A stretch of DNA of 64,000 bases from positions 38,224-102,223 of the IMG/VR virus record IMGVR_UViG_3300032291_003205. One strand, 5' to 3'. Positions 1 through 64,000 of the stretch are shown piece after piece. The number at the start of each line of letters is the position of its first letter. Position 1 is the first letter of the stretch. The translations under genes and the position numbers were made by a program. Origin of the DNA: a virus. The notes beneath the pieces are model-generated. The model was not told where the DNA came from. It did not search any database and saw only the letters and a program-made list of their open reading frames with translations.

Positions 1-179
1 TAGCAGACTCATCAGTATTTAACTCTCTTACCTCTAATGGTGGGCCTGTTGATGCTGTAGGAGGAACACAAGGAACACCTGGAGGGACATTTAATGGAAA
101 TATAGCATCAGTTCAGTGGAACATAGGTACTGCTTTTACTGATGCTCAAGTCTTACAAAACTATAACGCAACAAAATAA
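1..179 (+). CDS. Tail fibre / LamG-domain protein, C-terminal end only
   Basis: Only the last 58 codons are in the window. They are read in the frame beginning at base 3 and stop with TAA at 177-179. The visible end (TAFTDAQVLQNYNATK) matches the closing segment of the LamG modules in the next fibre genes (DAEITQNYNALR and similar), so this is probably another concanavalin A-like tail fibre. The stop overlaps the next start as TAATG. Its N-terminus and total length are outside the window. Confidence 0.75.
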   Translation, partial: ADSSVFNSLTSNGGPVDAVGGTQGTPGGTFNGNIASVQWNIGTAFTDAQVLQNYNATK

Positions 180-1732
180 TGAGTAGATTCGAAGGTCCAC
201 AAGGTATAATAACAAATGGTTTAGTATTAAACCTAGATGCAGGCGATCCGGATTCATACACTCGCTCACAACCTCCATATGTTGAGGTATTAGTTGTTGC
301 TGGTGGTGGTGGAGGTGGAACATATGCAGCCGGAGCTGGAGGCGGAGCAGGAGGTGTAATATACAACAGTGCATACCAACTAACATCAGCTGCTGCTGTT
401 ACTGTTACTGTAGGTGCTGGAGGAAATGGGGGTGTGTGGAGTGTTAGTAATTCTACCCAAGGATCTAATAGTGTATTTGGTTCATTAACTGCTGTCGGTG
501 GAGGATATGGAGGAACAGGTTGGATTACCCAAGCTGGAGGTAATGGCGGCTCTGGTGGTGGTGGTGGAGGGTATGATGGAAGTAACGGCACATTTACTGT
601 TGCTGGTGGTACAGGTACAGCAGGTCAAGGATTTAACGGAGGTTTAGGTAGAGGCATTAGTGGAAACAGAGGAGCAGGAGGTGGTGGAGGTGGAGCAAGT
701 ACTCAAGGTGGAGACTCTACTACAAACTCTGGAGGTAATGGTGCTAATGGCTTAGCATTTTCAATATCAGGTACATCAACATACTATGGTGGAGGTGGAG
801 GTGGAGGTGATTACGGTTCTGCTAATGGAGGTCAAGGCGGTTTAGGTGGTGGAGGAAACGTTAGTGGTGGCAATAGCAGTGGAATACCAGGATACCCCGG
901 TACAGCAAACACTGGTGGTGGAGGTGGTGGTTCTAGAAGCGCTACCTCAGATAGTTGGAATGGGGGTAATGGTGGTTCAGGCATCATCATAGTACGTTAC
1001 CCAGGCCTACCAGCAGCAACCGGAGGTACAATTACATATGTAAACGGATACACAATCCATACATTTACCTCTAGTGGAACATTTACTCCATTTTTATGGA
1101 ATGATGTGAGTGGGAATGGAAAAAATGCTACTTTTACAAATGGTGTTCCTAGTGATAGTTATGTAAACTACATTAAAGGAGGTTATATGAGTGGTTTTTC
1201 CACTGATGATTATTGGAATGTAGGAAATACTCCTTACGGAGTAATACCAACTGGAACTTCTACTAGAACAATATTTACTGCTTTTAGAACCCCTACCACT
1301 CTAAACTCAAACATTTATTACCATATATTTCATTACGGAACAGCTAATACTGACAATGCTTTTGGCTTAGCTATATATGGTAATTTACTCAATAATCACA
1401 CATGGGCTGGTAATTCTAATTTTTCTAATTTTACCTTAAGTGCTGATACTGATTATATAGTAGCTGTAAGATTTAATAATAGTAATTCTCCTAGAAATAA
1501 TTTCTTTATAAATGGAACTTTTGGAACTACAGGATTTGGCCAAGGCAAAACAGCAGATTATGCTATTAGTACAGGAACTAGTAATGAACCTAGAGTTGGG
1601 ATGCGTATTGATTCCCCAACAGAAGGTCTAAATAACGGTAGAGTGTATGCTCTATATATCTATAATAGTTATTTATCAGATGCTGAAATTACTCAGAATT
1701 ACAATGCTTTAAGGCCAAGGATAGGAATTTAA
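179..1732 (+). CDS. Glycine-rich and LamG tail fibre / adhesin
   Basis: This 517-residue protein has a short start (NGLVLNLDAGDPDSYTRS, a LamG entry motif), then a region of about 250 residues dominated by GGGGG runs, then a LamG-like C-terminal part ending in ALYIYNSYLSDAEITQNYNA. Gly-rich blocks of this kind occur in phage tail-tip adhesins such as the T-even gp38 group, where they fold as polyglycine-II bundles. The Gly block appears inserted inside a LamG domain: the entry motif lies before it and the domain resumes at FLWNDVSGNGKNATF. It starts in a TAATG overlap with the preceding fibre gene. Receptor binding is the likely role; the receptor is unknown. Confidence 0.8.
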   Translation: MSRFEGPQGIITNGLVLNLDAGDPDSYTRSQPPYVEVLVVAGGGGGGTYAAGAGGGAGGVIYNSAYQLTSAAAVTVTVGAGGNGGVWSVSNSTQGSNSVFGSLTAVGGGYGGTGWITQAGGNGGSGGGGGGYDGSNGTFTVAGGTGTAGQGFNGGLGRGISGNRGAGGGGGGASTQGGDSTTNSGGNGANGLAFSISGTSTYYGGGGGGGDYGSANGGQGGLGGGGNVSGGNSSGIPGYPGTANTGGGGGGSRSATSDSWNGGNGGSGIIIVRYPGLPAATGGTITYVNGYTIHTFTSSGTFTPFLWNDVSGNGKNATFTNGVPSDSYVNYIKGGYMSGFSTDDYWNVGNTPYGVIPTGTSTRTIFTAFRTPTTLNSNIYYHIFHYGTANTDNAFGLAIYGNLLNNHTWAGNSNFSNFTLSADTDYIVAVRFNNSNSPRNNFFINGTFGTTGFGQGKTADYAISTGTSNEPRVGMRIDSPTEGLNNGRVYALYIYNSYLSDAEITQNYNALRPRIGI

Positions 1733-1754
1733 TTAATATTTATAATAAAATAAT

Positions 1755-2036
1755 ATGACAACACAAGAAGAGTATATTAACAGACGTTTTGTAATTTTCA
1801 ACGTTACAGAACTCCCCCTTATTGACTTTAATCAAGTCTACGAAACCTCAATTGACACAGTCCGTAAATCAGTTGATGGAACTCAAACATTTGTAAAATA
1901 CGATATACCAGAACCTTCATCAGTTACTGCTTTAACTACAAAATCTATAGAATACACATATGATGAGATTTTGCAAATTTTAGCTACACCAGAGTGGACA
2001 AACCCAGAACCATTCCCAACCGGTTCAATAGGTTAA
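1755..2036 (+). CDS. Small protein between tail fibre genes
   Basis: A 93-residue acidic protein with no family I recognise. It lies between two fibre genes and begins 10 bases after an ATATTTATA late-type box, so it is probably a late gene. Small genes in this position often encode fibre-assembly chaperones or head-fibre partners, but nothing in the sequence shows that directly. Confidence 0.7.
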   Translation: MTTQEEYINRRFVIFNVTELPLIDFNQVYETSIDTVRKSVDGTQTFVKYDIPEPSSVTALTTKSIEYTYDEILQILATPEWTNPEPFPTGSIG

Positions 2037-2040
2037 TTGA

Positions 2041-4362
2041 ATGTCTAGGCCTATAGCATATAATGCTTCGGGTCCTTTGTCTGGTAGTATTAGAGGAGGA
2101 TCTGTTAATTACACTGTAGATAGTGGTAATAGGGATTATACTACCTTTGCCTCTAAAAAATGGGTACCATCAGCAGATGGGGTTGCCCCAATTGTATTTG
2201 TAACAGATACTTATACTCAAGGGTTTGAACTTAATCCTAGTTTAGCTGTACCTTTATTTTTTTCATGTAATGGAACAGGTTCAGCAGCTATTTTATACAC
2301 GGCAAATCGTATACCGGGTTCACCAGGTAATTATAGTGATGCAAATGTTGCCTTAAATGATTTAATAAATGCTAGAGGTTATTTTATTTTAGAATCAAAT
2401 GATCCGTTTGAAGGAATAGATGCTGATGGGTTGGCTTTAGATTTAGATGCTGCTAAAATGTCTTCTTATCCTCAAGTAGGTACTAACTGGCGTGATTTAA
2501 GTGGTAATGGGAATACAGGAGCTTTAACTAATGGACCAACTTGGAATTCAAATGGGTGGTTTGATTTTGATGGGATTGATGATTATGGTTTAGCCAGTAG
2601 AACACCATCTATCTCTCCTACTTCCGGGATTACCCAAGAAGCTTTAGTAAATTTTGATGCCGATAGTGCAGTTATAATAGGATTACAGTATGGAGCTAGT
2701 TCAGATAACTCTTATGCTTTTTGGAGAGATGGTGCTAATTGGAATGGTCTAGTTAAAACATCCAGCGGAACTCAAGTTATACAATATAATCAAGTATTAA
2801 CTACTGGAAGATGGATTCATTTTTTACATACCTATAGTGGTTCAACTCAATATCTGTATGTAAATGGAACTCAAGTTGCCTCATCCGGAGTATCTGGTGG
2901 TGATATTATATATGATTCTAATAATAATGTAGTAGTAATTGGAGGTGATTTTAACTCAGGATATAATGCTGGATTAGCCCTACCTCTCAATGGTAAATTA
3001 GCCAAAGTAGGTATATACAGTAAAGGATTATCTCAAACAGAAATTAATCAAAACTACTTCGGTTCACCAATAGTCACAGACGGTCTAGTATTTGCTGTTG
3101 ATGCTAATAATATAGTATCATATCCTAAATCAGGAACAGCATGGTATAATTTAACTGGTAGTGTAGGTACAGGTACATTAACTAACGGACCTACATTTAA
3201 CATAAATAATGGTGGTTCTATTAGATTTGATGGAGTTGATGATTTTGTAAATATCCCATATAATTCTTCTTTAGATATTCCAACTGCTATTACTGTTGAA
3301 GTATGGGTAAAATATGCTTCTCAAGGAGAAATCGGTAGTGGTGGAAGAACATACTCCGTACTTAGTTATAAAGGATATCCATGGACATGGTTATTAGAGG
3401 ATATAAGTGGACAATTTAATTTTAGAATTTCAACAACATCCGATGGAGATAGTCGTCTTGATTCTAATTACTATCATGGGGTTGAACGTTGGGATCATGT
3501 AGCTTGTACTTATAACGGCTCAACTCAATCTATTTATGTAAATGGAATTTTACAAAACAGTAAAAGTTTAACAGGAACTATTATTACAAGTGGAACCACA
3601 ATTGAATTAGGAACATATGGTACAGGTGATTACAGTTTTAATGGATGGTTAGCCAATCACAGAGTATACAACAGAGCACTCTCAGCCGCCGAAGTTCAAC
3701 AAAACTACCAAGCCGAACAATACAGATTTGAAACACCAGCAGGCCCAGCAACAAATGGATTATTATTATATTGGGATGCAGGTAATTTAGATTCCTACCC
3801 AGGAACAGGTACTACAATTTATGATTTATCAGGAAATGGCAATAATGGTACTTTAGTAAATGGAGTAGGATATAATCAAACAAATGGTGGTGTATTAACT
3901 TTTGATGGTGTAGATGATGGTGTGTATTTAACCTCACTAAATTTATCAAGTACTAATAATACAGTAATGGGTGCTGCTCGTTATACAGGTACTACTCCTC
4001 ATGGAAGGATGATTAGTGCTTATAATAACAACTGGTTAATTGGGTGTTGGAATAACTCAACTGAAAATTATTATGCTCAAGGTTGGGTATCACCGGTTCA
4101 AAATGGAGCTAATGATACTAATTGGAGAATAGTAACTGCTTTAGGAGATGTAGGAGCTGATAGTTATACTTCATATATAAATAATACCCTTTCAGCTGGC
4201 CCTAATAATGGTGGATCACAAGGACCTGATGGTATTTTCATTAGTCCATCATCTGAACCAAGTACAGGCCAATTTAGTTTCTTATTAGTGTACAACAGAG
4301 TACTTACCGCAGCAGAAATGACTCAAAACTACAATTACTTTAAAGGAAGATTCGGACTCTAA
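2041..4362 (+). CDS. Tail fibre with three LamG modules
   Basis: This 773-residue protein has an N-terminal segment of about 130 residues, shared with the next gene, followed by three LamG/concanavalin A-like modules. Each module opens with a variant of GLALDLDA / GLVFAVDA / GLLLYWDA, carries a DLSGNGN-type turn and an FDGVDD strand, and closes with LSQTEINQNY, LSAAEVQQNY or LTAAEMTQNY. These modules typically bind carbohydrate, so a host-surface glycan is the likely target. The stop overlaps the next start (TAATG). The repeated modules suggest growth by duplication. Confidence 0.85.
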   Translation: MSRPIAYNASGPLSGSIRGGSVNYTVDSGNRDYTTFASKKWVPSADGVAPIVFVTDTYTQGFELNPSLAVPLFFSCNGTGSAAILYTANRIPGSPGNYSDANVALNDLINARGYFILESNDPFEGIDADGLALDLDAAKMSSYPQVGTNWRDLSGNGNTGALTNGPTWNSNGWFDFDGIDDYGLASRTPSISPTSGITQEALVNFDADSAVIIGLQYGASSDNSYAFWRDGANWNGLVKTSSGTQVIQYNQVLTTGRWIHFLHTYSGSTQYLYVNGTQVASSGVSGGDIIYDSNNNVVVIGGDFNSGYNAGLALPLNGKLAKVGIYSKGLSQTEINQNYFGSPIVTDGLVFAVDANNIVSYPKSGTAWYNLTGSVGTGTLTNGPTFNINNGGSIRFDGVDDFVNIPYNSSLDIPTAITVEVWVKYASQGEIGSGGRTYSVLSYKGYPWTWLLEDISGQFNFRISTTSDGDSRLDSNYYHGVERWDHVACTYNGSTQSIYVNGILQNSKSLTGTIITSGTTIELGTYGTGDYSFNGWLANHRVYNRALSAAEVQQNYQAEQYRFETPAGPATNGLLLYWDAGNLDSYPGTGTTIYDLSGNGNNGTLVNGVGYNQTNGGVLTFDGVDDGVYLTSLNLSSTNNTVMGAARYTGTTPHGRMISAYNNNWLIGCWNNSTENYYAQGWVSPVQNGANDTNWRIVTALGDVGADSYTSYINNTLSAGPNNGGSQGPDGIFISPSSEPSTGQFSFLLVYNRVLTAAEMTQNYNYFKGRFGL

Positions 4363-6746
4363 TGCCACAACCAGTATCATATAACCCCGGAACACCAGTA
4401 TCAGGTAGTATACAAGAAAACAGTATATCATATGTTGTTGATGGTCAAAACCGTAACTACAGAGGTGGTTTCGGAGGACTATCTTGGATGAGTGAAGTAC
4501 CGGCGGCCAACAATGTTATTTTTATAGGTAACTCTGTTAGTTTAGGTAGAGGACCAGCTAACATACCTTTATTTTATCCTTCATATAATAACAGTGCGGC
4601 CAATATTATTTATGCCGCTAATACATTACCGGGTTCACCTAGGAATTTTACAACTACCGCAAGTGCTTATAACTGGGCAGTAACAAATAATTTCTTTATT
4701 AATAATTCTGATAATCCTATTCCTAGAATTGATGCTGATAGTATGTTTTTGTGTTTAGATGCTGAACAAGCAACTTCATTCCCACAAACAGGAACTAGTT
4801 GGTATGATATGAGTGGGGCAAATTATACAGTTACAGGTACTAATAATCCTACTTGGAATTATAATAATGGTAAATCATATTGGCAATTTGATGGTACAGA
4901 TGATTATTTTGCATTTTCCTCAACACCCCCAATAGCTCAAAGCACATATACATCAACTGTTGAAATTTGGGCTAAATCAATTAATAATGTTCCAACATTT
5001 CAAGTAATGTTTGGTGGTGGTGTACAAAATACAAACCAAGGATATTATTATGGTTTTAGACAAGATAATGCAAATTTTATGTATGCTTTCTATGCTAATG
5101 ACCAAGATGGATCTACACCAAGAGATAATAGAGTTTGGAATCACTATGTGGCTGTTTATAATCAAGCCACTGGAGCAAGATACAGGTATTTTAATGGGGA
5201 ATTATTATCTCCATCCCAAGCATCGGGAGTAACTGCTACTTCAGCTAATAGTTTTACTATTGGTGCTTTTAAAGATGTTAATACTGGACCTCAATACTTC
5301 TATAATGGGTATATTTCTAAAGTTAGAGGATACAGTAAAGAATTAACTCAAGCTGAAATTAAACAAAATTATTTCCAAGGTAATATTGTTACTGGTAGTT
5401 TAGTATTCATGATGGATGCTAATAATATAATTTCATATGAAAGTTCAGGTACCCTAGTCTATTCATTAACAGGTTCATTAAGTGGTTCATTAATAAATGG
5501 AGTTGGATATAATACAGGAAATGGAGGCAGTTGGGTATTTGATGGAACAGATGATTATATTAATTTTGGTCCTTTAGCAACAAATTCACCATTATCATTT
5601 ACAAATGGTAATTTTACATTAGAACATTGGATTAAACCAACATCTCTTCAAAGTAGTACATATTTTGGTTTAACTAATATAATATTATCTAAAGGTCCAG
5701 CTAGTACATTCAATTATGCAACCCAAGTTGTTGATGCTACAAGTGTTAGGTTTTATCATAGAGATAATAATGAAGGTTTATCTAATAATACATTTACAGT
5801 TCCTAATTTATTAAATGCATGTACCCATCTAGTGTTTGTTATTAATCCAGCAGGAACTCAAATTACTTTATATATGAATGGTATTTTACAGCAAACACAA
5901 AATTTAACTGGAAATCCTATAACCCCCTATACAAATGATGAACTACTTATTGGTAGTCACTATGGACAGCAATATACTAACTTTATTGGTAACATTTATA
6001 CAAATAGAATATACAGTAGAGCACTCACCTCAGATGAAGTCCAACAAAACTACCAAGCAACCAAAGATAAATTCCTAGGTGAAAACATAGTAACAAACGG
6101 ATTAGTACTTAATTTAGATTCTGCTAATAAAGATTCATATCCTGGAACAGGAACAACATGGTATGATTTAAGTGGAAATGGAAATAACGGTACTTTACAA
6201 AATGGACCCTTGTTTATACCTAATCAAAATAGTGGTGTTTTATCATTTGATGGAGCAGATGATTTTGGGACAGCTGGTAGCTTTTTTACATATCAAGCAT
6301 TCACAATTAATTTATGGATTAGACCAGGTTCATCTCAAACAACATATGCTGATATAATTGATAATAACCATACAGGAACCCAGAACTGGGTATGTCAACA
6401 AAATGAAAATAACCTAAACCAATATGAATTTGCGGTACTTGGTGGGGGAGGTGCTTTTAGTACAACAGGATTATTCACATTAACTTCAAATATATGGGTT
6501 AATTTAACTTTTACTTATGATGGTGACAAAGTAAGAGGATATAATAACGGATCTTTATTTGGAACTGGTATTTCTCTAGGTACTACTATTAACTATGTTG
6601 CTCCTACTTTTAACATAGGTAGATGGAATCTTGGAGGTAGAAATTGGAATGGACAGTATGGTATAATAAATGTTTATAACAGAACATTATCTGCAGCAGA
6701 AATAACTCAAAACTATAATGCTGCCAAAACAAGATTTGGCCTTTAA
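4362..6746 (+). CDS. Tail fibre with three LamG modules (paralogue)
   Basis: This 794-residue protein is a paralogue of the upstream gene. The N-terminus shares the pattern SYNPGTPVSGSI and the segment IIYAANTLPGSP. Three LamG modules follow, each ending in an LT/LS-A-AEI/EV-x-QNY segment, and the last stop is RFGL as in the neighbour. The third module begins NGLVLNLDSANKDSYPGTG, very close to the opening of the glycine-rich fibre upstream. It is probably a carbohydrate-binding fibre. A promoter-like site follows immediately after its stop. Confidence 0.85.
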   Translation: MPQPVSYNPGTPVSGSIQENSISYVVDGQNRNYRGGFGGLSWMSEVPAANNVIFIGNSVSLGRGPANIPLFYPSYNNSAANIIYAANTLPGSPRNFTTTASAYNWAVTNNFFINNSDNPIPRIDADSMFLCLDAEQATSFPQTGTSWYDMSGANYTVTGTNNPTWNYNNGKSYWQFDGTDDYFAFSSTPPIAQSTYTSTVEIWAKSINNVPTFQVMFGGGVQNTNQGYYYGFRQDNANFMYAFYANDQDGSTPRDNRVWNHYVAVYNQATGARYRYFNGELLSPSQASGVTATSANSFTIGAFKDVNTGPQYFYNGYISKVRGYSKELTQAEIKQNYFQGNIVTGSLVFMMDANNIISYESSGTLVYSLTGSLSGSLINGVGYNTGNGGSWVFDGTDDYINFGPLATNSPLSFTNGNFTLEHWIKPTSLQSSTYFGLTNIILSKGPASTFNYATQVVDATSVRFYHRDNNEGLSNNTFTVPNLLNACTHLVFVINPAGTQITLYMNGILQQTQNLTGNPITPYTNDELLIGSHYGQQYTNFIGNIYTNRIYSRALTSDEVQQNYQATKDKFLGENIVTNGLVLNLDSANKDSYPGTGTTWYDLSGNGNNGTLQNGPLFIPNQNSGVLSFDGADDFGTAGSFFTYQAFTINLWIRPGSSQTTYADIIDNNHTGTQNWVCQQNENNLNQYEFAVLGGGGAFSTTGLFTLTSNIWVNLTFTYDGDKVRGYNNGSLFGTGISLGTTINYVAPTFNIGRWNLGGRNWNGQYGIINVYNRTLSAAEITQNYNAAKTRFGL

Positions 6747-6778
6747 CTTGGCTTCCTAAAATATTATCATTATATTAC
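6747..6778 (+). promoter_or_regulatory. Early-type promoter, Bacteroidota pattern
   Basis: CTTG, 20 bases, TATATTAC. It lies directly after the last fibre gene and before the 62-residue gene at 6811. The geometry is identical to the other early sites in the window. Confidence 0.55.
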
Positions 6779-6810
6779 ACTATCAATTAAGTTTGATGAT
6801 ATTTATGTCT

Positions 6811-6999
6811 ATGACTAACGAAGAGCTAATCGAGGAATTGTACCACAAAGCTCATGCAAAGGGTTTCTTTCATGAGTTACATGAGAAAGTAAAAGAAGTA
6901 AAACAAAGTGGTATAAAAGAGTGTGAACATAGATTAGTTCAAAGAGCATATAGTGAGCTTAAAAAAATTAAGCTTGCATTACCTACCCCACAAATTTAA
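6811..6999 (+). CDS. Small charged helical protein
   Basis: A 62-residue protein (MTNEELIEELYHKAHAKG...), mostly helical and rich in Lys and Glu. I do not recognise it. I chose the ATG at 6811 over two in-frame upstream ATGs because an ATATTTATG box at 6799-6807 sits just before it and the upstream codons add only MMIFMS. Confidence 0.65.
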   Translation: MTNEELIEELYHKAHAKGFFHELHEKVKEVKQSGIKECEHRLVQRAYSELKKIKLALPTPQI

Positions 7000-7001
7000 T
7001 C

Positions 7002-7011
7002 CGTATATACG
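7002..7011 (+). repeat. Palindrome CGTATATACG
   Basis: A perfect 10-base palindrome in the gap between two genes. The same palindrome recurs at 28282-28291. It could be a protein-binding site; no function is shown. Confidence 0.35.
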
Positions 7012-7041
7012 AACCCCATAAAATAAATAAGTTATAAATTC

Positions 7042-8055
7042 ATGATTGATAAACAAAAGGTATGTATTATAATAGGTAGTTACCCCCAAAACTATAAAGA
7101 TAATACTTTACTTGGATTAACAATTGAAAGTTTTAAGTCCCAAGGCTATGATATATGTTTAGTATCTCATTCCCCAATTAACCAAGAACTACAACAAGCA
7201 AGCAAATTTACAATATATTCAGATGAAAACCAAATACTAAATTTTCCAACACCATCAGTGGTGACAGAATTTTGTGATGGAGATGATTTAAGATTCCAGA
7301 CCAACCACGGAAATAGGGTTGGACAGCATTCATTTGCTGTTTTAATGAATCTAAAAAATGGGCTATGGTTATTGAAAAATAAAAAATACACTCATTTTAT
7401 TTATGCTGAAAATGATACATTTTTAACTAGTAAGGATCAAAAATTATTAGAAAATAAATTAGAGGAATTTAATTTTATGGAAAATGATTATTGGTTTATG
7501 CTTGAGAACCAACATACACAACTGGTGGCAACATCAATGTTTGGGGGAAAAATTGATGTATTTTCGGATACATTGGATTCAATTAATTCCCCCGAGGATT
7601 ATCTTAAAGTTGAGGCCTCGTCTTTAGAGGCATTTATGGGTAAATTATTTACTAATAAGGATTATTATTATGATGTTAAACCTAGGGATTTGTTTGAGAG
7701 TAAATGGCTAGGAATTTCTAGTTATTGCTCTATTAATTTTCCAGGTATTGACAGTAAGTTAACAGTAATGGTTGATATTGTTAGGAATTTAAAGGATGAA
7801 GAAAATGTGTTTTTTATTGTAAATAAAAACGATAATGTAGAGGAGGTAAATGTAAGGCTTTATAGAGATAACCAAATAGCTACAACAACTGATATAAAAA
7901 CAGGTCCGTTGTATTATTGGGGGTATCAAAAACAAGATACTAACATTTGGAAGATGGAGGTGTGGATGAATGATAAAATTATATCTCAAGTTGAAAGAAC
8001 AACTGAGGAAATATTTTGGAACCGAATGTCTTATTTTGAAATTAAAAACAATTAA
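7042..8055 (+). CDS. Glycosyltransferase-like protein
   Basis: This 337-residue protein begins with a Rossmann-like strand (VCIIIGSYPQNYKDNTLL) and carries HFIYAENDTFLT at about residue 115, which resembles the DxD-type metal/sugar-nucleotide site of GT-A glycosyltransferases. It could modify capsule, lipopolysaccharide or virion glycans. It neighbours an SGNH hydrolase, which supports a surface-glycan theme. Family assignment is by motif only; the C-terminal 100 residues are unassigned. Confidence 0.55.
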   Translation: MIDKQKVCIIIGSYPQNYKDNTLLGLTIESFKSQGYDICLVSHSPINQELQQASKFTIYSDENQILNFPTPSVVTEFCDGDDLRFQTNHGNRVGQHSFAVLMNLKNGLWLLKNKKYTHFIYAENDTFLTSKDQKLLENKLEEFNFMENDYWFMLENQHTQLVATSMFGGKIDVFSDTLDSINSPEDYLKVEASSLEAFMGKLFTNKDYYYDVKPRDLFESKWLGISSYCSINFPGIDSKLTVMVDIVRNLKDEENVFFIVNKNDNVEEVNVRLYRDNQIATTTDIKTGPLYYWGYQKQDTNIWKMEVWMNDKIISQVERTTEEIFWNRMSYFEIKNN

Positions 8056-8059
8056 TAAA

Positions 8060-8782
8060 ATGAATATAAAAGATAGATTATTATTGATAGCCGCTAGTTT
8101 TGCACTAGGGTGGTTATTAGTTGACGCAACTACAATGTCTATTAGTTCCGCGGCCCTAAACAGTACGTTGGTTATAGACACTATTAAACACGTTAAACCA
8201 CAGGACACCGTTGGAGCTAGTGTCCAACAGGACACTATTGTGGATGTTAAAGGTAAAAATGTACTGTTTATAGGGGATTCACATACGGCCGCAGACTACG
8301 GATGGCAACACCAACTGTGTAAAAAAACACAAATGAGGTACTTAAACACAGCCGTTGGAGGTAAACAAACTGGATGGATGTTGGAGGTAGCTAAACTGCA
8401 TGTTAATTCAGGATACGATTACTGTTTTATTTACGGAGGGGCAAATGATATGGCAGGTAATAGAGCTCCTATTAAATCAGTTAAAAATATACAAAAGATT
8501 GTAAACATGTGTTTGGCAAAACAAGTAACACCAATTGTGTTAACAGGTTTTGATCCAGTAAGTTGTATTAATGTTAACGGCCGAGATGTATACAAAGGAT
8601 ATCCACAACGCTATGCCAAGTTTCAACAACTGTTAGTTGATTCGATTGTAGGGGCTAAAGTATTGAAAACACATTGTATTTCAAGGACCGATTGTGGAGA
8701 CTTTTTATGCCACATGACAGCCTCAGGTCATAGGAAGATGACAAGCTTTATTATTTTAGCTTGTAGATTTAAAACATATTAA
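8060..8782 (+). CDS. Membrane-anchored SGNH/GDSL hydrolase
   Basis: This 240-residue protein has an N-terminal hydrophobic segment (LLLIAASFALGWLLV), so it is probably exported or anchored. The GDSL-type block I is VLFIGDSHTA, with the nucleophile Ser in GDSH. Block III is IYGGANDM (the G-x-N-D motif), and block V is probably MTASGHRKM near the end, with the catalytic His. The family includes esterases and O-acetyl esterases that act on polysaccharides. I chose the ATG at 8060 because it follows the previous stop and opens the membrane segment. Likely substrate: an acetylated surface glycan (inference). Confidence 0.75.
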   Translation: MNIKDRLLLIAASFALGWLLVDATTMSISSAALNSTLVIDTIKHVKPQDTVGASVQQDTIVDVKGKNVLFIGDSHTAADYGWQHQLCKKTQMRYLNTAVGGKQTGWMLEVAKLHVNSGYDYCFIYGGANDMAGNRAPIKSVKNIQKIVNMCLAKQVTPIVLTGFDPVSCINVNGRDVYKGYPQRYAKFQQLLVDSIVGAKVLKTHCISRTDCGDFLCHMTASGHRKMTSFIILACRFKTY

Positions 8783-8798
8783 TTATATTTAGGTGATT

Positions 8799-8945
8799 AT
8801 GTGGTTACAGAATAATTTTAAATTAGTTATGATTGGTGGGTTGGCTTTAATACTAGGTTTAAGTTTTATGGGTGCTAGGCAAACTCATAAAGAAATTAAG
8901 AAGGGCGAGGCCCAATGGTTATTAAAAAAGAAGAAAAATAAATGA
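8799..8945 (+). CDS. Small single-pass membrane protein
   Basis: A 48-residue protein with one membrane segment (LVMIGGLALILGLSFMG) followed by a Lys-rich tail ending QWLLKKKKNK. The start follows an ATATTTAGG late-like box at 8785-8793, and the stop overlaps the next start (ATGA). No family is recognised. Confidence 0.6.
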   Translation: MWLQNNFKLVMIGGLALILGLSFMGARQTHKEIKKGEAQWLLKKKKNK

Positions 8946-9808
8946 AAAAAATTATAGCACTGTTAATGCTTTTGGTCTCCTTAGCATCAGTGAACGCAAA
9001 ATGTGATTGGAGCTCACTAAAACTCCAACAATGGAACAATCGTAATTACTATAAATGGTATGTGAGTGGAAAAGCATTAGATGACACTTGTGTTGATTGG
9101 ATGTTTATGATTTACGATTTTCAAACCAAGAAAACCGACACTGTATGGGACAACAAAGGTATTTGTGAAGTTCAATTCAACAAAAAAGGTAAATACAAAA
9201 TGTATTTGAAGGTTTGGAACAGATGTAAAAAGTGTGATACAGCATTGTTTCGTGAAGTAAATATTATCTATTTTCCTAAATGCACATTTACTTATGGGAT
9301 GAGAAGTTCTAAAGGTAATAATTGTGCTGATAGTATGGTCGGTGAAATGAGTTTAGGACCTTGGACTAAAGGTGATACTTGTTGGCAGTGGTGGTCTTAT
9401 ATTTACAATAGTAAAGAATTAAATGACTTATCACAGAGTGATTGGGATTCAATGAGTAATGAGCAATTATATAACTACTACGATTTTAACGATACTGGAA
9501 TGATATTTTATCAGGGTCCAACAAATGCTGCTCGTAGGATTGAATACAAATTCCCACGCGATGGAAAATACTTGGTAGTAACTCAATGGTATAACAAATG
9601 TTTAAGTCAAGATACGTTCTTCTTTACTCGTATTACTGTTAAATGTAGTAAAGTAACAAGTGTTGAGAAAATTGTTAAGAATGAGAATTTAAAAATAATT
9701 GGTTACTATGATATGATTGGCCGTAAGGTTGAGTATATGGAAGTTGATAAACCATATGTTATTATTTATAGTAATGGTAAGCGTCAAAAAGTAATTAGAA
9801 CAAAATAA
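8942..9808 (+). CDS. Secreted protein with a type IX-like C-terminal tail
   Basis: This 288-residue protein has a clear signal peptide (MKKIIALLMLLVSLASVNA) and a mature part with many Cys and Trp residues (CDW, CVDW, CKKC, CWQWW) that suggest disulphides and an extracellular location. The last 50 residues contain IIGYYDMIGRKVEYM and end with YSNGKRQKVIRTK. This resembles the end of Bacteroidota type IX (Por) sorting domains, in which a DMxGR(K/R)V turn and a terminal basic strand are typical. The central region is unrecognised. It is followed by a strong terminator hairpin. Confidence 0.6.
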   Translation: MKKIIALLMLLVSLASVNAKCDWSSLKLQQWNNRNYYKWYVSGKALDDTCVDWMFMIYDFQTKKTDTVWDNKGICEVQFNKKGKYKMYLKVWNRCKKCDTALFREVNIIYFPKCTFTYGMRSSKGNNCADSMVGEMSLGPWTKGDTCWQWWSYIYNSKELNDLSQSDWDSMSNEQLYNYYDFNDTGMIFYQGPTNAARRIEYKFPRDGKYLVVTQWYNKCLSQDTFFFTRITVKCSKVTSVEKIVKNENLKIIGYYDMIGRKVEYMEVDKPYVIIYSNGKRQKVIRTK

Positions 9809-9828
9809 TTTAAAAATATTTCATAAGA

Positions 9829-9853
9829 GGGTTGGCTTTTGCCAACCCTTTTT
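9829..9853 (+). terminator. Rho-independent terminator fused to a promoter
   Basis: Stem GGGTTGGC (9829-9836), loop TTTT, stem GCCAACCC (9841-9848), then five T. The -33 box of the next promoter lies inside the left arm of the stem. Confidence 0.85.
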
Positions 9854-9862
9854 GTATATTCA
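9831..9862 (+). promoter_or_regulatory. Early-type promoter inside terminator
   Basis: GTTG, 20 bases, TATATTCA, followed by CG. It overlaps the hairpin at 9829-9853 and reads into the gene at 9878. Confidence 0.75.
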
Positions 9863-9877
9863 CGTATAATAAAAGTT

Positions 9878-10300
9878 ATGGAAAAAATAGAATACACTAA
9901 TCGTTACAATGATGTTTTTACATTCACTAAAACAGAGGATGGAAACATTTTATTTGAAGGAGAATTTAAATGGATGCGTTGTAGTTGGCCTAATGTTTAT
10001 GATAGAGCTTATGAAGCATATTGTGCTGATGCTGATACTGATGAGCGAATGACTTTAGGTGAATTTAAAACCGCTGTTCATGAGTATGATAAGGAAACAT
10101 TCAAATCAACCCCATTAGCTAAAAAATATCAAGGTTTAGTTTACTCAAATACAAAAGTAATTGATTCAATAGATCCAAGTGGGGGCCCATATTTACATAG
10201 TGGTTATGATATGGGAATGTTTGATAAATCATTTAAAGGAATGATTGTTGAAGAATTTAAATCAACTCCAGAAGGATATTTACTAATAATTAAAAAATAA
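9878..10300 (+). CDS. Uncharacterised early protein
   Basis: A 140-residue acidic protein with no recognised domain. The start at 9878 follows the promoter and an AAAAGTTATGG leader typical of this phage. The ATG upstream at 9839 is in frame but lies inside the terminator/promoter and is rejected. Confidence 0.7.
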   Translation: MEKIEYTNRYNDVFTFTKTEDGNILFEGEFKWMRCSWPNVYDRAYEAYCADADTDERMTLGEFKTAVHEYDKETFKSTPLAKKYQGLVYSNTKVIDSIDPSGGPYLHSGYDMGMFDKSFKGMIVEEFKSTPEGYLLIIKK

Positions 10301-10303
10301 GTT

Positions 10304-10660
10304 ATGGAAAACAATTTTATCTACAATTTAAGCGAGACCGAATATTTGGTATTTAAAACCCAACGAGATTACTTTGAACTATTCAGCGGACATGAAGGTT
10401 CAGAAACAAATAGTAAACTAGCTACCTACAAAGGTGGTAGATGGATATTTAAAGATTATAATCAAAAGAAACTATTTTGGTTTTTGTTTAGTATCTATAA
10501 AAAGGATTTTGGTAAAGCGCTTAAACAATATATTCGCTCACAACAAGAAAAACCTAAAACATTGATTTTTACTTGTGCTAAACGAAGAGTTGATATTAAA
10601 ATTACAAAAATGAAGCGTAATGTGTGGGATTGGTTTTATGGAACATTTTATGGCAAATAG
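10304..10660 (+). CDS. Uncharacterised protein upstream of thyA
   Basis: A 118-residue aromatic and basic protein (YKGGRWIFKDYNQKKLFWFLF). It sits three bases after its upstream neighbour and overlaps the start of thyA, so it is probably co-transcribed with it. No family is recognised. Confidence 0.65.
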   Translation: MENNFIYNLSETEYLVFKTQRDYFELFSGHEGSETNSKLATYKGGRWIFKDYNQKKLFWFLFSIYKKDFGKALKQYIRSQQEKPKTLIFTCAKRRVDIKITKMKRNVWDWFYGTFYGK

Positions 10661-11744
10661 ATTAGACGAACAGTATCAAAGCTTACTCCAAGACATTATT
10701 GATTTTGGGGTTGACAAGCAAGATAGAACGGGAACTGGAACTAAAAGTATTTTTGGTTACATGATTCATCATAACATGAGGAATGGTTTTCCATTACTAA
10801 CTACTAAAAAGGTCCCATTCAAAACAATGGCTATTGAACTGATGTGGTTTTTGATGGGTGATACAAATATTAAGTATTTAGTTGATAACAATTGTCATAT
10901 TTGGGATGGGGACTGCTATAAGAACTATTTAAAACATTATAATATACTCGCTGAGGATTTAAATGAGTGGCAAAAAGAAAATATACCTCCTCTAACTCAA
11001 GAACAGTTTATTGATGCTATCAAAACAGACGAAGAGTTTGCTAAGAAGTGGGGTGAATTAGGACCAATCTATGGTAAGCAGTGGAGAGCATTTGATGAAG
11101 AGGAATGGGGCGGTATAGACCAAATAACAAACCTAATTAACGAGCTCAAAACAAATCCAGATTCAAGACGATTAATAGTTACAGCTTGGAATCCATCTTA
11201 TCAGCATCAAATGGTTCTTCCACCTTGTCATTATGGATTTCAAGTTTATACAAGAGAGTTGAATAGAGCAGAAAGAGTAGAAAATTACAACTCTATGTTT
11301 GAAAATAAAATAGACATACCATTCATAAAAGTAAACTTAGGAGACGTAATAGAAAATACTATTGATACAGCTTTAACTCAAGCTAACATACCAACTAGAG
11401 CAATCTCATTATCTTGGAATCAACGTTCCGTGGATGTGTTTCTAGGTTTGCCGTTTAATATTGCTTCATACGGTCTATTACTTGAGATGATTGCTCATGA
11501 GGTAAATATGGTGCCTGAACATTTAATTGGTCATTTAGGCGATACACATTTGTATTCAAACCATATTGAACAAGCTAAAGAACAAATCAGTAGAGAACCT
11601 AAAGAATTACCCACATTAAAAATGAGTTCAGGTCATAATTTTAGAGCAGCAATGGCTGGTAAAGTAGATGAAATTGATTTGAATGATTTTATTTTATTAG
11701 GATATGAACCACACCCAACAATTAAAGCACCTTTATCAAACTAA
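10650..11744 (+). CDS. thyA: Thymidylate synthase (ThyA type)
   Basis: It makes dTMP from dUMP using methylene-tetrahydrofolate. The sequence shows DRTGTGT and LLTTKKVPFKT (phosphate/folate side), ELMWFLMGDTNI, the catalytic PPCHYGF motif with the active Cys, RRLIVTAWNP, and LSWNQRSVDVFLGLPFNIASYGLLL. At 364 residues it is about 100 longer than E. coli ThyA. One insert lies after IWDGDCYKNYL, as in the longer lactobacillus-type enzymes. A second lies between the QVYTRE strand and LSWNQRS and is unusual. The start at 10650 (MANRLDEQYQ) is preferred; upstream ATGs add residues inside the preceding gene. Confidence 0.95.
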   Translation: MANRLDEQYQSLLQDIIDFGVDKQDRTGTGTKSIFGYMIHHNMRNGFPLLTTKKVPFKTMAIELMWFLMGDTNIKYLVDNNCHIWDGDCYKNYLKHYNILAEDLNEWQKENIPPLTQEQFIDAIKTDEEFAKKWGELGPIYGKQWRAFDEEEWGGIDQITNLINELKTNPDSRRLIVTAWNPSYQHQMVLPPCHYGFQVYTRELNRAERVENYNSMFENKIDIPFIKVNLGDVIENTIDTALTQANIPTRAISLSWNQRSVDVFLGLPFNIASYGLLLEMIAHEVNMVPEHLIGHLGDTHLYSNHIEQAKEQISREPKELPTLKMSSGHNFRAAMAGKVDEIDLNDFILLGYEPHPTIKAPLSN

Positions 11745-11756
11745 AAAATAAAAATT

Positions 11757-12329
11757 ATGAAATCAGAATTAGCAGAAAAATTATTTTCAATCTGCGGAAG
11801 TGCAGATTTGTATGCAACTTACGGTTATAATGATATTAAATCAATAACTCAGTTAACAGAAGAACAACGTATTGAAATTGAATCATTACTAATTGATAAT
11901 TTAGGATTTGATAAGATAGTATGGGTGGGACTACCTGCAGGTTTAACAGAAGATGGAGAAAAACCAATTGTTGTTAAAACTAGGAGAATTGTAGACCCAT
12001 ATGAAGAACTCCCTCATAAAGGTGAAGTAGGATATGTTTATACTATAACATTTACTCCAAAAATGTACGACCCGATGGAAATGTACCAACCTGTAAAAGA
12101 TGGATGTGTATTTACACCTACTACTTATAATCCAAAAACATTTGAACCTAAACAAAGTATCACTTTAACTTGGTCACCTGATTTTTATCAAGACATTAAT
12201 GCACCTGTTAGAACACATGAAGATGATAAACAAATGATTCGTGGTATGTTAGAAAAAGTATTAGATAATCCTGAGGAATATAGACCGGTTGGATATATTG
12301 GATGTTTAATAAGATATGCTGCTGTATAA
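11757..12329 (+). CDS. Uncharacterised protein downstream of thyA
   Basis: A 190-residue protein with no recognised domain. It contains a Pro- and Tyr-rich middle (KMYDPMEMYQPVKDG, TTYNPKTFEPKQS). It begins 12 bases after thyA and is probably in the same transcript. Confidence 0.65.
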   Translation: MKSELAEKLFSICGSADLYATYGYNDIKSITQLTEEQRIEIESLLIDNLGFDKIVWVGLPAGLTEDGEKPIVVKTRRIVDPYEELPHKGEVGYVYTITFTPKMYDPMEMYQPVKDGCVFTPTTYNPKTFEPKQSITLTWSPDFYQDINAPVRTHEDDKQMIRGMLEKVLDNPEEYRPVGYIGCLIRYAAV

Positions 12330-12397
12330 CCCAACAACCAAACCCCCTTAAGTAATTAATTTTTAATATTAAAGTAATATAATAATTATACAATTTA

Positions 12398-12406
12398 TTA
12401 TTTATA
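12398..12406 (+). promoter_or_regulatory. Late-type box TTATTTATA
   Basis: A close match to the ATATTTATA box in front of late genes. It lies 5 bases before the ATG at 12412. Confidence 0.4.
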
Positions 12407-12411
12407 ACTGA

Positions 12412-13095
12412 ATGAAAACACTTATCATTTCAGACCTTCATATAGGGTCTAAAGGTTGTAAAACAGAGGAGATTTTAGAGTTATTAAAAGACGAGTCATT
12501 TGAACGTTATATTTTAGTAGGAGATATAATTGATGGGTGGTTATTTAAAAAATATAAAAAATTCTCATACCAACATGCTCGAGTAATTAGACGTTTACTT
12601 AAATTATCTAAAAACAAAGATATTATTTGGATTTCAGGTAATCATGATGAGTTTTTACGTAAGTATACTCCAATTGAACTAGGTAATATTAAAGTAGTAG
12701 ATGAATTTATTGAAGATGGTATTTGGTATTGTCATGGAGACAAATACGATGGTATTGTTAAGATGCGTTGGTTAGGAATATTAGGTTCAATTGGTTATGA
12801 TTTAGCTATCATAATTGATAGATTTTTAAAGCGTTTTAATAAGAAAACTAGTTTATCTAAATACCTTAAAGATAATGTTAAAGCCGCTGTTTCGTTTTTA
12901 GTTGATTTTGAAAATGAAATGGTTCGTCAAGCTAAAAAACGTAAATGTCATACTGTAGTTTGCGGTCATATTCACACTCCAGAATATAAAATTATTGATG
13001 GAGTGGATTATTTGAATTGTGGTGATTGGGTTGAAAATTGTTCACACATTGTATTAGAAAATAATAAATTTAACTTATGTTATCAAAACAACTAA
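12412..13095 (+). CDS. LpxH-like calcineurin metallophosphoesterase
   Basis: This 227-residue protein carries the standard metallophosphoesterase series: ISDLHIGS (D-x-H), VGDIIDGW (GD-x-xD), SGNHDEF (GNHD), CHGDK and CGHIHTP (GH-x-H), with a closing LNCGDW. The HIGSKG/GDIIDGW spacing is close to UDP-2,3-diacylglucosamine pyrophosphatase (LpxH) and its Bacteroidota homologues. It overlaps a GT2 glycosyltransferase by 19 bases, so a role in lipid A or surface-glycan remodelling is plausible but inferred. A nucleic-acid or nucleotide phosphoesterase is the alternative. Confidence 0.8.
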   Translation: MKTLIISDLHIGSKGCKTEEILELLKDESFERYILVGDIIDGWLFKKYKKFSYQHARVIRRLLKLSKNKDIIWISGNHDEFLRKYTPIELGNIKVVDEFIEDGIWYCHGDKYDGIVKMRWLGILGSIGYDLAIIIDRFLKRFNKKTSLSKYLKDNVKAAVSFLVDFENEMVRQAKKRKCHTVVCGHIHTPEYKIIDGVDYLNCGDWVENCSHIVLENNKFNLCYQNN

Positions 13096-13793
13096 CCATT
13101 GTAATTCCAACTTACAATGAGGGTAAATACATTGCTCGAACATTGTATGCTATTGCTGCTCAATCTAAAACTAAAGGTATTAAAATTATTATTGCTGATG
13201 CTAAATCAACTGATAATACTAGAACAATGGCTGAGACTAATGGGTTTGAATTAGGATTAAACTTAATGGTTATAGATGGTGGTTTACCTGCTGTAGGTAG
13301 GAATGCTGGAGCTAAATTAGCAACTACACCTTATGTTTTATTTTTAGATGCTGATGTAACATTTACTCACAGACATGCTATTAAAGAAGCGTTTGATGAA
13401 ATAGCAACAGGTAAATACGAAATGGTAGCAACAACACCGGTTTATAAGGGCGAGTTAGACATTAGAGCATTCATTATGTTCGGTCTAAATAAGTATGTAA
13501 CGTGGTTCCTATCTAAAACCGAACCATTTGCAATAGGTGGTTTTACAATGGTTAATAGACAAGTATTTAATAAATTAGGTGGTTATGATGAGAAAGCAAA
13601 ACAAAGTGAGGATTGGTTATTAAGTAAAAAAATAAAACCCCATAACTTTAAACTAGTATCAGAATTAATCACTCAGGACAATAGACGATTTAAGCGTTAT
13701 GGTTATTTTAGTATGGTGAAATTATTATATAATAACTGGAGGAATCGTAATAATACTCAATATTTTTACGAGGATCAGGGTTATTGGAAATAA
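13077..13793 (+). CDS. GT2 family glycosyltransferase
   Basis: This 238-residue protein opens with TIVIPTYNEGKYIARTL, the classic GT2 start. IIIADAKSTDNT follows at about residue 37, then LFLDADVTF (the DxD metal motif) at about 85, and GGYDEKAKQSEDWLLSKK (the ED acceptor-side motif) at about 175. It probably transfers a sugar from a nucleotide donor onto a lipid or surface polymer at the inner membrane face. The overlap with the LpxH-like gene suggests paired expression. Confidence 0.9.
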   Translation: MLSKQLTIVIPTYNEGKYIARTLYAIAAQSKTKGIKIIIADAKSTDNTRTMAETNGFELGLNLMVIDGGLPAVGRNAGAKLATTPYVLFLDADVTFTHRHAIKEAFDEIATGKYEMVATTPVYKGELDIRAFIMFGLNKYVTWFLSKTEPFAIGGFTMVNRQVFNKLGGYDEKAKQSEDWLLSKKIKPHNFKLVSELITQDNRRFKRYGYFSMVKLLYNNWRNRNNTQYFYEDQGYWK

Positions 13794-13795
13794 TT

Positions 13796-13804
13796 ATATT
13801 TATT
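13796..13804 (+). promoter_or_regulatory. Late-type box ATATTTATT
   Basis: It lies 8 bases before the ATG at 13813 and differs from ATATTTATA only in the last base. Confidence 0.4.
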
Positions 13805-13812
13805 ATTAAGTT

Positions 13813-14145
13813 ATGTTAGAAGATATAAAAATCATTCACCTTAAAAGCAATGCCCAACAGCTTGAAACATGGATTGCTATGTTAAATGGGGAAATTGTAG
13901 GTCATATCTACATGGAACGTGAAGAAAACGCTAAAATTAAATTTTTAGATGCTTGGGTACATGAAGAACACAGACTAAAAGGTATATTTAGGAGATTGTG
14001 GGACACTAGATGGGAATATGTAACAAACAAATACAAAGGTTATAGTGTGTATGCTTGGTGTAAACCAGGTTCATTACCATTACTTTTAGAAAAGGGGTTT
14101 AGTGAGGGTGAAACGTGTACCTATGTTGAGAAAACAGTAGAGTAA
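13813..14145 (+). CDS. GNAT-like acetyltransferase
   Basis: This 110-residue protein has the order of a short GNAT fold: a strand pair (WIAMLNGEIVGHIYMER), then FLDAWVHEEHRLKGIFRRLW in the place of the acetyl-CoA loop, and a C-terminal YAWCKPGSLPLLLEKGF, which matches the usual ...N..a..lYek.GF end. The substrate is unknown. The stop overlaps the next start (TAATG). Confidence 0.65.
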   Translation: MLEDIKIIHLKSNAQQLETWIAMLNGEIVGHIYMEREENAKIKFLDAWVHEEHRLKGIFRRLWDTRWEYVTNKYKGYSVYAWCKPGSLPLLLEKGFSEGETCTYVEKTVE

Positions 14146-14594
14146 TGCGTATTTTGCTGCTTATATTGGTTTTATTTACGTTTAACAACGTATATAGTCA
14201 AATAACTATACCGGCAATGGCAAGCCAATACGCTAAAACAATTGACTCGGCTATAACGTTGGTTCAAAAAACTGATATAGAGGTTTATAATAGACTAGAT
14301 AGTGTTTGTGATGGGGTTGATTTATGGTTAGGTAGTTTTTCGTCTTGTAGTGACGGGATTATTTACATAAGTAGGAACGATGTTTTATTAGGTGTTCAAA
14401 ATGTAGCCGCTGTTTTGGTTCATGAAAGTAAACACTTATGGATTTGGCAACAACAAATCAAATTGGAGATTGAGCAAGAGGAGACAATGTGTTATAAGTA
14501 TGAGTTAGAGTTTTTAAATAAAATACCTAACTGTAGTTGGGAGCTTAAAAAACATGCTATAAATTTTATAATAGAGTTTGGCTCCCCAAAATAG
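14145..14594 (+). CDS. Secreted zincin-like metallopeptidase
   Basis: This 149-residue protein has a signal peptide (MRILLLILVLFTFNNVYSQ) and the HExxH zinc motif in VLVHESKHLWI at about residue 88. A Glu-rich helix (EQEETMCYKYELEFL) follows about 20 residues later and could supply the third zinc ligand, as in gluzincins. It is too short for a typical peptidase with substrate domains and may act on the cell wall or periplasmic proteins. Function is inferred from the motif only. Confidence 0.6.
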   Translation: MRILLLILVLFTFNNVYSQITIPAMASQYAKTIDSAITLVQKTDIEVYNRLDSVCDGVDLWLGSFSSCSDGIIYISRNDVLLGVQNVAAVLVHESKHLWIWQQQIKLEIEQEETMCYKYELEFLNKIPNCSWELKKHAINFIIEFGSPK

Positions 14595-14608
14595 GGTTCG
14601 TATATTCA
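14577..14608 (+). promoter_or_regulatory. Early-type promoter with almost no leader
   Basis: TTTG, 20 bases, TATATTCA. The -33 box lies in the end of the zincin gene, and the next ATG (14613) is only 4 bases after the -7 box. Confidence 0.75.
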
Positions 14609-14612
14609 CGGC

Positions 14613-14810
14613 ATGGAAAAAAATAATAAATCAGATAGTTTAGGTCTTGGAACAATTTTATTTTTGATTTTCTTAACACTTAAACTAGCTGGAATAGGTG
14701 TTGTTGCTACTTGGAGTTGGTGGTGGATATTTTCACCTATTTTGATTCCTTTAGCTGGTTTGTTGGTAATATTTATTATTATTGGAATAGCTACTTATAT
14801 TAATAGATAA
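14613..14810 (+). CDS. Small two-pass membrane protein
   Basis: A 65-residue protein with two hydrophobic segments: ILFLIFLTLKLAGIGVVATW, and ILIPLAGLLVIFIIIGIATY. No family is recognised. Its ATG is at the expected transcription start, so its mRNA may be leaderless. Confidence 0.65.
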   Translation: MEKNNKSDSLGLGTILFLIFLTLKLAGIGVVATWSWWWIFSPILIPLAGLLVIFIIIGIATYINR

Positions 14811-14812
14811 TT

Positions 14813-15043
14813 ATGACAAACGTTCCTATATTAGATCTACATGGTGTTTCACATAGTGATGCCTTGTTAATTGTTGAAGAATGGGCTATTATGTGGGATT
14901 ATCGAGTATTAGGTTTTCAAGGTAAAATCATTACAGGCAATAGCACTAAAATGAAAACACTAGCAATTAGTGCATTAAAAAAACATAAATTTAATTACCA
15001 AATTATGGGTGATGGTTCAATTTTAGTTTCAGGAACAATATGA
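14813..15043 (+). CDS. Smr-domain protein (small MutS-related)
   Basis: This 76-residue protein is a stand-alone Smr fold. LDLHGVSHSDAL is the LDLHG motif with the helix that follows. GKIITGNSTKMKTLA is the (I/T)TG(K/N)G-like turn, here TGNS. The C-terminal strand is YQIMGDGSILV. Smr domains nick or bind structured nucleic acid, including RNA in ribosome-collision rescue. It overlaps the next gene by 4 bases. Confidence 0.75.
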   Translation: MTNVPILDLHGVSHSDALLIVEEWAIMWDYRVLGFQGKIITGNSTKMKTLAISALKKHKFNYQIMGDGSILVSGTI

Positions 15044-15462
15044 GCAAAGAATATAACGAGTGGTATTGGAGATTGTATAGGTGGATAAGATGGGAATTAC
15101 CTTACCAACACAAGTACATTAAGTACGGAGTTAAAAACCTATATAACTGGTTTTGGATCATTTGGAAGGATAGAGACTGGGACCATCATTATATTTTTGA
15201 GGTATTAAAATTTAAATTAGAAAAACAAGCCAAACATTTAGGTGAAAGAAATTGGCATGAAAGTTCTAAACGTGATGCTGAGTTAATGATGACTTGTGTT
15301 AGGTTGATTAATAAAATTCAAAATGAAGAATATTATGATGGGCTTTATAATTTAGATGAAAAGTCACCTGAAGTATTTAAAATAGTAATCGATAGACATA
15401 ATAAAGCTAGACGTTTATTATTTAAAATTCTGGAGCAAAAAATTGAAAGTTGGTGGGATTGA
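15040..15462 (+). CDS. Uncharacterised Trp-rich protein
   Basis: A 140-residue basic protein with an unusually Trp-rich N-terminal half (EWYWRLYRWIRWELPYQHK) and a helical C-terminal half. I do not recognise a named family. It ends in WWD, and the next promoter begins at its stop codon. Confidence 0.65.
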   Translation: MSKEYNEWYWRLYRWIRWELPYQHKYIKYGVKNLYNWFWIIWKDRDWDHHYIFEVLKFKLEKQAKHLGERNWHESSKRDAELMMTCVRLINKIQNEEYYDGLYNLDEKSPEVFKIVIDRHNKARRLLFKILEQKIESWWD

Positions 15463-15494
15463 TTTGGAATCCCGAGAGATTATTCGTATATTCA
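15463..15494 (+). promoter_or_regulatory. Early-type promoter with almost no leader
   Basis: TTTG immediately after the upstream stop, 20 bases, then TATATTCA. The ATG at 15499 is 4 bases downstream. Confidence 0.8.
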
Positions 15495-15498
15495 CGTC

Positions 15499-16128
15499 AT
15501 GAAATTAGATAAAAATAGTAAATTCTACACACCACCAACGTTTAAACAACGTTTAGATAATATCAAGTATGGTATATTGTTTTGGAAAGGACGTAGTAAA
15601 GGTATGATTTATACTCGTAGTATTGAGTTAGATGATCTACGTTACATATTCTTTCCTAAAGGTTTTCATGAAAAGTATAGTTATTTAGGTTCTGTTCCTT
15701 ATAATGAGGACGGACCATATTTTAAAGCAATGCTTCCTTTAGTATTAGCAATGGATTATGAGGCAAGACCTAAGTTATGTCCAAAATGGTTCTTACGTTT
15801 CTTAGAAGTATTTGGTAACGATAGATCTATTGTTCGAGTTCGTAACCGGACTTTGCACGATCTACATAAGAAACTAACTAAAGGTATGCGTTTTATTGAT
15901 TATAAAACTAAATGGGAGGATTATGACTTACGTATTTCAATTAGTGCTCCTAAACATTTACAAGATCTAGCTGATGATATTGAATTTGGATATTACAGTA
16001 GAGGTAAACAAGAAGAGTTAGTAGCTGAAATAAAAAAATTAGACCCTAATGCTAGTATTATTTGGGGGAGTGTTGATAGATTAACAAAACAATTAGAAGA
16101 ATTAGAAAACAAACAAGATAATAAATAA
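15499..16128 (+). CDS. Uncharacterised early protein
   Basis: A 209-residue protein with no recognised domain; the C-terminus is a Lys/Glu-rich helix. It is probably transcribed together with the RNA ligase fragment that follows 6 bases later. The start is 4 bases after the promoter -7 box, and no other ATG is close. Confidence 0.7.
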   Translation: MKLDKNSKFYTPPTFKQRLDNIKYGILFWKGRSKGMIYTRSIELDDLRYIFFPKGFHEKYSYLGSVPYNEDGPYFKAMLPLVLAMDYEARPKLCPKWFLRFLEVFGNDRSIVRVRNRTLHDLHKKLTKGMRFIDYKTKWEDYDLRISISAPKHLQDLADDIEFGYYSRGKQEELVAEIKKLDPNASIIWGSVDRLTKQLEELENKQDNK

Positions 16129-16134
16129 GAAGTT

Positions 16135-16818
16135 ATGGAAAATCAAAATAGTGTATGTTTTGTAGCTCGTATTAACGAGATTAAACCAATTGAAGGAGCA
16201 GACAATATCGAACTAGCAGTAATTGGTGGTTGGAACTGTATTGTAAAAAAAGGACAATACAAAGTAGATGATTTAGTAGCTGTAGCAACTACTGATGCAG
16301 TCATTCCTCAACATTTGTCTGATGATATGAATGTGACTAATTACTTACGTAAGGGTGGTCGTGTTCGTACTGTTAAATTAAGAGGTGTTTATTCCGAGTG
16401 TTTGATTATTCCTATTGAAAAAACAGGATTATTCAAATATGAGTTTACTGAAGGTAAAGATTTGATGGACATAATGTACATCTACAAGTACGAACCACCA
16501 GCAGTTCAAATCCAATTATCTTCAGGTAAGATTAGGAAATGTAAGGAGAATGAAGCTTTTAAAGTGTATTATAAATTTCCTAATATCAAGAATGTAAACG
16601 GTATGTTTAATGAATTTGATGAAGTAGAGGTAACACGTAAAATACATGGCACATCAGCAAGATATGGTATTGTTAGAAAAGTAGAATTAACTTTATTAGA
16701 TAAGGTTAAGTTGAAATTAAATAAGATGTTTGGTATTGGAGGTGATAGTTGGAAGTACTGCGATTATGAATTTTATATTGGTAGCCATAATGTTGTAAAA
16801 GATATACAAGATTTGTAA
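16135..16818 (+). CDS. RNA ligase, N-terminal piece of a split gene
   Basis: This 227-residue piece belongs to the Rnl2-like family that has an OB-fold N-terminus (TIGR02306 type). Residues 1-120 form the OB-like domain (CFVARINEIKPIEGADNIELA). The nucleotide-accepting Lys is K169 in TRKIHGTSARYG (motif I, K-x-x-G). Residues 209-220 (CDYEFYIGSHNV) are the next conserved strand. The protein then ends after eight more residues, before motifs III-V. The missing part is encoded at 19226-19741. Alone it lacks the lysine motif V and would not complete ligation. The reading frame is otherwise intact. Confidence 0.85.
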   Translation: MENQNSVCFVARINEIKPIEGADNIELAVIGGWNCIVKKGQYKVDDLVAVATTDAVIPQHLSDDMNVTNYLRKGGRVRTVKLRGVYSECLIIPIEKTGLFKYEFTEGKDLMDIMYIYKYEPPAVQIQLSSGKIRKCKENEAFKVYYKFPNIKNVNGMFNEFDEVEVTRKIHGTSARYGIVRKVELTLLDKVKLKLNKMFGIGGDSWKYCDYEFYIGSHNVVKDIQDL

Positions 16819-16825
16819 CTTTTAT

Positions 16826-16834
16826 ATATTTATG
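16826..16834 (+). promoter_or_regulatory. Late-type box ATATTTATG
   Basis: It lies 4 bases before the ATG of the GIY-YIG gene. It may let the endonuclease be expressed independently of the broken ligase gene. Confidence 0.4.
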
Positions 16835-16838
16835 TCCG

Positions 16839-17555
16839 ATGGATATTTCGAGCAATATAGGAATTTATAAAATATTAAATCCTAAAGGAAGAGTATATAT
16901 TGGACAATCTACTAATTTAAAAAATAGAGAAAAACAATATAAAAACATAAAAGAATCTAAAGAACAAATAAAATTAAATAGATCTTTTAAAAAATATGGG
17001 ATTGATAATCACCTATTTGATATTGTAGAGTATTGTACTTTAGAACAGTTAGATGATAGAGAAATATATTGGGGTGAATTTTATAATGTATTAAAAACAG
17101 GTTTAAATTGTAGATTAGGTAGAGGTAGAGGATTAGTAAGTGATGATTTGAGAGAAAGAATGAAAATATCTAATAAAAGGAAAAAAATTAAACCTGTTTT
17201 ACAATATGATTTATATGGTAATTTTATTAAAAAATGGGAAGCAATTTCAGATGCTGAAAAAAGCTTAGGAGTTAATAATAATACTAACATAAGTGCTTGT
17301 TGTTTAGGAAAACAAAAAACAGCATGGGGTTTTATTTGGAGATTTGAAAACGGGGATATAGAGAAAAAAATAGAGGGAGTAAAACACACACAAGTAGTTG
17401 TACAATATGATTTAGAAGGTAATTTTATTAAAGAATGGGATAATATAAAACAAATTAAAGAAACATTAGGTTTTTCTTATTCAACATTATATGAATGTGT
17501 AAATGGAAGATGGAAACAATGTAGTGGTTTTATTTGGAAGTATAAAGAAATTTAA
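16839..17555 (+). CDS. GIY-YIG homing endonuclease
   Basis: This 238-residue protein begins with the GIY-YIG nuclease domain: GIYKILNPKGRVYIGQS (GIY and YIG strands), then the catalytic Arg region and LDDREIYWGEFY with the metal-binding Glu. Two C-terminal modules follow, QYDLYGNFIKKWEAISDAEKSL and QYDLEGNFIKEWDNIKQIKETL (given here only in part), each followed by a GFIW(R/K) strand. These look like NUMOD-type DNA-binding repeats. It sits right after the truncated RNA ligase piece, which fits its having caused the split. Confidence 0.9.
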   Translation: MDISSNIGIYKILNPKGRVYIGQSTNLKNREKQYKNIKESKEQIKLNRSFKKYGIDNHLFDIVEYCTLEQLDDREIYWGEFYNVLKTGLNCRLGRGRGLVSDDLRERMKISNKRKKIKPVLQYDLYGNFIKKWEAISDAEKSLGVNNNTNISACCLGKQKTAWGFIWRFENGDIEKKIEGVKHTQVVVQYDLEGNFIKEWDNIKQIKETLGFSYSTLYECVNGRWKQCSGFIWKYKEI

Positions 17556-17562
17556 AAATAAA

Positions 17563-17594
17563 TTTGGCTTCCTGAAGGATTGTTCGTATATTAA
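17563..17594 (+). promoter_or_regulatory. Early-type promoter
   Basis: TTTG, 20 bases, TATATTAA. It drives the small-gene cluster inserted between the two RNA ligase pieces. Confidence 0.75.
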
Positions 17595-17624
17595 CGACAT
17601 AGAAAAAAGATAAAAATAAAAGTT

Positions 17625-17651
17625 ATGACAAACAATAAACAACAAACGGCA
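17625..17651 (+). repeat. 27-base direct repeat, copy 1
   Basis: The first nine codons of this gene are identical to 17924-17950, the first nine codons of the next gene. Confidence 0.9.
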
Positions 17652-17927
17652 GTACAACTAATTATTGAAGCCTTGGACATTGAATGCAAATCAAGAGGAA
17701 TGAATGTGAATTGGGATATGTATTTAGAAATAGAGAAGAAACAGAGGATTAAAGACAAACTTGAATTGTCAGCATCTTTAGTTAAAAATAAAGAGCAACA
17801 ACATGAAACTACTTGGATAGCAGCACTTGACTATGGAATTGAAAAACTGAAAGGTTTAAATGATTTAGAATCTAAAGATGCTTTTGAACAATACTATGAA
17901 CAAACCTACGGAGGAGGTGAGCAATGA
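17625..17927 (+). CDS. Small early protein with Shine-Dalgarno-encoding tail
   Basis: A 100-residue helical protein of unknown function. The first nine codons (MTNNKQQTA) are identical at the DNA level to those of the next gene. The last codons (TYGGGEQ) are written by the string that carries GGAGGAGG, the ribosome site of the next gene. It overlaps the next start by 4 bases. Confidence 0.65.
   Translation: MTNNKQQTAVQLIIEALDIECKSRGMNVNWDMYLEIEKKQRIKDKLELSASLVKNKEQQHETTWIAALDYGIEKLKGLNDLESKDAFEQYYEQTYGGGEQ
17905..17923 (+). promoter_or_regulatory. Strong Shine-Dalgarno inside the upstream gene
   Basis: CCTACGGAGGAGGTGAGCA precedes the ATG at 17924. Related strings occur at 18129, 18346, 18699 and 19212. 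Confidence 0.75.
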
Positions 17928-17950
17928 CAAACAATAAACAACAAACGGCA
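17924..17950 (+). repeat. 27-base direct repeat, copy 2
   Basis: Identical to 17625-17651. It suggests duplication or recombination of gene starts. Confidence 0.9.
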
Positions 17951-18145
17951 ATGAAACAACACACATACGAAGAGTTAATATCTATTTCAGATAAACTTTA
18001 CAGAGAACAAAACCCAACAGGAACTATGTGTACACCAAATAGTGTATACATAACAGTAATTGAAAAGTGGTATCCTAAATATATAGAATCTAAAAGCGAA
18101 TTAGATTTCTATGACTACTGTATTAAAACCTATGGAGGTGAGTAA
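17924..18145 (+). CDS. Small early protein with Shine-Dalgarno-encoding tail
   Basis: A 73-residue protein of unknown function. It starts with the same nine codons as its neighbour and ends TYGGE, the reading of the next gene's ribosome site. The start is set by the GGAGGAGG sequence 7-10 bases upstream. The stop overlaps the next start (TAATG). Confidence 0.65.
   Translation: MTNNKQQTAMKQHTYEELISISDKLYREQNPTGTMCTPNSVYITVIEKWYPKYIESKSELDFYDYCIKTYGGE
18129..18144 (+). promoter_or_regulatory. Strong Shine-Dalgarno inside the upstream gene
   Basis: CCTATGGAGGTGAGTA directly precedes the ATG at 18145. Confidence 0.7.
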
Positions 18146-18378
18146 TGACAAGTAAATATAAAATTGGTGACATCATAGTTACCCAAAGAGAATATTTACT
18201 CTTGTTTGATGAAGGTGAGGAGTATGAAATTGTTGATATTGAAAACAACTTGGGTGATTTAATGTATTATGTTTCTCATAACGGGAAAAGGATAGCAAGT
18301 TGGGGTCTTAAAGAATTTGAATTGGATATTCAATTTATAAAAAAACCTACGGAGGAGATAACAAATGAAAGTAAATGA
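18145..18378 (+). CDS. Small early protein
   Basis: A 77-residue protein with a beta-rich pattern (KIGDIIVTQREYLLLFDEGE) reminiscent of small SH3-like barrels; this is a weak impression only. Near its end the conserved CCTACGGAGGAG string is read in a different frame as PTEE, so the string is conserved as DNA and not as peptide. It overlaps the next gene by 14 bases. Confidence 0.6.
   Translation: MTSKYKIGDIIVTQREYLLLFDEGEEYEIVDIENNLGDLMYYVSHNGKRIASWGLKEFELDIQFIKKPTEEITNESK
18346..18364 (+). promoter_or_regulatory. Strong Shine-Dalgarno inside the upstream gene
   Basis: CCTACGGAGGAGATAACAA directly precedes the ATG at 18365. Confidence 0.7.
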
Positions 18379-18718
18379 ATTAAGAATTGGAAATTGGTAC
18401 GACCAATTTAGCAATCACCACAAAGCAACATGGGCTACTTTAAAACAATTAGATGAAGCACCCAAATCTCAACTTTGGTGCAAACCCATCCCACTCACAG
18501 AAGAATGGTTGTTAAAGTTTGGGTTTGAGCGTAGACAGATTAAAGATTTAATAAGTTACACCTTGCCAAAATTAGAGTTGTATCAATATTCATCTAATAA
18601 CAATAAGATATTTTTTGAATATGCTGATGGGGAAATACAACTTAGATATGTCCACCAACTACAAAACCTATACTTTGCTTTGACTGGTGAAGAATTAACC
18701 TACGGAGGAGGTGAGTAA
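18365..18718 (+). CDS. Small early protein with Shine-Dalgarno-encoding tail
   Basis: A 117-residue protein that begins MKVNELRIGNWYDQF. That opening is common in uncharacterised Bacteroidota phage and prophage proteins, often annotated only as hypothetical. It ends LTYGGGE, the reading of the next ribosome site. The reading LRIGNW...PIPLTEEWLLKFGF supports a real coding sequence. Confidence 0.7.
   Translation: MKVNELRIGNWYDQFSNHHKATWATLKQLDEAPKSQLWCKPIPLTEEWLLKFGFERRQIKDLISYTLPKLELYQYSSNNNKIFFEYADGEIQLRYVHQLQNLYFALTGEELTYGGGE
18699..18717 (+). promoter_or_regulatory. Strong Shine-Dalgarno inside the upstream gene
   Basis: CCTACGGAGGAGGTGAGTA directly precedes the ATG at 18718. Confidence 0.7.
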
Positions 18719-19035
18719 TGAGTCTTGACTTGAACAAACTTGCAAACAAACTTGATGAAGCGTTAAGCAATGAAACAAGCGAAACACTAAATAAATTTTT
18801 AAACGATAAAAGAATGGAAAACAACAAACAAACAACACCAGTTGTAGTAAAACAGCCCACAGGGGTAGCTATTAACACCGAAAATGTAAGCCCTGAATTA
18901 ATTAACCTTTTAACCCAAAACTTTGATCACTATGAAGATGATTATTTCGGTGTCATTGGGATGGATAACGGATCCGAAGAACATAAATCACTTATGGAAT
19001 CAATGTCTAAAATGGGTATGGAATGTAAGAAATAA
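18718..19035 (+). CDS. Small early protein
   Basis: A 105-residue protein with a helical, charged N-terminus. An internal MENNKQTTP segment resembles the MTNNKQQTA starts of nearby genes, so it may be a fusion of a short helix with a member of that set. Function is unknown. Confidence 0.6.
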   Translation: MSLDLNKLANKLDEALSNETSETLNKFLNDKRMENNKQTTPVVVKQPTGVAINTENVSPELINLLTQNFDHYEDDYFGVIGMDNGSEEHKSLMESMSKMGMECKK

Positions 19036-19052
19036 ACAATAATAAACAAATT

Positions 19053-19229
19053 ATGATACATCAAGAATTAAATGAATGGGATGAAAATATAAAAGCATTT
19101 GTAAAAGAAAAACAAATGACTAAGGAAGTACAAGAAGAATTTTTAACGGAATACGACTCTCATCTATTTAGAGGTGGAATTAACGATGTTGAATGGTTCT
19201 ATAACGAATTATATGGAGGTAACAAATGA
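19053..19229 (+). CDS. Small acidic early protein
   Basis: A 58-residue protein (MIHQELNEWDENIKAF...) that ends NELYGGNK. The last codons carry TATGGAGG, the ribosome site of the second RNA ligase piece. It overlaps that piece as ATGA, so ligase fragment translation is probably coupled to it. Confidence 0.65.
   Translation: MIHQELNEWDENIKAFVKEKQMTKEVQEEFLTEYDSHLFRGGINDVEWFYNELYGGNK
19212..19225 (+). promoter_or_regulatory. Shine-Dalgarno of the RNA ligase C-terminal piece
   Basis: TATGGAGGTAACAA directly precedes the ATG at 19226. Confidence 0.7.
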
Positions 19230-19741
19230 AAAAGTTATTTAATAAATTATTTAAAAGAAAAAAAGAGAAGACTCACTTCTACCCAACAGACGTTTGGTCT
19301 GAAATTGCTGAAAAATATCATATTAGAGAACAATTGTGGAATTTGTTTAAATCTTTACAAGATGTTTATGAGATTGGTTCCGGTATTGTAATCTATGGTG
19401 AAATTTATGGTCCTGGTATTCAAAAGAACTATGACTATGGTTTGAAAGAAATTGAATATGCTGGATTTGATATGACTATTAATGGTGAATACACACCATG
19501 TAGTACTAGTTTTATGTATCATGATATGTTGGGTTTAAAATATGTACCTGTTTTGGCTGCTGATACTTGGTCTCAAGAATTACAAGAAAGATATATGTTT
19601 GATAAAATCGAAGGAACTAAAGTACCACATGAAGGTGTTGTAATTAAATCTATGGATGGTGACAGACGTAAAGTAGCTAAAATAATCAATCCAGAATATT
19701 TGATTTACGGTGAAAAAAATAACGTAGGAGATTCACACTAA
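19226..19741 (+). CDS. RNA ligase, C-terminal piece of a split gene
   Basis: A 171-residue piece. A Lys-rich leader of about 15 residues (MKKLFNKLFKRKKEK) comes first, then THFYPTDVWSEIAEKYHI, which continues the fold where the upstream piece stops. IVIYGEIYGPGIQ (residues 55-66) is motif III, PHEGVVIK (134-141) is motif IV, and KVAKIINPEYL (149-159) is motif V with its lysines. It contains no motif I lysine, so it needs the 16135-16818 product to act. The start has its own Shine-Dalgarno and ATGA coupling. Confidence 0.85.
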   Translation: MKKLFNKLFKRKKEKTHFYPTDVWSEIAEKYHIREQLWNLFKSLQDVYEIGSGIVIYGEIYGPGIQKNYDYGLKEIEYAGFDMTINGEYTPCSTSFMYHDMLGLKYVPVLAADTWSQELQERYMFDKIEGTKVPHEGVVIKSMDGDRRKVAKIINPEYLIYGEKNNVGDSH

Positions 19742-19753
19742 AAATAAAACAAA

Positions 19754-20122
19754 ATGATAACAGGAGAACAACCTAAACTATTAGTTGCCATTGATGAAAA
19801 TGGCAACATAGGTCTTGATGAAAATCAAGCTGAATTGATGGGCTTAATTGAAAAAGAATTTAATTGGAAATTAGTTCGTGAACGTGATGGTCTAACTAAT
19901 CAATCTAAAGATATTAAATGGATTGAGTGGAATGAGGAAGGTAGATATAAAGCTGACCATAAAGAACCAGCAGTGGGACGAGCATTACTTATGTCTCCAT
20001 TTAATGATTTTTTTACTTGGATGACAACAGATATTACAGAAATCGTGGAAGAGCGAGAGGATTATATTAAATTCAAGACACGAAATAGTAATTATGAATT
20101 ATGGAAACTAAAAAACGATTAA
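19754..20122 (+). CDS. Uncharacterised early protein
   Basis: A 122-residue acidic protein of mixed strands and helices with no recognised family. It follows the ligase piece by 12 bases and overlaps the next gene by 22 bases. Confidence 0.65.
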   Translation: MITGEQPKLLVAIDENGNIGLDENQAELMGLIEKEFNWKLVRERDGLTNQSKDIKWIEWNEEGRYKADHKEPAVGRALLMSPFNDFFTWMTTDITEIVEEREDYIKFKTRNSNYELWKLKND

Positions 20123-20421
20123 GTAGAGAACAAAAATGGGAAAAGGCAGTTATTGATTTAATTAACGAAATGTTTATCATGGCTGGTCATGAAGTTACTT
20201 TTGATGACATCAAAGATAGAAAAGATAACTGGTTTCAGCAATGGACTATGACTATGCAACAATACGAGGACTGGAAATTATGGGGTAAAAAATACCTTAT
20301 GAAAAATTTAAGACTTAGTGCTAAAAACGCTGAAAGAGAGATGATGTGGGTAGGATTACAGTGGGGTCTTAAATGTAGTGATTATGAAGAATATTGTAAA
20401 AAACGGGAAGATGAGAATTAA
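20101..20421 (+). CDS. Uncharacterised early protein
   Basis: A 106-residue, basic, Trp-rich helical protein (KWEKAVIDLINEMFIMAGHEV...). No family is recognised. Overlaps on both sides indicate a translationally coupled string of genes. Confidence 0.65.
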   Translation: METKKRLSREQKWEKAVIDLINEMFIMAGHEVTFDDIKDRKDNWFQQWTMTMQQYEDWKLWGKKYLMKNLRLSAKNAEREMMWVGLQWGLKCSDYEEYCKKREDEN

Positions 20422-20554
20422 AACACATACCACAGAAATGTACCAATCAGTATTTATTACACCAAACATATGGGTAACATGGAATCATCTTTATGTTACA
20501 GTAATTTTTGGTTGGTTGAAATGGACTTACGATATTGATTTTTATAAAAAATGA
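20411..20554 (+). CDS. Very small aromatic protein
   Basis: A 47-residue protein with a hydrophobic middle (NHLYVTVIFGWLKWTY), perhaps membrane-associated. It overlaps the genes on both sides (11 bases upstream, ATGA downstream). Its reality rests on that packing alone. Confidence 0.45.
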   Translation: MRIKTHTTEMYQSVFITPNIWVTWNHLYVTVIFGWLKWTYDIDFYKK

Positions 20555-20751
20555 TGACACAACAGGAATTTGAACAACATAGACAAACATGGATCAAAGA
20601 GTGGTCTGATAAATGGAGATTACTTGACATTGACTTTGAAATGTATATGATAATGAAAGGTATGGCACCTGAGGAATATAGAGCAATGAATGAGGCAAGT
20701 TGGGATAAGAATGAACTTATTGATGATGAGTGGGGTGAAACCTTTATTTAA
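20551..20751 (+). CDS. Small acidic early protein
   Basis: A 66-residue protein with Trp and Glu repeats (WIKEWSDKWRLLDIDFE). No family is recognised. Two adjacent ATGs (20551, 20554) make the start uncertain by one codon. Confidence 0.6.
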   Translation: MMTQQEFEQHRQTWIKEWSDKWRLLDIDFEMYMIMKGMAPEEYRAMNEASWDKNELIDDEWGETFI

Positions 20752-20757
20752 AACAGA

Positions 20758-20789
20758 TTTGGCTTTCTGAGGGATTTTTCGTATATTCA
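20758..20789 (+). promoter_or_regulatory. Early-type promoter
   Basis: TTTG, 20 bases, TATATTCA, then a short leader ending AAAGGTTATG at 20809. Confidence 0.8.
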
Positions 20790-20808
20790 CGTTATAGAAA
20801 TAAAGGTT

Positions 20809-20994
20809 ATGAACAAATTTAATAAAATCAGTAGAGACAAATGGAATCAATTGAAAAACATTTCTGATATGTTTGAAGTAGTTGGTTATCAATATGGTAA
20901 GAATGTTGTTTACAATGAAGTAAAAGTATGGTGTAGAGATAAGTGGGATAACATTAGATATAGTCACGTAGCAATTAATGAAAACTGGTATTAA
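20809..20994 (+). CDS. Small early protein
   Basis: A 61-residue protein, basic at the N-terminus (MNKFNKISRDKWNQLKN). First gene behind its own promoter, with the typical AAAGGTTATG leader. Function unknown. Confidence 0.65.
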   Translation: MNKFNKISRDKWNQLKNISDMFEVVGYQYGKNVVYNEVKVWCRDKWDNIRYSHVAINENWY

Positions 20995-20995
20995 T

Positions 20996-21274
20996 ATGAA
21001 AAATAAAGCATTTAAAACAACAGTAGAACTAGGTTACAACGATGGTTTTCATATGACATTTGAGAACGGTTGCACTATTAGCGTTCAGTTCGGCAAGCAC
21101 ACCTATAGTGATGCTGGTGAAACAACAGCAGAAGTAGCTGCTTGGGATAATCAAGGGAATTGGTTGATGACTGATGGAGAGAGATGGTTTGAGATTGTAG
21201 ATGGAAGTGATGTTATGCCTCGTCAAACAGCAAGTGATGTTGCTAAATTAATCTACACTTTAAGTCAATGGTAA
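20996..21274 (+). CDS. Uncharacterised early protein
   Basis: A 92-residue protein predicted to be beta-rich (FHMTFENGCTISVQFG). I chose the ATG at 20996 because it lies just after the preceding stop. An in-frame ATG at 20978 would add MKTGIN and overlap the upstream gene. Confidence 0.65.
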   Translation: MKNKAFKTTVELGYNDGFHMTFENGCTISVQFGKHTYSDAGETTAEVAAWDNQGNWLMTDGERWFEIVDGSDVMPRQTASDVAKLIYTLSQW

Positions 21275-21275
21275 T

Positions 21276-21599
21276 ATGGAAATAGATCAATATAGAAGAG
21301 TAGCATTAGAAATTATTCATGAATATTATTATGCACTGCCTAATAATGGTTCATTAAATCATGGGCTTATGAGCTGTGATAGACGTTATAAAGAAGCAAT
21401 ACAATGTGCTTTAATAGGTGTTAAACGACTTATTCTAACTTTAGAATTTATATCAACAGAATCAAATGATCCCAGGATTATGAGCAGAATAAATATCTAT
21501 GACAAGGTACAGGATGAATTATATAAAATGCAAGCCGATAATAGTAAAGTAACATTAGATGAACTTCCTAAAGTATTTAACAGCAATGAGCAACAATAA
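21276..21599 (+). CDS. Uncharacterised helical early protein
   Basis: A 107-residue helical protein that includes YKEAIQCALIGVKRLIL. No family is recognised. It starts one base after the preceding stop. Confidence 0.65.
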   Translation: MEIDQYRRVALEIIHEYYYALPNNGSLNHGLMSCDRRYKEAIQCALIGVKRLILTLEFISTESNDPRIMSRINIYDKVQDELYKMQADNSKVTLDELPKVFNSNEQQ

Positions 21600-21756
21600 A
21601 ATTAAAATTAAGTTTGAGTATTTTGAAAATATAGTAGAAATACTTCCTACAATTTATTACTACAGACAATCTTTTAGGGAAAGATTTGGGAAGGGTGTTA
21701 TTGTAATAGGTTGGTTAAAATGGGGTATTGTAATTTATAAAACCAATGAGCAATAA
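21586..21756 (+). CDS. Small basic early protein
   Basis: A 56-residue protein starting MSNNKIKIKFEYF. The ATG at 21586 overlaps the upstream gene by 14 bases, and the MSNNK start resembles nearby genes. Weak support beyond packing. Confidence 0.5.
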   Translation: MSNNKIKIKFEYFENIVEILPTIYYYRQSFRERFGKGVIVIGWLKWGIVIYKTNEQ

Positions 21757-21961
21757 TATGAAAACAGTAAACATGAGTGAAGATGCATTAGGTAATGTAT
21801 TTGAGGATTTAAATTTCTTATCTAGATTGATGGATGACATGGTTTCAGATTTACACAATGTAAAGGGCGGTCAACAAGCAAGACACAGTTATATGCTTTA
21901 TAGAGAGTATATGTGGAAAATTAAAGCTGAATTGAAAAAAGGTATACAAGAAAAACCATGA
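21746..21961 (+). CDS. Small helical early protein
   Basis: A 71-residue protein (MSNNMKTVNMSEDALGN...). It overlaps the upstream gene by 11 bases and the downstream gene by 4. An in-frame ATG at 21758 is an alternative start. Function unknown. Confidence 0.6.
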   Translation: MSNNMKTVNMSEDALGNVFEDLNFLSRLMDDMVSDLHNVKGGQQARHSYMLYREYMWKIKAELKKGIQEKP

Positions 21962-22173
21962 GTAAATTAAGTAAAGAAATGATATTGCCTTTGGCATCAA
22001 TGTTCACAGGTCCTTATACAGAAGAAGTAAAACAATCAATGGAATCATTTGATTGGAGTGAATCTAATTACTATAATCCATCAACACCTAAAGGTCCAAT
22101 GACTAAAAAGCAGGTTAAGGTTAGAAACAAAAATAAAGCCGCTCGTAAAGCTAGAAAGAAAAATAGGAAATAA
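21958..22173 (+). CDS. Small protein with a very basic C-terminal tail
   Basis: A 71-residue protein that ends KVRNKNKAARKARKKNRK, a likely nucleic-acid-binding tail. The N-terminal half is neutral. I considered ribosomal protein bS21 because of the basic tail but found no matching pattern. Function unknown. Confidence 0.6.
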   Translation: MSKLSKEMILPLASMFTGPYTEEVKQSMESFDWSESNYYNPSTPKGPMTKKQVKVRNKNKAARKARKKNRK

Positions 22174-22178
22174 GAGTT

Positions 22179-22640
22179 ATGAATAAATGTAATTACTGTA
22201 ATAAGGAAACACATAATTCTTGGAGTTATCACTCAATGATTTTGCCTCGTGAAGAAATGGAGCAAAAGATTGATAAATGGGGTAGATTAAGTTGGTGGGA
22301 ACATATGAAACGAACTGATTTAACTGAAGATGAAACCAAAGAACTAGAACAATTATCCTTTTATGACCAGATGCTTAATACAGTAGGTAGAGGTTATCAG
22401 TGTGATGATTGTGCTAAATTAGAAAATAAATTATATAATAAGTACTATCCTGAACAATCTGGTTACCCTGAACAACCAGTATTCCCTTCAATTACTTTAA
22501 AAGAACGAATAGTAGGGGTATTAAAAATACATTCTATTGAAAAACCAGAAGATTGGTCTTACATCATCGAACAACGTGACTTTGAAGAATTAGCAGATAA
22601 TTTAATAAAATGTTTTGAACAATTTGGAAGTTCAAAATAG
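22179..22640 (+). CDS. Zinc-ribbon-like protein
   Basis: A 153-residue protein with CNYCNK at the N-terminus and YQCDDCAK at about residue 73, a four-cysteine set that fits a zinc ribbon interrupted by a helical insert. The remainder is helical and acidic. A nucleic-acid or protein-binding role is possible; no family is recognised. Confidence 0.6.
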   Translation: MNKCNYCNKETHNSWSYHSMILPREEMEQKIDKWGRLSWWEHMKRTDLTEDETKELEQLSFYDQMLNTVGRGYQCDDCAKLENKLYNKYYPEQSGYPEQPVFPSITLKERIVGVLKIHSIEKPEDWSYIIEQRDFEELADNLIKCFEQFGSSK

Positions 22641-22654
22641 GGTTCGTATATTGA
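22623..22654 (+). promoter_or_regulatory. Early-type promoter
   Basis: TTTG, 20 bases, TATATTGA. The -33 box lies inside the end of the preceding gene. Confidence 0.75.
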
Positions 22655-22675
22655 CGACATAAAGGAATTAAGATT

Positions 22676-22864
22676 ATGGATAATAAAAACGATTTTCAAG
22701 TCTACGCTTTAGAATATGTAGATGCAGATACAAAAAATTATAGACATTGGGCAGAAGGATTAACATTGTACATTGTTAAAGATGGAGTTACAATGAAACT
22801 AAATTCAGAAGAAATTCAACAGGTAGCTAAAGCATTACCCGAAACAGTAGGAGGAAAATGGTAA
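22676..22864 (+). CDS. Small early protein
   Basis: A 62-residue protein with a strand-rich centre (GLTLYIVKDGVTMKL). Its last codons include AGGAGG, which serves as ribosome site for the next gene, and the stop overlaps that gene's start (TAATG). Confidence 0.6.
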   Translation: MDNKNDFQVYALEYVDADTKNYRHWAEGLTLYIVKDGVTMKLNSEEIQQVAKALPETVGGKW

Positions 22865-23070
22865 TGAGCAACAATAAACAAACATCAGTAGAACAGTTAT
22901 TCCATAAGCTATGGGATACACCAAAGGATAAATTCACTTGGTATGCTATATTAGAGGAGCATATGGCAATGCACAAAAAAGAATGTGTTAATTTATTGAA
23001 CAAACACAACGATATTTTTTATACATCTGAGGACCATTACAATCAAACATTTGGAGATGATAAGCAATAA
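22864..23070 (+). CDS. Small early protein
   Basis: A 68-residue protein that starts MSNNKQTSVEQLFHKL. This resembles the MTNNKQQTA proteins at 17.6-17.9 kb. The start at 22864 is supported by AGGAGG at 22849-22854. Confidence 0.6.
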   Translation: MSNNKQTSVEQLFHKLWDTPKDKFTWYAILEEHMAMHKKECVNLLNKHNDIFYTSEDHYNQTFGDDKQ

Positions 23071-23215
23071 AATAGACAACACAATAGGAATGACATGGGA
23101 CGAATATGGTAATCCAATTCCAGTTATGGATGATGAACAAGCTATTACTGAATATAATAAGATGGAAGAGGAATGGGAGATGGACAACTATAATGAAATG
23201 AAAGACGAACAATGA
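23057..23215 (+). CDS. Very small acidic protein
   Basis: A 52-residue protein rich in Glu, Asp and Asn (PIPVMDDEQAITEYNKMEEE). It starts 14 bases inside the upstream gene and ends with an ATGA overlap with the next gene. Confidence 0.5.
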   Translation: MISNKIDNTIGMTWDEYGNPIPVMDDEQAITEYNKMEEEWEMDNYNEMKDEQ

Positions 23216-23673
23216 AAGTTTATAGACACAAACTAACTAAGGCAATCATGAGCGAACATGATTACAATCATTTATCAAGTTATGAACAGCAACAAATGGA
23301 AGTAACAGATAGAGTAACAGTTGCCGAACTAGACCAAATGTCCCGAGAAACATCTTACTGGGTAAGCAAACCAAATGATGGGGGAGAAAAATTGACAGGT
23401 GAGAATAATAATCCAGATAACACGGTGAAGGAGAAAACGTCGAAACAAAACAATACGGGAAAATATCCTGTTCCGGGTCAAATTTGGAAGCATTATAAGG
23501 GTGGACAGTATGAGATCATTGCAATGTGTAATCACACTGACACGGATGAGTCATTGGTGATTTATCGTTCATTGTCATTTGGAGGTTATCATGCTAGACC
23601 ATATAATGAATGGCATGATGAGGTATGGGATGGTTCTCTTTGTAAAACAAGATTTCAATTAGTATCATGGTAA
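23212..23673 (+). CDS. DUF1653 protein with an N-terminal extension
   Basis: A 153-residue protein. The C-terminal 70 residues fit DUF1653, a small SH3-like barrel: PGQIWKHYKGGQYEIIAM, then a strand with VIYRSL, then an ARPYNEW segment. The 80-residue N-terminal part is unrelated and ends in an Asn/Lys-rich linker. The function of DUF1653 is not known. The last codons overlap the next gene. Confidence 0.75.
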   Translation: MKVYRHKLTKAIMSEHDYNHLSSYEQQQMEVTDRVTVAELDQMSRETSYWVSKPNDGGEKLTGENNNPDNTVKEKTSKQNNTGKYPVPGQIWKHYKGGQYEIIAMCNHTDTDESLVIYRSLSFGGYHARPYNEWHDEVWDGSLCKTRFQLVSW

Positions 23674-23885
23674 CAACATTTATAGTACTGGCAATCATAG
23701 GTTGGTTAATCAATCTCATATTTGGGATAGGAACAATAGTGGATGGGTGGAGAAATAAGGATAAAAAGATGTTCGAATTGGGTATATCGGTAACGGTAAT
23801 AGGATTAATCTTTGGTTTAGTAACGGGATGGGTATTATTGGGGGGAGTGATTAAGGAAAAATATATTGATAAACGTTTTAAATAA
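23667..23885 (+). CDS. Small two-pass membrane protein
   Basis: A 72-residue protein with two membrane segments: TFIVLAIIGWLINLIFGIG, and a second starting at about residue 43 (ISVTVIGLIFGLVTGWVLLG). No family is recognised. Confidence 0.65.
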   Translation: MVTTFIVLAIIGWLINLIFGIGTIVDGWRNKDKKMFELGISVTVIGLIFGLVTGWVLLGGVIKEKYIDKRFK

Positions 23886-23886
23886 A

Positions 23887-24018
23887 ATGAGCATGTGGAA
23901 ATTAATGAAGTTACTAAGTCTATTTAATGGGTTAAAAAGCATAATGCATGATTTAACACCGGATGAATTGGATGCATTAATAGACGAGGTAGCACATGTG
24001 TATGAGCGCTACAAATAA
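23887..24018 (+). CDS. Very small amphipathic protein
   Basis: A 43-residue protein (MSMWKLMKLLSLF...) that ends in an acidic helix (LTPDELDALIDEVAHVYE). It starts one base after the preceding stop. Support is packing and plausible codon use only. Confidence 0.5.
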   Translation: MSMWKLMKLLSLFNGLKSIMHDLTPDELDALIDEVAHVYERYK

Positions 24019-24221
24019 GCACTAATGTAATTATTGCTTTACAATGTTTATGTCCAATCACGAACGGGTGACAAACAATAACTATATAGATATACTAAGA
24101 TACTGATATTTGTATTGTATGTGATAAACAGACGCAACGGTGGAGAACATGAGATAAAAGGGGATGTAACCCCTTTTCCTCGCGCCCACAACCTAGAGTA
24201 CAAGTAAAGAAATATATACTA
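24019..24221 (+). other. Non-coding stretch before the winged-helix gene
   Basis: About 200 bases with no credible gene. It holds one terminator hairpin (24156-24178). Mildly AT-rich and otherwise featureless to me, apart from the inverted repeat that follows. Confidence 0.5.
24156..24178 (+). terminator. Hairpin terminator
   Basis: AAAAGGGG, loop ATGTAA, CCCCTTTT. It closes the early operon that ends at 24018. Confidence 0.75.
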
Positions 24222-24248
24222 TATCATTTAGAATCGCGACAAATGATA
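24222..24248 (+). promoter_or_regulatory. Inverted repeat, putative operator
   Basis: TATCATTT (24222-24229) and AAATGATA (24241-24248) form a perfect 8-base inverted repeat with an 11-base spacer. It lies 16 bases upstream of the promoter for a winged-helix protein, a classic position for autoregulation (inference). Confidence 0.55.
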
Positions 24249-24264
24249 ATTACTTTGCGATAGG

Positions 24265-24296
24265 GTTGGCTCCCCGACCCCGGGTTCGTATATTGA
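24265..24296 (+). promoter_or_regulatory. Early-type promoter with almost no leader
   Basis: GTTG, 20 bases, TATATTGA. The ATG at 24301 follows 4 bases later. Confidence 0.75.
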
Positions 24297-24300
24297 TGGT

Positions 24301-24582
24301 ATGGAAGCAATAAAGGTTTTAAATTTAACTCAATTAGAGGAACAAGTATTAAGTAGTTTAATCGCCCAACTATATGCTGAGGCTGGATTCAGTGATGTTG
24401 ATGCAAAGGACATTGCCCACCACATTAAAGTTGACATTAAGTCCGTCCGTGGGGCATTAGGTTCATTGGTGCGTAAAGGTATTATTGGTATTGATGGTAA
24501 TGATTCAGGTTACCAAATCATATACTTGAATGAGGCACATTGGAACTTACACCCACAATGGAGTAAAGAAATTGCCCAATAA
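24301..24582 (+). CDS. Winged-helix DNA-binding protein
   Basis: A 93-residue protein with a winged-helix pattern: LNLTQLEEQVLSSLI, then AKDIAHHIKVDIKSVRGALG (helix-turn-helix), then SLVRKGIIGIDG and GYQIIYL (the wing). The MarR/LexA-like arrangement suggests a phage transcription regulator. The inverted repeat at 24222-24248 could be its own operator. Confidence 0.75.
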   Translation: MEAIKVLNLTQLEEQVLSSLIAQLYAEAGFSDVDAKDIAHHIKVDIKSVRGALGSLVRKGIIGIDGNDSGYQIIYLNEAHWNLHPQWSKEIAQ

Positions 24583-24583
24583 A

Positions 24584-24615
24584 TTTGGCTCCCCAAGAAA
24601 CGATTCGTATATTCA
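24584..24615 (+). promoter_or_regulatory. Early-type promoter
   Basis: TTTG, 20 bases, TATATTCA, then a leader ending AAAGGTTATG. Confidence 0.8.
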
Positions 24616-24634
24616 CGATATAGAAATAAAGGTT

Positions 24635-24829
24635 ATGTTAGAAAAAATGGTAGGTCAAGTTGCGAGTGTTAACAATTCACCTACATTGAGTGCTAAGTTA
24701 ATTAGTGTAGGTAATAAATGTGTATGGGAAGTAACTCCAAACCGTTACGGTGAGAGAGGTAATAACCGTGTGGGTGAGAAATTTACATTGCCAGCCTGGA
24801 TTAGTGGTAACTGTTTCTGGGGAGTATAA
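24635..24829 (+). CDS. Small early protein
   Basis: A 64-residue protein (MLEKMVGQVASVNN...) ending SGNCFWGV. It starts at the ATG in AAAGGTTATG behind its own promoter. I rejected the longer in-frame reading from 24530 because it runs through the previous gene and the promoter. Confidence 0.65.
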   Translation: MLEKMVGQVASVNNSPTLSAKLISVGNKCVWEVTPNRYGERGNNRVGEKFTLPAWISGNCFWGV

Positions 24830-24836
24830 TATAAAT

Positions 24837-24917
24837 AGTCAGGTGACAGAAAGTTATTGTCCAATTGCCGATAATGTAAGTGATTGCGAATTACAGGTTC
24901 GAATCCTGTCCTGACTA
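24837..24917 (+). tRNA. Degenerate tRNA-like element, class II-like
   Basis: AGTCAGG (24837-24843) pairs fully with CCTGACT (24910-24916). The T arm is canonical (ACAGG, TTCGAAT, CCTGT). A D stem GACA/TGTC and a variable arm GATT-GCG-AATT can form. The anticodon arm is weak: TTGC/GTAA with loop CGATAAT and no U33, and the D loop lacks GG. It may be a decayed tRNA or a tRNA mimic, so no amino acid is assigned. Confidence 0.45.
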
Positions 24918-24919
24918 CT

Positions 24920-25027
24920 ATGAAACAATTAATTAAACAAACCGTAATTGGAACCATGTACATGTTTGCCATTACCTCATTTATGGCGGTGGTAGTTGTT
25001 ACCCTGTATACGTTGGCCGGACGTTAG
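24920..25027 (+). CDS. Very small single-pass membrane protein
   Basis: A 35-residue protein with one membrane span (MYMFAITSFMAVVVVTLYTL) that starts 3 bases after the tRNA-like element. No Shine-Dalgarno. Reality is uncertain; the hydrophobic pattern is the only support. Confidence 0.4.
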   Translation: MKQLIKQTVIGTMYMFAITSFMAVVVVTLYTLAGR

Positions 25028-25298
25028 GACGGGGACGGGGGGTAGTACGTGGGTATGCCTGGCGGCATATATACCGCATGTATACGTAATAGGATACCAC
25101 GCGCGCCGTTGTCCATGCGGGCGTGTATATGGCGGAAAAGTGAATTAGCGTGAAAACTATATCGACTATAGGTACAACCCATCGACAAATATATACGAAT
25201 ATACGATTATATACGATCCCCCACAATGCGATTGCGTTTCCATATAGGGAAATTTTTACGGAAAGCCGTAAAAGCGATCCGAAAGTCTTTTAAAGAAA
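25028..25298 (+). other. GC-richer non-coding stretch with TATACG motifs
   Basis: About 270 bases with no credible gene and clearly higher GC than the neighbours at its left end (GGGGACGGGG, ACGCGCGCCG). It contains several TATACG/TATATACG strings and small hairpins such as GCGG-N8-CCGC. Possible roles are a structured RNA or an origin; neither is demonstrated. The minus-strand reading through it has no convincing protein character. Confidence 0.4.
25254..25273 (+). terminator. Hairpin, possible terminator
   Basis: TTTTACGG, loop AAAG, CCGTAAAA: an 8-base perfect stem. There is no long T run after it, so termination is uncertain. Confidence 0.45.
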
Positions 25299-25330
25299 TT
25301 TGGCTATCGCAAGGTATATACGTATATTTA
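25299..25330 (+). promoter_or_regulatory. Early-type promoter
   Basis: TTTG, 20 bases, TATATTTA, then a leader ending AAAGGTTATG at 25356. Confidence 0.75.
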
Positions 25331-25355
25331 TGTCATAATAATGATAATAAAGGTT

Positions 25356-25895
25356 ATGCAAGTTACAGAAAAAATAAATCACTTTGGTAAAGAAATTGAG
25401 GTATTAAAAAAAGGTTTGTTTGTTGACACTATTAAATTGTCCAATAAACAGAGCGATTTAGCTAAAAAAGAAAACAACGATTGTGTTGTTAGAGCATTTA
25501 TGGCTGCTTTAGATATTCCATATGATCAAGCACACGCTTGGATTAAAAAGAGTATGAACCGTGAAGACCGTAAAGGTACTTACACAGGTCAAGCCATTCA
25601 AAAAGTTGAAGGTAAAATAAAAAATGGTTATAAGCTTAGTTTTATGGGTGTAAACCCCGCTAAAACACATTGGAAAAAAATGACCGGAAGTAATAAAGTA
25701 TTAACTAACCCAAAATATAAAAAACAAACAGGATATACATTAAAGTCATTTATGGAAAATAATCCAGTTGGTCGTTTTGTATTAATCGTTCAAGGTCATG
25801 CTGTTGCAGTAGTAAACGGAGTATTATATGCTAACACAAACGAAAACGCTATTGGATTATATCGTTCAGTTTGGTTTGGTTGGAATTGTAAATAA
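25356..25895 (+). CDS. Possible papain-like cysteine peptidase fold
   Basis: A 179-residue protein. ENNDCVVRAFMAALDIPYDQA near residue 40 has the DC-x-x-RA pattern that opens many papain-like (C39/NlpC-like) folds, with the Cys as possible nucleophile. GRFVLIVQGHAVAVVNG near residue 145 supplies a His on a strand, followed by an Asn-containing strand. The substrate is unknown and the peptidase call is by pattern only. The start is the AAAGGTTATG site. Confidence 0.5.
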   Translation: MQVTEKINHFGKEIEVLKKGLFVDTIKLSNKQSDLAKKENNDCVVRAFMAALDIPYDQAHAWIKKSMNREDRKGTYTGQAIQKVEGKIKNGYKLSFMGVNPAKTHWKKMTGSNKVLTNPKYKKQTGYTLKSFMENNPVGRFVLIVQGHAVAVVNGVLYANTNENAIGLYRSVWFGWNCK

Positions 25896-25902
25896 AAATA
25901 AA

Positions 25903-25934
25903 TTTGGCTCCCGCAGAGAGGGTTCGTATATTCA
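25903..25934 (+). promoter_or_regulatory. Early-type promoter
   Basis: TTTG, 20 bases, TATATTCA, then a leader ending AAAGGTTATG. Confidence 0.8.
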
Positions 25935-25957
25935 CGACATAGAAATAAATAAAGGTT

Positions 25958-26137
25958 ATGAAAAATTTAGAAGTAGTAGAAGGTAATTTAAAAGCAGTTA
26001 AATCTCAAAGTGAGTTTGGTGGTCCAAACATGTGGGATCTTTACATAAAAAACGTTCATGGATATTACGATAAAGTCCAATGGATGGGTGTTGAAAGAAT
26101 TCAAGATTTTTTTACAACTAAATTACCAATATTTTAA
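25958..26137 (+). CDS. Small early protein
   Basis: A 59-residue protein (MKNLEVVEGNLKAVKSQ...). It follows its own promoter at the expected distance. Function unknown. The next gene starts 4 bases after its stop. Confidence 0.6.
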   Translation: MKNLEVVEGNLKAVKSQSEFGGPNMWDLYIKNVHGYYDKVQWMGVERIQDFFTTKLPIF

Positions 26138-26141
26138 GGTT

Positions 26142-26489
26142 ATGATAAAAGATAATAGATTCCAGTACGACGAAAAAGGTAACCTAATTTTTATTGATTG
26201 GGGTAACGGTGCTTACAGTAAAAGAACCTACAACGAAAAAGGTGATATCATATATGATGAAGGTATCGGAAATAAAAGCCTAAAACCATTTTGGGTTCAA
26301 TGGGAAAGATATTACCATAAAGACGGAAGCCGAGAAATCTATCTAAAGGATAACACAGGTTATTGGTACGAGGAAAAAATCAATAAATGTGGTAGAGTTG
26401 TAGATCACGTAAACAGCTATTTAGCTAAAGCTAAAGACGTTAAGTTTAAAGGAGAAAAAGATTTGTACGGAAAAGTCATCCCTTGTTAA
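26142..26489 (+). CDS. YD-repeat-like small protein
   Basis: A 115-residue protein with short tandem strand units (FQYDEKGNLIFIDWGNG, then KRTYNEKGDIIYDEG, then REIYLKDNTGYWYEEK) that resemble the DxxGxl units of YD or MORN-like repeats. I chose the ATG at 26142 after AAGGTT; the longer reading from 26058 overlaps the previous gene. Function unknown. Confidence 0.6.
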   Translation: MIKDNRFQYDEKGNLIFIDWGNGAYSKRTYNEKGDIIYDEGIGNKSLKPFWVQWERYYHKDGSREIYLKDNTGYWYEEKINKCGRVVDHVNSYLAKAKDVKFKGEKDLYGKVIPC

Positions 26490-26494
26490 AAAGG

Positions 26495-26526
26495 GTTGGC
26501 TTCCGCAGATCCTGTTCGTATATTCA
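26495..26526 (+). promoter_or_regulatory. Early-type promoter
   Basis: GTTG, 20 bases, TATATTCA, then a leader ending AAAGGTTATG. Confidence 0.8.
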
Positions 26527-26550
26527 CCGTGTTAAAGAAAAATAAAGGTT

Positions 26551-26754
26551 ATGGAAGATAAAGTTAAATTAAGTATCGTAATTCAAAGCATGTTAAATGA
26601 TGCTATGGTTGAAGTTCACCACCAAGAATTAATGGAAGAAGGTCAAGAACGTTTACGTTTTGTAAAGTATTTGATTCACCACTATTCAAATACAAACCAA
26701 GATATTATGGTGGATTTTGTTTATGAACAGTTTAAGAAATTTGATAATAAATAA
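26551..26754 (+). CDS. Small early protein
   Basis: A 67-residue helical protein (MEDKVKLSIVIQSMLND...). Function unknown. It is the first gene of a run of overlapping small genes. Confidence 0.6.
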   Translation: MEDKVKLSIVIQSMLNDAMVEVHHQELMEEGQERLRFVKYLIHHYSNTNQDIMVDFVYEQFKKFDNK

Positions 26755-26755
26755 T

Positions 26756-26854
26756 ATGCAAACAATAGCAACACTATTAATCCTAGGTCTTATTTGGTTA
26801 TCAGCATTTGCTTATTCCAAGTACCGTAATGACAATTTTAACCCATACAAATAA
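26756..26854 (+). CDS. Very small membrane protein
   Basis: A 32-residue protein with one membrane span (TIATLLILGLIWLSAFAY) and a short polar tail. It fits tightly between its neighbours (one base on each side), which supports it. Confidence 0.5.
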   Translation: MQTIATLLILGLIWLSAFAYSKYRNDNFNPYK

Positions 26855-26855
26855 T

Positions 26856-27041
26856 ATGACACCAAAAGAAAAAGCAAAAGAGTTAATACGACAATTTTAT
26901 TCAGTCGGCGCTATTGAATGCAAACAATGTGCATTAATTGCAGTTGATGAAATACTAAATGTAACAGCAGGATTAAATGGTTGGATAGGTGGTTTTCAGT
27001 CTTATTGGGAAGAAGTAAAACAAGAAATAGAAAAACTATGA
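26856..27041 (+). CDS. Small early protein
   Basis: A 61-residue protein that starts MTPKEKAKELIRQF. This opening recurs in many short Bacteroidota phage proteins of unknown function. The ATG at 26856 follows the preceding stop by one base. Confidence 0.65.
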   Translation: MTPKEKAKELIRQFYSVGAIECKQCALIAVDEILNVTAGLNGWIGGFQSYWEEVKQEIEKL

Positions 27042-27409
27042 AAATAAGAATAGAAAATATTGAATGCAGGTTTAGCCAAAACCAATATGAGTTTGTTAGA
27101 TGGTACCCAAATAAGTACTATGGAACAAAAGCACAACTTATAGCCGAAGGATATAAACTTCATAATATCCATGATGATAATTTTATATTAACAAAAGGTA
27201 ATCATACCATACATGATTCTTGTTTCCTAAATCCGGAAAGTTGTTACGTAATAGCCACTATTGTTTACGACAAAAAAGAATATTATACCGAAATAAAATC
27301 TGTTGGAAACCGTTTGTTAGGCCTAACCAAAAAAGAAAGAAACTATTTCTTTGAAGTTTATCAATACGCGGATAAACAAATTAAAAAAGAAAATAAAAAC
27401 AATGACTAA
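27038..27409 (+). CDS. Uncharacterised early protein
   Basis: A 123-residue basic protein (MKIRIENIECRFSQNQ...). I chose the ATG at 27038 because of its 4-base overlap with the upstream gene. No family is recognised. Confidence 0.6.
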   Translation: MKIRIENIECRFSQNQYEFVRWYPNKYYGTKAQLIAEGYKLHNIHDDNFILTKGNHTIHDSCFLNPESCYVIATIVYDKKEYYTEIKSVGNRLLGLTKKERNYFFEVYQYADKQIKKENKNND

Positions 27410-27587
27410 CCAAGACTATAAATCCCAACTTTCGGCCCTCAAATCCACCCTCGAAATTATGCTTCTCGAGGGCGACAAAAAGGGTAAAGAAATTTCCGTT
27501 GCCTATGAGTGTGGATTGTATATCGGTACAATAAAAGCTGTCATTACCCAACTTTCCGAGCTAATTGATGACTCAAGCAGTAATTAA
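27402..27587 (+). CDS. Small helical early protein
   Basis: A 61-residue protein (MTNQDYKSQLSALKS...). Its codons use more C and G than those of its neighbours (CTC, ACC, GGC), a change that continues to about 28275 and may mark a recent acquisition. Function unknown. Confidence 0.6.
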   Translation: MTNQDYKSQLSALKSTLEIMLLEGDKKGKEISVAYECGLYIGTIKAVITQLSELIDDSSSN

Positions 27588-27619
27588 TTTATTAATTAAT
27601 GACTCACAAAGTAATTAAT
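27563..27619 (+). repeat. Imperfect tandem repeat across a gene junction
   Basis: 27563-27588 and 27594-27619 match at 22 of 26 bases. The first covers the end of one gene, the second creates the start of the next. Confidence 0.75.
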
Positions 27620-27781
27620 ATAATCCAGGGTAGTCCTCAATGTATGGACTCTATTAAGTCCGTCCCATGTGATGACTACAAGGCACGTTTTGAGGCGTTT
27701 ATACGCGTTAAACATGGTATTATATTAACTACCTACATTGATTGGCCCAAGGTAGCACAAACCATTAACACTGCATTATGA
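27599..27781 (+). CDS. Small early protein
   Basis: A 60-residue protein (MTHKVINIIQGSPQCMDS...). Its start region appears to derive from a duplication of the preceding gene's end. It overlaps the next gene by 4 bases. Function unknown. Confidence 0.55.
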   Translation: MTHKVINIIQGSPQCMDSIKSVPCDDYKARFEAFIRVKHGIILTTYIDWPKVAQTINTAL

Positions 27782-28275
27782 TACAATATATTACACCCGA
27801 GCAACTAAAGGACAATAAACAGTATATCCATATTACTCTCAAAAACAATAGTTTAGGTGGTACCAATTTTCAAGGTGCAACCCATTTTACCCGTATTCCT
27901 AGCTTTGAGGAATGGGATCAAGTTGAGTACTATCGTTTTATTGGTTCACACCTGGATAATGAATCCCCACGTAATCGTTTAGGTGGATATGTTTATATAC
28001 TTATTAATAGGGCTTATCCCAATAAATGTAAGATTGGTATGACTACCTCCTCTCCCGAAAAACGACTTCATCAAATAAATTCTGCTGGTGTGGTTAATGA
28101 TTGGGAGCTTGCCTATGCCTACAAGTGTGCTCGTCCCTATGATTTGGAACAAGCAATCCATGTTGTGTTGGATGATTTAAGGTTTAGGTCCGACCGTGAG
28201 TTTTTTGATATTGATTTGAATGATGCTATTGGGTTGATTATTGATATGGGAGATGAGTATAGTCCGTTGGATTGA
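27778..28275 (+). CDS. GIY-YIG superfamily protein (T5orf172 type)
   Basis: A 165-residue protein. The C-terminal part starting at about residue 68 has YVYILINRAYPNKCKIGMT, then SPEKRLHQINSAG, then a DLEQAIHVVLDD helix and REFFDI. This is the T5orf172/MUG113 arrangement of the GIY-YIG fold. The N-terminal 65 residues are unassigned. It may be a nuclease, although stand-alone T5orf172 activity is poorly known. Confidence 0.75.
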   Translation: MIQYITPEQLKDNKQYIHITLKNNSLGGTNFQGATHFTRIPSFEEWDQVEYYRFIGSHLDNESPRNRLGGYVYILINRAYPNKCKIGMTTSSPEKRLHQINSAGVVNDWELAYAYKCARPYDLEQAIHVVLDDLRFRSDREFFDIDLNDAIGLIIDMGDEYSPLD

Positions 28276-28281
28276 TGGGGG

Positions 28282-28291
28282 CGTATATACG
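28282..28291 (+). repeat. Palindrome CGTATATACG
   Basis: Identical to 7002-7011. It lies just after a gene end and upstream of the RadA-like gene. Confidence 0.35.
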
Positions 28292-28329
28292 GATATTTTG
28301 AGTGGTATTGGTCAAGCCATTTTTATCTG

Positions 28330-28347
28330 GAATCATTCTAGATGACA
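28330..28347 (+). repeat. 18-base repeat, copy 1 (putative operator)
   Basis: GAATCATTCTAGATGACA, identical to 31088-31105. It contains TCAT-N5-ATGA around CTAG. In both places it ends 16 bases upstream of an early promoter. Confidence 0.6.
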
Positions 28348-28363
28348 AAAGAAGAACCATCTT

Positions 28364-28395
28364 TTTGGCTCCCCGAGATCCCGTTCGTATATTCA
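28364..28395 (+). promoter_or_regulatory. Early-type promoter
   Basis: TTTG, 20 bases, TATATTCA, with a 30-base leader to 28426 ending AAAGGTTATG. Confidence 0.8.
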
Positions 28396-28425
28396 TGTCA
28401 TAGAGATAATTAGAAAATAAAGGTT

Positions 28426-29229
28426 ATGAAAAATGTAAATGTTGTAAAAAGAGGTCGTCCAAGTAAGAAAATTGAAAATGCTACTTACACTCCTTCACTT
28501 ATTGACTTTTCAAAAGTTACTAAACTGAGTGCTTTGGATATTGATCCTCGAATGATGAAAACCATGAAATCTGGTTTATCTATTGATGGTTTGTTTTCAC
28601 ATGAAGGTGGTATTCCTGCTGCAACTAATATTATGATGATTGGTGATCCTGGTGTTGGTAAAACTACTGTGTTGTTAGATGTAATGGCTTCTGTTCAAAA
28701 TAAAGGAGCTAAGTGTTTGTTTATTTCTGGTGAGATGGGAAAGAAGCAAATGTTTAAATATACTGAGCGTTTCAAACAGTTTGGTGTTATTGAAACTTTG
28801 TTTATGCAAGATTATCTTGAATACAATACTAAAGATGTTATCGAGCAAGTTTTGAATATTGGTTATGATTTAGTTTTGATTGATAGTGCTGCTGAAATTA
28901 TTGAGGCAGTACGTGATGATAATGGTTGGGATCGTAAGATGGCTGAATCTTGGTTGGTTGACAATTGTGTTAAAAACAATAAAGGTGAAAACATGAACAA
29001 CAAGTTTACCTCATTTTTATTAATTCAGCAAGTTACTAAAGCTGGTGTGTTTAGTGGTTCTAATAAATTGAAGCACTTGGTTGATGCTATGGGTGAGATG
29101 CGTCGTGAAGAGGATTCAACATACATCAATTTCACTAAAAACAGAAATGGTATTGTTGATAATAAAGTATTTTATCAGTTGTCAAACAGCTCAATCCGTT
29201 ACGGTTCTATGGAAGCCGTAGAGGCTTAA
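28426..29229 (+). CDS. RecA/RadA-like ATPase
   Basis: A 267-residue RecA-fold ATPase. Walker A is GDPGVGKTT at about residue 74, followed by a KCLFISGEMGKKQ strand that matches the RadA/Sms and DnaB pattern (SGE). Walker B is YDLVLIDSAAE at about 148. LLIQQVTKAG is a motif 3-like strand. It lacks the zinc finger and Lon-like domain of bacterial RadA. An AT-hook-like KRGRPSKK sits at the N-terminus. Likely role: recombination or replication ATPase. Confidence 0.8.
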   Translation: MKNVNVVKRGRPSKKIENATYTPSLIDFSKVTKLSALDIDPRMMKTMKSGLSIDGLFSHEGGIPAATNIMMIGDPGVGKTTVLLDVMASVQNKGAKCLFISGEMGKKQMFKYTERFKQFGVIETLFMQDYLEYNTKDVIEQVLNIGYDLVLIDSAAEIIEAVRDDNGWDRKMAESWLVDNCVKNNKGENMNNKFTSFLLIQQVTKAGVFSGSNKLKHLVDAMGEMRREEDSTYINFTKNRNGIVDNKVFYQLSNSSIRYGSMEAVEA

Positions 29230-29234
29230 AAAAA

Positions 29235-29259
29235 GGGGTTGGCTTTTCAACCCCTCTTT
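29235..29259 (+). terminator. Rho-independent terminator fused to a promoter
   Basis: Stem GGGGTTG, loop GCTTTT, stem CAACCCC, then TCTTT. The promoter -33 box (29238-29241) is in the left arm. Confidence 0.8.
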
Positions 29260-29269
29260 CGTATATTTA
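29238..29269 (+). promoter_or_regulatory. Early-type promoter inside terminator
   Basis: GTTG, 20 bases, TATATTTA, reading into 29293. Confidence 0.75.
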
Positions 29270-29292
29270 CATCATAATAAAAATAAAAGGTT

Positions 29293-29982
29293 ATGAAACA
29301 ATTTACAGACGAACAACACAAGTCCTTAGTTGCGGAAGCAAAAAAACAAAGTAGAAAATTAATTGACATTAATGATAAAGGTTATAATGCCTATAGATTA
29401 TGTCTTCATTTCACCACAAGTGACTATGCTAAAAATGCAATGCTTCAAAGTGTTATGAAATCTAGACCAGAATGGGAAGGGTTAAAACTAGAGGCTAGAA
29501 TTTGTAAAAATACCTGGTGGAGGGAGAAACTAATCTTTTTAGCACCTAAAGATGTTGATGTTACTTTAGATAATATTCTAGAACATTGTGATTTTATTAA
29601 TTTTTATAATCGTTCTATTCCTTTTCTTTTGGGTGAAAAACCTGTTCGCCGCCGAGAATATAAATCTTGGATAGAATATAATTTACTTTCTCCCCCTATT
29701 TTAGAAAAAATTGAAAGTGGTAAACTACCAGAAAATATTTTTAACTATTTTTTATCTCACCACCAACTGTCTGCCAACAATAAAATGTTACTTATGGTAG
29801 ATAGTTACCTAGAGGGTGATGCTTATAAATGGGAACAAAAAGCCCTTAATAAAGCATTAGGGCTGTTTAATCAAGATCCTAAAGAAGTAATAGATAGAAC
29901 TGTTAAATATAGTAAATTTCATGAAATCGACTTAATAACAGTTGAAGAGTTTGAAAGAAGATTTGAAGAAGCACTTGCATAA
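29293..29982 (+). CDS. Uncharacterised early protein
   Basis: A 229-residue helical, basic protein with no recognised domain. It is a single-gene transcription unit, with a fused terminator-promoter on each side. Its neighbours (RadA-like ATPase, hydrolase) do not define a role. Confidence 0.65.
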   Translation: MKQFTDEQHKSLVAEAKKQSRKLIDINDKGYNAYRLCLHFTTSDYAKNAMLQSVMKSRPEWEGLKLEARICKNTWWREKLIFLAPKDVDVTLDNILEHCDFINFYNRSIPFLLGEKPVRRREYKSWIEYNLLSPPILEKIESGKLPENIFNYFLSHHQLSANNKMLLMVDSYLEGDAYKWEQKALNKALGLFNQDPKEVIDRTVKYSKFHEIDLITVEEFERRFEEALA

Positions 29983-29991
29983 AAAAAGAAA

Positions 29992-30017
29992 GGGGTTGGC
30001 TTTTTAACCCCTCTTTC
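29992..30017 (+). terminator. Rho-independent terminator fused to a promoter
   Basis: Stem GGGGTT, loop GGCTTTTT, stem AACCCC, then TCTTTC. The promoter -33 box overlaps the stem-loop. Confidence 0.75.
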
Positions 30018-30026
30018 GTATATTCA
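29995..30026 (+). promoter_or_regulatory. Early-type promoter inside terminator
   Basis: GTTG, 20 bases, TATATTCA, reading into 30046. Confidence 0.75.
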
Positions 30027-30045
30027 TGTCGCAGAAATAAAGGTT

Positions 30046-30528
30046 ATGAGAAAAATAATGTATTTACACGGTTTAGAGAGTTCCAACGTTTGTGATAAAG
30101 TTGATTTCTTACGTGAACAAAATGAGGTTTTAGCTCCTTCTATCGATTATAGTAAACCAAATATTGAAGAAGAGCTTATGTATATGGTTGAGTCATTTCA
30201 ACCTGATTTGATTATTGGTTCCTCAATGGGTGGGTATACTGGTATGTTGCTTGCTAATCATTATAATATACCATGTGTTGTTTTTAATCCCGCTCTTCAC
30301 TCACGTCCAATAGAACCTAATATGAGGTTGTTACAAGGTGAAAACCCCAAACATAGTTTTAATCCTGTAGTTATTTTAGGTCTTGAAGATACTGTTATTG
30401 ATCCATCTATTACTTGTGAGATGCTTGACTTTTCAGATTTTGAACCTGAGATTATCGAGGTACAAGATATGGGTCACCGAGTTCTGTTTTATGTGTTTGT
30501 TGATATGTATAACAAATACGTAAAATAA
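30046..30528 (+). CDS. Alpha/beta hydrolase (YqiA-like esterase)
   Basis: A 160-residue compact hydrolase. The oxyanion strand is MYLHGLESS. The nucleophile elbow IIGSSMGGYTGMLLA (G-x-S-x-G) lies at about residue 65. The acid is in ILGLEDTVID and the catalytic His in MGHRVLFY. Size and order match the YqiA/UPF0227 esterases. The substrate is unknown. The stop overlaps the next start (TAATG). Confidence 0.8.
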   Translation: MRKIMYLHGLESSNVCDKVDFLREQNEVLAPSIDYSKPNIEEELMYMVESFQPDLIIGSSMGGYTGMLLANHYNIPCVVFNPALHSRPIEPNMRLLQGENPKHSFNPVVILGLEDTVIDPSITCEMLDFSDFEPEIIEVQDMGHRVLFYVFVDMYNKYVK

Positions 30529-31088
30529 TGTCTTTTAACTACAGAGCTTACTTAAAAAATAATATCCTATTACAAGAGGAATTTCCTAGAGATAAATGGG
30601 TTGACCTTAGTGATAAAGAAAAAGGAGAATATGCTGATGATATCTTTAACTTGATCAACACAGCATATGCGCCTATAGGCGGTAATGTAAATTATAAGAG
30701 CGCAGCAGACGTATTAGGTGCAGAAGCCGATGCTGATTATGAGGTAATTAATATAGACGATGATCCTGAACCAGATGCTTTAAGTGCTTATAAGAAACAG
30801 CCTGCTGGAAATAAATTAGCCGCTATTGGACACGATGGGTCTCCTGAAGCAAAATCTAAGATTATTAATCACTATGCTGATTTATTAAAGAAAAAGGGTT
30901 ATTACTTAGAGGTATCAGGTAAACTAAAAGATATTTTATTAGCTAAAGGAGCTCCTGTAGTTACAGATTCCGAAATAATTAAAAAAGTATTAAAAGGCAA
31001 AGAAGTAAAAATGAATGACGACGGAACTTACGAGCGTTATTTAGCTGGTGAATTGCGTACTAAAACATTGCTTGGAAATCCCATTTAG
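30528..31088 (+). CDS. Possible GNAT-like protein
   Basis: A 186-residue protein of a type I associate with large phages (FNLINTAYAPIGGNVNY, then VINIDDDPEPDA, then KLAAIGHDGS). The order could fit an N-acetyltransferase fold, but I see no clear acetyl-CoA loop. It is co-translated with the upstream hydrolase. The 18-base repeat begins at its stop codon. Confidence 0.5.
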   Translation: MSFNYRAYLKNNILLQEEFPRDKWVDLSDKEKGEYADDIFNLINTAYAPIGGNVNYKSAADVLGAEADADYEVINIDDDPEPDALSAYKKQPAGNKLAAIGHDGSPEAKSKIINHYADLLKKKGYYLEVSGKLKDILLAKGAPVVTDSEIIKKVLKGKEVKMNDDGTYERYLAGELRTKTLLGNPI

Positions 31089-31105
31089 AATCATTCTAGA
31101 TGACA
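31088..31105 (+). repeat. 18-base repeat, copy 2 (putative operator)
   Basis: Identical to 28330-28347. It lies upstream of the DUF932 gene promoter at the same distance as copy 1 from its promoter. Confidence 0.6.
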
Positions 31106-31121
31106 TTGCCTCTGCAGTAAA

Positions 31122-31153
31122 TTTGTCTCCCGAGGATATCTTTCGTATATTCA
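31122..31153 (+). promoter_or_regulatory. Early-type promoter
   Basis: TTTG, 20 bases, TATATTCA, then a leader ending AAAAGTTATG. Confidence 0.8.
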
Positions 31154-31184
31154 CGGCATAGAAAAAAGATAAAAAATAAAAGTT

Positions 31185-31985
31185 ATGCTAAACATTAATC
31201 AAGAGTTCATTTCAAAAAGTCAGATCCGCCAACAGGCCCCTTCAATCTTTACTGCTCAAGGAGCACCTGGAACTAGTGAAAAGTATGCTCACATTCCTAC
31301 CGACAAAATTATTGACGATATGTCAGCTTTGGGTTGGGGTGTTGTAGATGCTAAAGAAGTTAAAGCTCGTAAGGGTGTTGGTTTCCAAAAGCACTTAGTT
31401 GTTTTTCGTAACAACGATATTCAGATCACTGCCGAAGATGGTGATAACGTTTTTCCACAAATCCTATTGACAAACAGTCATGATGGTAAAAATGCTTTTA
31501 CTTTTACAGCTGGTTTGTTCCGTATGGTGTGTGAGAATGGTTTGGTTGTATCTTCTCGTGAATTTGAAAGTATGAAGATCCGTCACTACGGTTATTCATT
31601 TGATGAATTGCAAAACACTATTAAGTCAATTGTTGAAAAATTACCTTTAACCGTTGAGTCACTTAATAAATTCCGTTCTGTAGAGTTAGGTCAAGAACAA
31701 ATGCTTGATTTTGCTCAAAAAGCTCTTGCAACTCGTTTTACAGAAGAGGAAATCGAAAACATCCAAATTGATTTTGCTGATTTGCTAACACCAGTTCGTG
31801 AGGCAGATAGAGGAAATGATTTGTGGTCAGTATATAATGTGGTTCAAGAGAAATTGACACATGGTTTGTTTAACTACAAATACGGAGTTAAAACTCGTAA
31901 AGCTCGTAAAATTAAGAATTTCAGTCAAGACATGGTTTTGAACGAGAAATTGTATGATTTGGCTCTTGAATACGTTCCTGCATAA
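31185..31985 (+). CDS. DUF932 / phage-plasmid-like protein
   Basis: A 266-residue protein of the DUF932 (TIGR03299) group. It shows KYAHIPTDKIIDDMSALGWG at about residue 30, KGVGFQKHLVVF, then NSHDGKNAFTFTAGLFRMVCENGLV. The NSHDG and GLFR..C.NGL segments are typical of the family. Members are found on plasmids and phages, often beside recombination genes; no biochemical role is settled. It shares a regulatory box with the RadA-like gene. Confidence 0.85.
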   Translation: MLNINQEFISKSQIRQQAPSIFTAQGAPGTSEKYAHIPTDKIIDDMSALGWGVVDAKEVKARKGVGFQKHLVVFRNNDIQITAEDGDNVFPQILLTNSHDGKNAFTFTAGLFRMVCENGLVVSSREFESMKIRHYGYSFDELQNTIKSIVEKLPLTVESLNKFRSVELGQEQMLDFAQKALATRFTEEEIENIQIDFADLLTPVREADRGNDLWSVYNVVQEKLTHGLFNYKYGVKTRKARKIKNFSQDMVLNEKLYDLALEYVPA

Positions 31986-31999
31986 GGGGCGTATTTAAG

Positions 32000-32031
32000 C
32001 TTGGAAATGTAAAATAAAGATATTATATTAA
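32000..32031 (+). promoter_or_regulatory. Early-type promoter
   Basis: CTTG, 20 bases, TATATTAA. The ATG at 32036 is 4 bases downstream. Confidence 0.7.
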
Positions 32032-32035
32032 CACT

Positions 32036-32227
32036 ATGAACGAATTGGAAGAACAAGCAAGACAAGAGGCAGTTTTTAATGCCAAATGTGATGGAATTTT
32101 GTCTAAAGCAGATAAATCAGGATTACAATTAGAAGTTGTTTGGTCTGCTTTTAAACATAAAGAACAATTCCGTGATGCTTCGTTACTTGAATGCCTACAA
32201 GTAGGAGCCGATGAGTGGGATGTATAA
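32036..32227 (+). CDS. Small early protein
   Basis: A 63-residue helical acidic protein of unknown function. It starts 4 bases after the promoter -7 box. The tRNA cluster begins just after it. Confidence 0.6.
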   Translation: MNELEEQARQEAVFNAKCDGILSKADKSGLQLEVVWSAFKHKEQFRDASLLECLQVGADEWDV

Positions 32228-32232
32228 ATAAT

Positions 32233-32317
32233 GCTGTTGTGGTGGAATGGTAGACACGAAGGACTTAAAATCCTTTGGGACGTAAGTCTCGTGCCGGTTC
32301 GAGTCCGGCCAGCAGTA
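32233..32317 (+). tRNA. tRNA-Leu (anticodon TAA)
   Basis: Class II tRNA. The anticodon arm is AAGGA-CTTAAAA-TCCTT, followed by a long variable arm. The T arm is GCCGG-TTCGAGT-CCGGC. The acceptor GCTGTTG pairs with CAGCAGT with two wobble pairs. Confidence 0.95.
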
Positions 32318-32334
32318 CAAAAAATAAAAAATAT

Positions 32335-32343
32335 ATATTTATA
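32335..32343 (+). promoter_or_regulatory. Late-type box ATATTTATA
   Basis: It lies 5 bases before the ATG of the lipoprotein gene and has no -33 TTTG at the early spacing. Confidence 0.5.
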
Positions 32344-32348
32344 AACAC

Positions 32349-32540
32349 ATGAAAAAATTATTTATTATCGCCGCTTTAGTTACTTTGGCTTCTTGTTCAA
32401 ACGAAACTACCTCTACTTCTACAGACACAACTTGTGTTGATTCAACCTGTTGTGATTCTTTAAATACAGATTCTCTTATTCAAAGTACAGAAGCACATGC
32501 TGATTCTTTGCATACAGAAATCCAAGAGTTGAAGAAATAA
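32349..32540 (+). CDS. Small lipoprotein
   Basis: A 63-residue protein with a lipoprotein signal (MKKLFIIAALVTLASC, lipobox LASC). A Thr/Ser/Cys-rich segment (TDTTCVDSTCCDS) and a helical end follow. It is embedded in the tRNA cluster. It could act on the host envelope or in superinfection exclusion, a role known for small phage lipoproteins; this is inference. Confidence 0.75.
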   Translation: MKKLFIIAALVTLASCSNETTSTSTDTTCVDSTCCDSLNTDSLIQSTEAHADSLHTEIQELKK

Positions 32541-32547
32541 TCTTCTT

Positions 32548-32620
32548 GCCCCCTTAGCTCAGTTGGTAGAGCTTCTGATTTGTAATCAGATGGTCGGCGG
32601 TTCGAGTCCGTCAGGTGGCT
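32548..32620 (+). tRNA. tRNA-Thr (anticodon TGT)
   Basis: The anticodon arm is TCTGA-TTTGTAA-TCAGA. The D arm is AGCTCAGTTGGTAGAGCT and the T arm GGCGG-TTCGAGT-CCGTC. The acceptor GCCCCCT/AGGTGGC has one mismatch. Confidence 0.93.
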
Positions 32621-32624
32621 CAAA

Positions 32625-32720
32625 GGTGGTAGTTAGACGAAAATGAAATTCCTGCTGTGATGTTAACTTAATCAGCATATTCAGAAGTAGAAATGAGTAA
32701 TCGCAAATTACTCGCCACCA
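32625..32720 (+). ncRNA. tRNA-like structured spacer
   Basis: GGTGGT (32625-32630) can pair with GCCACC (32714-32719), followed by A as a discriminator would be. A T-arm-like hairpin GAGTAA-TCGCAAA-TTACTC (32695-32713) directly precedes the acceptor strand. A central TGCTG/CAGCA stem carries a 15-base loop. No usable anticodon arm. It may be a tRNA mimic or a processing element. Confidence 0.4.
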
Positions 32721-32725
32721 TATAG

Positions 32726-32796
32726 GGCGGATTAGTGTAATGGTAACACATAAGGCTCATAACCTTAAATTGGCAGTTCGAGTCTGTCGTCCGCAA
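32726..32796 (+). tRNA. tRNA-Met or tRNA-Ile2 (anticodon CAT)
   Basis: The anticodon arm is TAAGG-CTCATAA-CCTTA and the T arm GGCAG-TTCGAGT-CTGTC. The acceptor is GGCGGAT/GTCCGCA, with an unpaired first position. The anticodon stem lacks the three G-C pairs of an initiator, so this is an elongator, or Ile2 if the C34 is lysidine-modified. Confidence 0.88.
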
Positions 32797-32797
32797 C

Positions 32798-32924
32798 AAA
32801 AGAAAAGTAGTGAAGCTGTAATTGAGAGGTAGAGTGTTTTAAATACTGAAAAAGGGTTAATAGTAGGTAGGCGTCACTCATTGCACTCAATCAGAAACCC
32901 TGAAAGACCCGAAGCTTTTCTTTT
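32798..32924 (+). ncRNA. Structured RNA closed by a 10-base stem
   Basis: AAAAGAAAAG (32798-32807) pairs perfectly with CTTTTCTTTT (32915-32924). Inside, ATTGAG/CTCAAT, GAGTG/CACTC and GGGTT/AACCC can pair. It has no reading frame and no tRNA arms. It sits between tRNA-Met and the pseudoknot-like spacer. Confidence 0.4.
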
Positions 32925-32934
32925 AAAAAATCCG

Positions 32935-33014
32935 GTGTTCGTGAGGGGGAAGCAACAAGAACGAAAACACTCTCATTAAATATGTTGCATGTGTAAGTAA
33001 CGGAACCTTACACA
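32935..33014 (+). ncRNA. Pseudoknot-plus-hairpin spacer before tRNA-Ser
   Basis: GTGTT (32935-32939) pairs with AACAC (32966-32970), and GCAACA (32952-32957) with TGTTGC (32983-32988), an H-type pseudoknot order. A hairpin TGTGTAAG-N9-CTTACACA ends at 33014, 4 bases before the tRNA. It shares architecture with 33130-33213. Confidence 0.4.
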
Positions 33015-33018
33015 AATT

Positions 33019-33105
33019 GGAAGTGATCCGGATGGATGAGGAGCTGCTCTTGAAAAGCAGTAGTACGTGATGAGCGTATTGTGAGTTCGAGTCTCACCGC
33101 TTCCG
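33019..33105 (+). tRNA. tRNA-Ser (anticodon TGA)
   Basis: Class II tRNA. The anticodon arm is CTGCT-CTTGAAA-AGCAG and the T arm GTGAG-TTCGAGT-CTCAC. The acceptor is GGAAGTG/CGCTTCC with discriminator G, as usual for Ser. Confidence 0.95.
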
Positions 33106-33129
33106 CAAACCTTAAAACCGATTCGGGTT

Positions 33130-33213
33130 CGTGAACAAGGGAGGCCTGTTCTTCTCGTGCAAGAAAGAAATCACGTTAAATCTCCCCACGCTAGGTGGCA
33201 GCGGTGACCTAGC
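33130..33213 (+). ncRNA. Pseudoknot-plus-hairpin spacer before tRNA-Gln
   Basis: CGTGA (33130-33134) pairs with TCACG (33171-33175), and GGGAG (33139-33143) with CTCCC (33182-33186). A hairpin GCTAGGT-N10-ACCTAGC follows (33190-33213), ending 5 bases before the tRNA. It shares the strings GTTCGTGA and TTAAAT with the other spacer. Confidence 0.4.
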
Positions 33214-33218
33214 ATTAT

Positions 33219-33289
33219 TACCTCCTCGTCTAATGGCAGGACAAGTGGTTTTGGTCCACTTAATCGAGGTTCGAATCCTTGGGAGGTAA
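33219..33289 (+). tRNA. tRNA-Gln (anticodon TTG)
   Basis: The anticodon arm is AGTGG-TTTTGGT-CCACT and the T arm CGAGG-TTCGAAT-CCTTG. The acceptor TACCTCC/GGAGGTA is fully paired. Confidence 0.94.
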
Positions 33290-33300
33290 CTAAAATTTAA

Positions 33301-33332
33301 TTTGGAATTATAAAATAAAAATATTATATTGA
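33301..33332 (+). promoter_or_regulatory. Early-type promoter
   Basis: TTTG, 20 bases, TATATTGA. The ATG at 33337 is 4 bases downstream. Confidence 0.75.
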
Positions 33333-33336
33333 TACT

Positions 33337-33771
33337 ATGAATTTGACAAAAGCACTTAAGCACAAGAAAAAGCTTGTAAAACAAGCTGATGAATTTTATT
33401 CTCGTTTTTCTAATTACAATTCTTTTGAAGTTGGAACAACCCCATCTTATAACCCAGAAGAAATGTTTGAAGGATGGTTGAAAAAAACTGATGAGTTAGT
33501 TAGTTTAAAAGCAAAAATTCATCAAGCAAATGTACCCATTGCTGAAAAGATTTTTCGATTAGGGGAAATTAAAAATATAATTTCTCGTATGCGTGGACTT
33601 GACACTAAAGAAGGAAAAGTTCGTGATCGTTATTCAGTTAATGATAATGCTATTGAATATACATCATATGTAAATTTAGTTAGTAAAGATCTTCAAATTA
33701 AAAATTATGAAGAGGAATTAGAAAAACTTCAAGAAGAAATTGAGGCATTTAATGCTATCACAAAGATATAA
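33337..33771 (+). CDS. DIP1984-like protein
   Basis: A 144-residue protein with the pattern of the DIP1984/septicolysin-like family: MNLTKALKHKKKLVKQADEF start, then PEEMFEGWLKKTDELVSL, then KIHQANVPI (usually I-N-x-T-N), a long helix, and a C-terminal coiled coil (YEEELEKLQEEIEAF). The family's function is unclear. It is a single gene inserted between tRNAs with its own promoter. Confidence 0.55.
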   Translation: MNLTKALKHKKKLVKQADEFYSRFSNYNSFEVGTTPSYNPEEMFEGWLKKTDELVSLKAKIHQANVPIAEKIFRLGEIKNIISRMRGLDTKEGKVRDRYSVNDNAIEYTSYVNLVSKDLQIKNYEEELEKLQEEIEAFNAITKI

Positions 33772-33779
33772 CCAATTTA

Positions 33780-33959
33780 AAGAGTAAAGGTGAATTAGTA
33801 GTGCTTAATTCTTCGGAATTATCAACCCTACAGATAAACATGATGCTTTGATACTGATATTGACGAATGCCTTAAGATTCAAAATTTAAAATTCAATATT
33901 AGGAAAACTCAAATCTCAAATCTTTTCAACGAAAATTTAACTTTACTCTACTTTGGTTT
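33780..33959 (+). ncRNA. Structured RNA closed by a 9-base stem
   Basis: AGAGTAAAG (33780-33788) pairs perfectly with CTTTACTCT (33951-33959). Inside is an AATTC-TTCG-GAATT hairpin with a stable tetraloop. No open reading frame of note. It lies directly before tRNA-Glu, as the other structured spacers lie before tRNAs. Confidence 0.4.
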
Positions 33960-33963
33960 GTTT

Positions 33964-34038
33964 GCTCGGTTCATCTATCGGTTAGGATGCCAGGTTTTCA
34001 TCCTGGAAAGAGGGGTTCGACTCCCCTACCGAGTACCA
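33964..34038 (+). tRNA. tRNA-Glu (anticodon TTC), CCA encoded
   Basis: The anticodon arm is CCAGG-TTTTCAT-CCTGG and the T arm AGGGG-TTCGACT-CCCCT. The acceptor GCTCGGT pairs with ACCGAGT (G-U first pair), then A and an encoded CCA. Confidence 0.94.
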
Positions 34039-34040
34039 TT

Positions 34041-34114
34041 GGACCCTTAGCTCAGATGGTCAGAGCGTCAGACTCATAATCTGGGGGTCGTAGGTTCAAA
34101 CCCTACAGGGTCCA
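34041..34114 (+). tRNA. tRNA-Met or tRNA-Ile2 (anticodon CAT)
   Basis: The anticodon arm is TCAGA-CTCATAA-TCTGG and the T arm GTAGG-TTCAAAC-CCTAC. The acceptor GGACCCT/AGGGTCC is perfect. It starts 2 bases after tRNA-Glu. Confidence 0.93.
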
Positions 34115-34138
34115 CAAAATCGTTTTTATATTTTTTTC

Positions 34139-34147
34139 ATATTTATA
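34139..34147 (+). promoter_or_regulatory. Late-type box ATATTTATA
   Basis: It lies 9 bases before the start of the secretion/surface cassette. No -33 TTTG at the early spacing. Confidence 0.55.
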
Positions 34148-34156
34148 ATTGTTCAT

Positions 34157-36049
34157 ATGAAAAATTTATTATTTACTCTCGGTTTGGGGTTATTATCTTT
34201 AACCTCCTTTGCCCAATCCTACACGACCTCTCCAGGCACAGGACATTGGGTAGTAGTTGACTCGGGCTATCAAGTAGGTACCTCAACAGCAGGTAATACT
34301 GTAGCTCCTCTTTATTTTCACAACACCTCAACTAGTGAGAAGATCACAGGTCTTCAATTTAGATTGTTTTATGATAATACAGCATTTACTGCTGTGGTTC
34401 CGTCGTTAAAAATATCTGCTACTGATCAATATTTGCAGTACGTAGATAATAAAACTAACGGTTATTTAACGGTTACTGTTGTCTATACTGGCACTAATTC
34501 AACCTTTAGCTACTCCGATGGTACAACGTTTGATTTAACGTTTACACACGCTTCTGCAGCTACTTGGAACACTTTAGACAGTATTAAAACCCTTAAAGTT
34601 ACAGGTGCTTTTGGTTTCTCAAACAAAGCAGCTACAAACTGGGGCAATGACACTACATTAGTCGTTTATTCTTATGGTGGTCGATTTAATCAAAAATTAC
34701 TTCGATTTGCCGCTAAGTTTAAAAACGTTACAGGTTCAGATGCTAAAAACTTATGGGTATCTTTAGAGAAAAAACCTAAATCAGGTGGTTCTTGGACTCA
34801 AGTAGCAACTGAAAAAACAAATAGTTCTGGTGTTGTTGTATTACGTAAGTTGTTAGATACAACTTATTGGGATGTTAGAATGACAGTTAAAGGAGATACA
34901 ATGACTCCTGGTAATGTTATTTCAACTGCTGATGCTCAAAAAGTTAATCAAGCTATTTTAGCTCAATACACTCCTGTGGGATTTGATTATTATACAATGG
35001 ATGTAAACGGACATACAGGTGATATTACTATTGCCGATGTTTATTCTGTTTATGGTCGTTTGGCTGGTAGGTTCTCTGCTTGGCCTAACTCACAAAAAGA
35101 TGTTTGGTTCTTTACTAAATCACAATACGATTCTATTAACGGGGCTTCTATAAACTATGTAACTTCTAAACCAGGTGTTAATAACTTTACATATACTATT
35201 AATGGTAAAGATTCTATTACTTATTGGGTAGCAGTTAAAGGTGATGCCAATGCTACAGGATTTAAGATGGCTCGTTTAACACCTATTAAAATTATTAACC
35301 AATCAAACGCTAAAAAATATATTATTGACAACACAGTTAAGTACGATAATGTAACTGAAACTATTGAAGTTAATATGCCTAAAGTTAAGGTTGATGATGG
35401 TAACTTAGTAAACGTACCTGTTAAAATGTTAACCAATGGTAAGCAATTAGGTGCTTTACAATTAGAATTAAAATACGATACAGCATTATTAGAGTTTAAG
35501 AAAATTGATTTATCTGAAAAAATGATGTATTGGACTTCTTATACTAACCCTGATAATGGAGTAGTTGCATTTGGTGCTGCTGATTTGACTAACAAAAACT
35601 TAGTCAATGATGGTGAGCAAGTATTTAATATCCAATTCTTTGCTAAAAAACCTCAAGACAGTTGGGCTACAGCAGCTATTTGGACAGGACCTAAATACGT
35701 TGGAGGTAATGATTCTCGTGATATGAATATTACCCCAGCTATGGGTATTGTTGAGGTTCGTAGAATTAAACAACCTATTGCTTTAGATGATTTAAGTGAT
35801 ATTATTGTGTTCCCAAATCCAAATGATGGTGAGGTTTGTGTTCAATTTAAAGTTAATAATGATTCACAAACTGAAATTATTGTAACAGATATGGTAGGTA
35901 GAAAAGTATTAGACGTATTAAATACTAAAATGCCTAGAGGAAGTTACAAATATTTAGTAAACCTAACTCCATTGTCTGATGGATTTTATTTAATGTCTAT
36001 TAAAACAGATACACAAATTTCAACCTCTAAAATAATTATAAATAAATAA
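34157..36049 (+). CDS. Secreted cohesin/dockerin-like protein with type IX sorting domain
   Basis: A 630-residue protein with a signal peptide (MKNLLFTLGLGLLSLTSFAQ). Residues 30-170 resemble a cohesin-like beta sandwich. Residues about 250-312 are dockerin-like, with two calcium-loop halves (STADAQKVNQAILAQ, then MDVNGHTGDITIADVYSVYG). Residues about 404-530 form a second cohesin-like domain (VNVPVKMLTNGKQLGALQLE). The last 85 residues are a type IX (Por) sorting domain: IIVFPNPNDGEVCVQF, then TDMVGRKVLDV, then LSDGFYLMSI and a KIIINK end. The host type IX machinery would move it to the cell surface. It follows a late box. Confidence 0.85.
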   Translation: MKNLLFTLGLGLLSLTSFAQSYTTSPGTGHWVVVDSGYQVGTSTAGNTVAPLYFHNTSTSEKITGLQFRLFYDNTAFTAVVPSLKISATDQYLQYVDNKTNGYLTVTVVYTGTNSTFSYSDGTTFDLTFTHASAATWNTLDSIKTLKVTGAFGFSNKAATNWGNDTTLVVYSYGGRFNQKLLRFAAKFKNVTGSDAKNLWVSLEKKPKSGGSWTQVATEKTNSSGVVVLRKLLDTTYWDVRMTVKGDTMTPGNVISTADAQKVNQAILAQYTPVGFDYYTMDVNGHTGDITIADVYSVYGRLAGRFSAWPNSQKDVWFFTKSQYDSINGASINYVTSKPGVNNFTYTINGKDSITYWVAVKGDANATGFKMARLTPIKIINQSNAKKYIIDNTVKYDNVTETIEVNMPKVKVDDGNLVNVPVKMLTNGKQLGALQLELKYDTALLEFKKIDLSEKMMYWTSYTNPDNGVVAFGAADLTNKNLVNDGEQVFNIQFFAKKPQDSWATAAIWTGPKYVGGNDSRDMNITPAMGIVEVRRIKQPIALDDLSDIIVFPNPNDGEVCVQFKVNNDSQTEIIVTDMVGRKVLDVLNTKMPRGSYKYLVNLTPLSDGFYLMSIKTDTQISTSKIIINK

Positions 36050-36050
36050 C

Positions 36051-36374
36051 ATGTCAGAAGAAAAAGAAGAGAGTGTAATGTCAGTAACCAAAAAAGCAAT
36101 TATTGGTGCTATCACTACAGCTGTTACAGCCGGCGGTGCCTGGTTTGCAACCCACTTAGGCGGTGGTGAAGAGTCTAAAGAAGAAGCTAAAACAGAACAA
36201 GCTAGTCCTGCGGCAGCAGCGCCTGTTGTAATTAATGTTCAACAAAATCAAGAAAATAAACAACAAGTTAAGCAAGGTGGAGGTACAAACACAATCATTA
36301 GAGAACGTGTAACTGAAAAACCTGCCGCTGCTCCTGCTACAAAACCTGAACCTAAAGAAGAAGATCCATGGTAA
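36051..36374 (+). CDS. Small membrane protein with Ala/Pro-rich tail
   Basis: A 107-residue protein with one membrane segment (AIIGAITTAVTAGGAWFATH) and a low-complexity Gln/Asn/Pro/Ala/Glu tail (PAAAPATKPEPKEEDPW). The tail probably extends into the periplasm or cytoplasm as a spacer. It overlaps the CsgG-like gene by 7 bases, so it is likely part of the same apparatus. Confidence 0.65.
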   Translation: MSEEKEESVMSVTKKAIIGAITTAVTAGGAWFATHLGGGEESKEEAKTEQASPAAAAPVVINVQQNQENKQQVKQGGGTNTIIRERVTEKPAAAPATKPEPKEEDPW

Positions 36375-37054
36375 AAAATATTTTAGTTGCTTTATTATTA
36401 GTTATTTTAGTTGGATGTGGTTCAATGTCTACTACAACTGAAAGAGATGTAATTGAAAAAGCAGACATTTCTACTGTATCTGGTTACACTGATTCTATCA
36501 AGAAAACAGTTCAAGTAGTTAATGTTGATATGACTAAACTTTTTGCCCTATACCCAGCACTTCAAGAAAAGAATGTTGGATTGGGTTTTGCTGAATCTGT
36601 ATTAGACTATTTAGATGAAACGAATCGCTTTATATTTACTGAAGAGAAGACTGAGATCAAGGAGAGGATGGTAACTCAATTTAAGGCCTCTAAAAAAGGT
36701 GTTTTTGAAGAACCAATTGATGGTAAAGGAAAGATTAAAGCAGCTCAATATTTTGTTTATGTCACTGTAGCTGATTTTGCAGTAGATGAAGATGAAACAG
36801 TTCAAAAAGGAAAATCAACTGTAGTTGTAACAACGTTTGTTCGTTTACAAGTAAGATTTGTTGATGCTAAAACAGGACAAATCTATATAGGTTCTGGTGA
36901 GGGTGAGTCACAAAAAGTAGGTGAATCATTCCTTAAAAATCTTGATATGAAGTTTTCTCAAAGTACCGTAGGTAAAGCAACTCGTAAGTCATTAGAAACA
37001 GCGTGTACCAAAGTAATTGGAAGCTTAATCAATAATGGTATCTTTACAAAATAA
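36368..37054 (+). CDS. CsgG-like outer-membrane lipoprotein
   Basis: A 228-residue protein with a lipoprotein signal (LVALLLVILVGCGSM). The body resembles CsgG, the pore of the curli (type VIII) system: LGFAESVLDYLDETNRFIFTE, then a long variable strand pair, AAQYFVYVTVADF, then VRLQVRFVDAKTGQIYIGSGEGES, and a final Cys-containing helix. CsgG forms a ring-shaped channel in the outer membrane that exports unfolded subunits. Homologues occur in some marine myophages. It could secrete one of the neighbouring proteins; this is inference. Confidence 0.7.
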   Translation: MVKNILVALLLVILVGCGSMSTTTERDVIEKADISTVSGYTDSIKKTVQVVNVDMTKLFALYPALQEKNVGLGFAESVLDYLDETNRFIFTEEKTEIKERMVTQFKASKKGVFEEPIDGKGKIKAAQYFVYVTVADFAVDEDETVQKGKSTVVVTTFVRLQVRFVDAKTGQIYIGSGEGESQKVGESFLKNLDMKFSQSTVGKATRKSLETACTKVIGSLINNGIFTK

Positions 37055-38453
37055 AATATTATTATTTTTTATGATAATTGGACTGCCTCTCTTGGGGCAG
37101 TCCTTTACTTATAGTTATATAGATCCGTGTACTCGCACGACAAAATTTATTAACGCCGACATGAGTGCTCCTGTTGTTATCGCGTATTATGGACAGGTAA
37201 AAACGTTTACTTACGCACAATTAAGTGACGGTACGTTTGATGCTTGGATTAATAATATTTATACCCAGTACAAAACAACCTCACCTTGTCAGGGGGTAGT
37301 TACTACTACAACAACTACAACATCCACTAATACAGTTTCAAACCTTATAGGTAATGTAACTAGTTTAGTAAGTTTAGATTTTTCCTCTGTAACAGGAGGT
37401 GTATCTGGGGGTGTTGGAACAAATGTAGGAGGAACTACATCTTCAGGAACAGGAAGTGTTAAAACCGATAAAAAAGATGGTAATAATAATTCTAATAATA
37501 GTACTTCTAGTGATAATAGTGGATCTACTTCTAACGAGGGAGGAAACCAAACGGGAGAAAATGGAGGAAATCCACCAGAAAATCAAGGCGGGTCTAATGG
37601 ATCCGGAGGAGGAACAGTAGGTGGAAACTCTAGTTCAGGCAATAGTTCTAATTCTTCTAGCGGTTCTGGCTCTGGTTCTGGGTCCGGTGCTAGTAATGAT
37701 CAACCAAAAACTGAAACAGAAAAACCATCAGACCAAAAAGTAGAAGATACTAAAACTGAAACACAAAAATCCTCTTCTAGTGCTACAGCAAAAGCAGCTG
37801 GTAAAGGTAAAGTTGAGACAGCTAAACCAGCTATCCTAATGACAGGAGATATAGTTGGGGTTCAAACAAGATCAGATGGAACACAAGATGCTAGAGGTAC
37901 TATGTCTTTTACTAAAGTAAAAGGAGATGGTACAGCATCAATAGGTTTTTCAGCTGATTATATGGTTAATGCTAAAATAGGTAATATTTCTGCTGTACGT
38001 TCTTGGATTGGTTCTAACAATAAAGGAAATAAACATATTAATGTTATTTCAGATGGATTAAGTATCATGCCAGATGCCTTATCTAATACTCTATTATTTG
38101 TTAGAGTAAATTCAATTAAAAATTTTACTGCTTTATATGGTGGTGCTGCAACTTATGGAAAATTATATGGTGAGGAAATGATTTCTACAATCATTATAGG
38201 TGGTTTTATGTATAAAGGAAAAGTTACTAAAGCATTAGATGCTACAGTTATTATGGCCGGTATCTATTCTCCTTACTCAAAATATTATACAGAATCATTA
38301 TTTAAAGCAAGACCAATTATAGTACCATTTTTAAATTTAAATTATAAATTAACTAAAACATTTGGGATTGGGTTAACTGGAGGAGGTACTTATATAGCTG
38401 GGAAAGATGTTTTAAATTTTCAAATTTTGATGGGAGCAAAAATGAAGATATGA
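37035..38453 (+). CDS. Probable outer-membrane protein with a low-complexity linker
   Basis: A 472-residue protein with a signal peptide (ILLFFMIIGLPLLGQ). A small N-terminal domain carries two Cys (PCTRTTKF and SPCQG). A Thr/Ser/Gly/Asn linker runs from about residue 95 to 265. The C-terminal 200 residues alternate strands and end LNFQILMGAKMKI, which fits a small beta-barrel or a barrel-like domain. It overlaps the CsgG-like gene by 20 bases and the next gene by 4, so the three are co-translated. Exact family unrecognised. Confidence 0.6.
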   Translation: MVSLQNKILLFFMIIGLPLLGQSFTYSYIDPCTRTTKFINADMSAPVVIAYYGQVKTFTYAQLSDGTFDAWINNIYTQYKTTSPCQGVVTTTTTTTSTNTVSNLIGNVTSLVSLDFSSVTGGVSGGVGTNVGGTTSSGTGSVKTDKKDGNNNSNNSTSSDNSGSTSNEGGNQTGENGGNPPENQGGSNGSGGGTVGGNSSSGNSSNSSSGSGSGSGSGASNDQPKTETEKPSDQKVEDTKTETQKSSSSATAKAAGKGKVETAKPAILMTGDIVGVQTRSDGTQDARGTMSFTKVKGDGTASIGFSADYMVNAKIGNISAVRSWIGSNNKGNKHINVISDGLSIMPDALSNTLLFVRVNSIKNFTALYGGAATYGKLYGEEMISTIIIGGFMYKGKVTKALDATVIMAGIYSPYSKYYTESLFKARPIIVPFLNLNYKLTKTFGIGLTGGGTYIAGKDVLNFQILMGAKMKI

Positions 38454-39652
38454 GGTGGATTATTATATTTTTACTATTTACTAATACTTTATTAGGCCAA
38501 TTCACCTACTCAGGTTACCTCTATAATGCAGATGGGTCAGGAGCAAATAATGTTCCTGTAAAACTTTATAAAAGCACAGCAGGTGCTACTACTAAATCAG
38601 GTACTTTAGCTAAAATAACATCAGGTATTCCTTCCGATAGAGGAAGAGGAACCTCAGTACTTTTTTCTACTGTTAATACAGATGAAACGTCTGTAGCTAT
38701 TACATTTCCTTCTGGATTTAGTCCTTCTTATGCAGGTACTACTTATTCATCATGTCACGTAAATGCTAACTCTTGGTTTACTTTTGGAACAAGTTCTAGC
38801 TCTGGTTTTAATGGAAATGCAACTAGTCCTAACCAACCAACAATCCATATCGGTTCAGTAGATAATGGCTCTACAGACAACAACGTTTCTTATGTTTCAA
38901 CTGAAAGTTACACAGATGCAACTTACGGAGACGTGTTTAGAGTAAGATACGAGGGTAACTGCAAATATAATCAGACAGGAGTAAACTATACCTGGGATTT
39001 GTATTTTATTAAAAACCAAGCTTCAAAGCAGATAGTGGTTTGGAGAACATTTACTGCAGATGGTTCTAACCAGGAGGTGATGGGTATATCTACAGGTAGT
39101 GCTTGGTTAGCAAGTACATTAGTCACTTCAGGTTCCTTCTCGGGTACTAGCTGGGAGATAAATACATCCTCAAGTACTACAACATCCTCCACTTCATTAG
39201 ATGCTACCGCAAATACGAACTCATCAGGATATTATTCTTTTTCAAGAACTACAGTAGCCGGTGACCAATTTACAATTCAACTTGATGCACCAACAAGAAT
39301 ACAGTCCTATACTACAACCGATATTCAAGCTGTTTCAAATATTATTTTAGATAAAACATCTATTACAGGTCTTTCTTACCATATGTTTGATGTTAATGAT
39401 GATACAAGAATTACAGTAGCCGATAAGTATTATGTAGCTGCTAGAAAAGTAGGTAGATTTTCTAAATGGAGAATAGCACCTGATGTTAGGTTATTTACTA
39501 CAGCCGAATATAATTCTATAAAAGCATCTACAAGTAATGTTAGAGCCACTTATCCAGGTGTTTCTTCTATTACTACCTCTACATTAACCTCAGGCGGAAC
39601 ACTTAGTTATTACTTAATAGCACCTGGTTATTCAGGTTCTGTAACTTATTGA
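38450..39652 (+). CDS. Secreted dockerin-like protein
   Basis: A 400-residue protein with a signal peptide (MRWIIIFLLFTNTLLGQ). A CNA-B or carboxypeptidase-regulatory-like strand set (YSGYLYNADGSGANNVPVKL) follows, then an unassigned beta-rich middle. Residues 287-335 are dockerin-like (TTTDIQAVSNIILDK, then FDVNDDTRITVADKYYVAAR). The end (GRFSKW..., then YYLIAPGYSGSV) matches residues after the dockerin-like part of the 34157 protein, but the sorting domain is absent. It may bind the cohesin-like domains of that protein. Confidence 0.65.
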   Translation: MRWIIIFLLFTNTLLGQFTYSGYLYNADGSGANNVPVKLYKSTAGATTKSGTLAKITSGIPSDRGRGTSVLFSTVNTDETSVAITFPSGFSPSYAGTTYSSCHVNANSWFTFGTSSSSGFNGNATSPNQPTIHIGSVDNGSTDNNVSYVSTESYTDATYGDVFRVRYEGNCKYNQTGVNYTWDLYFIKNQASKQIVVWRTFTADGSNQEVMGISTGSAWLASTLVTSGSFSGTSWEINTSSSTTTSSTSLDATANTNSSGYYSFSRTTVAGDQFTIQLDAPTRIQSYTTTDIQAVSNIILDKTSITGLSYHMFDVNDDTRITVADKYYVAARKVGRFSKWRIAPDVRLFTTAEYNSIKASTSNVRATYPGVSSITTSTLTSGGTLSYYLIAPGYSGSVTY

Positions 39653-39660
39653 TATTTATA
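39652..39660 (+). promoter_or_regulatory. Late-type box ATATTTATA
   Basis: It overlaps the end of the previous gene and lies 4 bases before the ATG at 39665. Confidence 0.5.
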
Positions 39661-39664
39661 AAAG

Positions 39665-40114
39665 ATGTTGAATTTTTTATTTCCTATATTATTAGCTTTA
39701 ACACCTTCTGATACTACAAAGGTAAATGTTCAAGTAAACAATGTTCAACATATCCAAAAAATTGGAGATAGAGATGTTACTTTTGGTGTTAAAGAAACTG
39801 TAGAAGAATTATTAATTGGAAAAGGATATACCCCTGTTGACTCAGGAGTAGCCTTTATAACCCAAGTAAGTATAGATAGTATTTACTCACCTCAACAAAT
39901 AGTAAACATAATGGGTCTACAATGGTTAAAGAAAGACTATTTTGTAGAAACTAGTATATGTATTGGAAATAGTTGTTTTAAATCAGTTGGTGTTAGAAAA
40001 ACCTTTATTTTCGCGGCATTTTTAAATGTTGAAAATAATGAAGTTCCATTAAACCGAAAGGCGTTCTCGAAAGCGTTACAAGAAAGTTTAACAAAAACAA
40101 TAAAACAACTATAA
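39665..40114 (+). CDS. Secreted protein of the surface cassette
   Basis: A 149-residue protein with a weak signal sequence (MLNFLFPILLALTPSD). A mixed alpha/beta body (EELLIGKGYTPVDSGVAFI) is followed by a CIGNSC pair. No family is recognised. Position suggests an accessory periplasmic factor of the CsgG-like pore, but nothing proves it. Confidence 0.55.
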   Translation: MLNFLFPILLALTPSDTTKVNVQVNNVQHIQKIGDRDVTFGVKETVEELLIGKGYTPVDSGVAFITQVSIDSIYSPQQIVNIMGLQWLKKDYFVETSICIGNSCFKSVGVRKTFIFAAFLNVENNEVPLNRKAFSKALQESLTKTIKQL

Positions 40115-40115
40115 T

Positions 40116-40379
40116 ATGAAAAATTTCCTTAAACAATTATTCGACGACAACAACTCAATCAATGAGAAAGCATTAGTAGGTTTTATAGCTTTCTTTATGC
40201 TTTGCATTGCTCTTATTGTAGACCTAGTAACAGGCTACATGGGAACTGCTTTAGTAATTAATGAATTTATCTTTGATGGATTTATGGTAATCATTTTAGG
40301 TTCATTTGGTATCGCTTCGGTTGATAAATTTTTGAATAAAAAAGACAAACACGAAGAAGATAAAGATATAGAAGGATAA
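40116..40379 (+). CDS. Putative holin, two membrane segments
   Basis: An 87-residue protein with two membrane spans (ALVGFIAFFMLCIALIVDLV and a second starting FDGFMVIILGSFGI) and a charged tail (KKDKHEEDKDIEG). Its place directly before a second membrane protein and an endolysin supports a holin or antiholin role. Confidence 0.65.
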   Translation: MKNFLKQLFDDNNSINEKALVGFIAFFMLCIALIVDLVTGYMGTALVINEFIFDGFMVIILGSFGIASVDKFLNKKDKHEEDKDIEG

Positions 40380-40792
40380 TGAAGTCTACGTTACTAGTTT
40401 TACTATTATCATTAACCACAACCTGTGCTTTTGTTTGTAGCTATTTCGGTGGATTAGCTATAGACAATAGTGAGCAGTATTTGGCCGTAGTGGCGGTCGC
40501 TTTTATGGATGGGTTTTTTGGTATAGTTGCTGGTACGAAGAAAGAAGGTTTTAAAACCTATAAAGCATTAAAAGTATTAAAAACAACATTTACATGGTTA
40601 GTTATATTAACAGTAATATTAATGGTTGAAATAGGATTCCCAGGTACGTCTTGGCTCTCAGAAACCATTATAATGCCTTTTATAATATTCCAAGTAATTA
40701 GTGCATTAAAAAATGCTTCGTCTGCTGGTTTTATAAAATATTCTGTATTAAATACAATTTTAGAAAAAATTGACAAACATAAAGATAAATAA
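40379..40792 (+). CDS. Putative holin, four membrane segments
   Basis: A 137-residue protein with about four membrane spans. DGFFGIVAGTKKEGFKTYKA between spans is typical of the phage_holin_4 family of toxin-secretion/lysis holins. It starts in a TAATG overlap with the first holin-like gene and precedes the endolysin by 2 bases. Confidence 0.7.
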   Translation: MKSTLLVLLLSLTTTCAFVCSYFGGLAIDNSEQYLAVVAVAFMDGFFGIVAGTKKEGFKTYKALKVLKTTFTWLVILTVILMVEIGFPGTSWLSETIIMPFIIFQVISALKNASSAGFIKYSVLNTILEKIDKHKDK

Positions 40793-40794
40793 AT

Positions 40795-41619
40795 ATGCTA
40801 TTAAAAAAAGGTGACAACAATGAACAGGTAAAACAACTCCAAATTAAATTAGGGGTTGATCCTGTGGGTAACTTTGGTCCTAAAACCGAAGAGGCAGTTA
40901 AAAAATATCAAGCGGCTAATGGTTTAGTTGCTGATGGTATAGTAGGAGATGGAACTTGGAATAAAATTATGGGTACAGCACCTATTGCTACTCCTGCTCC
41001 AGCCGTTATTCCTACTAGTTCATTTAAATTAGATAAATTAAAAGGACATATTCCAGATTCAGTAATTGCTGCTATTCCTGATACTGCTGCTAAGTTTAAT
41101 ATTATAAATGTATTAAGATTGGCTCATTTTCTTGCCCAAGCAGGACATGAATCAGGACAATTTAAAGCAACTTCAGAAAACCTAAATTATAGTTCAAAAG
41201 GATTATTAGGTATTTTCCCAAGATACTTTACTCCCGCTTTAGCAGAATCTTATGCTCGCCAACCTCAAAAAATCGCTAACAAAGTTTATGGTGGTAGAAT
41301 GGGTAATGGGGCTGAAGCCACTGGAGATGGATTTAAATTCAGAGGTAGAGGATATATTCAATTGACTGGTAAAGATAATTATACCCAATTTGATAAAACT
41401 GTACCCGAAGATATTTTAGCTAATCCTGATTTAGTATCAGGTAAATATGCTTTAATGTCTGCTGCTTGGTTTTTTGATAAGAATAAACTTTGGGGTATTT
41501 GTGATAAAGGAGCTGATCAAGGAACCGTAACAGCTGTTACAAAAAGAGTAAATGGTGGAACTATTGGTTTACCAGATCGTATTAAACATTTTAACGAATA
41601 TTATAATTTATTAAAATAA
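40795..41619 (+). CDS. Endolysin: peptidoglycan-binding domain plus GH19
   Basis: A 274-residue protein. Residues 1-60 are a PG_binding_1 domain (DNNEQVKQLQIKLGVD, then VKKYQAANGLVADGIVG). A Pro/Ala linker leads to a GH19 lysozyme/chitinase-like domain with HFLAQAGHESGQFK (catalytic Glu), then FRGRGYIQLTGKDNY, the GH19 signature. It cleaves the cell wall for lysis. No signal peptide is seen, so it needs the holins. Confidence 0.93.
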   Translation: MLLKKGDNNEQVKQLQIKLGVDPVGNFGPKTEEAVKKYQAANGLVADGIVGDGTWNKIMGTAPIATPAPAVIPTSSFKLDKLKGHIPDSVIAAIPDTAAKFNIINVLRLAHFLAQAGHESGQFKATSENLNYSSKGLLGIFPRYFTPALAESYARQPQKIANKVYGGRMGNGAEATGDGFKFRGRGYIQLTGKDNYTQFDKTVPEDILANPDLVSGKYALMSAAWFFDKNKLWGICDKGADQGTVTAVTKRVNGGTIGLPDRIKHFNEYYNLLK

Positions 41620-41996
41620 TGAGTGAATTTCAATTAAAAGAAGGACAAGGGTATATTTACGTAGGTGAATACTTTCATAAATTTGGAGGTAAAGTACCTA
41701 CAGAAAAGAAAATAGGTAAAACTGATGACCTATTAAAAATACCTCAAATAGATGATTATGCCTTTAGTTTAGACTTTACAGCAGCAGATATTTATCTTGT
41801 TGAAAATGTAGAGGTTCTTTATGCTGCTTTAACATCAGTATTAAGTCATGATCTTATTAAAGAGGATTGGTTTGCAGATAGTGATGGGGATTTAAAAGAA
41901 AGAGTAGCTAGCTTTATGAAAGCTTTTGGTTATATTGAGATTTGTGATGTTGATGGTGATGGAATACCGGATCATCTAGACGACGTTATAGGTTAA
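41619..41996 (+). CDS. GIY-YIG-like small protein with a calcium-type loop
   Basis: A 125-residue protein. GQGYIYVGEYFHKF and KKIGKTDDLLKIPQ resemble the opening of T5orf172-type GIY-YIG folds. The end carries DVDGDGIPDHLDD, a thrombospondin-3/dockerin-type calcium motif. The combination is unusual. It starts in a TAATG overlap with the endolysin. Confidence 0.5.
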   Translation: MSEFQLKEGQGYIYVGEYFHKFGGKVPTEKKIGKTDDLLKIPQIDDYAFSLDFTAADIYLVENVEVLYAALTSVLSHDLIKEDWFADSDGDLKERVASFMKAFGYIEICDVDGDGIPDHLDDVIG

Positions 41997-42044
41997 TATT
42001 TTTACATCTACAACGCTCTCCGCAAAAACCGAGAGATAATTTAT

Positions 42045-42078
42045 TATAGGCGTTATACTTAAGTGTATGGCGCCTATA
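42045..42078 (+). promoter_or_regulatory. 8-base inverted repeat around upstream ATGs
   Basis: TATAGGCG (42045-42052) and CGCCTATA (42071-42078) pair perfectly across an 18-base loop. It may be an operator or an RNA hairpin. Confidence 0.45.
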
Positions 42079-42089
42079 TGTATCGATGT

Positions 42090-42527
42090 ATGGATGTTAA
42101 TAAAATATTTAACTTGTTTAATGGAGATGAACCCGAGTCATTAGGGGAGAAAGCTCAACAGGTAGATATTTCATTAGATTATAAAAATCATCCTTTATTC
42201 TGGGTAGGTATGTTTAAGAAACTAATCCAGAATCACCAAACATTTAACGACCAATTACTTAAATTTTTTGATAAATTAGATGAGGGATTAGATGTAGTTG
42301 ATATTGATAGAGCAGGGGAATTTGTTGTATTTAATAGGGCTTGGGAATACATCCAAAAAGTAGATCCAGATAACTTGGTTTGTCAAGAGGCCTTATATAG
42401 ATTCGTGGACATACATCTTAGAATTGCCCTAGAATTATCTATAAATTACTTCCAAGAAATGGAAGAATATGAAAAATGTATACATCTCAAAAAGAATTTA
42501 GAATTTGTAAAACTTCTCTTAACCTAA
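42090..42527 (+). CDS. Uncharacterised helical protein
   Basis: A 145-residue, acidic, helical protein (MDVNKIFNLFNGDEPE...). I chose the ATG at 42090 because the earlier in-frame ATGs (42063, 42078) lie in or at the edge of an inverted repeat. No family is recognised. Confidence 0.6.
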   Translation: MDVNKIFNLFNGDEPESLGEKAQQVDISLDYKNHPLFWVGMFKKLIQNHQTFNDQLLKFFDKLDEGLDVVDIDRAGEFVVFNRAWEYIQKVDPDNLVCQEALYRFVDIHLRIALELSINYFQEMEEYEKCIHLKKNLEFVKLLLT

Positions 42528-42528
42528 G

Positions 42529-42560
42529 CTTGGAGGATCTTACTTCCAATATTATATTCC
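42529..42560 (+). promoter_or_regulatory. Early-type promoter
   Basis: CTTG, 20 bases, TATATTCC, within the gap after the gene that ends at 42527. Confidence 0.65.
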
Positions 42561-42592
42561 AATCACGGGAAAAGGAAAAAAGAGAATAAAAT

Positions 42593-42790
42593 ATGAAAAA
42601 TAGAGAAATTATAATGAGGAGGTTAGAAAGAGCCGAATCAAACATGGAGAAATTAAATTTTGTCCTAAGTCGTCAAGGCACAAGAGAACAGTTTAATGAC
42701 CTTATCCAAGAAACTAGGGAAGTGATTCAAGACGCTAAATCATTCGTTCAACAAGAACCTATGAGTCAAGGGGAAGTTAATCCATTTTAA
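42593..42790 (+). CDS. Small coiled-coil protein
   Basis: A 65-residue highly charged helical protein (RRLERAESNMEKLNFVL). Likely an oligomeric or partner-binding helix. Function unknown; it has its own promoter. Confidence 0.6.
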   Translation: MKNREIIMRRLERAESNMEKLNFVLSRQGTREQFNDLIQETREVIQDAKSFVQQEPMSQGEVNPF

Positions 42791-42792
42791 TT

Positions 42793-43578
42793 ATGAATTT
42801 AACAGCAGAACAAATCCAACAAAATTGGTTGCGAATGGTGGGCTTTATTGAGGATCACATTTCATCACCTCGTAAAGAAAAATTAGTAGAATTTTATGAA
42901 AAATTTAGTGAGCGTTTAATGTTGATGCCTGCTGCTCACAAAAAAGAATACCACAATGCTTTTCCTGGAGGTTATGTAGAACATGTTAATCGAGTTATTA
43001 CTTGTGCTCTTCACCTCCATGATTTGTGGGCTCAAATGGGTGCTGATATTTCAACATATACTAAAGAAGAATTAGTATTTTCGGCCCTGAATCATGATCT
43101 AGGTAAAATGGGAGATGAGGAAAATGAATCATATATCCCCCAGACCGATAATTGGAGACGTGAAAAATTAGGTGAGGATTATATGTTTAATACTAAAGTT
43201 CCATTTGCTTCTGTTCCCGACCGTGGTTTATTTTTACTCCAATCACATGGTATCCAGTATTCATTTAATGAAATGATTACTATTCAAACACATGATGGTT
43301 TATATGATGAGGCAAATAAAAAATATTTAATGACTTATATGCCAGAACAAAAACCACGTACAGCATTACCTTTTATTGTACATCAAGCGGATTTAATGGC
43401 TGCTAGAATTGAGTTTGAAAGAGAATGGTTACCTAAATTGCAAGGTAACGTGGAGACCAAAAAGAAACCATTTACATTGGGTAATAATAAATCAGCTCCA
43501 ACAACTTCAGCCGCTAAATCTAAAGCATTAGGTAGCGTAAAAAGTGAAGGACTTAAAAACCTATTAGACAACTTATGA
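42793..43578 (+). CDS. HD-domain phosphohydrolase
   Basis: A 261-residue protein with an HD-type metal site. GGYVEHVNRVITCALHLHDLW supplies the first His, SALNHDLGKMGDEEN is the HD pair, and QSHGIQYS and IQTHDGLYD supply further His residues. HQADLMAARIEFER is the last Asp. HD domains hydrolyse nucleotides or cyclic nucleotides. The C-terminal 50 residues are a low-complexity tail. It overlaps the next gene by 4 bases. Confidence 0.8.
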   Translation: MNLTAEQIQQNWLRMVGFIEDHISSPRKEKLVEFYEKFSERLMLMPAAHKKEYHNAFPGGYVEHVNRVITCALHLHDLWAQMGADISTYTKEELVFSALNHDLGKMGDEENESYIPQTDNWRREKLGEDYMFNTKVPFASVPDRGLFLLQSHGIQYSFNEMITIQTHDGLYDEANKKYLMTYMPEQKPRTALPFIVHQADLMAARIEFEREWLPKLQGNVETKKKPFTLGNNKSAPTTSAAKSKALGSVKSEGLKNLLDNL

Positions 43579-43856
43579 TATTAACAATTGTATTACTCTC
43601 AATGTTGGTCGTGACTCTTGGATTCACAACCTATAATCTTCTCAAGAAAAATGAGAAACAAGAAGATATCCTAGCAGGTTATATGACCTACCTAAACAAA
43701 ATTTCAGACACTATTGAGATGTCAGAAAAGAAAATGATGGAAGTAGATGCTAAAGGTAGTTTTAAATCGGATGATGAGGTAGGATTTTTCTTTGAACAAA
43801 TTAAAACAATTCAAACTGCATTAAATTCTTTTGTTATTAAAAACATCACCAAATAA
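43575..43856 (+). CDS. Membrane-anchored helical protein
   Basis: A 93-residue protein with an N-terminal membrane span (ILTIVLLSMLVVTLGFTTY) and a long soluble helix (LNKISDTIEMSEKKMMEVD). Unrecognised. It is overlapped by the HD gene and the sigma factor gene. Confidence 0.6.
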   Translation: MILTIVLLSMLVVTLGFTTYNLLKKNEKQEDILAGYMTYLNKISDTIEMSEKKMMEVDAKGSFKSDDEVGFFFEQIKTIQTALNSFVIKNITK

Positions 43857-44563
43857 TGGAAGAGGTAGTAGTAAAGAAGAAAAAGGGTGTCCAATATTTT
43901 ACCCAAGACACAGAGGATGCTATTGTATTATATAATAACACTACTGATTTTGAGGTAAAAAGTAGAATCTATCACGATAGAATCCATTACGCCTTTTTTA
44001 AACTTACCGAAAACATTATTCATACCTTTAAGTTTTATTATACTGAGGTAGATAATATTGAGGATTTACAACACGAAGTAATTACTTTCCTACTATCTAA
44101 AATCCATTTATTTAATCCAGAAAGAGGAGCTAAAGCATATTCTTATTTTGGAACAATTGCTAAACGTTATTTAATTTTATCAAACCAGAAAAATTATAAA
44201 AAACGTATTGATACTGTTGCTTTAGATACTATTGAGGAAGACGAGGAACATTCATATAGCATCGATGATTCATCGCACGATGAACGTCTATCGATGTTTA
44301 TAGACATATTTACCGAGTATTGCACACGAAATATTTATAATTTATTTCCTAAAGAATATGACGCTCAAATTGCGGATGCTATTTTAGAACTATTTCGTAA
44401 AAGAGAACATTTAGATATATTTAATAAAAAAGCTCTTTACATTTATATCCGTGAGATCGTAGACGTTAAAACTCCTAAAATTACCAAGATAGCAAATCAA
44501 CTCTACGACATTTTTAAAGAAGGTTATATATTTTATTTAGAACACGGATATACAAGTTTTTAG
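43856..44563 (+). CDS. Phage late sigma factor (gp55-like)
   Basis: A 235-residue protein with a sigma-70 region 2-like core: NIEDLQHEVITFLLSKIHLFNPERGAKA (shown in part: NPERGAKAYSYFGTIAKRYL), the typical region 2.2-2.4 pattern D-x-x-Q-E..F...D...G.f.tyl...arr. No region 4 is evident, as in T4 gp55. It sits just before the structural module, whose genes carry ATATTTATA boxes. It likely directs host RNA polymerase to late promoters. Confidence 0.8.
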   Translation: MEEVVVKKKKGVQYFTQDTEDAIVLYNNTTDFEVKSRIYHDRIHYAFFKLTENIIHTFKFYYTEVDNIEDLQHEVITFLLSKIHLFNPERGAKAYSYFGTIAKRYLILSNQKNYKKRIDTVALDTIEEDEEHSYSIDDSSHDERLSMFIDIFTEYCTRNIYNLFPKEYDAQIADAILELFRKREHLDIFNKKALYIYIREIVDVKTPKITKIANQLYDIFKEGYIFYLEHGYTSF

Positions 44564-44568
44564 TTTTC

Positions 44569-44577
44569 ATATTTATA
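44569..44577 (+). promoter_or_regulatory. Late-type box ATATTTATA
   Basis: The first of two boxes before the structural module. It lies 19 bases before the ATG at 44597. Confidence 0.6.
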
Positions 44578-44590
44578 AGAAACTAACTGT

Positions 44591-44599
44591 ATATTTATG
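44591..44599 (+). promoter_or_regulatory. Late-type box ATATTTATG overlapping the start codon
   Basis: Second copy. Its last three bases are the ATG at 44597, so it may instead be a chance match. Confidence 0.3.
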
Positions 44600-44932
44600 T
44601 CACAATTTGAAAATATTATCTTTGGTAAGAAAAAATTCTCCGATGTTTTGGAGGAAATTTACAATAACCAAAAGAAAAAAGATCAACAGGTTACTGCTCT
44701 AATTAATGAGTTAAAACCCTTAATTTCTGACATTGGAGACGCTACTCTTGTTGTTCCTTTAATTAAGGAATATATGGAAATTAGTGTTAAAAATGATGAT
44801 ATTTTAATTAAAATGGCTGCCTTAGCTCAACGTGCTATGGCAACAGTAACCTCTGATGGTTCTCTTACTATTTCTGATGAGGAAAAAGAGCAGTTATTAT
44901 CTGCTATGAACGAGTTAAAAGGAGGTAAATAA
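44597..44932 (+). CDS. Small structural-module protein
   Basis: A 111-residue helical protein (ENIIFGKKKFSDVLEEIYNNQ...). First gene of the tail module. The stop overlaps the next start (TAATG). Function not recognised. Confidence 0.65.
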   Translation: MSQFENIIFGKKKFSDVLEEIYNNQKKKDQQVTALINELKPLISDIGDATLVVPLIKEYMEISVKNDDILIKMAALAQRAMATVTSDGSLTISDEEKEQLLSAMNELKGGK

Positions 44933-46164
44933 TGGCTAAATATGGATTTGCGGCTCTAAATCAAAATTTAAATCCAAGTTTAAGTAATAACTTTGGGGTA
45001 TTAAATGCTGTAAATCAACTTAGCCTAAATAAGGCCGTTAGGGTATTAAGTATTGTTTTAGATAGTACACACCCACGTTTTAAAGAATTAGGTGAATGGA
45101 ATGGTTTAGGTATCATAGAATATGAGGATGTAGATAATCCATTACCATCAAATACTCCTTCGACGGCTCGTCCTTTATATAGTAATAATAAAAAATATCC
45201 TTTAGTAAACGAAATTGTTTACCTCATATCACAACCAGATACAAATATTTTTGAGTTTTCTACAAGTGCTACTGATTATTATTTAGATGTAATTTCTTTA
45301 TGGAATAGTAATCACCATAATGCTTATCCTACTACCCCAAATATATTACCTCCATCACAACAAAAAGATTATATTCAAACTCAAGCAGGTAATGTTAGAC
45401 GAGTTACAGATCAATCTACAGAAATATTTTTAGGTAAAACATTTTTTGAACGATCTAATATTCATCCCTTACTACCTTTTGAAGGGGATGTTATTAATGA
45501 GGGAAGATGGGGTAACTCAATTCGTATTGGTTCTACTGTAGCAGATACTTTAAACAATTGGTCTTCAGTTGGTTTAAATGGTGATCCTATTTTAATTATT
45601 AGAAATGGTCAAGGTGTTCAAACAGAAGAAGGTTGGATACCAACAGTAGAGGATATTAACAATGATGATTCCTCAATTTATGCTACAAGTACTCAGAAAA
45701 TACCTTTAAAAGCCTCAAGTACTATATATGATAGTTACAAAACAGCTCCTACAGTCCCAGATCAATATGCTGGAAAACAAGTTATTTTAAACTCAGGTCG
45801 ATTGGTATTTAATACTACTCAAGACCATTTATTATTAAGTTCTGCTCAAACAATAGGATTTAATTCTGTTAAAGGATTTAATTTTGATACTAAAGCAAAT
45901 TTTGTTGTAGGTGCTCCTTCAATTAAACTAGGTTCTAAAAACGCTACCGAACCTTTATTATTAGGAAATAAAACAGTTACTTTATTAAATCAGCTACTAG
46001 TAAATTTAGAGGCGTTTATGACTATTTGCTCAACATTAGTTTCAACTCCTCCAGGTACTCCTTTAGGACCTTTAAATATTGTAGCAGGACAAATGTCAAC
46101 TATATTAAATGGTTTGCAACAAAATCTTCAAGATATTAAATCTAAAAATAATTTTACAGTATAA
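44932..46164 (+). CDS. Probable baseplate hub/spike protein
   Basis: A 410-residue protein. HPLLPFEGDVINEGRWGNSI begins an OB-fold-like segment, with IRIGSTVADTLNNWSS and GDPILIIRNGQG following. I associate this arrangement with the gp5/spike-type baseplate proteins of large T4-like phages. The C-terminal part has a strand/helix repeat. No lysozyme domain is seen. It is the first large gene of the baseplate module. Confidence 0.6.
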   Translation: MAKYGFAALNQNLNPSLSNNFGVLNAVNQLSLNKAVRVLSIVLDSTHPRFKELGEWNGLGIIEYEDVDNPLPSNTPSTARPLYSNNKKYPLVNEIVYLISQPDTNIFEFSTSATDYYLDVISLWNSNHHNAYPTTPNILPPSQQKDYIQTQAGNVRRVTDQSTEIFLGKTFFERSNIHPLLPFEGDVINEGRWGNSIRIGSTVADTLNNWSSVGLNGDPILIIRNGQGVQTEEGWIPTVEDINNDDSSIYATSTQKIPLKASSTIYDSYKTAPTVPDQYAGKQVILNSGRLVFNTTQDHLLLSSAQTIGFNSVKGFNFDTKANFVVGAPSIKLGSKNATEPLLLGNKTVTLLNQLLVNLEAFMTICSTLVSTPPGTPLGPLNIVAGQMSTILNGLQQNLQDIKSKNNFTV

Positions 46165-47030
46165 TGGCAAATATACAAGATATTGATTTACAAGCAATCC
46201 AAAATGCTACCCCAGATAATTTAAAAGCATCTGGTACTGCTAAATTAGGTACATTAATATTTGACCAAGGTAAAGTAATAAATCAATTGTTAGATCCTAT
46301 TGCTAATAAATTATTATCTCAAGTTACTTCTCCGGATGGAACTTGTGTTTCTCAACAAATACTAGACGAAACTATTACTCAAAGAAATGGTTTAGTTTTA
46401 CAGTTAAACAATATAGGTAATAATTTAGATAAATTAACTAATACTTTAACAGGTCTTTCTAATTATTTAAGTTTAGCTCAAACCGTTATAACAATACTTA
46501 AAACGACTAAAATAGCTACTTCTATAGCAGCTAAGGTTTTACCTGTTGTTCCTGGAATTATTCCTTCTACTATAAGTGATTTAGAGGATGCTAAAAATCA
46601 AATTACATTTACAAATACAGGTACCTCAAAATTAGATAAAATCCAAGGTTCAGTATCTTCAGCTGCTATTTCAGTATCAATTGTAAATGGGTATATTTTA
46701 AATATTGTTAATACATTAAATTTATTAGATATTATTTTAATAAAATGTAGTCCAAATTCAACACTTTCCTCTATATCTAAAGGAATAAAAGCTAGTGCAG
46801 ATGCACAAAAACAAGCCCAAGCAACTATTAATCAAATAACATATAATGGTTTTATTATTGAAATACAAGAAGTACCTTACACACCTACTGTTACTCGTAG
46901 ACGAGCAGTTGGTAAAACTCAACAAGGTATTATTTTAATACAAACCGAATTATCATTTACTACTGATCCATTAACTTTAATTAATGAATTAAAACTAATA
47001 ATTGATAGAGACAATTTAAAAGCTTATTAA
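46164..47030 (+). CDS. Uncharacterised structural protein
   Basis: A 288-residue helical protein with a hydrophobic centre (IATSIAAKVLPVVPGIIP). It could be a tail or baseplate component, or span a membrane during injection. It starts in a TAATG overlap with the hub-like gene. Confidence 0.6.
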   Translation: MANIQDIDLQAIQNATPDNLKASGTAKLGTLIFDQGKVINQLLDPIANKLLSQVTSPDGTCVSQQILDETITQRNGLVLQLNNIGNNLDKLTNTLTGLSNYLSLAQTVITILKTTKIATSIAAKVLPVVPGIIPSTISDLEDAKNQITFTNTGTSKLDKIQGSVSSAAISVSIVNGYILNIVNTLNLLDIILIKCSPNSTLSSISKGIKASADAQKQAQATINQITYNGFIIEIQEVPYTPTVTRRRAVGKTQQGIILIQTELSFTTDPLTLINELKLIIDRDNLKAY

Positions 47031-47034
47031 CTTA

Positions 47035-47043
47035 ATATTTATA
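47035..47043 (+). promoter_or_regulatory. Late-type box ATATTTATA
   Basis: It lies 4 bases before the ATG at 47048. Confidence 0.55.
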
Positions 47044-47047
47044 AACA

Positions 47048-47395
47048 ATGAAACCATCAGATTTTAAAAAAATTATTAAAGAGGCAGTAAGGGAAGCTAT
47101 CCAAGAAGAATTAAAAGATATTCTATTGGAAGCTGTTCGTGCCCCTAAAACAATTGTTACGGAGTCACTTAGAGACACTTACGCTCAACCACATCTTTCC
47201 AAACCAAAACAATTAACTCCAGCTGAAAGACAAGCAATGTTTGGAGGTATTTTAGAGGAAATGCAAGTTGGAGGAGCAGCAACAACTGCTTACGCTGGTA
47301 ATTTTCAAGCAAACGGACCAGTAGATGCTGTTAACGGAGCATTACCTGAAGGTAGTGTTGGATTAGATCAAATAATGGCTTTAATGAATAAATAA
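47048..47395 (+). CDS. Small structural-module protein
   Basis: A 115-residue protein with an N-terminal charged helix (FKKIIKEAVREAIQEELKDI) and a Gly/Ala-rich end. Position just before gp25-like suggests a baseplate or assembly role. Unrecognised. Confidence 0.6.
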   Translation: MKPSDFKKIIKEAVREAIQEELKDILLEAVRAPKTIVTESLRDTYAQPHLSKPKQLTPAERQAMFGGILEEMQVGGAATTAYAGNFQANGPVDAVNGALPEGSVGLDQIMALMNK

Positions 47396-47802
47396 TGGCA
47401 TTTGGAGCTAAAAAGATATTTCCTATAGATACCCAACCCGGAACGGCTGTTGGGGTGGATATTCCTTTTAATGCTCCTGCTGTTTTTAAACCAAATTATA
47501 CTACTCAAGCATCAATTAAAAACAATTTAATTAATTTCTTTTTAACAAATAAAAATGAAAGATATTTAAATCCAACTTTTGGTGGTGATTTACGAGCTTT
47601 TATATTTCAACAAATAACTGAAGGAAATTTAGATTACTTAAAACAAGATATTCAGTCTCAATTAGGTATATACTTTCAGAACGTGATTATTGCAAGTTTA
47701 GATATTTTATCTTCACCTGATATTAATCAAATTAGTGTAATATTAAAATATAGTATAAAAGATACTGGATTAACTGACGAAATACAATTAGCATTTATAT
47801 AA
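47395..47802 (+). CDS. Baseplate wedge protein, gp25-like
   Basis: A 135-residue protein of the gp25/lysozyme-like wedge family. The NKNERYLNPTFGGDLRAFIF segment is the conserved (E)-R-x-x-x-P-x-F-G-x-x-L/x-x-x-x-F core. It forms part of the baseplate wedge with gp6-like proteins. The stop overlaps the next start (TAATG). Confidence 0.9.
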   Translation: MAFGAKKIFPIDTQPGTAVGVDIPFNAPAVFKPNYTTQASIKNNLINFFLTNKNERYLNPTFGGDLRAFIFQQITEGNLDYLKQDIQSQLGIYFQNVIIASLDILSSPDINQISVILKYSIKDTGLTDEIQLAFI

Positions 47803-49661
47803 TGGCTACTAAAAAAAGAAATATAACCTATATTAATAAGGACTTTAGCGAACTAAGGGCTAGTTTAATTGACTATGCTAGAACTTATTTCCCCACTACT
47901 TATAATGATTTTACACCTACCTCTCCAGGTATGATGTTTATGGAAATGGCTGCTTATGTAGGTGATGTTTTGTCATTCTATATGGATAACCAAATCCAAG
48001 AAAACTTTTTACAGTATGCTCGTCAAACAAACAACTTATATGAGTTAGCTTATATGTTTGGTTATAAACCAAATGTAACCCAAGTTGCTATTACTAATGT
48101 AGATTTTTATCAACAAGTCCCTTCAATCGTATCGGCATCTACTTATTATCCCGATTTTACTTATTCCTTATTTATTGATCAGAATTCTCAGGTACAATCA
48201 TCAACTAATACAGCCACCTCATTTTTAATTCAAGATCCAGTAGATTTTTCAGTTTCAAGTTCAGGCGACCCAACAGAAATTTCAGTATATGCTACATCAG
48301 GTGGAAATCCTACCTATTTCTTATTAAAGAAAACAAGACAAGCAGCATCCGCTACTATTAATACAACAACATTTAGTTTTGGAGCTCCTGTTCCTTTTAA
48401 TACAGTTGACATTACAGCCGATAAAATAATTGGTATTTTAGATATAACAGATAGTAATGGAAATATATGGTATGAGGTAGATTATTTGGCTCAAGAAACA
48501 ATATTTGATTCAATTAAAAATACTAATACAAACGATCCTAATTTATCACAATATCAAGGAGATACTCCTTACTTATTACAATTACAACTAATTCAAAGAA
48601 GATTTGCTACTCGTTTTATAAACTCTAGAACTCTTCAATTACAATTTGGTTCAGGAACAACAGCAGATAATGATGCCGAAATTATTCCTAATCCAGATAA
48701 CGTGGGTTTAGGGTTACCTTTTGGTCAAAGTAAATTAACAACAGCATTTTCACCCTCCAACTTTATATTTACAAATACTTACGGTATTGCACCTTCAAAT
48801 ACTACTTTAACAGTAAGGTATTTAACAGGTGGAGGAGCAGAAGCAAACGTACCTTCAAACGATTTAACTAATATTGTAGCAAATATTAACTTTTTAAACT
48901 CAAATTTAAATTCAACTACAGCTAATACTATATTTAATTCATTAGCTGTTACGAACCCAATAGCAGCAGATGGTGGTGGAGATGGAGATTCAATAGATGA
49001 AATTAGACAAAATGCTTCAGCTAATTATGCCTCTCAGTTACGTAACGTAACTCAAGATGATTATTTAGTAAGGACATTATCCATGCCTGCTAAATACGGA
49101 GTTGTTGCTAAAGCATTTATTGAACCAACTAAAGCTCAATCTCAAACAGCAGGACAAAATGCCTCTATTTTAGATTTATATGTTTTAACTTTTGATATTA
49201 ATAATAAATTAAACACAGCTTCTCGTGCTTTAAAACAAAATATTACTACTTATCTTTCTCAGTATAGAATGGTTAATGATTCTGTTAATATTAAAGATGC
49301 TTTTATTATAAACATAGGAGTTAATTTTGATATTATTATTTTACCTAATTTTAATAGTAATGAAGTTTTATCTAAATGTATTTTAGCATTACAAGATTTC
49401 TTTGCTATTAGTAAATGGGCAATTAATGAACCTATTGTATTAAGAGATCTTTATATCTTATTAGATGCTATTGAAGGAGTTCAAACAGTTAAAACAATTA
49501 ATATTACTAATTTAGTAGGAGAAAATTTAGGATACTCACCTTATGCTTATGATATAAATGGTGCTACAATTTCTAACGTAGTTTATCCTTCACTAGACCC
49601 AAGTATTTTTGAATTAAAATATCCTAACACAGATATTCAAGGAAGAGTAGTAAATTTATAA
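47802..49661 (+). CDS. Baseplate wedge protein, gp6/baseplate-J-like
   Basis: A 619-residue protein with the N-terminal pattern of large baseplate-J proteins: TSPGMMFMEMAAYVGDVLSF, then ARQTNNLYELAYMFGYKP. The middle holds GGGDGDSIDEIRQNASANYA, the baseplate-J core (E-x-R.....). It partners gp25-like in the wedge. About the size of T4 gp6 (660 residues). Confidence 0.9.
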   Translation: MATKKRNITYINKDFSELRASLIDYARTYFPTTYNDFTPTSPGMMFMEMAAYVGDVLSFYMDNQIQENFLQYARQTNNLYELAYMFGYKPNVTQVAITNVDFYQQVPSIVSASTYYPDFTYSLFIDQNSQVQSSTNTATSFLIQDPVDFSVSSSGDPTEISVYATSGGNPTYFLLKKTRQAASATINTTTFSFGAPVPFNTVDITADKIIGILDITDSNGNIWYEVDYLAQETIFDSIKNTNTNDPNLSQYQGDTPYLLQLQLIQRRFATRFINSRTLQLQFGSGTTADNDAEIIPNPDNVGLGLPFGQSKLTTAFSPSNFIFTNTYGIAPSNTTLTVRYLTGGGAEANVPSNDLTNIVANINFLNSNLNSTTANTIFNSLAVTNPIAADGGGDGDSIDEIRQNASANYASQLRNVTQDDYLVRTLSMPAKYGVVAKAFIEPTKAQSQTAGQNASILDLYVLTFDINNKLNTASRALKQNITTYLSQYRMVNDSVNIKDAFIINIGVNFDIIILPNFNSNEVLSKCILALQDFFAISKWAINEPIVLRDLYILLDAIEGVQTVKTINITNLVGENLGYSPYAYDINGATISNVVYPSLDPSIFELKYPNTDIQGRVVNL

Positions 49662-49665
49662 CAAA

Positions 49666-50808
49666 ATGGCCGTATTAAAAATATTCCCCGAAAAAGACGC
49701 TACATTATATTCTCTATTCCCTAACATGAATACGGGATTAGATGAAATAGTTGAAGCTACTCTTACAACATTTGCTTATTCTAATCCAAGTCCACAAGCT
49801 AGTAGATTTGTCCTCCAGTTTAATAGTACTGAGTTATCATCATCAATTAGCTTAATTCCTACAAATAAGTATAATAATGGAAATTGGAAAGCCCAATTAC
49901 AGTGTTTTATAGCTACAGTTGATGGTTTAAATGTAGACACTACTGTTAAGTGTTTCCCCTTAGCTGATCCTTGGGGAATGGGAACGGGACGTTACTTAGA
50001 TAGTCCTATATCAACAAACGGAACATCTTGGATTTGGGCCGATTATTCAGGTAGTACATTATGGACCGCAAGTATTCCAACCGGGGCAACTGCCTCTTAT
50101 ACTTCATCCGTTCCAGCAGGTGGTGGGGTATGGTACACAGGTTCTCAATATTCTTCTTCTGTTACTTTTACTTATAGAACAGATAAAGATATTAATTTAG
50201 ATGTAACTCCTACAGTTAAAGCTTGGACAACTGGTTCTGGTACTATTCCTACAACAAAATTAACTAATTATGGATTTATAGTTAAACAAGATGTAGAATT
50301 TGTAAATAACAACAATTACCAACCCGAATTAAAATATTTTTCTGTTGATACAAATACAATTTATCCTCCGGCTTTACAAATTAGTTGGGATGATTTTGTA
50401 TTTAATACTGGTTCTTCAACCCAAACAATTTTAAATACATTACCAGCTACAGTCACAATAGCCCAAAACCCAGGAGTGTTTTATAGTGAAAGTATTAATA
50501 GATTTAGAATAAATGCTCGTCCTGAATACCCTATTCAATTATGGGAAACATCCTCTGTTTATACAAATAATTATTTTTTACCTACAGCTTCTTATTATGC
50601 TATTAAGGATTTAGAAACTAATGAATATATAGTTGATTTTGATTCTACTTATACTAAATTAAGTGCTGATGCTACCTCAAGTTATTTTGATATATATATG
50701 AACTATCTCCAACCAGAAAGATATTATACTATTTTAATTCAAAGTACAATTGATGGTTCAACAGTTGTATTTAATGACCAATACTACTTTAAAGTAATTA
50801 ACGGATAA
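49666..50808 (+). CDS. Baseplate/tail structural protein
   Basis: A 380-residue beta-rich protein (IFPEKDATLYSLFPNMNTGL start) with Ser/Thr/Tyr-rich strands. The start resembles DNRLRE-type repeats (KDATLYS.FP..N.G), seen in surface and tail proteins. It lies between the wedge and the giant protein and is probably virion-associated. Confidence 0.7.
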   Translation: MAVLKIFPEKDATLYSLFPNMNTGLDEIVEATLTTFAYSNPSPQASRFVLQFNSTELSSSISLIPTNKYNNGNWKAQLQCFIATVDGLNVDTTVKCFPLADPWGMGTGRYLDSPISTNGTSWIWADYSGSTLWTASIPTGATASYTSSVPAGGGVWYTGSQYSSSVTFTYRTDKDINLDVTPTVKAWTTGSGTIPTTKLTNYGFIVKQDVEFVNNNNYQPELKYFSVDTNTIYPPALQISWDDFVFNTGSSTQTILNTLPATVTIAQNPGVFYSESINRFRINARPEYPIQLWETSSVYTNNYFLPTASYYAIKDLETNEYIVDFDSTYTKLSADATSSYFDIYMNYLQPERYYTILIQSTIDGSTVVFNDQYYFKVING

Positions 50809-51149
50809 TGGAGCAAATAAACTTAAATAAACAAGTTTATGATAAAAATCAATACCAAAAGGTAATTGATACTTCTTTTACTCAATTAGTTAATATTACT
50901 TCTTCTCTTACTTCATCACTCCCTACAATATCTGTAGATCAATTTTTTCAATATTATCAAGATTTATTTTTTATTATACCTAAGTTTGGAGATATAAATT
51001 CTCATGAGTATCTTATAAAAACGAGTACTGATTATATTGGTGTTTCACAACAAACAAATGATACAATTCAAGCATTAGTTGAGGAAGTAACATCTTTAAG
51101 ACAAGAAAATCTTAGTTTACAACAACAAACACTCACAGGAAGTATATAA
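50808..51149 (+). CDS. Small structural-module protein
   Basis: A 113-residue helical protein that ends in a coiled coil (ALVEEVTSLRQENLSLQQQ). TAATG overlaps on both sides tie it to its neighbours. It could bridge two baseplate parts. Confidence 0.65.
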   Translation: MEQINLNKQVYDKNQYQKVIDTSFTQLVNITSSLTSSLPTISVDQFFQYYQDLFFIIPKFGDINSHEYLIKTSTDYIGVSQQTNDTIQALVEEVTSLRQENLSLQQQTLTGSI

Positions 51150-54100
51150 TGGCCGAAATAATTAATATAAACCCAATAAACCCACTTACCTTTGAACTAC
51201 AGGAATATTCTGTTTCTGATAGTTCTCTTATTACTTCATTTGATATAGATACTACATTTAATCCTAATATTGATTATTTAGAGTATTTTATTTATGATTT
51301 AAATGGTAATATTTTAACACAAAACGTTAGTGGGTACCCTGGATATAAATTAATTGATAATGATGTTGTTTTATACCCTGAAGTAGATTTAAAGGCTTAT
51401 GGTTATACCGAAGGTCAATATAATACTTTATATAATTTTTTAAGTCCAAAATTAGGTTCCAATAGTTTTACCCCTTACTATATTTCAGAAATTAGTTCTG
51501 ACAGGACAGAAGTTAGATTAGATACAACAGCTATTCCTAATGCTTTAGTAATTTCCTCTTCTTTAGAATTAATTAATGATATTACAAATTCTACAGGAAG
51601 TTATTATGATTTTTACTTAAATTTTGGTAATAATGATTTAGTTATTGCTGTTAATGCTTTATTAGATACAACAGATTCTACTAATCCTACAGTTTTAATT
51701 AAATTATATGAGCCATTACCTCCCCAATTTGATTTACAATCTCAATTATGGGTTGTAAACCAAGTATCGGAACCAGTTGCTTACAACATTAATATTTCTC
51801 AAACCTTTGATATTGCCGATAACAATATACAATTAAGAGGTCCTAATACTAATATTAGTGTTAAAAACCAAATAAATAACTCTACAGATTATTCTAATTA
51901 TCAAGCATTATCTGCTACTACTGCTAAAACAGGATCTAATAGTCTACAATATCAATTAAACAATTTATTAGCTCAAACAGGGGTAACAGTAAACGTAGAT
52001 TATTCTGATTATTCTAATTTTATTCATTTTTCTAATGCTCAAGTAAGATTAGAAAATTTTTATTATAAGTTATCATTAATTGAACAATATTCTTATAGTT
52101 CAAGTTTATCTAACAATACTCCATCAAATTATTATGTATCTCAAAGTAGTGTAATCTATCAAAGTAAGATAGATGCTATTATTACTACTTTTGATAATTA
52201 CGAGTACTATCTTTATTACAATTCAGGCTCAACTAATTGGCCTAAATCAAATACTGCTCCCCCATATGTAAACGTATCTACAACCTCATCAGCAGGTTTA
52301 ACTTGGTTTGCAAGTCAATCAGCAGTAGCAGAATTATATGATTCTGAAAATAACGATGCTTTAACTTTAGCAATCCCTTCATATCTAAGAGATGATGATA
52401 ACAACCAACAATATATTTTGTTTGTTGAAATGATTGGTCAATTATTTGATGAGGTATTTGTTTATCTACAGGGAATTACAGATAAAGCAAATAACGATAA
52501 TAGATTAACTTATGGTGTTTCTAAAGATTTAGTAGCCGATGTTTTAAGAGATTTAGGTATTAAAATTTATCAAAATAATTTCTCATCAAATGATCTTTAT
52601 CAAGCATTAATTGGTATAACTCCATCAGGCAGTTTATATAATTTACCTTTTACTACTCCGACCCTACCAGTGCCATCAGGATCGGGTTTACAATATATAA
52701 CAACGTATATAACCGCATCAACTACCAGTTCGTTGATACCCACGTACGACATAAATGCTTCGGTTTATAAACGAATATATAACAGTGTTCCTTATATTTT
52801 AAAGAAAAAGGGTTCATATGCTGGTTTAAGAGCTTTAATTAATTTATTTGGAGTTCCGGATACTGTATTAAGAATTTCTGAGTTTGGAGGTCAAAATAAG
52901 ATTAATACTAATGATTACGATTATTGGTATAATCAATTTAATTATGCTTTTTATACCTCAGGTTCAAACTATGTAACTTCATCTTTTAGTTTAAATAATG
53001 CTTGGGCCTCTAGTAATGATGTTCCTCAAGCTGTAGAATTTAGATTTAAAACAGATGGTTTACCTCAAAACACAGCAAGTATTGCTTCTCAAAGTTTATG
53101 GGAAACTGATGGATTAATTAAATTAGTTTTAAAATATACTGGTTCAGGATACACAAGCGGTTCATACTCAGGTTCCGTAATAAATCCTTATAACCAATAC
53201 GCTAAATTAGATTTTATTCCTGATTATACTTCCCCACAAACATCAGCAAGTGTATATTTACCTTTTTATGATGGAGGTTGGTGGTCTGTTTTAGTAAATA
53301 AAGAAGGTACAAACTATACTTTAACAGCAAAAAATAAAATTTACATTGGAGATGATGGTAATTTTATAGGTTTCCAAGCATCCTCTTCAATTAATCCATC
53401 TACATCAGATCCTTGGAATAATAGTACTAAATCTTATTTTGGTATTTCATCCTCATTATCAGGGAAAATATTTACTGGTTCTTTACAAGAAATTAGATAT
53501 TATACTAATGCTTTATCTCAAAGTAATTTTGATGATTATGTAATGAATCCTTATGCTATTGATGGTAATTATGTTAATTCTGCTCCTTATGTTTTAGCTT
53601 TTAGAGCACCTTTAGGTTCAGACTTAATTACAGGTTCAACAACTTCTATCCATCCTAAAATAACAGGATCTTGGGTTGCTACCTCTTCATTTGCCTCTAA
53701 TAGTAGTTATTATTATAAATCAACCCCTGCTTTTGAACAAAATACAGAAGTTATTTTTGTAAATGAGTTTCCTGCAGGTATTAAAAATAGGATTTCAAAT
53801 AAAATCCAACAACAAAATATTGTATTACCTTATAGTAGTAGTGATTCTAATATTCCTAATGCTGATGTATTATCTCCTTTTAGATCTATTCAACAACAGT
53901 CTACATTAAGTGGTTCGTATACTAAAAACATTAATTATGTTGAAATCGCTTTTTCACCTCAAAATGAAATAAACGATGATATTAACGAACAATTAGGTTA
54001 CTTTAATATTGGTGAGTACATTGGAGATCCAAGATTACAATCCACTACCGCAGAATCATATCCTGATTTAGATGCTTTAAGGGATGCTTATTTTGAAAAA

Positions 54101-56515
54101 TATTCCTCTAACTATCAGTGGTTTGATTATATCAGATTAATTGAATTCTTTGATAACTCTTTATTTAAGATGTTACAAGACTTTATTCCAGCTAGATCTG
54201 ATTTGGCTGCGGGTATTGTAGTTAAACAACACGTTTTAGAAAGAAATAAATATCCTGTTCCTCAAGTAACACTTACTGCTTCTTTAGCTAATATTGCTTC
54301 GGGTTCAACAAATATTCCTTATATTGTTCAAGATCAAACAATTACTGCCTCAATTTTAGTAGGACATATTACTGGAAGTAATGGAGGTACAATGCCTGAT
54401 TTGTTTGGTCAAACACAATCATTCAATTATTTTGTAAATATAACTCAAAGCTGGTCAGGTAGTAATTTAACACCTGCTGGTTATGTAGGATATATTCATG
54501 ATTCACAAGATGAATTCTTTAACGGAGAATTAAGTGGATCTGTATTAACTGTTACTACAGGATCATTAAGTGATTGTAATGTTGAGATCTACCAAGTATA
54601 TACTACTAGTTCTATTAACGGACCGTTTACAGGAATAACTTTTTATTATTTCCCTGATTATGATTTTGAAACTGATAAAACTTATTATCTAACGTTTACT
54701 GAAGCTAATGATGCTTTAGCCCTAGCCTCCGGATCAGTTCAAATTACCGATTCATCTAATGTATCAGGAAACCAAAGAGTTATATATTCTGGAAGCGGGG
54801 ATTTAGCTCCTGGTTCTTCTAGAACTATAAATAATTTAGAAGTTCAAGGAATTATTCCTCCATTAATTTTCTCAAGTAATAACGTTTTAGCATATCTTAC
54901 AGTAACTGCATTTACAGCATCCGTTGCTTTTATAGATCAAGATTGTGAAGTTTTAGCCGGAGATGCTCAAGCTCCAAGACAAAATTCTAAATATATGTTG
55001 GTTGATTTTGATAACAGTTTTATTACTGCATCAAACGAGGCCGCTATTTTATCAGGATATGCTACTAAAGCAGCAGTACCTGATTCATACTATACTTCAG
55101 CTCGTCAAATTAACTCAAGATATATTGGTAAAGAATTAGTAGTTTCTAATCTAAATAAATGGACAGAAGGAGATATTTCTTATGGTAAATCAGTTACTGT
55201 AGGTAATCCGGAAGTTAATTTTGTATATTTTAATAGTGTAGGAAGCACATCACCTGAATGGGGTAATAATATTTCTGCTAAAACACAAGCAAACGTTAAG
55301 TTAATTGTAAATGCCTCTGGAAGTGTTACTAAACCAATTAATGATGTTGAGGGGATTAATTTAGGAACTATTCAACAATCATTTGTTGATAGTGGAAACG
55401 CTACTTTAGTATTAGATGATTACGATACTTTTGGAGTTAATTTAAATATACTAAATGGTACATGGCCTATATTTAAAAGTGGAATAAGCATAGCCCCTAT
55501 TTTATATACTCAAACAGCAAGTTATGATAATAACGGAGATATTATAGGATTTGGATACACAGGATCTATTACTTTTACTCAAGGACAACAAGGCCCTGAT
55601 CCAACTAAAAATAATTATCAATTATTAACTTATGGAATTAACTTTAATAGCATACAACCCTCAACTCTTCCTAAAAAACTTGACTTTTCACCCCCAGTTA
55701 TTTTAGGACCAGATGCTGTCTTTCCTACATCATCTGATGCTTATTCTCCTATAGGTTCTTTAACTAACTTATCAAGTTCAGGGTATGTGTTAACTTTTCA
55801 AGCACATATTGAGGCTAGTAATATATACGCAGCTAAAATTGATTATTCACTCCAAAAAAATGGAGTTGAAGTAGCTAGAATTCAAATTAACCATGCTGCT
55901 ACTAAAGCAGGAGATATTTATTATACTGATGCTAATGCTACTACATCTGATTCATACACTGTAAACGCGGTTGCTTATCAACCTTTCTCAGGAACCGCCC
56001 CTATAGTTCAATTAAATGCTTCCTCTTACTTTAGAGTAACCCAATCCCCTCTACCAGGCACTGGTATTTGTACCGATTTCTGGTATACAGGTTCTGGTAC
56101 CCCTAATATTTTATTAGCTAGTACAGCATCAAACGGATTAAATAGATATATAGGATCAAGACAACAAAGTATTGAAAGAAGTGGATTTAATCCTATTTCT
56201 TTAGATTTTGAACCTCAACAATATGATGAGATTAGATTCCAAGGAATTGAAAATTTAGCTTATTCTATTCTTAATGTTTCTTCTTCTAATGGCCAATTAC
56301 AATTACAGTTAAGTGGAAATATACCTAATGGAACTAATCTAAGTTATTTTCTATTAAGAAGATATGTTTCTGATCCTTCAAATATTATTTTGGATTTAAA
56401 CAAACCAGCAGGCGCAAGTAGTGGTGGTGTTTTAAAACCAGAATATGTAACTGATGAATTAAACAAAAACTTAGATACAATAGTTCAAAACTTAAAATCA
56501 AAAGGCCTAATATAA
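51149..56515 (+). CDS. Giant baseplate/tail protein
   Basis: A 1788-residue protein, the largest in the window. The N-terminal third is beta-rich with long helical parts (DDDNNQQYILFVEMIGQLFD). The middle (about residues 620-800) has a LamG-like region with FRFKTDGLPQ, GWWSVLVNKEG and LQEIRYYTNALSQSNF. The rest is Ser/Thr-rich strands ending in a helix. By position and size it may replace T4 gp7 or gp10 functions in the wedge. I recognise no full-length family. Confidence 0.7.
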   Translation: MAEIININPINPLTFELQEYSVSDSSLITSFDIDTTFNPNIDYLEYFIYDLNGNILTQNVSGYPGYKLIDNDVVLYPEVDLKAYGYTEGQYNTLYNFLSPKLGSNSFTPYYISEISSDRTEVRLDTTAIPNALVISSSLELINDITNSTGSYYDFYLNFGNNDLVIAVNALLDTTDSTNPTVLIKLYEPLPPQFDLQSQLWVVNQVSEPVAYNINISQTFDIADNNIQLRGPNTNISVKNQINNSTDYSNYQALSATTAKTGSNSLQYQLNNLLAQTGVTVNVDYSDYSNFIHFSNAQVRLENFYYKLSLIEQYSYSSSLSNNTPSNYYVSQSSVIYQSKIDAIITTFDNYEYYLYYNSGSTNWPKSNTAPPYVNVSTTSSAGLTWFASQSAVAELYDSENNDALTLAIPSYLRDDDNNQQYILFVEMIGQLFDEVFVYLQGITDKANNDNRLTYGVSKDLVADVLRDLGIKIYQNNFSSNDLYQALIGITPSGSLYNLPFTTPTLPVPSGSGLQYITTYITASTTSSLIPTYDINASVYKRIYNSVPYILKKKGSYAGLRALINLFGVPDTVLRISEFGGQNKINTNDYDYWYNQFNYAFYTSGSNYVTSSFSLNNAWASSNDVPQAVEFRFKTDGLPQNTASIASQSLWETDGLIKLVLKYTGSGYTSGSYSGSVINPYNQYAKLDFIPDYTSPQTSASVYLPFYDGGWWSVLVNKEGTNYTLTAKNKIYIGDDGNFIGFQASSSINPSTSDPWNNSTKSYFGISSSLSGKIFTGSLQEIRYYTNALSQSNFDDYVMNPYAIDGNYVNSAPYVLAFRAPLGSDLITGSTTSIHPKITGSWVATSSFASNSSYYYKSTPAFEQNTEVIFVNEFPAGIKNRISNKIQQQNIVLPYSSSDSNIPNADVLSPFRSIQQQSTLSGSYTKNINYVEIAFSPQNEINDDINEQLGYFNIGEYIGDPRLQSTTAESYPDLDALRDAYFEKYSSNYQWFDYIRLIEFFDNSLFKMLQDFIPARSDLAAGIVVKQHVLERNKYPVPQVTLTASLANIASGSTNIPYIVQDQTITASILVGHITGSNGGTMPDLFGQTQSFNYFVNITQSWSGSNLTPAGYVGYIHDSQDEFFNGELSGSVLTVTTGSLSDCNVEIYQVYTTSSINGPFTGITFYYFPDYDFETDKTYYLTFTEANDALALASGSVQITDSSNVSGNQRVIYSGSGDLAPGSSRTINNLEVQGIIPPLIFSSNNVLAYLTVTAFTASVAFIDQDCEVLAGDAQAPRQNSKYMLVDFDNSFITASNEAAILSGYATKAAVPDSYYTSARQINSRYIGKELVVSNLNKWTEGDISYGKSVTVGNPEVNFVYFNSVGSTSPEWGNNISAKTQANVKLIVNASGSVTKPINDVEGINLGTIQQSFVDSGNATLVLDDYDTFGVNLNILNGTWPIFKSGISIAPILYTQTASYDNNGDIIGFGYTGSITFTQGQQGPDPTKNNYQLLTYGINFNSIQPSTLPKKLDFSPPVILGPDAVFPTSSDAYSPIGSLTNLSSSGYVLTFQAHIEASNIYAAKIDYSLQKNGVEVARIQINHAATKAGDIYYTDANATTSDSYTVNAVAYQPFSGTAPIVQLNASSYFRVTQSPLPGTGICTDFWYTGSGTPNILLASTASNGLNRYIGSRQQSIERSGFNPISLDFEPQQYDEIRFQGIENLAYSILNVSSSNGQLQLQLSGNIPNGTNLSYFLLRRYVSDPSNIILDLNKPAGASSGGVLKPEYVTDELNKNLDTIVQNLKSKGLI

Positions 56516-56529
56516 AATTAAACTTATAC

Positions 56530-56538
56530 ATATTTATA
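56530..56538 (+). promoter_or_regulatory. Late-type box ATATTTATA
   Basis: It lies 18 bases before the ATG at 56557. Confidence 0.5.
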
Positions 56539-56556
56539 ACAAAATATTAAACTCAA

Positions 56557-57219
56557 ATGGGATATTTAAATAATACAGTAGTAACAGTTGATGCGATCTT
56601 AACAGATGTAGGACGTCAATTACTAGCTCAAAATGATGGTCAATTTAGAATTACACAGTATTCTCTAGCAGACGATGAAATTGATTATTCTTTGTACAAT
56701 CCAACTAATCCTTCAGGTTCTGCTTATTATGGTGAGGCTATTATAAACATGCCTTTATTAGAGGCGTTTCCTCAAGCTAACCAAACTATGAAGTACAAGT
56801 TAGTAACTTTACCTCGTGGAACAGCTAAAATGCCTATTATTAATATTGGTTATTCTTCAATCATTATTAAACAAGGTGCTTCATTAGCAATTACTCCTCA
56901 AACATTAAATTATCAAGGTGGAAATACATATGAGGCTAGTGGATACACAGCTACTATTTCTGATGTAAGATTGTTTAATACCTTTGAAGGTGTTGGAATT
57001 AATACTCCCGCTGTTCAAGCTTTAAACTTAACAAATCAAACCACAACATTAGGTACTTCAGTATCTAAAACAGTAGTAGGTAGTACTATCAATATGACAG
57101 CCACTACAGTTAACGTATTATTTGGTACAACTACTCAACTGCAAGCATCTTTAACTATTGAAGGTAGAGATAGTGGTGCTCGTACAACAATTCCTGTAAC
57201 TGTAACTAAAGTATCTTAA
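56557..57219 (+). CDS. Tail/baseplate structural protein
   Basis: A 220-residue beta-rich protein (TVDAILTDVGRQLLAQNDGQF start). The DVGRQ(L/K)LA opening is common in baseplate-associated proteins of large myophages. It has its own late box. Exact position in the virion unknown. Confidence 0.7.
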   Translation: MGYLNNTVVTVDAILTDVGRQLLAQNDGQFRITQYSLADDEIDYSLYNPTNPSGSAYYGEAIINMPLLEAFPQANQTMKYKLVTLPRGTAKMPIINIGYSSIIIKQGASLAITPQTLNYQGGNTYEASGYTATISDVRLFNTFEGVGINTPAVQALNLTNQTTTLGTSVSKTVVGSTINMTATTVNVLFGTTTQLQASLTIEGRDSGARTTIPVTVTKVS

Positions 57220-57229
57220 TATATAAAAA

Positions 57230-58267
57230 ATGTCTTTCGCAAGATTAGTACCCGAAGATTTCTTAGTAAGTACAACTGCTATTTCTGCTCCTTTATGGAC
57301 TAGTGGTAGTGTAAACCTTACATCATATTTTACATCATCTGTTCAAGCAAACGGAACAGCAGGTAATTATTATTTAAACATTTTTGATTCAGCAGCTACT
57401 TCTTCAATCCAATTTGCAATTGCTTATGGTAATGCTTATGGTAGTGGTAGTCGTGTTTATAATAATGTTGTAAATGGTTTATCTCCAACTTCAACCGTTT
57501 GGGGACAATGGCAAGATTTAACTATTGGAAACTCTAATACTAATTTTGTATTTGGAGCTGTTTCATCATCTGATTTCTTTGCTTTACCAATGGAAAGAGC
57601 TTGCTACAAAGAGTCTTTATTTTTAGGTTCTTTAGTACTTAAACTATCAGGTAGTGGAGGATTTGTTACAGTAACAGATAACAGTAATTACGTTACTAAT
57701 GTAGTTTATGGTCCAGCAGGTCGAGTATTCCAATTAATTTCAGGTTCACAAGGTGTTAGATACACAGGTTCAGCAACAACCTCAGATGGTTTTTCTGCTA
57801 ACTCTGGTTCTTATGGTTGGTTATTACCTGATATTGGAACAATTATTTTAAATCCTTTAGCTTTAGCTGCTCCCGCTATTAGTGGTGGTATTGCATTTGT
57901 TTATAGCGGTTCAAATTCTTCAGGTTCATTAACTTACTCTTCAGCAACTAATGCAAATGCTCAATTATATAGAGCAATTTCAGGTTCCGCAAATTTTTAC
58001 TTAAATTCTCAAGAATCCATCACTTCAGATTATGTGTTTGTAAGACCAAGAAGTGCCGAATTCAATTACTCAGAAAACCCTTCATTTGTTTCAGGTTCAA
58101 CGGGCGAAGTATTATATAGTAACTTTATTAATAATCCTCAAGTTTATATTACTACTATCGGTTTATACAACGATACAAACCAATTATTAGCTGTAGCTAA
58201 ACTTTCTAGACCATTGTTAAAAGATTTTACTAAAGAAGCTCTTGTGAGAGTTAAACTTGATTTCTAA
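57230..58267 (+). CDS. Tail/baseplate structural protein (paralogue 1)
   Basis: A 345-residue Ser/Gly/Tyr-rich beta protein. The last 40 residues (VYITTIGLYNDTNQLLAVAK...) match the end of the next gene (TTVGLYNEAQQLLAIGK...), so the two are paralogues. The conserved end could be the virion-attachment part. Confidence 0.7.
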   Translation: MSFARLVPEDFLVSTTAISAPLWTSGSVNLTSYFTSSVQANGTAGNYYLNIFDSAATSSIQFAIAYGNAYGSGSRVYNNVVNGLSPTSTVWGQWQDLTIGNSNTNFVFGAVSSSDFFALPMERACYKESLFLGSLVLKLSGSGGFVTVTDNSNYVTNVVYGPAGRVFQLISGSQGVRYTGSATTSDGFSANSGSYGWLLPDIGTIILNPLALAAPAISGGIAFVYSGSNSSGSLTYSSATNANAQLYRAISGSANFYLNSQESITSDYVFVRPRSAEFNYSENPSFVSGSTGEVLYSNFINNPQVYITTIGLYNDTNQLLAVAKLSRPLLKDFTKEALVRVKLDF

Positions 58268-58272
58268 AATGA

Positions 58273-59259
58273 ATGAGCGCCTACAAACAATTTCTAGCAT
58301 CGGATATTATAATTGCTCCGTTCGAAGTAAATAAATCATTTTACTACGAGGGGGCTGCGGCTTTAACTAGCTCTTATGTTGGGATTGATAGGTATTTAGG
58401 AACTAATATAACTACCTCAAACTTTGATTCAGCAACTGCTCCTACAACAGGTCAAGTTGATACACAATATCAACAACTAATTTATCGTTCTATTGAAGAA
58501 CTTTATTACTCAAATTATTTAAATTCATCCTCTAGTTATGGTTCACCTGTAACTACAGCAAGTATTTTTCCTGGATCAAATACAACAGGGGATGTTTTAG
58601 TAGGTGCTACCTCCTCGGCTGGTAGATATTATAATTATCCTCAAACATCTTTAACTTTTGCTAAAAGTTTTCCAACAGAATCTAATGCCCAAATAGCTGT
58701 TATTTCTATTCCATCAAAATTATTTGGTAATTATATTCAACCTGGTTCTTTTGTATTTACTACCCCAAGCGGAAGTATAGTAGATGATGGAGAAGGAAAC
58801 TTATTTTATAGTACTACAGATACTTACTGTGGAAATATATTTTATCCTCACGGATTAGCTATTATTACTTTAGGTTCCCAATCAGCAGGAGCTACTTATG
58901 GAACTGCTGTTTATGGTACTTCTCTTTATGGGGGTGCAACAGTTAATATTATACAAGATATAGTAAACTTATCTAACGTTACTTGTTCATTTTCATCATC
59001 ACTTACAATTTATGAAACACAATACAAGTGTACAATAAATGAAAATGAGTTTAATGTAAGTTTAAATCCCTCTATTCTAGCTTCAGGATCAACAGATGTT
59101 TTAGAACCATATTGTACTTCATCTTACTTTAGTCCATATGTAACAACAGTAGGACTTTATAATGAGGCACAACAATTATTAGCAATAGGAAAGTTAGCTC
59201 AACCATTACCCACTTCACCTACAACAGATACTACAATACTTATAAACATAGATAGATAA
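58273..59259 (+). CDS. Tail/baseplate structural protein (paralogue 2)
   Basis: A 328-residue beta-rich protein that shares its C-terminal block (VTTVGLYNEAQQLLAIGKLA) with the upstream gene. It starts MSAYKQFLASDIIIAPFEVN. Another ATG at 58269 is out of frame. It is the last clear structural gene before the endonuclease genes. Confidence 0.7.
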   Translation: MSAYKQFLASDIIIAPFEVNKSFYYEGAAALTSSYVGIDRYLGTNITTSNFDSATAPTTGQVDTQYQQLIYRSIEELYYSNYLNSSSSYGSPVTTASIFPGSNTTGDVLVGATSSAGRYYNYPQTSLTFAKSFPTESNAQIAVISIPSKLFGNYIQPGSFVFTTPSGSIVDDGEGNLFYSTTDTYCGNIFYPHGLAIITLGSQSAGATYGTAVYGTSLYGGATVNIIQDIVNLSNVTCSFSSSLTIYETQYKCTINENEFNVSLNPSILASGSTDVLEPYCTSSYFSPYVTTVGLYNEAQQLLAIGKLAQPLPTSPTTDTTILINIDR

Positions 59260-59262
59260 ATT

Positions 59263-59706
59263 ATGTGGTTATACAATGAACAAGTTATTAGCTCAATTGA
59301 GGATATGCCTCAAGGAACATTCGGTTTTATATACATGACTACTCACAATTTAAGTGGGATATCGTATATTGGAAAAAAATCGTTATATCACAACGTTAAA
59401 CGTAAATTAACCAAAAAAGAACTGGCTGAGCATACCGGAAGAGGACGTAAACCTACAACCGAGGTAATTCAAAAAGAATCTGATTGGAAAACGTATTACG
59501 GATCTACAAAACAAATTGTAGAACTCATTAAAGGAGGTAAACAAGAGGACTTTACCCGTGAGATCATACAGTTTGTTTCTAATAAGAAACTTCTTACTTA
59601 CTATGAAAATAAATTTTTATTTATAAATGAAGTACTAGAACATCCTGATAAATGGATGAATGATAACATTCAAGGCCGCTTTTTCACAAAGGATTTAATA
59701 TTATGA
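59263..59706 (+). CDS. Divergent GIY-YIG-like nuclease
   Basis: A 147-residue protein. GTFGFIYMTTHNLSGISYIG matches the GIY and YIG strands with a longer turn. KKSLYH and TYYGSTKQIVELIK follow, with an acidic helix (TYYENKFLFINEVL) that would hold the catalytic Glu. It is of a type often found in large T4-like phages near structural genes. It overlaps the next GIY-YIG gene by 4 bases. Confidence 0.7.
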   Translation: MWLYNEQVISSIEDMPQGTFGFIYMTTHNLSGISYIGKKSLYHNVKRKLTKKELAEHTGRGRKPTTEVIQKESDWKTYYGSTKQIVELIKGGKQEDFTREIIQFVSNKKLLTYYENKFLFINEVLEHPDKWMNDNIQGRFFTKDLIL

Positions 59707-60356
59707 GCATTTTTTATGTATATTGTCACCGTAAAAAAACAGATGGAAAATGTTTTTACATAGGTAAAGGAAAAGGAAATAGATATAAAACAACTCAAAA
59801 TAGGAACCAACATTGGTATAATATTGTTAATAAACATGGTTTTGAAACTGAAATTTTAATTAATAATATTTCTGAAGAAAAAGCATTTGAATGGGAATCA
59901 TATTTCTGTAATCAAATAGGTTATGAAAATTTATGTAATATGAGAAAAGAAACAGGATGGGGTGGATATTCTCATTCTGAGGAAACTAAACAAAAACAAA
60001 GAATAAATAGAAATAAATATTTAACTAATAATAAAATGCCCTCTTCTTGTTATTTATTCACTCCAGAAAGAAAACAAAATACCTCTCAAGTTTGGAAACA
60101 AATTTGGGAAAAAGATAATGGAGAAATAGGTAAAAAAATATCTCAATCAAAAAAAGGTAAAAAAGGTAAAAAATTTACTAAAATAAAAGGATTAAAACCT
60201 ATTATTTGTGATACTTTATTTGGTATGGAATTTAAATCATTATCAGAGGCAAGTGAAGTTTTAAATCTAAATAAAGGTAATATATGTGAAGTTCTAAAAG
60301 GAAATAAAACTCATATAAAAGGATTTGTTTTTCGATATAAGGATTTTATATCTTAA
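59703..60356 (+). CDS. GIY-YIG homing endonuclease
   Basis: A 217-residue protein. FYVYCHRKKTDGKCFYIGKG is the GIY-YIG start with the FYIGKG strand, followed by NRYKTTQNRNQHW, and EWESYFCNQIGYENLCN with the metal-binding Glu. The middle holds HSEETKQKQR and a Lys-rich KKGKKGKKF segment. The C-terminus has a NUMOD-like module (FKSLSEASEVLNLNKGNICE) for DNA recognition. It is freestanding between tail and primase genes. Confidence 0.9.
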   Translation: MSIFYVYCHRKKTDGKCFYIGKGKGNRYKTTQNRNQHWYNIVNKHGFETEILINNISEEKAFEWESYFCNQIGYENLCNMRKETGWGGYSHSEETKQKQRINRNKYLTNNKMPSSCYLFTPERKQNTSQVWKQIWEKDNGEIGKKISQSKKGKKGKKFTKIKGLKPIICDTLFGMEFKSLSEASEVLNLNKGNICEVLKGNKTHIKGFVFRYKDFIS

Positions 60357-60367
60357 TTTTTTTTTTT

Positions 60368-60376
60368 ATATTTATT
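60368..60376 (+). promoter_or_regulatory. Late-type box ATATTTATT
   Basis: It follows a run of T and lies 13 bases before the ATG at 60390. Confidence 0.4.
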
Positions 60377-60389
60377 ACAAAATAAAAAT

Positions 60390-60773
60390 ATGGATAATTT
60401 TGACTTAAAAAAATACTTAGTTGAAAACAAAGCAACTTTCAATTCTCGTTTAAATGAGGAAGAATCTAATTTTGAAATAGGAGATAAGTTCAAAGTAACC
60501 AAATCCCCAGACTCTAAAATAATGCAATACTTAAAAAGTGCAGTTTCTGCATTCTATGATAGAAAAATTCAACCACAAGTTGGAGATGTTTTTGAAGTAT
60601 TACCTAATGAATTTAAAGAATTTGAGGGTAAAGAGTACACTTTAAAAAATATAAATAGACCAGAAGAATTCATAAAAGCGTTAGGACCAATGGCCGACGA
60701 AGCTATAGTATCTATGCCTAAAAAATGGGTTGATGCTTTGTATTCTAAAGGATATTTTACAAAAGTAAATTAA
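60390..60773 (+). CDS. Small protein before the primase
   Basis: A 127-residue protein starting MDNFDLKKYLVENKATFNSR. This opening (DLKKYLxENK) recurs in large phage proteins of unknown role. The middle is SH3-like (EIGDKFKVTKSPDSK, then GDVFEVLPNE). It ends before a terminator hairpin. Confidence 0.65.
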   Translation: MDNFDLKKYLVENKATFNSRLNEEESNFEIGDKFKVTKSPDSKIMQYLKSAVSAFYDRKIQPQVGDVFEVLPNEFKEFEGKEYTLKNINRPEEFIKALGPMADEAIVSMPKKWVDALYSKGYFTKVN

Positions 60774-60804
60774 AAAACTAAAATAACAAAAAATATTTAA
60801 AATT

Positions 60805-60830
60805 AAGCTTGGGAAACCAAGCTTTCTTTA
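60805..60830 (+). terminator. Rho-independent terminator fused to a promoter
   Basis: AAGCTTGG, GAAA loop, CCAAGCTT, then TCTTTA. The perfect 8-base stem contains the -33 box of the primase promoter. Confidence 0.8.
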
Positions 60831-60839
60831 TTATATTTT
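60808..60839 (+). promoter_or_regulatory. Early-type promoter inside terminator
   Basis: CTTG, 20 bases, TATATTTT followed by G. Its -7 box fully matches TAnnTTTG if read one base later in the run. It reads into 60844. Confidence 0.7.
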
Positions 60840-60843
60840 GGTT

Positions 60844-61773
60844 ATGCTCAATCAACCACTGATTGCCTTAGTAAATTCTGTATTAGGAACTGGTAAACCA
60901 ACAGCGAGAGGTAACTATGCTTATAGTTGTCCCTTCTGTAATCACCATAAACCTAAATTAGAAATTAATTTTACTGAAAACCAAAAAGGAGAAAATCCTT
61001 GGCATTGTTGGGCTTGTGATAAGAAGGGTAAAAAGGTAGCTCAAGTATTTAAACAAAAGACAGCATCACCTGAAAAGATGATGGAGTTAAGAGCTTTAGT
61101 TAAAACAGAAACCTCCGATAGAGAATATGCTGTTGCCGAAAAAGTAAATCTACCCAAAGAATTTAAAACATTTAAAAATATCACTCAAACAAACATTTCA
61201 GGACGTCAAGCATTAGCTTACTTAAAATCCAGAAATATTACAGATGAGGATATACTTAAATACAATATTGGTTATTGTGAAACAGGTCCTTACAAAAACA
61301 TGGTTGTTATTCCCTCATATGATGCTAGTGGAAGCTTAAATTATTTTACAGGTCGTTCGTTTGAAAAAGACCCTAAAATTAAATATAAAAATCCATCTGT
61401 ATCTCGTGACATTATACCATTTGAGTTATTTATAAATTGGGATATACCGTTTATATTATGCGAAGGACCATTTGACGCAATAGCCATTAAACGCAATGCA
61501 ATACCGTTATTAGGCAAAAATATACAATCAAACTTGATGAAGAAGATTGTAATGTCTAGTGTCGAAAAAATATATATAGCTTTAGACAAGGACGCTCAAA
61601 AACAAGCATTAAGTTTTTGTGAGCGTTTAATGAACGAAGGCAAAGAAGTTTATCTCGTAGACATGCATGATAAGGACCCAAGTGAAATGGGTTTTAAGAA
61701 TTTCATAAACATAATTTCAGACACATTGCCCTTAACATTCTCAGGGTTACTTGAGAAACGACTTTTCTTATGA
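60844..61773 (+). CDS. DNA primase (zinc finger plus TOPRIM)
   Basis: A 309-residue protein with a zinc motif CPFCNHH...CWACDKKGK (C-x2-C...C-x2-C) near the N-terminus. The TOPRIM fold follows: FILCEGPFDAIAIKRNAIPL (catalytic Glu), and YIALDKDAQKQAL (the DxD pair, here DKD). This matches T4 gp61-type primases, which make RNA primers with a DnaB-type helicase. I chose the ATG at 60844 because it follows the promoter at 4 bases; an ATG 6 bases earlier lies in the promoter. Confidence 0.9.
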   Translation: MLNQPLIALVNSVLGTGKPTARGNYAYSCPFCNHHKPKLEINFTENQKGENPWHCWACDKKGKKVAQVFKQKTASPEKMMELRALVKTETSDREYAVAEKVNLPKEFKTFKNITQTNISGRQALAYLKSRNITDEDILKYNIGYCETGPYKNMVVIPSYDASGSLNYFTGRSFEKDPKIKYKNPSVSRDIIPFELFINWDIPFILCEGPFDAIAIKRNAIPLLGKNIQSNLMKKIVMSSVEKIYIALDKDAQKQALSFCERLMNEGKEVYLVDMHDKDPSEMGFKNFINIISDTLPLTFSGLLEKRLFL

Positions 61774-62543
61774 GTAAAATAAAAAAATCTTACAACAGAA
61801 TTTTAGAAGTATCAGATGATGCTAAACAAATAACATTACCAGATTCCCGTTATTATAGACGAAATGGTGAATACTATCCCTCAATTACTTATGTTTTAGG
61901 TTATTATCCTAAAGGTAAGTTTTTTGAAGACTGGCTTAAAAAAGTAGGTTACTCTGCTGAACACATTGTTAGAAAAGCAGGTGAGGAAGGAACAGCAGTT
62001 CATGAAATGATTGAAGAATACCTTGAAGGTAAAGAAATGAATTTTATGAATCAATATGGTAATCCTCAATACAGTCCTGATGTATGGCAAATGTTTTTAC
62101 GTTTTGTTGATTTTTGGGAAACATATAATCCAAAATTAATTGAAGCCGAAATTCATTTATTTTCAGATGAAATCAAGGTAGCAGGTACTTGTGATTTGAT
62201 TGTTGAAATTGAAGATAAACTTTGGTTAATTGACTTTAAAACATCTAATCATATCCAACCTACTTATGAATTACAGACTGCTATTTACGGTAAATGTTAT
62301 GAGGAATGTTATGGTAAAAAAGTAGACAACTATGGTATCCTTTGGTTAAAATCCTCAAAACGTAAAGCCAATAAAGAAAAAATGCAGGGTAAAGGATGGG
62401 AAATGGTTTTATCTACTAGAACACAAGAGGAAAACATTGATATCTTTAAGACAGTAAAACGTTTATTTGATTTAGAAAATCCTACTCACGCTCCTATATT
62501 TACTGAGTTCAAGACCACGGTAAAAAGAAATTTGGAATCCTAA
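61770..62543 (+). CDS. PD-(D/E)XK nuclease (Cas4/RecB-like)
   Basis: A 257-residue protein. It has the order of the PD-(D/E)XK nucleases: GTAVHEMIEEYLEG (the GxxxH-like helix), EAEIHLFSDEIKVAGTCDLI (Asp), and LWLIDFKTS (the D-x-K core), then LQTAIYGKCYEE (Q-x-x-x-Y). These act as exonucleases in recombination or end processing. It overlaps the primase by 4 bases, so the two are co-expressed. Confidence 0.9.
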   Translation: MSKIKKSYNRILEVSDDAKQITLPDSRYYRRNGEYYPSITYVLGYYPKGKFFEDWLKKVGYSAEHIVRKAGEEGTAVHEMIEEYLEGKEMNFMNQYGNPQYSPDVWQMFLRFVDFWETYNPKLIEAEIHLFSDEIKVAGTCDLIVEIEDKLWLIDFKTSNHIQPTYELQTAIYGKCYEECYGKKVDNYGILWLKSSKRKANKEKMQGKGWEMVLSTRTQEENIDIFKTVKRLFDLENPTHAPIFTEFKTTVKRNLES

Positions 62544-62562
62544 TTTATTTTCATTATATTTA
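62531..62562 (+). promoter_or_regulatory. Promoter with early spacing and late-like -7 box
   Basis: TTTG, 20 bases, TATATTTA followed by TG. The -33 box lies in the end of the nuclease gene. It is unusual in matching both the early and the late patterns. Confidence 0.65.
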
Positions 62563-62577
62563 TGACAAATAATATCC

Positions 62578-63339
62578 ATGATTGGACTGATATCTTTATT
62601 AAAAGAAATACAAGGCAAGCCAAAAGCAATCTTTATGGCTGGTCCTGCTGGTTCGGGTAAATCATTTATATCTAAAAAATTAATCCCCTTAGATTTTACT
62701 ACTATTAATGTAGACGATACTTATGAGGAATTACTCAAATCCTCAGGTATTGGAATGAAATTAGCTAATATGTCACCTGATGAATTAAAAAAATCAGGTG
62801 AGCTAATGGGTCAAGCAAGAAAAGCAACAGATGCTAAACTTCAAGATGCTCTTAAAGACGCTAAAAATTTATTAATTGATAGTGTAGGAGGTTCATCTAA
62901 AACATTACTTAAGAAAAAACAAGAATTAGAATCATTAGGTTACGATACGGCAATGATAATGACTTATGTATCGCCTATTACCTCACTAGAGCGTAATAAA
63001 CAGCGAGACAGATCATTGTTGCCGAGTATTGTGATTCGTTCTTGGCGCGATGTAAATACCAATATAGACACGTATAGACAGGCCTTTGGTAATAACTTTA
63101 CCTTATTAAATTTAGATCCTGAGGATGCTAATAAAGATTTTGATGAGGAATTTATTTATAAAACTTACATTGAACCTTTAGGACAAGTAGGTAAAGAAAA
63201 ATCACCTGAAGAAAAAGCAAAATCTAAAGTAGAGGCAGATAAAATATATTCAGATATCAAACAAACTCTTAAATCACAACCTAAGTTTGATACAGTAGAA
63301 CAAGCAAAAATCAAAATTACTAACTTTATAAACAAATGA
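62578..63339 (+). CDS. P-loop kinase, zeta-toxin-like
   Basis: A 253-residue protein. AIFMAGPAGSGKSFISKKLI is the Walker A strand-loop, TTINVDDTYEELL carries an acidic pair where zeta toxins and polynucleotide kinases bind the acceptor. LIDSVGGSS and MTYVSPITSLERNKQRDRSL (an R-rich lid) complete the fold. It may phosphorylate a nucleotide or nucleic-acid end. It overlaps the next gene by 4 bases. Confidence 0.75.
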   Translation: MIGLISLLKEIQGKPKAIFMAGPAGSGKSFISKKLIPLDFTTINVDDTYEELLKSSGIGMKLANMSPDELKKSGELMGQARKATDAKLQDALKDAKNLLIDSVGGSSKTLLKKKQELESLGYDTAMIMTYVSPITSLERNKQRDRSLLPSIVIRSWRDVNTNIDTYRQAFGNNFTLLNLDPEDANKDFDEEFIYKTYIEPLGQVGKEKSPEEKAKSKVEADKIYSDIKQTLKSQPKFDTVEQAKIKITNFINK

Positions 63340-63683
63340 AAACATTACTAGACTTATTACTTGAAAGTGAATTAGCCGAAATGGATAATAAAGAAACCGT
63401 AGACGAAATCGGTAAATTCTTTATTGTAAAAAAACCAGGTAAAGGTATGACTAAAGAGGATATTATGTGTGAGATGACTGTATTTGATGAAATCAATAAA
63501 GAGGAAATCAAAGGTGTCTACAAACAAAAATCAGATGCCTCTAGAGTTGCTACTGAGGCAATTAAGCAATATGAGGGTATGATGAAGGAAGTAGAAGAGG
63601 CTATGAATGACTTTAGAGAAAGTAAAAAGTCAATTGAGGAAAAGAAAAAAATTGCTAAAGAAAAAATCGAAAGATTAAAATAA
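63336..63683 (+). CDS. Small charged helical protein
   Basis: A 115-residue protein (MKTLLDLLLESELAEMDNKE start) that ends in a Lys/Glu-rich helix. The start resembles the next gene's MDLLTKALLEDLLD, which suggests a shared N-terminal element. Unrecognised. TAATG overlap with the next gene. Confidence 0.6.
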   Translation: MKTLLDLLLESELAEMDNKETVDEIGKFFIVKKPGKGMTKEDIMCEMTVFDEINKEEIKGVYKQKSDASRVATEAIKQYEGMMKEVEEAMNDFRESKKSIEEKKKIAKEKIERLK

Positions 63684-64000
63684 TGGATTTACTAACTAAA
63701 GCTCTATTAGAGGACCTGTTAGATACTCAAAAAACAGTGGCTATTTATGGGGGTGGTTTCAAACCACCTACTAAAGGTCATTTTTCTGTTGCTAAATTAA
63801 CTTTAGAACAATTTCCCGAAATCGATGAATTAAAAATATTTGTTGGTGGAGGTGTTAGAGATGGTATTACCCAAGACGAATCAATTAAAATTTGGGACAT
63901 CTATAAAAATTATTTATCACCTAAAGTTGATGTAGAGCCATCAGTTGCTCCTGTTAAATCAGTTTTAGGTTATGCTAAAGAAAATCCTGATACTAAAGTA
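63683..64000 (+). CDS. Nucleotidyltransferase, cytidylyltransferase-like (partial)
   Basis: The first 106 codons are in the window. VAIYGGGFKPPTKGHFSVAK is the (G/F)-x-x-x-P-x-x-x-GH core of the cytidylyltransferase/NMN adenylyltransferase superfamily, with TKGH as the HIGH-like motif. LKIFVGGGVRDG is the next conserved strand. Members make NAD, coenzyme A or lipid precursors. The 3' end lies beyond the window. Confidence 0.8.
   Translation, partial: MDLLTKALLEDLLDTQKTVAIYGGGFKPPTKGHFSVAKLTLEQFPEIDELKIFVGGGVRDGITQDESIKIWDIYKNYLSPKVDVEPSVAPVKSVLGYAKENPDTKV

Follow-up and report, generated by a model that had tools for sequence, protein, structure and literature searches.

An RNA ligase gene in two pieces beside a homing endonuclease gene and a cluster of small genes in a phage genome

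Few gene splits caused by homing endonucleases have been documented, to our knowledge. The nrdA gene of Aeromonas phage Aeh1, as PMC2988022 relates from Friedrich 2007, is split by mobE. The same review describes other enzyme genes lying in pieces beside a homing endonuclease, namely topoisomerase gene 60/39 of T4 (mobA) and gene 43 of Aeromonas phage 25 (seg43), and for gene 43 it does not decide whether the split was the work of the nuclease (PMC2988022). Here a similar arrangement is described for an RNA ligase gene in the IMG/VR virus record IMGVR_UViG_3300032291_003205. This record has 102,223 bases, of which positions 38,224 to 102,223 form the window, the whole stretch of 64,000 nucleotides that was analysed; the coordinates given below are those of the window and all features lie on the + strand. 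The phage is myovirus-like and its host group is probably Bacteroidota, since its baseplate wedge protein and the counterpart in the Flavobacterium phages immuto have 44% identity over the full length. An earlier note, made from the letters of the window only, had described the open reading frames at 16135–16818 and 19226–19741 as one ligase interrupted by a GIY-YIG endonuclease and six small genes. Both frames are present, the observation of a split ligase is confirmed and the interpretation given to it is supported by the analysis below.

The two halves and their family

The N-terminal half (16135–16818) encodes 227 amino acids that comprise an OB-fold domain, motif I (KIHGTS), the strand EFYIGSHNV and a remnant tail, VKDIQDL, before the stop. 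It matches the PHA02142 OB-fold domain (PF21189, 1.4e-15) and covers positions 5–172 of TIGR02306. The C-terminal half (19226–19741) encodes 171 amino acids carrying motifs III (YGEIYG), IV (HEGVVIK) and V (KVAKIINP). This protein matches the RNA_ligase domain (PF09414, 2.7e-10) from domain position 44 to the end, and covers positions 213–339 of TIGR02306. The domain and motifs that the earlier note had read in each half are present where it placed them. The two TIGR02306 matches are consecutive and without overlap, and a placement of the halves on overlapping parts of the family is rejected both by these positions and by the alignment of conserved columns. The matches identify the two halves as consecutive parts of one ATP-dependent RNA ligase.

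The description of this protein as a complete Rnl2-like ligase holds as regards one ligase in two halves, but not as regards its family. The score against TIGR02307 (the Rnl2 family, cut-off 197 bits) is only 20.5 bits for the C-terminal half and 22.2 bits for L003, an intact relative. The best match of L003, by sequence and by fold, is the Naegleria gruberi RNA ligase (5cot), and the NgrRnl/DraRnl-type layout of an OB-fold followed by a ligase domain with motifs I, III, IV and V is present. The phage proteins score 100–118 bits against TIGR02306 (99.9 bits for L003 and 117.9 bits for a second intact relative, L156), which makes them related to this family but below its membership score of 151 bits. 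By these comparisons the ligase is nearer to NgrRnl/DraRnl than to Rnl2.

The motif I lysine lies on the N-terminal half, and motifs III, IV and V lie on the C-terminal half, where they align to segments of NgrRnl that are mutated in PDB entries (E227A, E312A and K326A among the titles). Judged from the family, neither half alone would hold a full active site. As each half holds essential active-site motifs, the two most likely co-assemble and fold together into one active site. One RNA_ligase match only is found in the 102 kb record, which is possibly partial, so that a second ligase may lie outside it.

Intact relatives and the split junction

Scanning IMG/VR with the C-terminal half found 238 relatives, and the best 80 among them were retained; a scan with the N-terminal half gave 76. 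Unsplit versions, which the earlier note had proposed to look for, are abundant. An unbroken reading frame runs through the C-terminal half in 149 of the N-half loci, and at least 96 distinct relatives have the ligase as a single protein, in which the order of the motifs is conserved; all loci counted together give 143 distinct intact sequences. Away from contig ends, the only broken frames among the N-half loci are those of L002/L082 (one contig) and L096, and the known split alleles come from three phages (the window, L002 and L096). A later scan with L156 as the query added only L363/L364, which looks like an insertion but was rejected as a split, since the gene is intact and a duplicated C-terminal piece comes after it. 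The pattern HFYPTDVW has no match in genome_contigs and in viral_contigs finds two already known split contigs only, a search that splits at other junctions would escape. No close relative of either half was found among isolated phages, a twin of the window phage with an empty site was likewise not found, and open-licence papers yielded no split RNA ligase. Among the relatives the intact gene is the rule, and the split is the derived state.

The break falls in the KGSDSQGFY loop. In the predicted model of an intact protein this is a low-confidence loop (residues 214–224) between a strand and a helix. Where the relatives have GSHNVEKGSDSQGFY, the N-terminal half reads GSHNVVK-DIQDL and stops, and KDIQDL aligns to the conserved loop. 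Of the short added tails that the earlier note saw on both halves, the Lys-rich leader of the C-terminal half is indeed new, whereas the N-terminal tail looks like a remnant of the loop and not wholly an addition. The break removes the greater part of the EKGSDSQG loop, which almost every intact relative conserves, and the ligase sequence resumes at FYPTDVW, after the start codon and leader MKKLFNKLFKRKKEKTH (19226–19276). This leader is without counterpart in intact relatives, has a homologue in L096 and is of low confidence (pLDDT ~40) in the predicted model of the C-terminal half. The separate Shine-Dalgarno sequence noted earlier for this half is GGAGG (19215–19219), 6 nt before the ATG, and the same GGAGGTAACAAATG is found in L002. 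On the left of the break, a tract that runs from RKVELT to FGIGGDSWKYCDYEFYIGSHNVVKDIQDL and the stop (16675–16818) is common to the window and L096 and absent from intact relatives. The spacing from HGT[NS] to GSHN is 41 amino acids in 3 of 3 splits, as against 32–34 in 94 of 96 intact sequences. In the intact L107 the left tract is partly similar (WKWSEYEF), and this relative may resemble the allele that was first split.

Between the window and L096 the leader differs at two, one and seven sites in the first, second and third codon positions (third position 7/10, p 0.02), and with the start of the C-terminal half included 14 of 20 differences are in the third position (p 0.0009). Because of this excess the leader is most likely translated. 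Conservation was assessed over 96 intact sequences, a column being taken as conserved at 95% or more. The N-terminal half retains 91 of the 100 such columns, and of those that it lacks about half lie at the junction; the C-terminal half retains those after FY with few exceptions. Values of dN/dS between the window and L002 are 0.17 for the distal N-terminal part, 0.16 for its junction part and 0.09 for the C-terminal half (7 changes), low figures that stem partly from the period in which one of the lineages did not yet have the split.

These data bear on whether the ligase is a decaying pseudogene, killed by the insertion and leaving two remnants. Such decay would agree with the loss of the conserved EKGSDSQG loop, with the rarity of the split (three records) and with the change from Asn to Ser in motif I, which is HGTN in the relatives and HGTS in the window and L002, the Asn being retained in L096. 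It is nevertheless rather unlikely, given that both halves are open in three phages, that away from the junction they retain most of the conserved columns, that dN/dS is 0.09–0.17, and that far lineages have in common a new leader and start that evolve like coding sequence. The split version probably still gives a working two-part enzyme; that ligase activity is retained we infer from this conservation.

L096 is split at the same loop as the window, and both its tail (KKIQSL and the stop) and its leader (MKKLLNKIFKKKQTH) are homologous to those of the window. It has no cargo genes, and its nuclease is HNH-type and MobE-like with NUMOD1, the HNH assignment being based on sequence motifs and on identity to a T-even endonuclease, with a Pfam match to the NUMOD1 part only. 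The protein is 33.5% identical to the endonuclease encoded between nrdA and nrdB in T-even phages, the interval where MobE is located (PMC2988022). In trees built from the distal parts of the ligase, L096 stands beside the intact L156, and the window and L002 stand near L003–L005. A single clade of splits is rejected for the C-terminal half (AU p 5.6e-6) and not for the N-terminal half (p 0.105). In the left and right junction tracts the splits group together (SH-aLRT 93), on few columns and with long branches, and at junction sites L096 agrees with the window only at 22 and with L156 only at 5. The DNA of L096 and L156 is mostly 90–100% identical up to HGTNARY, 10–56% in the junction and highly identical again after KLWEH. 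Along the gene L096 is therefore L156-like up to a sharp edge and then has a window-like junction. The simplest reading is that the split junction was transferred into an L156-like ligase. This sharp switch makes it probable that the split allele was spread by homing and co-conversion, and that the stop, the start codon and the Lys-rich leader travelled with it.

The nucleases (GIY-YIG and HNH) and the ligase lineages differ, and this would suit separate splits of window/L002 and of L096 at the same loop with convergent tails, an alternative that concerns history only and is compatible with a working enzyme. It is unlikely given the abrupt change in L096 from L156-like to window-like sequence and given the shared features: the 41-aa spacing, FGIGGDxWKxCxYEFxIGSHNVxKxIQxL with the stop, and MKKLxNKxFKxKK..THFYPTDVWSEI, none of which occurs in intact relatives.

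The endonuclease and small genes between the halves

A homing endonuclease at the left junction and six small genes after it, as the earlier note had placed them, fill the interval between the halves. The endonuclease gene (16839–17555) is intact-looking and encodes a GIY-YIG domain with DNA-binding repeats, two of NUMOD1 type. The NUMOD1 match is above the cut-off (PF07453, 3.1e-14), the GIY-YIG match is just under it (PF01541, 1.6e-4, 22.3 bits against 22.6), and the protein scores within the 'group I intron endonuclease' family TIGR01453 (9e-22, 78.2 bits, cut-off 56). The small genes (17625–19229) are headed by a phage promoter-like element (17563–17593; TTTGG-N15-TTCGTATATTA) that is identical in L002 and agrees with the earlier claim that the cluster has its own promoter. 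Its pattern has 17 matches in the window against 2.0 expected, and 13 with a tighter pattern.

All six small genes are open reading frames. Gene 1 (17625–17927; MTNNKQQTAV... TYGGGEQ) has homologues of ~50% identity in other phage contigs and no match in isolated phages. It is followed by gene 2 (17924–18145; MTNNKQQTAM...), by gene 3 (18145–18378), which has a weak Phage_tudor match below the cut-off, and by gene 4 (18365–18718), with distant homologues in other loci. The first 42–46 amino acids of the gene 5 product (18718–19035) are 80–86% identical in other phage contigs, and gene 6 (19053–19229) contains the Shine-Dalgarno sequence of the C-terminal half inside its end.

The same endonuclease is found in L002 with 2 differences in 717 nt (99.7% identical), and the two sequences show zero differences from 17056 to 17627. 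Identity is ~80% to the left of 16500, 98.6% in the C-terminal half and 84% beyond 20744. L002 also has six small genes, all different from the six of the window. The two sequences remain identical across the promoter-like element as far as the ATG (17625–17627), and resemble each other again from GGAGGTAACAAATG before the C-terminal half. Several of the L002 cargo genes occur elsewhere, some of them 95–99% identical in other contigs. Since the cargo differs between matching borders and that of L002 recurs elsewhere, the gap between the halves reads as a site of gene exchange. The identity profile is consistent with homing and co-conversion, and an ordinary recombination tract could look similar.

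The promoter-like element before the cargo and the C-terminal half of the window could also suggest that the halves have separate jobs and make no ligase, the OB-fold half acting for example as an RNA-binding protein. This is very doubtful, as catalytic motifs useless alone are kept, the motif I lysine in one half and motifs III–V in the other. Splicing of the halves as exons from an intron that carries the nuclease and other genes is most unlikely despite the TIGR01453 assignment and the spliced fragments of phage ICP1, which have different HNH nucleases between them (PMC10448857): Rfam group I and II intron covariance models give no relevant match (E <= 5 in the window, E <= 2 in L096 and L002), only 20 nt separate the N-terminal stop from the nuclease start in the window, non-coding sequence totals 106 + 27 nt in L096, the sequence ahead of the C-half Shine-Dalgarno is unrelated between the window and L002, and a leader that evolves like coding sequence, and is most likely translated, argues against an intron.

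Proposed mechanism and comparison with known systems

We consider it probable that a homing endonuclease split the gene into two cistrons with co-folding halves, that the split allele spread as a unit and that cargo came later in window/L002. To what is read directly from the sequences (the split position, the intact relatives, the mosaic junctions and the differences in nuclease and cargo) this model adds the direction of transfer, cleavage at the site, assembly and activity. A free-standing homing endonuclease would have entered the loop of an NgrRnl/DraRnl-type ligase between the strand EYxYGSHNV and the helix before motif III. The N-terminal half, with the OB domain and nucleotidyltransferase motif I, would close at an in-frame stop, and the C-terminal half, with motifs III–V, would acquire a ribosome-binding site, a start codon and the Lys-rich leader for itself. 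Most likely the two polypeptides would then assemble around one active site. The mobile unit would consist of the left tract, stop, nuclease gene, start, leader and right tract. The nuclease would cut an intact ligase allele, and repair would copy the nuclease gene together with flanking DNA, ~150 nt on the left side and ~100 nt on the right. Later, in the lineage of the window and L002, the gap would have come to host small genes open to exchange, headed by a phage promoter of the standard kind.

More tentatively, the locus may represent a gene-splitting homing element that brings a stop, a start, a leader and flanking codons ready-made; every homing event would then produce a working two-subunit ligase, with an exchangeable nuclease (GIY-YIG or HNH) and a gap that collects cargo. 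If true, insertion would become less costly with neither an intron nor an intein involved. Three split and >100 intact alleles suggest that the split passes from one lineage to another and brings its translation signals along; an insertion strategy that is cheap though it lacks self-splicing thereby becomes testable, and a natural split point is supplied for a two-part RNA ligase.

The phage ligase shares with the Naegleria gruberi enzyme (5cot) and TIGR02306 (DRB0094) an OB-fold N-terminal domain and a ligase domain, but the phage proteins score below the cut-off of 151 and the ligase of the window is divided in two. In phage ICP1, similarly, the nuclease at a given break differs among related phages (PMC10448857), but the fragments there are spliced and there is no sign of splicing here. 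In the PeSL promoter cassettes of T4-like phages, as cited in PMC4503421, repeated promoter elements likewise border exchanged small genes; the phage group is different, and a link is suggested by the position of cargo exchange only. T4 gene 60/39 and gene 43 of phage 25 are also phage enzyme genes in pieces, but of other enzymes. With a nuclease gene at the break and neither intron nor intein, the locus appears to belong with the genes in pieces produced by free-standing homing endonucleases. The resemblance to Aeh1 nrdA proposed in the earlier note is borne out by a split that is derived and tied to a homing endonuclease (PMC2988022). In both cases a free-standing homing endonuclease accompanies an enzyme gene turned into two cistrons without an intron or intein, and the L096 nuclease resembles the T-even nrdA/nrdB endonuclease. 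What goes beyond the Aeh1 pattern is the kind of enzyme, the presence of two nuclease types at a single break, the cargo, and traces of a split junction that moved between gene lineages. In contrast to Aeh1 nrdA, the target here is an RNA ligase, whose two-part form is predicted to be active, the nuclease of the window and L002 is GIY-YIG, three alleles carry different nucleases, cargo genes are present, and the split junction is traced in two gene lineages.

Ligase gene in related loci

The split ligase allele L096 (7301-9308) and the intact L156 (8001-9131) are similar from the start codon of the ligase gene to the terminator, the split junction excepted, and upstream of the gene their sequences are unrelated. 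The pattern looks as if the entire ligase gene travels as a cassette. A partial duplication is observed in two further loci, L363 (5001-6637) and L364 (5001-6641), where an intact ligase gene is followed by a second copy of the C-terminal piece, of approximately 74 codons.

Promoter-like element and small genes

Numerous small gene groups of the window begin with a repeated promoter-like element of the pattern [TG]TTGG-N15-TTCGTATATT; an A-rich segment and an ATG lie within approximately 60 nt downstream of it. Copies are located at 9831, 14577, 15463, 17563, 20758, 22623, 24265, 24584, 25903, 26495, 28364, 29238 and 29995. The first two cargo genes (17625-18145) share an exact 27-nt start, ATGACAAACAATAAACAACAAACGGCA, with small phage genes of differing bodies on many IMG/VR contigs; the scan for this start gave at least 120 stretches (L166-L285).

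Thymidylate synthase

The thymidylate synthase of the window (10620-11744) has 374 aa, against approximately 284 matched positions of its PHROG, and therefore seems to contain an additional segment of roughly 80 residues.
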